NCBI GenBank assembly: GCA_002284615.2
Contig: MU069945.1
Location: 144,559-178,762, forward strand
Length of the DNA: 34,204 nucleotides
Reading direction: 5' to 3'
Source: Dunaliella salina
Taxonomy: Eukaryota > Chlorophyta > Chlorophyceae > Chlamydomonadales > Dunaliellaceae
The notes beneath the pieces were generated by a model. That model searched no databases. It was not told where the DNA came from and worked only from the letters and a program-made list of their open reading frames with translations. Shown here piece by piece: positions 1 to 34,204 of the stretch (its first letter is position 1; each line of letters starts with the position of its first letter). The translations under genes were made by a program, and so were the position numbers.

Positions 1-300
1 TGGCTGGTTACTGCTCGGTGACTGAGCTGCTGGTGACTGCATGGTACCTGGCCAGTTACTCAGCTAGTCATGCAAAGGAGTGTGACTGGCTGGTTACTGC
101 TCGGTGACTGAGCTGCTGGTGACTGCACNGTGCCTGGCCAGTTACTCAGCTAGTCATGCACTGGAGTGTTGCTGGCTGGTTACTGCTTGGTGACTGACCT
201 GCTGGTGACTGCACGGTGCCTGGCCAGTTACTCAGCCAGTNATGCACTGGAGTATTGCTGACTGGTTACTGTTCGGTGACTCAGCTGCCGATGACAGCCT
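1..300. repeat. 86-bp tandem satellite, about 3.5 copies
   Basis: The unit begins TGGCTGGTTACTGCTCGGTG and restarts at 1, 87, 173 and 259, an exact 86-bp period. The last copy fades at about 300. The array runs off the left edge, so its full size is unknown. Inside each unit, short GGTTACTG / GGTGACTG / CAGTTACTCAGC words recur in both orientations, which suggests the 86-mer itself grew from a shorter ancestor. Two ambiguous bases (129 and 241) fall in the array, as expected where assembly is uncertain. No coding sense is seen. Confidence 0.93.
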
Positions 301-1150
301 GATAACAATTCAATTACTTATTGAGTAATGCTCTAAAGTGTTACTGGACGATTTCCAGGCAGTTACAAAATGAGAAATCGAGGCCGGTTACGATTTGGTT
401 ACTTGTTCAGAAACTGCTTTGTAACGGTCCAGTAATGAAATACAACATTCCGACGAAGGTCTCGAGCGGATGCCTGTACAAGGGCTCCATAGAAGAACCA
501 AACCTAGAACCTCCCAATCCCAGGGGAGCATCATTGTACCATGCCGCAATTTGGGGGAGAGGTTTGAAGACGGGCTTCTTTGCAGGAAAATTGGGCGCAC
601 ACTAGGAACAGGAGAACGAGGCGCACACTAGGACAGATGGCTTACGGCCCAATGGCCCATGTGAGCTTGATAAGATTGACCATAGCTGGCCTCATTTGGT
701 GAGGTGCACTGTTACTAACGGTGTTTGTTAGTGCTGATTGTTGGGTCTTTCCTTAATGCGCGTTGGCGGTTATTTAGAAAAGACTTCTACTTACTTTTTC
801 CCCCCACACCAGACAGACCCTCCATCATGTTGGAGATTACAGCAGCTCGGTACTTTAAAAAAGAAAAAAAAGATTTCATGTTTGGGATTTGAGGTGCACA
901 TGGGGGACCTTCAGTGAAGTGTTTGGCTTATTGGGAAAAAAAGGCTTGATTCCGGAAATAGAATGAGAAGACTCATGATCTTGGTTTTGAACAAGAACAA
1001 GGCATCCTCAGAACATGCTCAAACATATAAAAGTCCAAGCTCAGTATCCAGCATGCATTAAGACTCAACAGTCAGCACTGGGACTGATTGTGAGCCTCAA
1101 CAGTAGCCTCAAGGAGAACTTTGGTAACGAATGGGGATCCGGTGGATTGT
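301..1150. other. Unassigned spacer
   Basis: No convincing gene is visible. Open frames here start at non-ATG codons, have no recognisable motif and overlap on both strands. One short stretch (about 728-768, CTGATTGTTGGGTCTTTCCT then TAATGCGC) resembles stretches near 11138 and 7021 and is treated as a dispersed repeat word. Confidence 0.5.
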
Positions 1151-1154
1151 TAGC

Positions 1155-1905
1155 CATCCATGGCATTGAACTTTTGTCGCAAGTTTGGTTGCCTTTTTGT
1201 CAGAGTTTCTTCAGCCTTAGTGTCTGAGCGGAACTTCAGCTCAATGAGGCGCATAACTCACGTGATATCTCTGTCTCTAGGGTACAACAGGCTTGGAGAG
1301 CGAGTGGTGCCCCTGCCTTGCATTGATAGAACAATGATTCCGTCTGGTTTGCTTGTTGTGTGGCAGAAGTTAGTTCTGTAGGATACAACCAACTTGGAAT
1401 GTTCGTCTGGCCTTCATCAAGGACGTCTTTATCTGAAGTCCAGTATTCATCCTTGTCCAAGCGTCCATAACAACAATGAAAATGCCTGAATCTCTTTCTG
1501 ATTTCTTTGAAGTACATGCTGATAGGATGGTAATGGCCACTCATACGCATTTTGTTTATGTGTGGATGAGTGCATCTGAGGAGAGTGAGAGAAGTGCTAT
1601 CAGGTGCACCACATAAGAAGCTGATCGGAGGGCCAGGCTGGCCTGTAAATTGCGTGGCATCTTTTTCATTTTAAAGAGGACTTGTTGGGTATTATAGGAT
1701 GTTGAATTTTTATTTGAGAGACAGATTTCAAGTTCAAAAAGGGGTTGCTGATTTTTGGATTTGAAACGAACAGTGGGTTGTTTGTTTCCAGGCCTCAGGG
1801 GGTTTTGCCAATTTGTGAAGCTGAAGGTGTTTGTATCAGCTGCTTCTAATTTGTGTGAGTCATGTATTTTTGTTTGTGGAAATGGCGTAGATTTGGTAGC
1901 ATCCA
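1155..1905 (-). pseudogene. Decayed LINE 3' fragment (zinc-knuckle to ExK region)
   Basis: Reading the minus strand from about 1860 down, the peptide LEAADTNTFSFTNWQ matches LGSADTSGYHYQRWQ of the copy at 7.1-8.5 kb. The stretch aligned with the Cys/His knuckle (about 1555-1650) is clearly related in nucleotides to the copy at 5.6-6.3 kb, but the cysteines are lost. Farther on, PDGIIVLS and then MRLIELKFRSDTK (about 1220-1260) give the conserved PD...ExK block in another frame. At least two frameshifts and several stops make it dead. The 3' C-terminal block is missing or unrecognisable, and the 5' limit coincides with the SINE target duplication. The identification rests on similarity to the other copies in this window. 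Confidence 0.72.
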
Positions 1906-1936
1906 AAGTTCCTCTATAATTGTGTGAGAAGGAAAA

Positions 1937-2098
1937 GCTACGCAAGCGGGACTAGCCCCCAAGCATCACGGGAGGAACGACCTTAGCACCCAATACTGGG
2001 CCCGCCTTATTGAACCTCCACAGAATCGAACCCACAACCTCCACATCCCTTTCAGGGATGCAATCCGAATAGACCACACCAGGCTCCCACCACTATGC
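1937..2098 (-). mobile_element. tRNA-derived SINE-like insertion
   Basis: On the minus strand an A-box-like TGGTGTGGTCTATTCGG (about 2075-2092) is followed by a good B box, GGGTTCGATTCTG (about 2024-2036), at tRNA-like spacing. This is the RNA polymerase III promoter arrangement of tRNA-derived SINEs. The stem pairings of a functional tRNA are not evident. The block is flanked by imperfect 31-bp direct repeats (about 1906-1936 and 2100-2130) differing at 5 sites, as expected for target-site duplication by a LINE-type integrase. It could instead be a decayed tRNA gene, but the flanking repeats favour a SINE. Confidence 0.6.
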
Positions 2099-2130
2099 GA
2101 AGTCCCTCTGTGGTTGTGTGAGATGGAAAA

Positions 2131-3390
2131 AAAATGAAGGAAAAACTACTCTTTTAGACATCATCCGATAGCATTGATTGAGGGAAGGACCTACTTGCTC
2201 AAGGCAAATCCTCACCGGTGCCCGTTGAGTGAGCTTTTTTGGCTGGAGCAGCAAGCGAGAAAAAGGTTTGAAAAAAGGTTCTCTGTTTGAGGCAATCCAG
2301 TGTCAGTTTTATGGGGTTCCTTTGCTGGATTCAAAGCGAGAGTATCTGCACTTTCGTTCAAACATGCTTGAGAAAAATAGAAAGGGCTTGTGGCACTTGA
2401 ATCTACTCTGTGTGCAAGGCAGGTTATGGAGGCCGGACCTCATGGTAGCGGGATCCACTAAAGACACTGATGTACAGCCAAAAATCCCTCTGGCATTTAA
2501 TACTCAAGCTGCATTCATGACACCACAAAAAAATGCGCCGGCATTGCCAGTCCTTATTGCCTAATGATACTGCTTTGAGCACAGAGTGCAGCAAGGCAAG
2601 CCAGTCTCAGCACCCCAATTCATCCCTGTCATGCTCATATTTTTTACCTTGATTTTGCTTTGTTGGCAGGTATTTGGGATGTAGTTGGTTTCACAAACTG
2701 GTCTGTACGACCAGCTTGCCGTATAGTGGTTTGTGTTCCACATATTGCATAGAACGTGATTTGTGCATGCCAGCCCCCTGTTCAAAATGAAGCAACAAAA
2801 ATGATGGGCTTTCTACGCAGAAACCCTTCCATCTTGGAAAGGCAATCAAAAAAATCCGCTTTTTTCCGCAAAGAACAAGAAAGAACAATCAAGCNCCCCT
2901 GTCCACCTCCAAGCAATATCACACCTATTATGCACCTATCATTAAACAATGGGCCCTGCCTGCCACTATTAAAACAACTTTCTACATGCAACTATCTCAC
3001 CTGCTGCTCGCAATGATGTTGAGTGCGCCTGCCAAGTACAGCTGACACATGGGCATGTCCTGCCTGTGCAGGCCTTGATGATGCCCAGAAAATGAAAAGA
3101 GAGCGGCAGACGAAAGAAGAACTCGCAAGGGTCACTTTGAAGCCCTCCTGGGAATCAAAGGATTTACAGGAGACTTGGCCTGAATTTCCTGGCCTGAAGT
3201 GTGTTTGCTTCAGTTCAAAGCACAACAGAACCTAATCTCTACATACCCACGGCCCCCTGTGTGAGCAGGCCTGGTCTTCACAGACATTGGCAGCGATTTC
3301 AAACTCGCAAAACACAATCTCCAACTGCCTACACATGCCTCTAACAGAAGTATACCTAAGTACTTGTGCCCTCAAAACCTTTAAGAGAGG
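2131..3390. other. Unassigned stretch between SINE and LINE copy
   Basis: A 111-codon open frame (2229-2564, plus) begins at a non-ATG codon and has no recognised motif. A peptide with CPAC (plus, about 3057) is too isolated to assign. The 3240-3390 part may be a very decayed continuation of the LINE copy that follows. One ambiguous base lies at 2895. Nothing here can be called a gene. Confidence 0.4.
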
Positions 3391-3393
3391 GAA

Positions 3394-3950
3394 AGGCTCA
3401 ACTTAAGTCGACCAGATGCTATTTTGGTCACCCCTTATAATGCCAAGCCTACACCTAACAGTGTTTCTCCTTCTCATTCACATCACGCTTTGCGCAGGTC
3501 CATAAGGAGGACAGCCAGAATTTGCCGCGTGAAGCAGCCTCATAAACTTCATATGAATGAACGTCCTATGCACCTCATAGAAATAAAGTTCTGTAAAGAT
3601 ACAAGGCCAGAACATCAGTCGAACGCGGCTAAGCAGCAGCATGCAGACCTTTGTAAACTAATTAGCGCTAAAGCTAAGACTATTCACCCTATTCTCCTGG
3701 GCGTTGGTGGTTCTATTTACACTGAGCATACCCTGAAGCAATTCAAGCAACAAGGACTGGATCACCAACGTGCCACTAAGCTTGCTCCACAACTTCATGC
3801 CCATTCGAATGGGCATATATGCCCACAAACTAGTCTCCACACGCCGCGCTATTGAAAACAAAAATACTTCCCACAGCCAGGTTCTAGAACCAAGTGCTTG
3901 TAGTAACCCACCAGATCCTCATGATCATAAGCTTTTTATCTTTTTCGTAT
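3394..3950 (+). pseudogene. LINE C-terminal domain, RPD...ExK block, frameshifted
   Basis: The frame contains SRPDAILVTP (from about 3406), then MHLIEIKFCKDTRPEHQ (about 3569-3620), ILLGVGGSIYTEHTLK (about 3690-3738) and GLDHQRATKLA. A single frameshift near 3800 moves the continuation (YAHKLVSTRRAIE) into the next frame. The conserved ending NPPDPH lies at about 3904-3923, the same six residues that end the minus-strand copy at 12.26 kb. RPD followed by ExK is the pattern of PD-(D/E)XK nucleases, so the domain may be the restriction-like endonuclease of the element; this is inference from motif spacing. The fragment is 5'-truncated, with no RNase H or reverse transcriptase in front. It is the best preserved C-terminus in the window besides the 12.26-14.23 kb copy. 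Confidence 0.8.
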
Positions 3951-4289
3951 CTTGTGGTGGAGGGGACTCACGGCTCTTTTTGAGCCAATGTGTCACCTCA
4001 TCCTTAATCAATGTAGGGAGAGTTTCTCTGCCTATGTAGTTTCCTTTTTCTTTCCCGCGGCAGATTCAACTCAAATCTTGAAAGACAGGATTTTGAAAAA
4101 CCTGAAGCAACCAATGTATGGCAGCAGAATCTGGACACATAATTGCATAGCAAGATCACATTTGATACAAACACCACTAATCCTCAAACAGACATAAAAG
4201 GCTCATGCGAATATTGGCTGCGCGAGGTTGACCTCGTGAAGCACACGGGTCAGCAATCCCCTCATCCAGCATCATCTGACACAGGATCC

Positions 4290-4968
4290 CACAGCCATTC
4301 CACTCCTACTCCATCCCCCTTCATTCTCCCAGAAATCTACACGGCACACATGGCTTGCATGTATAATACACAAGGCAAATGTGTTAGTATGATTTCCTCT
4401 GACCGCATCCAAATCCTCTACAGGGCTTCTTATGGGTCCAAGCTTGCTGGCATGCATGAGAAAATAACACCAGCTCTAGGCAACTTCGCTACTGAGCTGC
4501 AAGGACTCCTTTCCTGCGAATTCATGCTTGAAAGAAAATACTGTAGTAAGGAGATCAAATACTCCTTTTCACGAGCCCTTCCAACTCACATTCATCACGC
4601 CCTTCGAAATGGGCCTAAGTAACCCAAGAAAAAATGGCCTCCCCACTAAACCACAACCCACATGCCAGAATCATTGGAGTGCGCACTCCCAAGACACTCT
4701 TTTTGGTACCATGCATAATGCCTTCTCATCCAAATTCTCAGGCTTCTCAGTCTACCATCCCATTTATGATGAGGGAATCATGACCCAAGCTTTGCAACAT
4801 GCCATCTACTCTGCCATTCTCAACACAGAGGCCACTGCTACATTCATGTTCCTTCCTGCTTGGAGTAAGAACACGATAACCAACCCCTACTCCAGACTTA
4901 TCAATGCCTTACCCCCACCTCTGTTACAACCTCCTGTTACGACCTCCAGGAACCATACCTTGCGTTAA
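4290..4968 (+). pseudogene. Probable LINE fragment from upstream of the RT domain
   Basis: Two overlapping frames read as coding-like protein. The first, ending at 4622, includes SDRIQILYRASYG and LPTHIHHALRNG. The second, 4528-4968, includes FSGFSVYHPIYDEGIM and TATFMFLPAWSKNT. The shift between frames lies near 4600. The acidic/aromatic YDE...LPAW pattern resembles the region that precedes the reverse transcriptase core in RNase H-bearing algal LINEs, but I recognise it only from general resemblance. Position and orientation directly after a same-strand LINE 3' end suggest head-to-tail or nested copies. No RT catalytic motif follows. It could also be an unrelated dead gene. Confidence 0.45.
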
Positions 4969-5044
4969 ACTTAGTTACAGTGCTCAATCCTGCCCTAACC
5001 AAGAGGTTCCCTGACCTGAGCATACCTGGGACGTGAAAAAACAA

Positions 5045-5385
5045 GTTTGTGGGCACATTGAACAGAACGGGCATGACATTGTTGAGCAAGCTTCGTGGCA
5101 CGCTGGTGATCCAATCCTAGTTTATCGGATTGCTTCAGGGTATGCTCAGTGTAAATAGTTCCACCTACATCCAGGAGAAAAGGGTGAATTGTAACAGCTT
5201 TAGCGTTGATAAGTTTACAAAGGTCTGCATGCTGCTGCTTTGCCGCGTTCGACTGATGCTCTGGCCTTGTGTCTTCACAGAACTATTTATCAGGTGCACA
5301 TGACATTCATTTGCATGAAGTACATGGGGTTGCCTCATGCAGCTAGTTCTGGTGGTCCTCCGTGGGGAGCTGCGCAAAGCGTGAT
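5045..5385 (-). pseudogene. LINE C-terminal fragment, minus strand, decayed
   Basis: From about 5290 down, the minus strand reads HVHLI followed by a damaged ExK region. It then has a stretch matching LLGVGGxIYTEHTLKQ and DHQRATKLAQQ of the 3.4-3.95 kb copy (about 5050-5150), ending near the YAHKLV equivalent. The RPD motif is not preserved and the frame changes at least twice. It is very close in sequence to the plus-strand copy 1.2 kb away, so the two lie in inverted orientation. No function is expected. Confidence 0.65.
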
Positions 5386-5604
5386 AGGAATGGGTACATC
5401 GATGGTATTGAAGGCGCAGATATAAGAGTGCCGATACTCTTGCACTTCAAGTCAGTCACAGCACCTCTCAGCACACCTCTCAGCTTGCTGCACCAATCAC
5501 AACATCTCTCATACAGAACACTGGCCTCTTTCAAACCTCCAAGGCAGACAAAAACAGATCAAGCATGAAGAGTACAACTTGGGGACAGTAAACCTTAGCA
5601 CTTT

Positions 5605-6292
5605 TAGTTACCAAAATTGGTAGAACCTGCTCAGCATGTCCAATACACAACCCACAATTCCAAAAGTAGTAATGCCTTTTGGCATGTAAAAGCTGTGACC
5701 CTCAAAGGACAGATCAATGTCCTCAAACATCAAACAGACACCCTGCACAATGGCAAAAATGTCAAATGCTTCAGTGGCCACCCTGGGCCTTCTCTTTGCC
5801 CTTTTTGTGGTGCACCTGGTAGCACTTCCCATACCTTACTCAGATGCACTCACCAACAGATAAACAAAATGAGCATGAATTGCCACCATCAAGCACACAG
5901 CACCTGCGGCAAAGCAATTAGCAATGGAGGCTTTGGATCTTACAGATGCATGCAATACAGAAAGGCTATACTCCCCGGATATGGTAATTCCAATTAGTGC
6001 CCACTGAAAAATTCCATGTTGGCTGTTTCCATCCAGACAACCACCAAATTCACAGCTCAGTCGCCCTGATGGCATTTTAGTTATGCCCCTTCAAGTTGAA
6101 GACAGACTCTGCCTGAACACCCTTGAGAGACTCCACACACCACCCGCGGAATGTGAATCCCAGAGACAGAGGTGACCACCTCATTGAGATGAAATTCTGC
6201 TCTGATACCAAACCCAAACAAACATTCCACACTGCACAAAATCAGCATAACACACCATTGAGAGACTACGTGCAAAAGTTCCTTGGGGCACA
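5605..6292 (+). pseudogene. LINE fragment: zinc knuckle plus RPD...ExK block
   Basis: The frame 5617-5997 contains the knuckle CPFCGAPGSTSHTLLRC (C-x2-C-x8-H-x4-C, about 5797-5847), a form found C-terminal to RNase H in this family. After a frameshift near 6000, SRPDGILVMPLQ (about 6059-6094) and DHLIEMKFCSDTKPKQ (about 6174-6222) give the PD...ExK pair. The copy is cut about 60 bp after the ExK motif, where a 140-bp repeat starts at about 6295. The conserved LLGVGG block is therefore missing: it was either truncated by that insertion or lost by recombination. Confidence 0.78.
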
Positions 6293-6294
6293 CA

Positions 6295-6435
6295 TCGGAA
6301 AGAAAAGAAAAGTCTACACAAGCCAAAGGCTGCGTGTCTTCAGGTAATACCTAACGTAAAGTCAAAGGCCTCCTCGGAGAGCCCTCTAAAGCTACACTAG
6401 ACACAGCTAGCCTAGGAGAGAGCCAGAAACAGACT
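6295..6435 (+). repeat. Short dispersed element, copy 1 of 3 (direct)
   Basis: A stretch starting AAAAGTCTACACAAGCCAAA and ending GCTAGCCTAGGAGAGAGCCA matches 6776-6915 in the same orientation and 6962-7080 in the opposite orientation. This copy is the most diverged in its middle. It has no coding frame and no pol III boxes that I can see. It abuts the broken end of a LINE copy. The unit is probably a short non-autonomous element or the end of a larger transposon. Confidence 0.7.
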
Positions 6436-6517
6436 TCATGAGGATTTGGAGGGTTGTCCGCCATGCTCTCGGACGCCCAGACTCTCCTCCTGCTGTCCGC
6501 CGCCGCGCGCCCAGCAG

Positions 6518-6750
6518 CCCCCCCCCCCCAGCAGTCCCCTGAAAATGAAGAGCATGTTTATAATGGATATCAATTTTGCTGTTAATGATGTCAATGATAT
6601 TAATGATGGATATCAATTTTGCTGTTGATTCACCTTTGTGCTTGGTAAGGCCAAGATTCATAAAAGGTTTGATTGTGTAATCATTAAGGATAGTGCCGGC
6701 CACACCAATTTAGATGATTTGCAGAGTCACTTTGTTGTTTCTGTTTGGTT
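6518..6750 (-). pseudogene. LINE C-terminal fragment (VGxAGTI block)
   Basis: On the minus strand NNKVTLQII (interrupted by a stop), then VAGTILNDYTIKPFMNLG and LTKHKGESTAKL, match the 7.1-8.5 kb copy (GVAGTIYNKDTITPLLYLG). Both represent the LLGVGGxIY block of the family, so this is a second sublineage. The homologous region is broken by a short duplicated GATATCAATTTTGCTGTT word (about 6567 and 6609). The downstream peptide is Gly/Arg-rich and shared with the 7.1-8.5 kb copy. The 5' limit coincides with a (TTGGA)n run. Confidence 0.7.
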
Positions 6751-6775
6751 TGGATTGGATTGGATTGGATTGGAA
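6747..6775 (+). repeat. (TTGGA)n microsatellite at LINE/repeat boundary
   Basis: Five imperfect copies of the pentamer TTGGA separate the truncated minus-strand LINE piece from the second 140-bp element. It may mark a slippage-prone insertion junction. Confidence 0.8.
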
Positions 6776-6915
6776 AAAAAGAAGTCTACGCAAGCCAAAG
6801 GCCGCGTGCATTAAGGGAAGATCCTTTAACTGGAGAGCTAGAGGCCTCACCAGAAGGCCTTCAGAACCTGCACTAGACGCAGCTAGCCTAGGAGAAAGCC
6901 AGAAACAGATCTAAT
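6776..6915 (+). repeat. Short dispersed element, copy 2 of 3 (left arm of inverted pair)
   Basis: It runs from AAAAAAAGAAGTCTACGCAA to about the AGAAACAGATC word. It matches 6295-6435 directly and pairs as a reverse complement with 6962-7080 across a spacer of about 50 bases, so single-stranded DNA or RNA could fold into a hairpin with arms of about 115 bp. The shared core includes GTGCATTAAGGGAAGA, GCCTCACCAG and GCTAGCCTAGGAGA. Confidence 0.75.
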
Positions 6916-6961
6916 GGAGGGTTGCTCGCCATGCCCCTGGACACTTGGACTCTTCTTCTCC

Positions 6962-7080
6962 CCTCTCCTAGGCTAGCTTTGCCTAGTTTCGGTGGAGGGC
7001 CTCCTGGTGAGGCCTTAAGCTTTTGTTAGGGGCTCTTCCCTTAATGCACACGGCCTTCGGCTTGCCTAGACTTTTCTTTT
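6962..7080 (-). repeat. Short dispersed element, copy 3 of 3 (right arm of inverted pair)
   Basis: This is the reverse complement of the 6776-6915 copy, with the same CTCCTAGGCTAGC, GGTGAGGCC and CTTCCCTTAATGCAC landmarks in order. It ends in a pyrimidine-rich CTTTTC run next to the 3' end of the following LINE copy, as if inserted beside it. Confidence 0.75.
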
Positions 7081-7089
7081 TCTTTTCTT

Positions 7090-8516
7090 TTCTTTCCTCC
7101 CTTCCTCCGCCGCCGCGCGTCCAGCAAACCCCCTCCCAGAAGCCCCCTGTGAGCAAAGAGCGTGTCCAGTGTTTTTGATAGTGGTTAATCTTTGAAAGGC
7201 ATGGTCCCTAAGGTTGGCTGCTAGTGATTTGGCTTTTTGTTTGGTCAGGCCGAGATATAAAAGGGGTGTGATTGTATCCTTGTTGTAGATGGTACCGGCC
7301 ACACCAATTAAGATGATGTGTAAAGTCACTTTGTTATTCCTGTTTGGATTTCTGGAGCTGCAGGTCTTCAGTCTGGTGTGAGAATGATTGGTCACTGCAC
7401 GTTCTAGAGTGATGAAGGGATTTGTGTTGGGACAGAATTTCAGTTCTACACGATGTATGTCCATGTCTTGAGGAGGGATCTTGGAAGGATCAAGGTGAGT
7501 TTGTTTGCCTGGAAGAGGGCATACAAAGACAGCATCAAGGCGGGTTTGGTGCCGGGCAGGGGAGCAAGTACCATTTAGGGAAAACCCAGTCTGGAATAGC
7601 TCTTGATATGTTTCCAGGGACTTGTATGCCCTGATCCAGGAGTCTTTTGTTACTGCAGCCATCCATACCAATAAGGGATGAGCCACACCGGCCTTCACTT
7701 AGGGCTTTTACACAAAGACTGAGGGCTGCGTTGTGTCAATTGGTGTGCATCCCGCTGATTGTTGAGTTTGTGCACCTGAGGAGTATGTGGTCAATGTGGT
7801 CCATATCATCACATAGTGGGCATCTTCCAGAACTAGAAATGTTGAATCTGAAGGCATGTCTCTGATTGTACATTCTATCCGTACGATACTTCATTATATT
7901 AATTTGCTGTTCAAGGGCAATTCCTGGAATTTTCCAGAAGGGAATGCTGACCTCTTTGTTTGCAAGTTGAAAGGTTGGATTGTGTGATTTTGTGTTTGCT
8001 CCAGTGGTTGGTATGGCATCATCATGTTTCTGCCATCTCTGGTAGTGGTAGCCAGAGGTGTCAGCAGAGCCAAGCTTGTGTTTCTTGTGCATGTGTGCTT
8101 TAAGTTTGTCATTGAGGTTGGTGAGGTAGTGCATGGGGAAAGCATGGGAGCGGTGTATGCCATCATTTTGCGTGGAAGAGGTCTTCAATGAAAGCCAATA
8201 AAAAATTGTGGAAAGGGTCCCTGGTACCTGGAAGTACAGTGTCTATGGTGTCTGAGAGGGCTGCGGTGCGAGCGCAAGCATCAGCCCCCTCATTTCCTAC
8301 AATGCCAGAGTGGGCTTTGACTTTGTAAAAATGGATAGGGTGAGGGGAGTGCTCTAACATGGTTGATATTGCATGAATGAGCACTGTGTGTAGGTGATAC
8401 CTCATGCACATTGGATTAAGGATTTGATTTGAAATCTGGAAGAGGCAGGATGCACTATCGGTGGCAATTTCAGTTTGCTTGTGTTGGAGTGCCACAAGCC
8501 TTGTAGGGGTGTTCAC
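7090..8516 (-). pseudogene. LINE copy: RNase H end, zinc knuckle, RPD-like...ExK, C-terminal block
   Basis: This is a long minus-strand copy, 5'-truncated inside RNase H. In order: ATDSASCLFQI (third RNase H acid), IHFYKVKAHSGIVGNEGADA (last RNase H acid, about 8260-8345), a shifted frame with LGSADTSGYHYQRW and the knuckle CPLCDDMDHIDHILLRC (about 7770-7820), then RLDAVFVCPLP, DIHRVELKFCPNTNP (about 7425-7465) and ILIGVAGTIYNKDTITPL (about 7255-7310). The aspartate of RPD is kept as RLDA. At least two frameshifts separate the parts and the first two RNase H acids are absent, so it is inactive. The nuclease-like block is diverged from the 3.4 kb and 12.3 kb copies, marking a second subfamily. 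Confidence 0.85.
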
Positions 8517-9370
8517 GCCCCGAGGTGACTTTCACCAAATGACTTGAAAATTTGAGAATAGGTGCACATTTGGTAAATATTAAGGGCTGCAAAGTTGGAT
8601 TTTCGAAAATCGGCCCAGGAGCGGGCTCAGGGGAGCTCCCAACCTCGTTTCAGATCAGATCATGAGGTTTCCACACATACTCTTTAATAACTGGCCAGGA
8701 AATAGCCCAAATCTTGTAATTTTTATTTTGACAGATGCCTGCTATTGAGAGCTATCTGTAGACATGCTATTTGTGGGGAACAACTCCCTGATAGGCAAGA
8801 TGACTTGGAAAATGTGTGTTTTTTGCCCATTTTGGCCATTTTGCCCACTCAAAACATGGCATAAAAGATGTGGAGTGCTGTTTCCCTGTCCCTGACTTGG
8901 CATAGGTTCTTGGCATAGTATGATAAAACAGCACGAGCAAAATGGGGCGGAAACAATGTTGCTCAGCGCTGATGCTTGCTAGAATCATTGCTTTTTTAAT
9001 GCTTAAAATGTACGTTTGAGCCCACTCCTGACCAGCCAGGCAATTTTTTTGCGCAATTCTTGCTGCTAACCTTTCCTGACATTACAAGGTATCCAACGGT
9101 GTGCTTCTTGACCAAAACGGATGACTTTGAGAATGACCCAAATTTTTAGGTGCTAATTTGCCCGAGTGCTGACACAACAAATGGCTTTTGGTGCATCAAG
9201 TGCCTTCAGGATAATTGTTTTGGCACGAAACTTGGCATGGGGGGCCAGCATGATATTTTGAAGGGGCTGTGTGTGGGAAATTGGGAATGCGCAGGTGTGT
9301 GGGTGTATGTGGGGGGTTAGGTACTCACTTTTGGTGCTTTTGCATGAGAGCTGCATGGCAGGAGCGCTGC
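8517..9370. other. Unassigned AT-richer stretch
   Basis: No coding or repeat structure is recognised. The stretch contains short T-runs and repeated GGCCATTTTGCCC-like words (8825-8850). It begins exactly at the 5' truncation point of the preceding LINE copy, so it may be the original host sequence into which the LINE inserted. Confidence 0.4.
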
Positions 9371-9678
9371 GCACATGGTAAAACCGTGGAAGCTGTCAAA
9401 ACCCCTGTCTCAGCACACCGACCTGCGCTGCCTGCTACGCGCCGCGCGCCACACCCAGAGTGCCTCACATGCCCTCACAGGTGCTCATGGGCATCATCCA
9501 AAGCAGTTCCTGCAAGGGTTGAGCTGTCGCATGGTCAGCTGTCCAGCGTTTTGCTTCTGGAAGATCAGCATGCATGGGGTGTATCAGATGCACTACAGTG
9601 ACAATCCAAGGCTACAAACATGTGCATTTTGACCTCCTCGACTCACAAATATACTTTTTAAGTGCTGGAGTGCACAGG

Positions 9679-9893
9679 TCAGGTCATCACAGGTGAATGC
9701 TTGTGCGCCTGGTCCTCTTCCACCTCACAACCTTCTTCAGTGTGAAGCTGCTGCCAAATTTCACACATGATGACCTTCCATTCCTCTTTAGGAAGGATTG
9801 GGACGCCGGGGGGGAGGTCCTCCTGGGCTGCACCTCGCTCCAGGGCACAGGTTCCTCCTCGACGAAGGTCTTCTGCTGCCGCTGACGCTGATG
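9679..9893 (-). CDS. Candidate terminal exon, unrecognised protein
   Basis: The minus strand has an uninterrupted frame of about 70 codons ending in TGA at 9679-9681. It reads ASASAAAEDL near the start, then GVPILPKEEWKVIMCEIW, QQLHTEEGCEVEEDQ and HKHSPVMT at the end. Composition is protein-like: Ala-rich lead, Pro-rich turn, then an amphipathic acidic helix. An acceptor TTGGGCAG just before 9893 would start it in phase 1. There is no ATG, so it would be the last exon of a gene to the right. The competing minus frame (MSQRLGQHQRQRQQ...) is open over the same DNA but less protein-like. I recognise no family. It may be a host exon or another transposon fragment, given the LINE debris on both sides. 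Confidence 0.35.
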
Positions 9894-10284
9894 CTGCCCA
9901 AGACGCTGGCTCAAAATTTGCAGAATTGTTTATCTAATAGATAAATCCAAGCGTGTCCCAAAAATGGCGAGTTTGGAGGCCCGTCAGGAGGGCGATGACG
10001 TTTTACCTGTCAAATTTTCGTGCCTTACAGCTGGTGCACCGGGGTACATAAAACAAGTACTGACGGACTTTTCAATTTGTGTTTGATTAGGTCGATTCCT
10101 TAAATCGAGCTCCACGTGTTTTTGGTGGAGGGGGTCCGGTCTATGTTTGGACCCACACCCCCTGTATCTCCCCAGCCACAGCACCATCCCACATTCTGAG
10201 ACCAATTTTGCTGCCCCATTTTCCACCAGGAAACCACTCATGAAGCCAAAAATGGGATTGGAGCAACTTGGTCTGGGGGTGAAC
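9894..10284. other. Unassigned stretch
   Basis: No gene or repeat is identified. Frames on the minus strand continue from the RNase H fragment to the right without recognisable motifs. Confidence 0.35.
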
Positions 10285-10615
10285 ACCCCTACAAGGATAC
10301 CCACAAGTTCTGCCTTAGTGATGGTATTGGTAGGCCCATAGCCATTGGGTTTTATGTACAGTAGTAAATGTTGGGAGGGTTGAGTAGTGTCTCTTCCCGG
10401 TTTGTAAACACCTGAACCAGAAAGTGGTGGGGAGTCATCATCTTTGTGTAGTTACACTGCCATCAGTGTAGGCGTTTTCCCTCCAGTCCTTGACTCTAGG
10501 TGTGAACATCTCTTTGTAGTTGGTAGGGGTGAAGGCTGCCCTTACCTGTGGACATTTGTGTGAACAGTAATGAATGTCTGGGGGAAGTGATTTGAATTTT
10601 TGTTTTCAAGTGTGT
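10285..10615 (-). pseudogene. LINE RNase H fragment
   Basis: The minus strand reads WRENAYTDGSV (first RNase H acid, about 10453-10485) and, after a shift, GVYKPGR and PNGYGPTNTITKAELVGIL (second acid Glu, about 10295-10345). This is the same YTDGS ... TRAELAAI pair as in the 12.3-14.2 kb copy. The spacing is shortened, and the third and fourth acids plus everything downstream are missing, so the piece ends inside RNase H. It is too short to date or orient further. Confidence 0.7.
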
Positions 10616-12230
10616 GATGCTAGGTGTTGGTGGGTACGTAGTGGCTGGATTTGGAGGATGCAAGGGTAGCCAACAGGCTGGTACATCTTGCTGGAGGAGG
10701 AACTAAACTCCATCCCCATGCTATGTGGACATCTACAAGATCATAACGGGCTGCAGGCTTTGGCCCAGGGAGTGCCGCTCTTGCCCGCATGTGAGCTGCC
10801 AGGAGAAAAGCTGGCGCAGGAGTTGTCCCGGAAATTGGCGCGGTGGAGAAGGTGCTCGAATGTGGAGTGATTTTAATTGGTATCTGCATAACTGCATGCT
10901 CGCCTCCTGGCTATGGCTGGCCCCTGTGCAAGAGGGGCCCCTCATGTCACCCGATCGGCCCATGCTAAGATGTTGAAGAGCTTGCTCCGAGGCTAAAGGG
11001 GGGCCTCGACTTCTGTTGGTCAGGGCTTCTTGATGCCAGTGACGTGAGTGTTTTATACGGAGGCCAACTTGCTGGGTTGGACTTCTGTGCCTCTTTTTCT
11101 CTTGGTCTGAAATGGTGAGGCTCACTCTCAGCCTCAGCGCTGATTGTTGGATCTTTTCTTCATGCAAGCTGGCTTCTGCCCAGTGTAGACCTCACTGTAC
11201 TTTACATGCATGGTGCTTTAGTGCCTCCCGATTATTGTATTTTCCTCACGCAATAGCTCAGAGCCAAGCCCATACATTTTGCTGCTTTTTTTGTATACGG
11301 CTAAGTTTCTTTAGTGCTACTGTTGCTCTGTGTGGATGTCCTCTGCTTTCCCTTGCACCGTTGAGCCTGTTGCTCTGTGTGGATTTCCTCTGCTTTCTCC
11401 TGCGCCATTGGAACTCATCCTACTTCCTCACATTATTCTATTCTACAAAAGGAAGCTGAGCAGCCCTAAAAAACAGGGAGCTGAGCAGCTAAAAAAGGGA
11501 ATCCTTTTAGGTGGTTTCATCCAAGCTTGTGAGTGTGGGTTGAGAGGAGCAAACATGAATGCCATGCATTGCTTAAAATTCAAGTGAACGCGGAGCTTTG
11601 CATGAGCATGTGATTTTAGGCTGTTGCTGCTTGGAACCTCCTCATGAAACATTGCAATAGGGTTTGGATTTTCAAGAACACTGTGCCGAGCATCATGCAG
11701 AACTGCATCTGACCATTTCCCTCATGCATTTAGTGTCAGATAGATCTGGAGTCTTGAGTCAAACATTTGAGCTTTCGGTTTAAGACTTCTGGGGCCATTT
11801 TCCTCAGTGCCTACTTGGAAAACCTTTGCATTGTGTTATATTATGAGTGCATGTTCCTCAACAGGACGCCTCTATTTACAAGCTTTCTTTTAGACTTGTC
11901 TAGTTTCAGGTCTGTGTTTCCGCTCAGCTGCCCTCATAGGCGGATAAAGCGATGTAACTTTGCCTTACCTAAAAAAGGGAAGCTGAGCAGCTAACCTTTC
12001 TGGCTGAAAAGGCTTGTGAGTCAATCTCAAACAATGAGATTGGAAACAGAAGACACTCATTGCAGTTCGGGTGCAGCATTTTGCTGTCAGAAATCCAAAC
12101 AACCCATATTTCCTCCCTCCTCTGAAAGAAAAGAGAGGAAAAGAAAAGGAAAACTACGCAGGCAGTGAAAACAATCCCCACATCAATTAAGGAAAAAAAG
12201 ATACCTAGGGCTGAGGCACCGTGTATCCGC
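10616..12230. other. Unassigned region with small local duplications
   Basis: No gene is supported. The 10620-10960 part has overlapping open frames on both strands and may be decayed LINE linker between RT and RNase H, which I cannot show. A 47-bp duplication (GTTGCTCTGTGTGGATNTCC type) occupies 11322-11415. GGAAGCTGAGCAGC words recur at 11452, 11480 and 11979. A copy of the CTGATTGTTGG word lies at about 11138. Confidence 0.45.
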
Positions 12231-12258
12231 TTCACCAAGAGAAAGCAGAAGCAAGAAG

Positions 12259-14229
12259 TCAGTGGGGATCAGGTGGGTTACTGGCAGTAGCCCGTGCCTG
12301 ACCTTGTTGAAAGTTGAAAGAGTTTTTCTCAAGAGCGCGTCTGGTGCTAGCAAGTTTGTAAGCATACAGGACAGAATGAGCATGAAGCTTCCGAGCAAGC
12401 TTGATGGCCTTGAAAGTGTCAAGACCAAGCTCCTTAAGAGGCCCTTATGTGTGTGGGGTGTAGATGACTCCTCCCACGCCTAACAGGATAGTATGGAGGG
12501 CGACTTGAGCTGAGGCCCCAGAGAGATGACTACAAAGGGCGCGGTGCTGCTGCTTGGAGGCCTCAAGCTGGCTGTTAGGCCGCGTGTCCTCACAGTACTT
12601 GACTTCTACAAGGTGGATATGTCTCTGATCTGGATGGAGCTGACTGGGGTCACGAGCCTTGGATGTGGGTAGAGTGGCTGTGGCTGGCGCTGAGTCCTCC
12701 CTGTTTCCCCCGCGCCCCCCTGCACTTCTCAATTCATAACGAGGATTCGACCTAGACGCTCTTTTCAGAGGAACAACCAATAGAGCATCAGGCCGGCTGG
12801 AAGCGAGCCTATCCTTATTAGGGAAGCGGCGTGGGAAAATATATTTAGGGAGGGTCCTATTGGTAGCATGTTCTGGGATCTGTAGATCTTGCAAGGCAAG
12901 ACGGTCTGCACTGCCAGTGTCCATGGAGGCAATACCTGCCCCAAGAGGGCCTTTGCTGATGGCTTTTAGGAGGATTCTGCTGGCAATATTATGTCTCTCA
13001 GTTACCATACCAGACATGGTTGAATTTTGCATCCAGACAAGATGTGAAAGGCACTGTCAAATTCCCCACAGAGGGGGCATTGCAGGCTGGTGGAAATTTT
13101 GAAGCGCACCGCGTGTTTTTGATTGAAGAGGGTACCTGAGCGGTACTTAAAAATGTTTTGCCTCATTTTGAAAGAGAGTGTTGGCATTGTCCAGAAGGCA
13201 TTACTGATATTTTTGTGGATGTTGGGGAGTAGACTTTGGTAGAAGGAGTAGTACCCTGTGTTGGTGTTGGCCTTTCCAAGTTTGTGTTTTGAGTGCNTGT
13301 GCTTCCGTAAAGCATCATGGAGGTTGGAGAAGTGTTTCAGGTTTACGGCAGGTGGGTAAAGGCGTCTAAAGCATTTGCATTAGTGCAGGATGTTTCCTCA
13401 AAGGCAAGCCAGGTGGTGTCATGAAAAGGATTGCCTTCAAGGGTTGCACATGGGAAGGTTATGTCTGCAAGGGTGTCGTCATTCTTAATGGCCCGATGCT
13501 TGGCAATGGCATCTGCGCATTCGTTGCTGGCAATTCCAGCATGAGATTTAACCTTAAAGAAATGAATAGGGGTAGGTGAGTTGCATATGAGCTACATGAT
13601 TAACTTGAGGATGTGGCCTTGGACATGCTGGTGATGAAGTTCTGGGTAGAGTATTTGCTTTCTGATCTGTTCTAAAGAGCAAAGGCTGTCGGTGGCAATA
13701 CAACGATATCCTAGGAGAATGGCAGCTGCTATTGCCGCCAATTCGGCTCTGGTGATGGTGTGAGTGATTCCTGCTCCATTTGGTTGGACATGATTGGTGC
13801 TGTCACTGGCGGGGTGGTAGACCCCTGCACCAATCANTTGTTTTCCATTGTGTACATGACAGCTGCCGTCTGTGTATGCCAACTCTCTCCAGTTTTCAAC
13901 TTTGCGTTCCAGATGAGGGCTGGAGGATGTGAGTGGTGAAAGAGTTTGTTGGCTCTGAGTGATATTCTGAGGGGTTTGTTGGTAGGCAGAGGGTAGCTTT
14001 TTGAATTTATTAAAGCCAGTTTCAATTTCTGGTTGTCTGGGATTGAGGATTGGGTCATTGCTAACGTTTCTTTTCAGCCATCTTGCCTCACGGATGTCTT
14101 CTTTCAGGCCTGTGAGCCAATTTGGGTTGTTCCCATTCAGGCGGATTCTTGCAGCGGTATTCCTCCCTCCTCTTTCCTGTGAGGGAGACTTGCGGCACCA
14201 CAAGCCCTTGCGTCTCCTCCTCCATTAAA
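12259..14229 (-). pseudogene. LINE copy: complete RNase H, zinc knuckle, RPD...ExK nuclease-like domain
   Basis: This is the best copy of the family, 5'-truncated before RNase H with the RT domain absent. RNase H has all four acids: ELAYTDGSC, TITRAELAAIAAA, CIATDSLCSLEQI and, in another frame, HFFKVKSHAGIASNECADAI (about 13490-13570). Next come GTLFNQKHAVRFK and the knuckle CPLCGEFDSAFHILSGC (about 13040-13090). Then RPDALLVVP (about 12767-12800), HIHLVEVKYCEDTRPN (about 12580-12625), TILLGVGGVIYTPHT, a single in-frame TAA, GLDTFKAIKLARKLHAHS and the ending NPPDPH before TGA at 12259-12261. Between 13190 and 13590 the frame shifts more than once, and two ambiguous bases (13295, 13837) fall in it. 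In life the protein would cut target DNA, prime reverse transcription and remove template RNA; this copy cannot. Confidence 0.9.
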
Positions 14230-15257
14230 AATGCACATAGCGTTCATACGCCAGGCAAAGTCATCCTTTTTCTAAAAAAAGGCAGTTTCACTCCTAGTCG
14301 TCAGTGTAAAGGGCTTTATGTTAAGCTTAATTCTTGCGATGGGGGCCTCGAGGAAACTTGGCTCGGTTGGGGATCCTGGGGTGGGCTTGGGAGATTTTTT
14401 GGGGCTTCGGTGGTGGGAGCTTCAGCTCTCCCTTTATGCTTCATGCATGTGGCCGAACGGCGAGTTTTTTCCCCTCCCTCCTTCTTTGGGTGGGAAACCC
14501 CTGTGCAAGACATTAAGAGTCAACTTCCCTTGCCTTGACTGAAGGTCATGTGCCAACGTTCTTTGGATCCCTCCTCTGACAGGACACTGCCTGTTTGGAT
14601 GCGTGCTTCCTGACACAATTTGTCAAGAACACAGATCTTGGAATATTAGTGTCTTGTATGGGTTAGCGGAACGAATCAGGAAGATACCAGCAAACCAACA
14701 ATCTCCAAATTGCAACAATTGCACAACAGAAAAGAAGGCCAGAGGAGAGCAAATGTTTCTCTGGGAAAACGAAGGAAACACATGTTGCAGCAGTGAACTG
14801 GGTCCACTCCTTAGAAGCAAAGAAAAGATTTCAATCAAATAACAAGCGAGTTCCGGGAACAAATATAATGCATAAGATGAATGCGCCCTTGGATCTTAAG
14901 CGGGGTTCTTTGTTTGATGATATGGCAGTTCCTCCTCCCTGCCAGCGCTAGCAGCCAAGAACATGCTGCACATGCTTGTGAGATGCAAGCCCTTCCTGCC
15001 TGCCCACAGCGTCTGACGCATTGAATAATACAGGGTTGCATCGGAGTAAAATTCATGCACAAACACAAACTTCCACTCACACAAGCACTAGGTAAGCTTG
15101 CCACACCCCCCTGCCTGTATACAGCCCCACACCTTCCCAGTGTCTGCCCGTGAGTGTCTTCTGCTTCCCCAAGGACTCGCAGCTCTCATAATCAACCATC
15201 ACCCCCCGATAGAGATAACCTTGCCTCACTCTCCTACTCCTTGAAGAATAGGTACCC
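14230..15257. other. Unassigned stretch
   Basis: No gene is supported. A minus frame at 14896-15084 reads EFYSDATLYYSMRQTLW and later LPYHQTKNPA before a stop. It is faintly protein-like but unrecognised and without clear splice sites. The plus and minus frames at 14316-14542 are mutual shadows. Confidence 0.4.
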
Positions 15258-15260
15258 TGG

Positions 15261-15270
15261 TATATATATA
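15261..15270 (+). promoter_or_regulatory. Possible TATA box
   Basis: GGTATATATATACACACC stands about 265 bases before an ATG that opens a protein-like exon. The word is close to the TATA consensus, but a short TA repeat could arise by chance. Confidence 0.25.
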
Positions 15271-15534
15271 CACACCATTGTACATAGGAACTGAGGCGCT
15301 GCTCTCCTTGTCAGTCTTTCAGAACTCCCGGAAGACCCCCTCTTGAATGGTTTCTGACCCCCACACTCACTCAGACTTGCTTGTGCAAAGGATCGTTCCT
15401 AGCCACCTCGCGTGCAAAGGGTGGTTCCTGACCACCTCACACAGTTTGCTTGTTGGCAGGCAAGGCAAGACCACTGCACTCAAGAAATCAGGATCGAATG
15501 ACAGCACCTACAGGGGGAGGTGCCATGAGGTCCT

Positions 15535-15666
15535 ATGAGCACAAAAAGGACTGCGCCATCACCTGCAATGTTGGTTGCCACGTCTTTGTTGAATGATACC
15601 CTGAAGATCTCACCAGAGGACCTGCAACGTCTGCGCGCCATTTTCCCCTTGCAGGACAACCTCAGG
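15535..15666 (+). CDS. Candidate first exon, unrecognised protein
   Basis: Starting at ATG (15535), 44 codons read MSTKRTAPSPAMLVA, then LLNDTLKISPEDLQRLRAI and FPLQDNLR, ending at a possible phase-0 donor GTGATG. The second half looks like an acidic-basic helix typical of real protein, and a TATA-like word lies upstream. Directly after it a 61-bp array repeats its last codons together with the following bases, the same habit seen at exon edges of the minus-strand gene. Against it, the donor is weak, the minus strand is also open here, and the gene would overlap the 3' end of the hexosaminidase gene on the other strand. Function unknown. Confidence 0.35.
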
Positions 15667-15915
15667 GTGATGAGCATCACCCTCGCCACCCTGCTTTTGC
15701 ATGTTCCCCTTGCAGGACAACCTGAGGGTGATGAGCATCACCCTCACCACTCTGGTTTGCTTTTGACAGGGAGGGTGATGAGCATCACCCTCACCACCCT
15801 CAGGGTGTTGAGCATCACCCTCACCACCCTGCTTTTGCATGTTCCCCTTGCAGGACAACCTCAGGATGATGAGAGCATCACCCCCATCACCCTGCTTTGC
15901 TTTTGATAGGGAGGG
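15640..15915. repeat. Tandem array, about 61-bp unit, spanning the end of the candidate exon
   Basis: GCAGGACAACCTCAGGGTGA recurs at 15651, 15712 and 15850, with intervening GATGAGCATCACCCTCACCA words also duplicated on their own. Unit length is about 61 bp, with a longer gap where a half unit was inserted. It copies the last codons of the 15535-15666 frame plus about 45 following bases. Confidence 0.85.
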
Positions 15916-16094
15916 TCCCTGTCAAAAGGTTGCTGCATGCTCGCTTTGTACGCAAGGCATCCTGCTGCATGCACAAAAGTAAGGACAGTATGCGCATGTT
16001 TTGAGACGCCAGCACCAGCAGCCGCACAGCCAGAGTCTCAGGCTGTGGGCCAAAGCCTTGTCATCCTTGTGACCCTGGAAGGTACAGCACAATG

Positions 16095-16400
16095 AAACGC
16101 CAATTTGTGCACACACTGCTGCGCAGCCTCCTCATAGTTTGTGCACCCAGCACAGCAGTGCAGCCTCCGCATGGCTTGCGCACTCACAGCTTCAAAGCTT
16201 CAGCACGGTTTGCGCTCTCCCAACATGCAGCCTCTCTTTGCGCTCACGGCCATGTAGGCTCTAAGTGGCATGCACACTCACACCTGCGCAGCCTCTATGT
16301 ATGCATAATTTGCACACTCACAGCTGCAAACTCTGCGCGGTTTGCACTCTCACACCTGTGCAACCTCTCTCAGAGCTGTACAGCTCCTCTGCACACTTGA
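16095..16400. repeat. Degenerate array, about 32-bp unit with minus-strand GTGAGYG words
   Basis: TTTGCGCACTCACAGCTGCG-like units recur near 16181, 16214, 16241, 16273, 16313 and 16345. On the minus strand each contains GTGAGTG, GTGAGCG or a near miss, i.e. a consensus 5' splice site. The array lies downstream of the hexosaminidase stop codon, so it may be 3' flank or another junction-derived ladder whose exon is not identified. Confidence 0.7.
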
Positions 16401-16738
16401 AGCCATGCAGCCCGTTCACTGACTGCCCATTCTTTTGCGCTGCTTCTGTTCACCAAAGCATAAGCCCCGCACCTTGCCTGAGCCATTTGCACATAATCAA
16501 CGATGAGGAAGGCACATGCCCACATCACCACACGATGAGGTGACGCGGGTCTGCGTGCCGGGCATTCAAACGCTCTTGAGCTGTTTGAGCTTGCGATCCC
16601 ATGCATCCGCGCATTTGACATGCCTCCCTAGGCCTCTTTGACAAAAGGGCTGCGCCACATCCAGACACGCCCCATACATACGTACCCTCAAGCGAGACCG
16701 AGCTGTTCAGCACGCACGCACACACTGCCGAGCCCTCA

Positions 16739-16967
16739 GAACACGCCCCCTGTGTCCACAGAGCAGTGCAGAATGCCCAAGCACCCCACTGCGCACTCAG
16801 AGTACACCCTCTGCGTCCACAACTCTGTACCCCAGAAGCATCCCATGGGCACTCAGAACACGCCTCCTGTGTCTACAGGGCAGTTTGGAATGCCGGAAGC
16901 ATCCCACTGGGGCGCGTGGGCATCGCGCACGTGGCAGAGGAAGCTCTCCCAGCTGCACGCCATGCAC
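16739..16967 (-). repeat. Array of copies of the 3' edge of the last hexosaminidase exon
   Basis: GAACACGCCTCCTGTGTCTA (plus orientation) recurs at 16739, 16800 (half-length unit), 16856 and 16971, with full periods of 115 and 117. Each copy carries, on the minus strand, the coding end ASGIPNCP, then GTAGACACAG and TGA. The copy next to the exon is nearly identical to it, and the distal ones are shorter and more altered. Confidence 0.85.
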
Positions 16968-33965
<16,998 letters not shown>

Positions 33966-34159
33966 CTGCACATGCTGTGTTTGGTGTTCAAACAACCAGA
34001 GGGGCAATCATGTGCACGCAGAAAACACTGTACAGACCCCTGACCAGTTTGCACCTCCTTTTTCAGCGACTGAACTTCTCCATTACGCATCGGTACACAC
34101 CCTGCTTCCTCACCATCCGGCCTTGGGGAAGCGATGTTGCATCCTGGTCCTTATTTATA

Positions 34160-34160
<1 letters not shown>

Positions 34161-34204
<44 letters not shown>
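34161..34204. repeat. (CA)n microsatellite at the window edge
   Basis: A CA run begins at 34161 after TTATTTATAT and continues past the last base. On the gene's strand it is (TG)n. Confidence 0.95.

Follow-up and report, generated by a model that had tools for sequence, protein, structure and literature searches.

Tandem arrays across exon borders in a beta-hexosaminidase gene and in other genes of Dunaliella salina

Introduction

Tandem duplication of segments that carry splice signals, and repeats across exon-intron boundaries of human genes, are already known. Ordinary intronic minisatellites likewise consist of tandem units of tens to hundreds of nucleotides, which occur in multiple, diverged copies. 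Among the cases presented for intron gain by tandem duplication are potato RdRp, fission yeast and ATP2A1; in potato RdRp the copied segment has an intron-exon structure of its own, and a further duplication of 83 bp lies within an intron (PMC4974935). In human segmental-duplication genes, tandem repeats located across exon-intron boundaries are described to alter splicing or to form introns; these repeats are recent and variable, they account for 80 modifications of primate paralogues, and RNA evidence was examined in that work (PMC2812944). Introners, as characterized in PMC9860276, form dispersed families whose insertion into numerous genes adds intron sequence in bulk.

The window analyzed here, a stretch of 34,204 nucleotides of nuclear DNA (C510:144559-178762 of the 284.9-Mb Dunaliella salina assembly), contains a gene in which tandem copies extend across exon edges. 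As in the intron gains treated in PMC4974935, a segment bearing splice signals is copied in tandem, but relative to the cases presented there the D. salina duplications make introns that already exist longer from their edges, in repeated events at many exons. Like the human boundary repeats, the arrays lie across exon-intron boundaries (8/16 borders of the window gene, including the stop-codon edge, and 16/115 in a sample of other loci); unlike those reported in PMC2812944 they are mostly diverged ladders in unrelated algal genes, which are known here from DNA sequence alone. The bulk addition of intron sequence is shared with introners, whereas the three array units that were searched match their own locus only, as judged from the best-scoring candidates in non-N sequence, and not dispersed families of the kind covered in PMC9860276. 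Intronic minisatellites are resembled in the head-to-tail arrangement of the units and in period and identity, which are similar to those of exon-free arrays of this genome; the difference is that the unit includes an exon end and that placement at borders is about 2-4 fold above chance. The D. salina genome announcement makes no mention of such arrays (PMC5658486), and exon-edge ladders in Dunaliella are not described among the matches listed in the open-access literature, a scope outside which most subscription journals fall.

Results

The window gene encodes part of a GH20 beta-N-acetylhexosaminidase

Located on the minus strand, as are all of its exons and arrays listed below, the gene specifies the C-terminal portion of a beta-N-acetylhexosaminidase of family GH20 (Pfam PF00728, E=2e-9). 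The best-scoring solved chain for its protein is a beta-hexosaminidase, and the closest protein is DUNSADRAFT_13098, with 100% identity across the aligned part. Joining nine exons, which are separated by GT-AG introns and agree in phase, yields a translation identical to this NCBI protein at every residue. The first of these exons, 34101-34116, is uncertain, since the window is followed by 26 kb of N. The remaining eight are 33587-33747 (phase 1 to 0; exact match to the NCBI protein) and, according to the spliced translation, 31408-31565, 29995-30080, 26159-26253, 24232-24373, 21989-22099, 19066-19174, which contains the GH20 motif GAQGNLWTEF, and 16968-17214, the last coding exon with the stop codon TGA at 16968-16970. 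A preceding sequence-only reading had named six exons, four of which (33587-33747, 21989-22099, 19066-19174 and 16968-17214) agree with the NCBI model of DUNSADRAFT_13098. For the other two the model places one edge at 31408 instead of 31432 and at 26253 instead of 26219, respectively, each alternative lying within an array, and the coding exons 29995-30080 and 24232-24373 had been overlooked.

Past the N run that follows the window, weak GH20 pieces are detectable at C510 ~205.1-208.4 kb (L003, L004). A candidate upstream acceptor near C510:205.7 kb, which is located inside a three-copy tandem array, was left out of the counts because exon status there rests on these weak matches.

Tandem copies include exon ends together with adjoining sequence

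Arrays were examined by self-alignment, Tandem Repeats Finder and alignments for each exon edge, and a border was counted as spanned when a local duplication scoring at least 42 bits, with copies at most 1.2 kb apart, covered 8 nt on either side of it. On the donor side of exon 33587-33747, self-alignment and edge alignment reveal an array at 32779-33645 with a unit of ~157-161 nt and about four intron copies, each unit containing 59 nt of the exon end. The donor-side array of exon 31408-31565 (31085-31487) consists of an 89-nt unit plus an older copy and has two candidate donors inside. Exon 29995-30080 possesses an acceptor-side copy (30038-30224) at an offset of 126 nt with 87% identity, and the acceptor side of exon 26159-26253 carries ~7 copies of a unit of ~92 nt (26211-26889). 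Donor-side copies of exon 21989-22099 extend over 21470-22029, with 21785-21833 and 21981-22029 as the top pair (offset 196 nt) and two fainter copies that are visible only in the edge alignment. At exon 19066-19174 there is an acceptor-side copy (19135-19389; offset 120 nt, 68% identity) and a donor-side fragment copied 262 nt away (18801-19121); border 19066 was not counted as spanned, because this match extends only 3 nt beyond the exon edge. The last coding exon is flanked on its acceptor side by an array with a 116-nt unit (17167-17460), comprising three copies of ..CCAG/GTxxATGATGCTGCC, while a further array with a unit of 115-117 nt (16732-17076) lies across the end of the coding sequence and the stop codon and thus involves no splice junction. 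No border array was found by the rule at exon 24232-24373. Five of the border arrays are present in the Tandem Repeats Finder list (16849-17076, 17169-17455, 26214-26889, 31297-31472 and 33245-33645), which lacks the copies at 18801-19121, 19135-19389, 21785-22029 and 30038-30224 seen in the self-alignment.

Altogether, the rule finds 8 spanned borders among the 16 of the eight main exons, i.e. seven splice edges and the stop-codon edge, when 2.9 are expected from random placement of the exons (p=0.009; circular shift, p=0.015), and seven of the eight exons are affected versus 2.0 under random exon placement (p=0.0002). Local duplications cover 47% of the exon bases in the gene region and 18% of the other bases. 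The exon contributes about 40-109 nt to the unit at spanned borders, pair identities range from 68 to 92%, and according to the alignments, eight splice edges of the gene have a duplicate with splice signals adjacent to the segment it was copied from.

Self-comparison and alignment of units to edges, the checks proposed together with the sequence-only reading, therefore confirmed copies that carry an exon end plus adjoining sequence. Each of the six exons named in it has at least one locally recurring edge that includes adjoining non-exon sequence, although the 16968 edge is a TGA stop codon and not a splice junction and the match at 19066 is the one reaching only 3 nt past the edge. Its statement that nearly every exon is affected stands at 7/8, with an acceptor-side copy at one of the two overlooked exons (29995-30080) and none by the rule at the other (24232-24373). 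Likewise, these data agree with the proposal that introns are lengthened by repeated duplications at exon edges, which spare the coding sequence and deposit copies of splice sites. The contrast it had drawn to minisatellites that ignore exon edges does not hold, as the arrays of the window gene likewise cross the edges and do not stop there.

Genome-wide searches with three array units, among them the donor-side unit at 33587 and intron-side units of the 26253 array, returned among the best-scoring candidates in readable sequence only the units' own locus on C510, within the window, which argues against the arrays being introners. A EukProt record labelled Pelagomonas calceolata is 93% identical over 17% of the query, at exon 33587-33747; this record is probably a contaminant from a Dunaliella relative, and it appears to read from the exon into further copies of the unit.

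A second gene in the window had been considered on the basis of ORF 15529-15905, which looked like an exon that ends in the array 15639-15916. Since the ORF belongs to no Pfam family and has no homologue, it was not used as evidence. The unit of this array contains a pyrimidine-rich run plus CAG followed by an open frame and resembles a duplicated exon edge of the plus strand.

Border copies look like decaying relics

Comparison of the exons of the window gene with their copies yielded 55/383, 60/385 and 98/387 mismatches at codon positions 1, 2 and 3, respectively. The resulting third-position ratio near 1.7 matches a constrained exon paired with an unconstrained copy, whereas a coding copy should give a far higher ratio. 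Retention of splice sites was determined with the dinucleotide masked during the search. In the window gene and the sample together, GT or AG is kept in 40/47 copies found in this way, compared to 119/182 (65%) where these dinucleotides occur elsewhere (p=0.008), and the mean retention per border is 0.89 versus 0.65. However, as the true splice site cannot change, decay along one branch at the rate of the first and second codon positions already predicts that ~72% are kept; against this expectation 40/47 has P=0.03, ignoring shared ancestry, and the 20/23 obtained when only the top copies are considered has P=0.08. The excess over one-branch decay is thus marginal, and together with the codon-position pattern it indicates that the copies behave as decaying relics. 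Early counts without masking (18/21, 17/21 and 48/51) are superseded by the masked search; 48/51 in particular is not relied on, because alignments that need 8 nt on either side of the border favor kept sites.

At edges 17214, 30080 and 33587 the first copies are 97-98% identical in the exon part and 76-79% in the intron part, for which short gene conversion from exon to copy is one possibility. Copies at the 26253 edge show the opposite, the intron part being more alike than the exon part. Comparison of copies with one another gave a mixed result: exon-derived parts are better conserved in one pair each at the 17214 and 21989 edges and less conserved in the 26253 array.

Border arrays occur in other genes

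For comparison, 14 loci were chosen by kinesin or HSP70 homology in a profile search of the genome and not by array pattern. Of 27 kinesin exon matches 24 were taken, including one with stops from which only the donor was used; of 41 HSP70 matches 36 were taken, and one (C433:80647-80775) was treated as a decayed copy. Myosin (3 matches) was left out. The last locus to be included was L038, at a time when the results for the others were known and its two overlapping matches had already been visible. Borders were called from sequence by scoring, except that the splice motif served for manual placement of one acceptor of L029 and of all borders in L038; a small number of borders at which no site could be called were omitted.

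Copies across exon edges are readable in several loci, among them the kinesin genes of C94, C104, C38 and C32, and in the HSP70 gene of C433 a decayed copy of the 3' part of one exon follows the donor of that exon. Hence, border arrays are not special to the window gene. Under the rule, five of the 14 loci lack intron duplications, and 0/52 of their borders are spanned; in the other nine, two of which have none, 16/63 borders are spanned, eight on the donor and eight on the acceptor side. Over the first 13 of the 14 loci taken together, exon bases are less covered than other bases (9.5% vs 19.2%), opposite to the window gene. A beta-binomial distribution fitted to 13 sample loci assigns a probability of 0.11-0.17, over three settings, to a richness in spanned borders like that of the window gene, which suggests that the extremity of this gene is unremarkable given the wide differences in array load between genes.

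Arrays are also common away from exons: 20 stretches, of which 11 are blank, have 16% of their readable bases in arrays and a density of 5.1 clusters per 10 kb. Traces of duplication are present in 9/9 readable stretches drawn regardless of genes; 11/19 random stretches are wholly N, as are large parts of the assembly. Before L038 was added, the 22 exon-touching clusters were compared with 47 others and showed no clear difference in median period (146 vs 130 nt, p=0.51), identity (81% vs 82%, p=0.38) and length (372 vs 279 nt, p=0.09).

Clusters lie at borders more often than under uniform placement

Counted per border, 16/115 are spanned in the 14 loci versus 13.2 expected from the intron coverage of each gene; earlier versions of this count gave 10/95 vs 18.7% (two-sided p=0.047, towards depletion) and 11/97 vs 18.8% (p=0.068). 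We judged the plain comparison of border and intron coverage to be the wrong null, because it is biased against borders: a single array adds several intron segments to the covered sequence, but no more than one border. Therefore, nulls based on duplication events, along with simulations, were added. When one founding unit is placed uniformly, with placements inside an exon or over a whole exon forbidden, about 4.3-4.4 of 32 local duplication clusters are expected to straddle an exon border in the 14 loci, whereas 15 do so (11/27 vs 3.3 without L038); copies within one array are not independent. The excess over uniform placement is 3.4-4.2 fold in five detection settings. In the window gene, which had been chosen for the pattern, 8/12 clusters are at borders versus 0.8 expected. 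Even the generous null of rotating whole arrays yields 11.3 expected versus 17 observed (P about 0.01). Accordingly, the answer to the question raised with the sequence-only reading, whether arrays are more frequent at exon edges than random placement would give, depends on the unit of counting: they are when clusters are counted or rotated, they are not clearly so per border, and by coverage exon bases of the first 13 loci lie below other bases.

Neutral forward simulations, in which exons were frozen while indels and array growth were allowed, placed 12-25% of clusters at borders in five settings, compared to 47% observed, and 15/32 has P<=0.001 in all of them; in an earlier simulation with the exon lengths of the window gene, eight spanned borders were reached in 0/320 runs. 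Pairs anchored in an exon can stay visible for longer, an effect which amounts to a ratio of 1.3-1.4 in four of the five simulation settings and to 0.9 in the fifth. Clusters of at least 86% identity, i.e. younger ones, are enriched as well (3/8 at borders vs 1.0 in the unbiased set, P=0.057; 5/12 vs 1.2 with the window gene included, P=0.004), so that longer visibility does not fully explain the excess.

Base composition is a partial cause of the excess. Duplicated units free of exons are GC-richer than the background (median 0.515, n=48, vs 0.482, n=1707; p<0.0001), duplication propensity rises ~10x from the GC-poorest to the GC-richest bin, and exons have a GC content of 0.58 versus 0.49 in other intron DNA. 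Weighting for GC raises the expected number of border clusters to 5.6, so that the observed 15 represent a 2.7-fold excess (P=8e-5). By our own arithmetic, which is not a formal test, an excess of about two-fold is left after GC weighting and the visibility effect.

Discussion

We favor, with somewhat more confidence than doubt, the explanation that the ladders are products of frequent tandem duplication on a local scale, which takes no account of splicing and favors GC-rich DNA, combined with selection. Both the duplication mechanism and the purifying selection are inferred. Duplications with units mostly of ~50-260 nt would occur frequently throughout the genome, and those that fall within an exon or comprise one entirely would mostly be removed by purifying selection. 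A duplication crossing an exon edge would be tolerated, because the inner copy is still functional: the copy beside the exon body would retain a working splice site or stop codon, while the outer copy would become intron or 3' flank and subsequently decay neutrally. Repeated rounds may then generate ladders, longer introns and scattered dead look-alikes of splice sites. The equal frequency of donor and acceptor sides, the array at the stop codon, which requires no splice site, and the lack of a clear difference between exon-touching arrays and others argue against a process linked to splicing. In view of the first two of these observations, of arrays being common off exons, of the low coverage of exon bases in the sample, the 16/115 spanned borders versus 13.2 expected and the preference of duplication for GC-rich DNA with exons being GC-rich, a border-aimed process or gene-wide system, as envisaged in the sequence-only reading, is not borne out. 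Nevertheless, the residual excess of about two-fold leaves room for a true preference for exon edges.

Such a preference would mean that borders are intrinsic hotspots of tandem duplication beyond the effects of GC content and of the visibility of exon-anchored pairs, for instance if transcription, splicing or chromatin at borders (R-loops, a GC step or a nucleosome edge) caused breaks or replication slips; introns would then grow from their ends inward by copying of exon edges, with a standing reservoir of splice-site copies. We consider directed duplication of this type rather unlikely. The excess in genes unselected for the pattern, also after GC weighting, and its presence among young clusters of the unbiased set speak for it, as would the window gene had it not been picked for its pattern; yet donor and acceptor edges are struck equally, the stop-codon edge is duplicated too, spanned borders are not clearly above the array density of their own introns, and the sample is confined to 14 loci of two gene families. 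The opposite possibility, that uniform duplications combine with a longer recognizability of exon-anchored pairs in a window picked as an extreme, is unlikely to suffice. It could account for exon parts being more identical than intron parts in several first copies, and window-like richness is not improbable under the beta-binomial fit, but simulated border fractions stay well below the observed one, young clusters are enriched as well, and duplication is not uniform, since it prefers GC-rich DNA.

That selection maintains the copied splice sites, as decoys which bind splicing factors in long introns or which serve as alternatives, appears quite improbable to us. GT and AG are retained more often in copies than elsewhere, the sequence-only reading and NCBI picked different sites inside two arrays, and the record labelled Pelagomonas calceolata appears to read into array copies. 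On the other hand, most of this retention is already predicted by one-branch decay, with a marginal remainder before shared ancestry is considered, and codon-position decay reveals no coding constraint on the copies of the window gene. An assembly artefact in the form of duplicated contig ends or mis-joined reads is hardly credible. The genome was assembled with ALLPATHS-LG from mostly short reads plus ~10x PacBio and has a contig N50 of 7.8 kb (PMC5658486), which would make such errors conceivable; however, the pattern is present on other contigs, the separately labelled 93% identical record appears to have repeated units at the same exon, and pair identities of 68-92% argue against a false join, which would give near-identical copies.

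If exon edges are duplicated this often genome-wide, introns can lengthen from their borders harmlessly, and each event would leave ready-made splice signals, which bears on intron growth, alternative splice sites and new introns. As border clusters exceed the uniform expectation in unselected genes, the choice between hotspots and GC-driven duplication with selection is an answerable question. Ladders can also mislead gene prediction, as illustrated by the two arrays in which the edges of the sequence-only reading and of NCBI differ.

Two further features of the window were noted. Positions 1-14300 contain what we read as LINE-like remnants, with repeated fragments in the self-alignment and two RNase H pieces on the minus strand (8163-8531 and 13592-14224). 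In addition, three acceptors of the window gene have long (CA)n tracts (gene strand) that start ~2-31 nt upstream (33749-33801, 24387-24493 and 31596-31688); such tracts are also found directly before the L029 kinesin exon and the L038 HSP70 exon near 8163, where they occupy the place at which a pyrimidine tract is expected.
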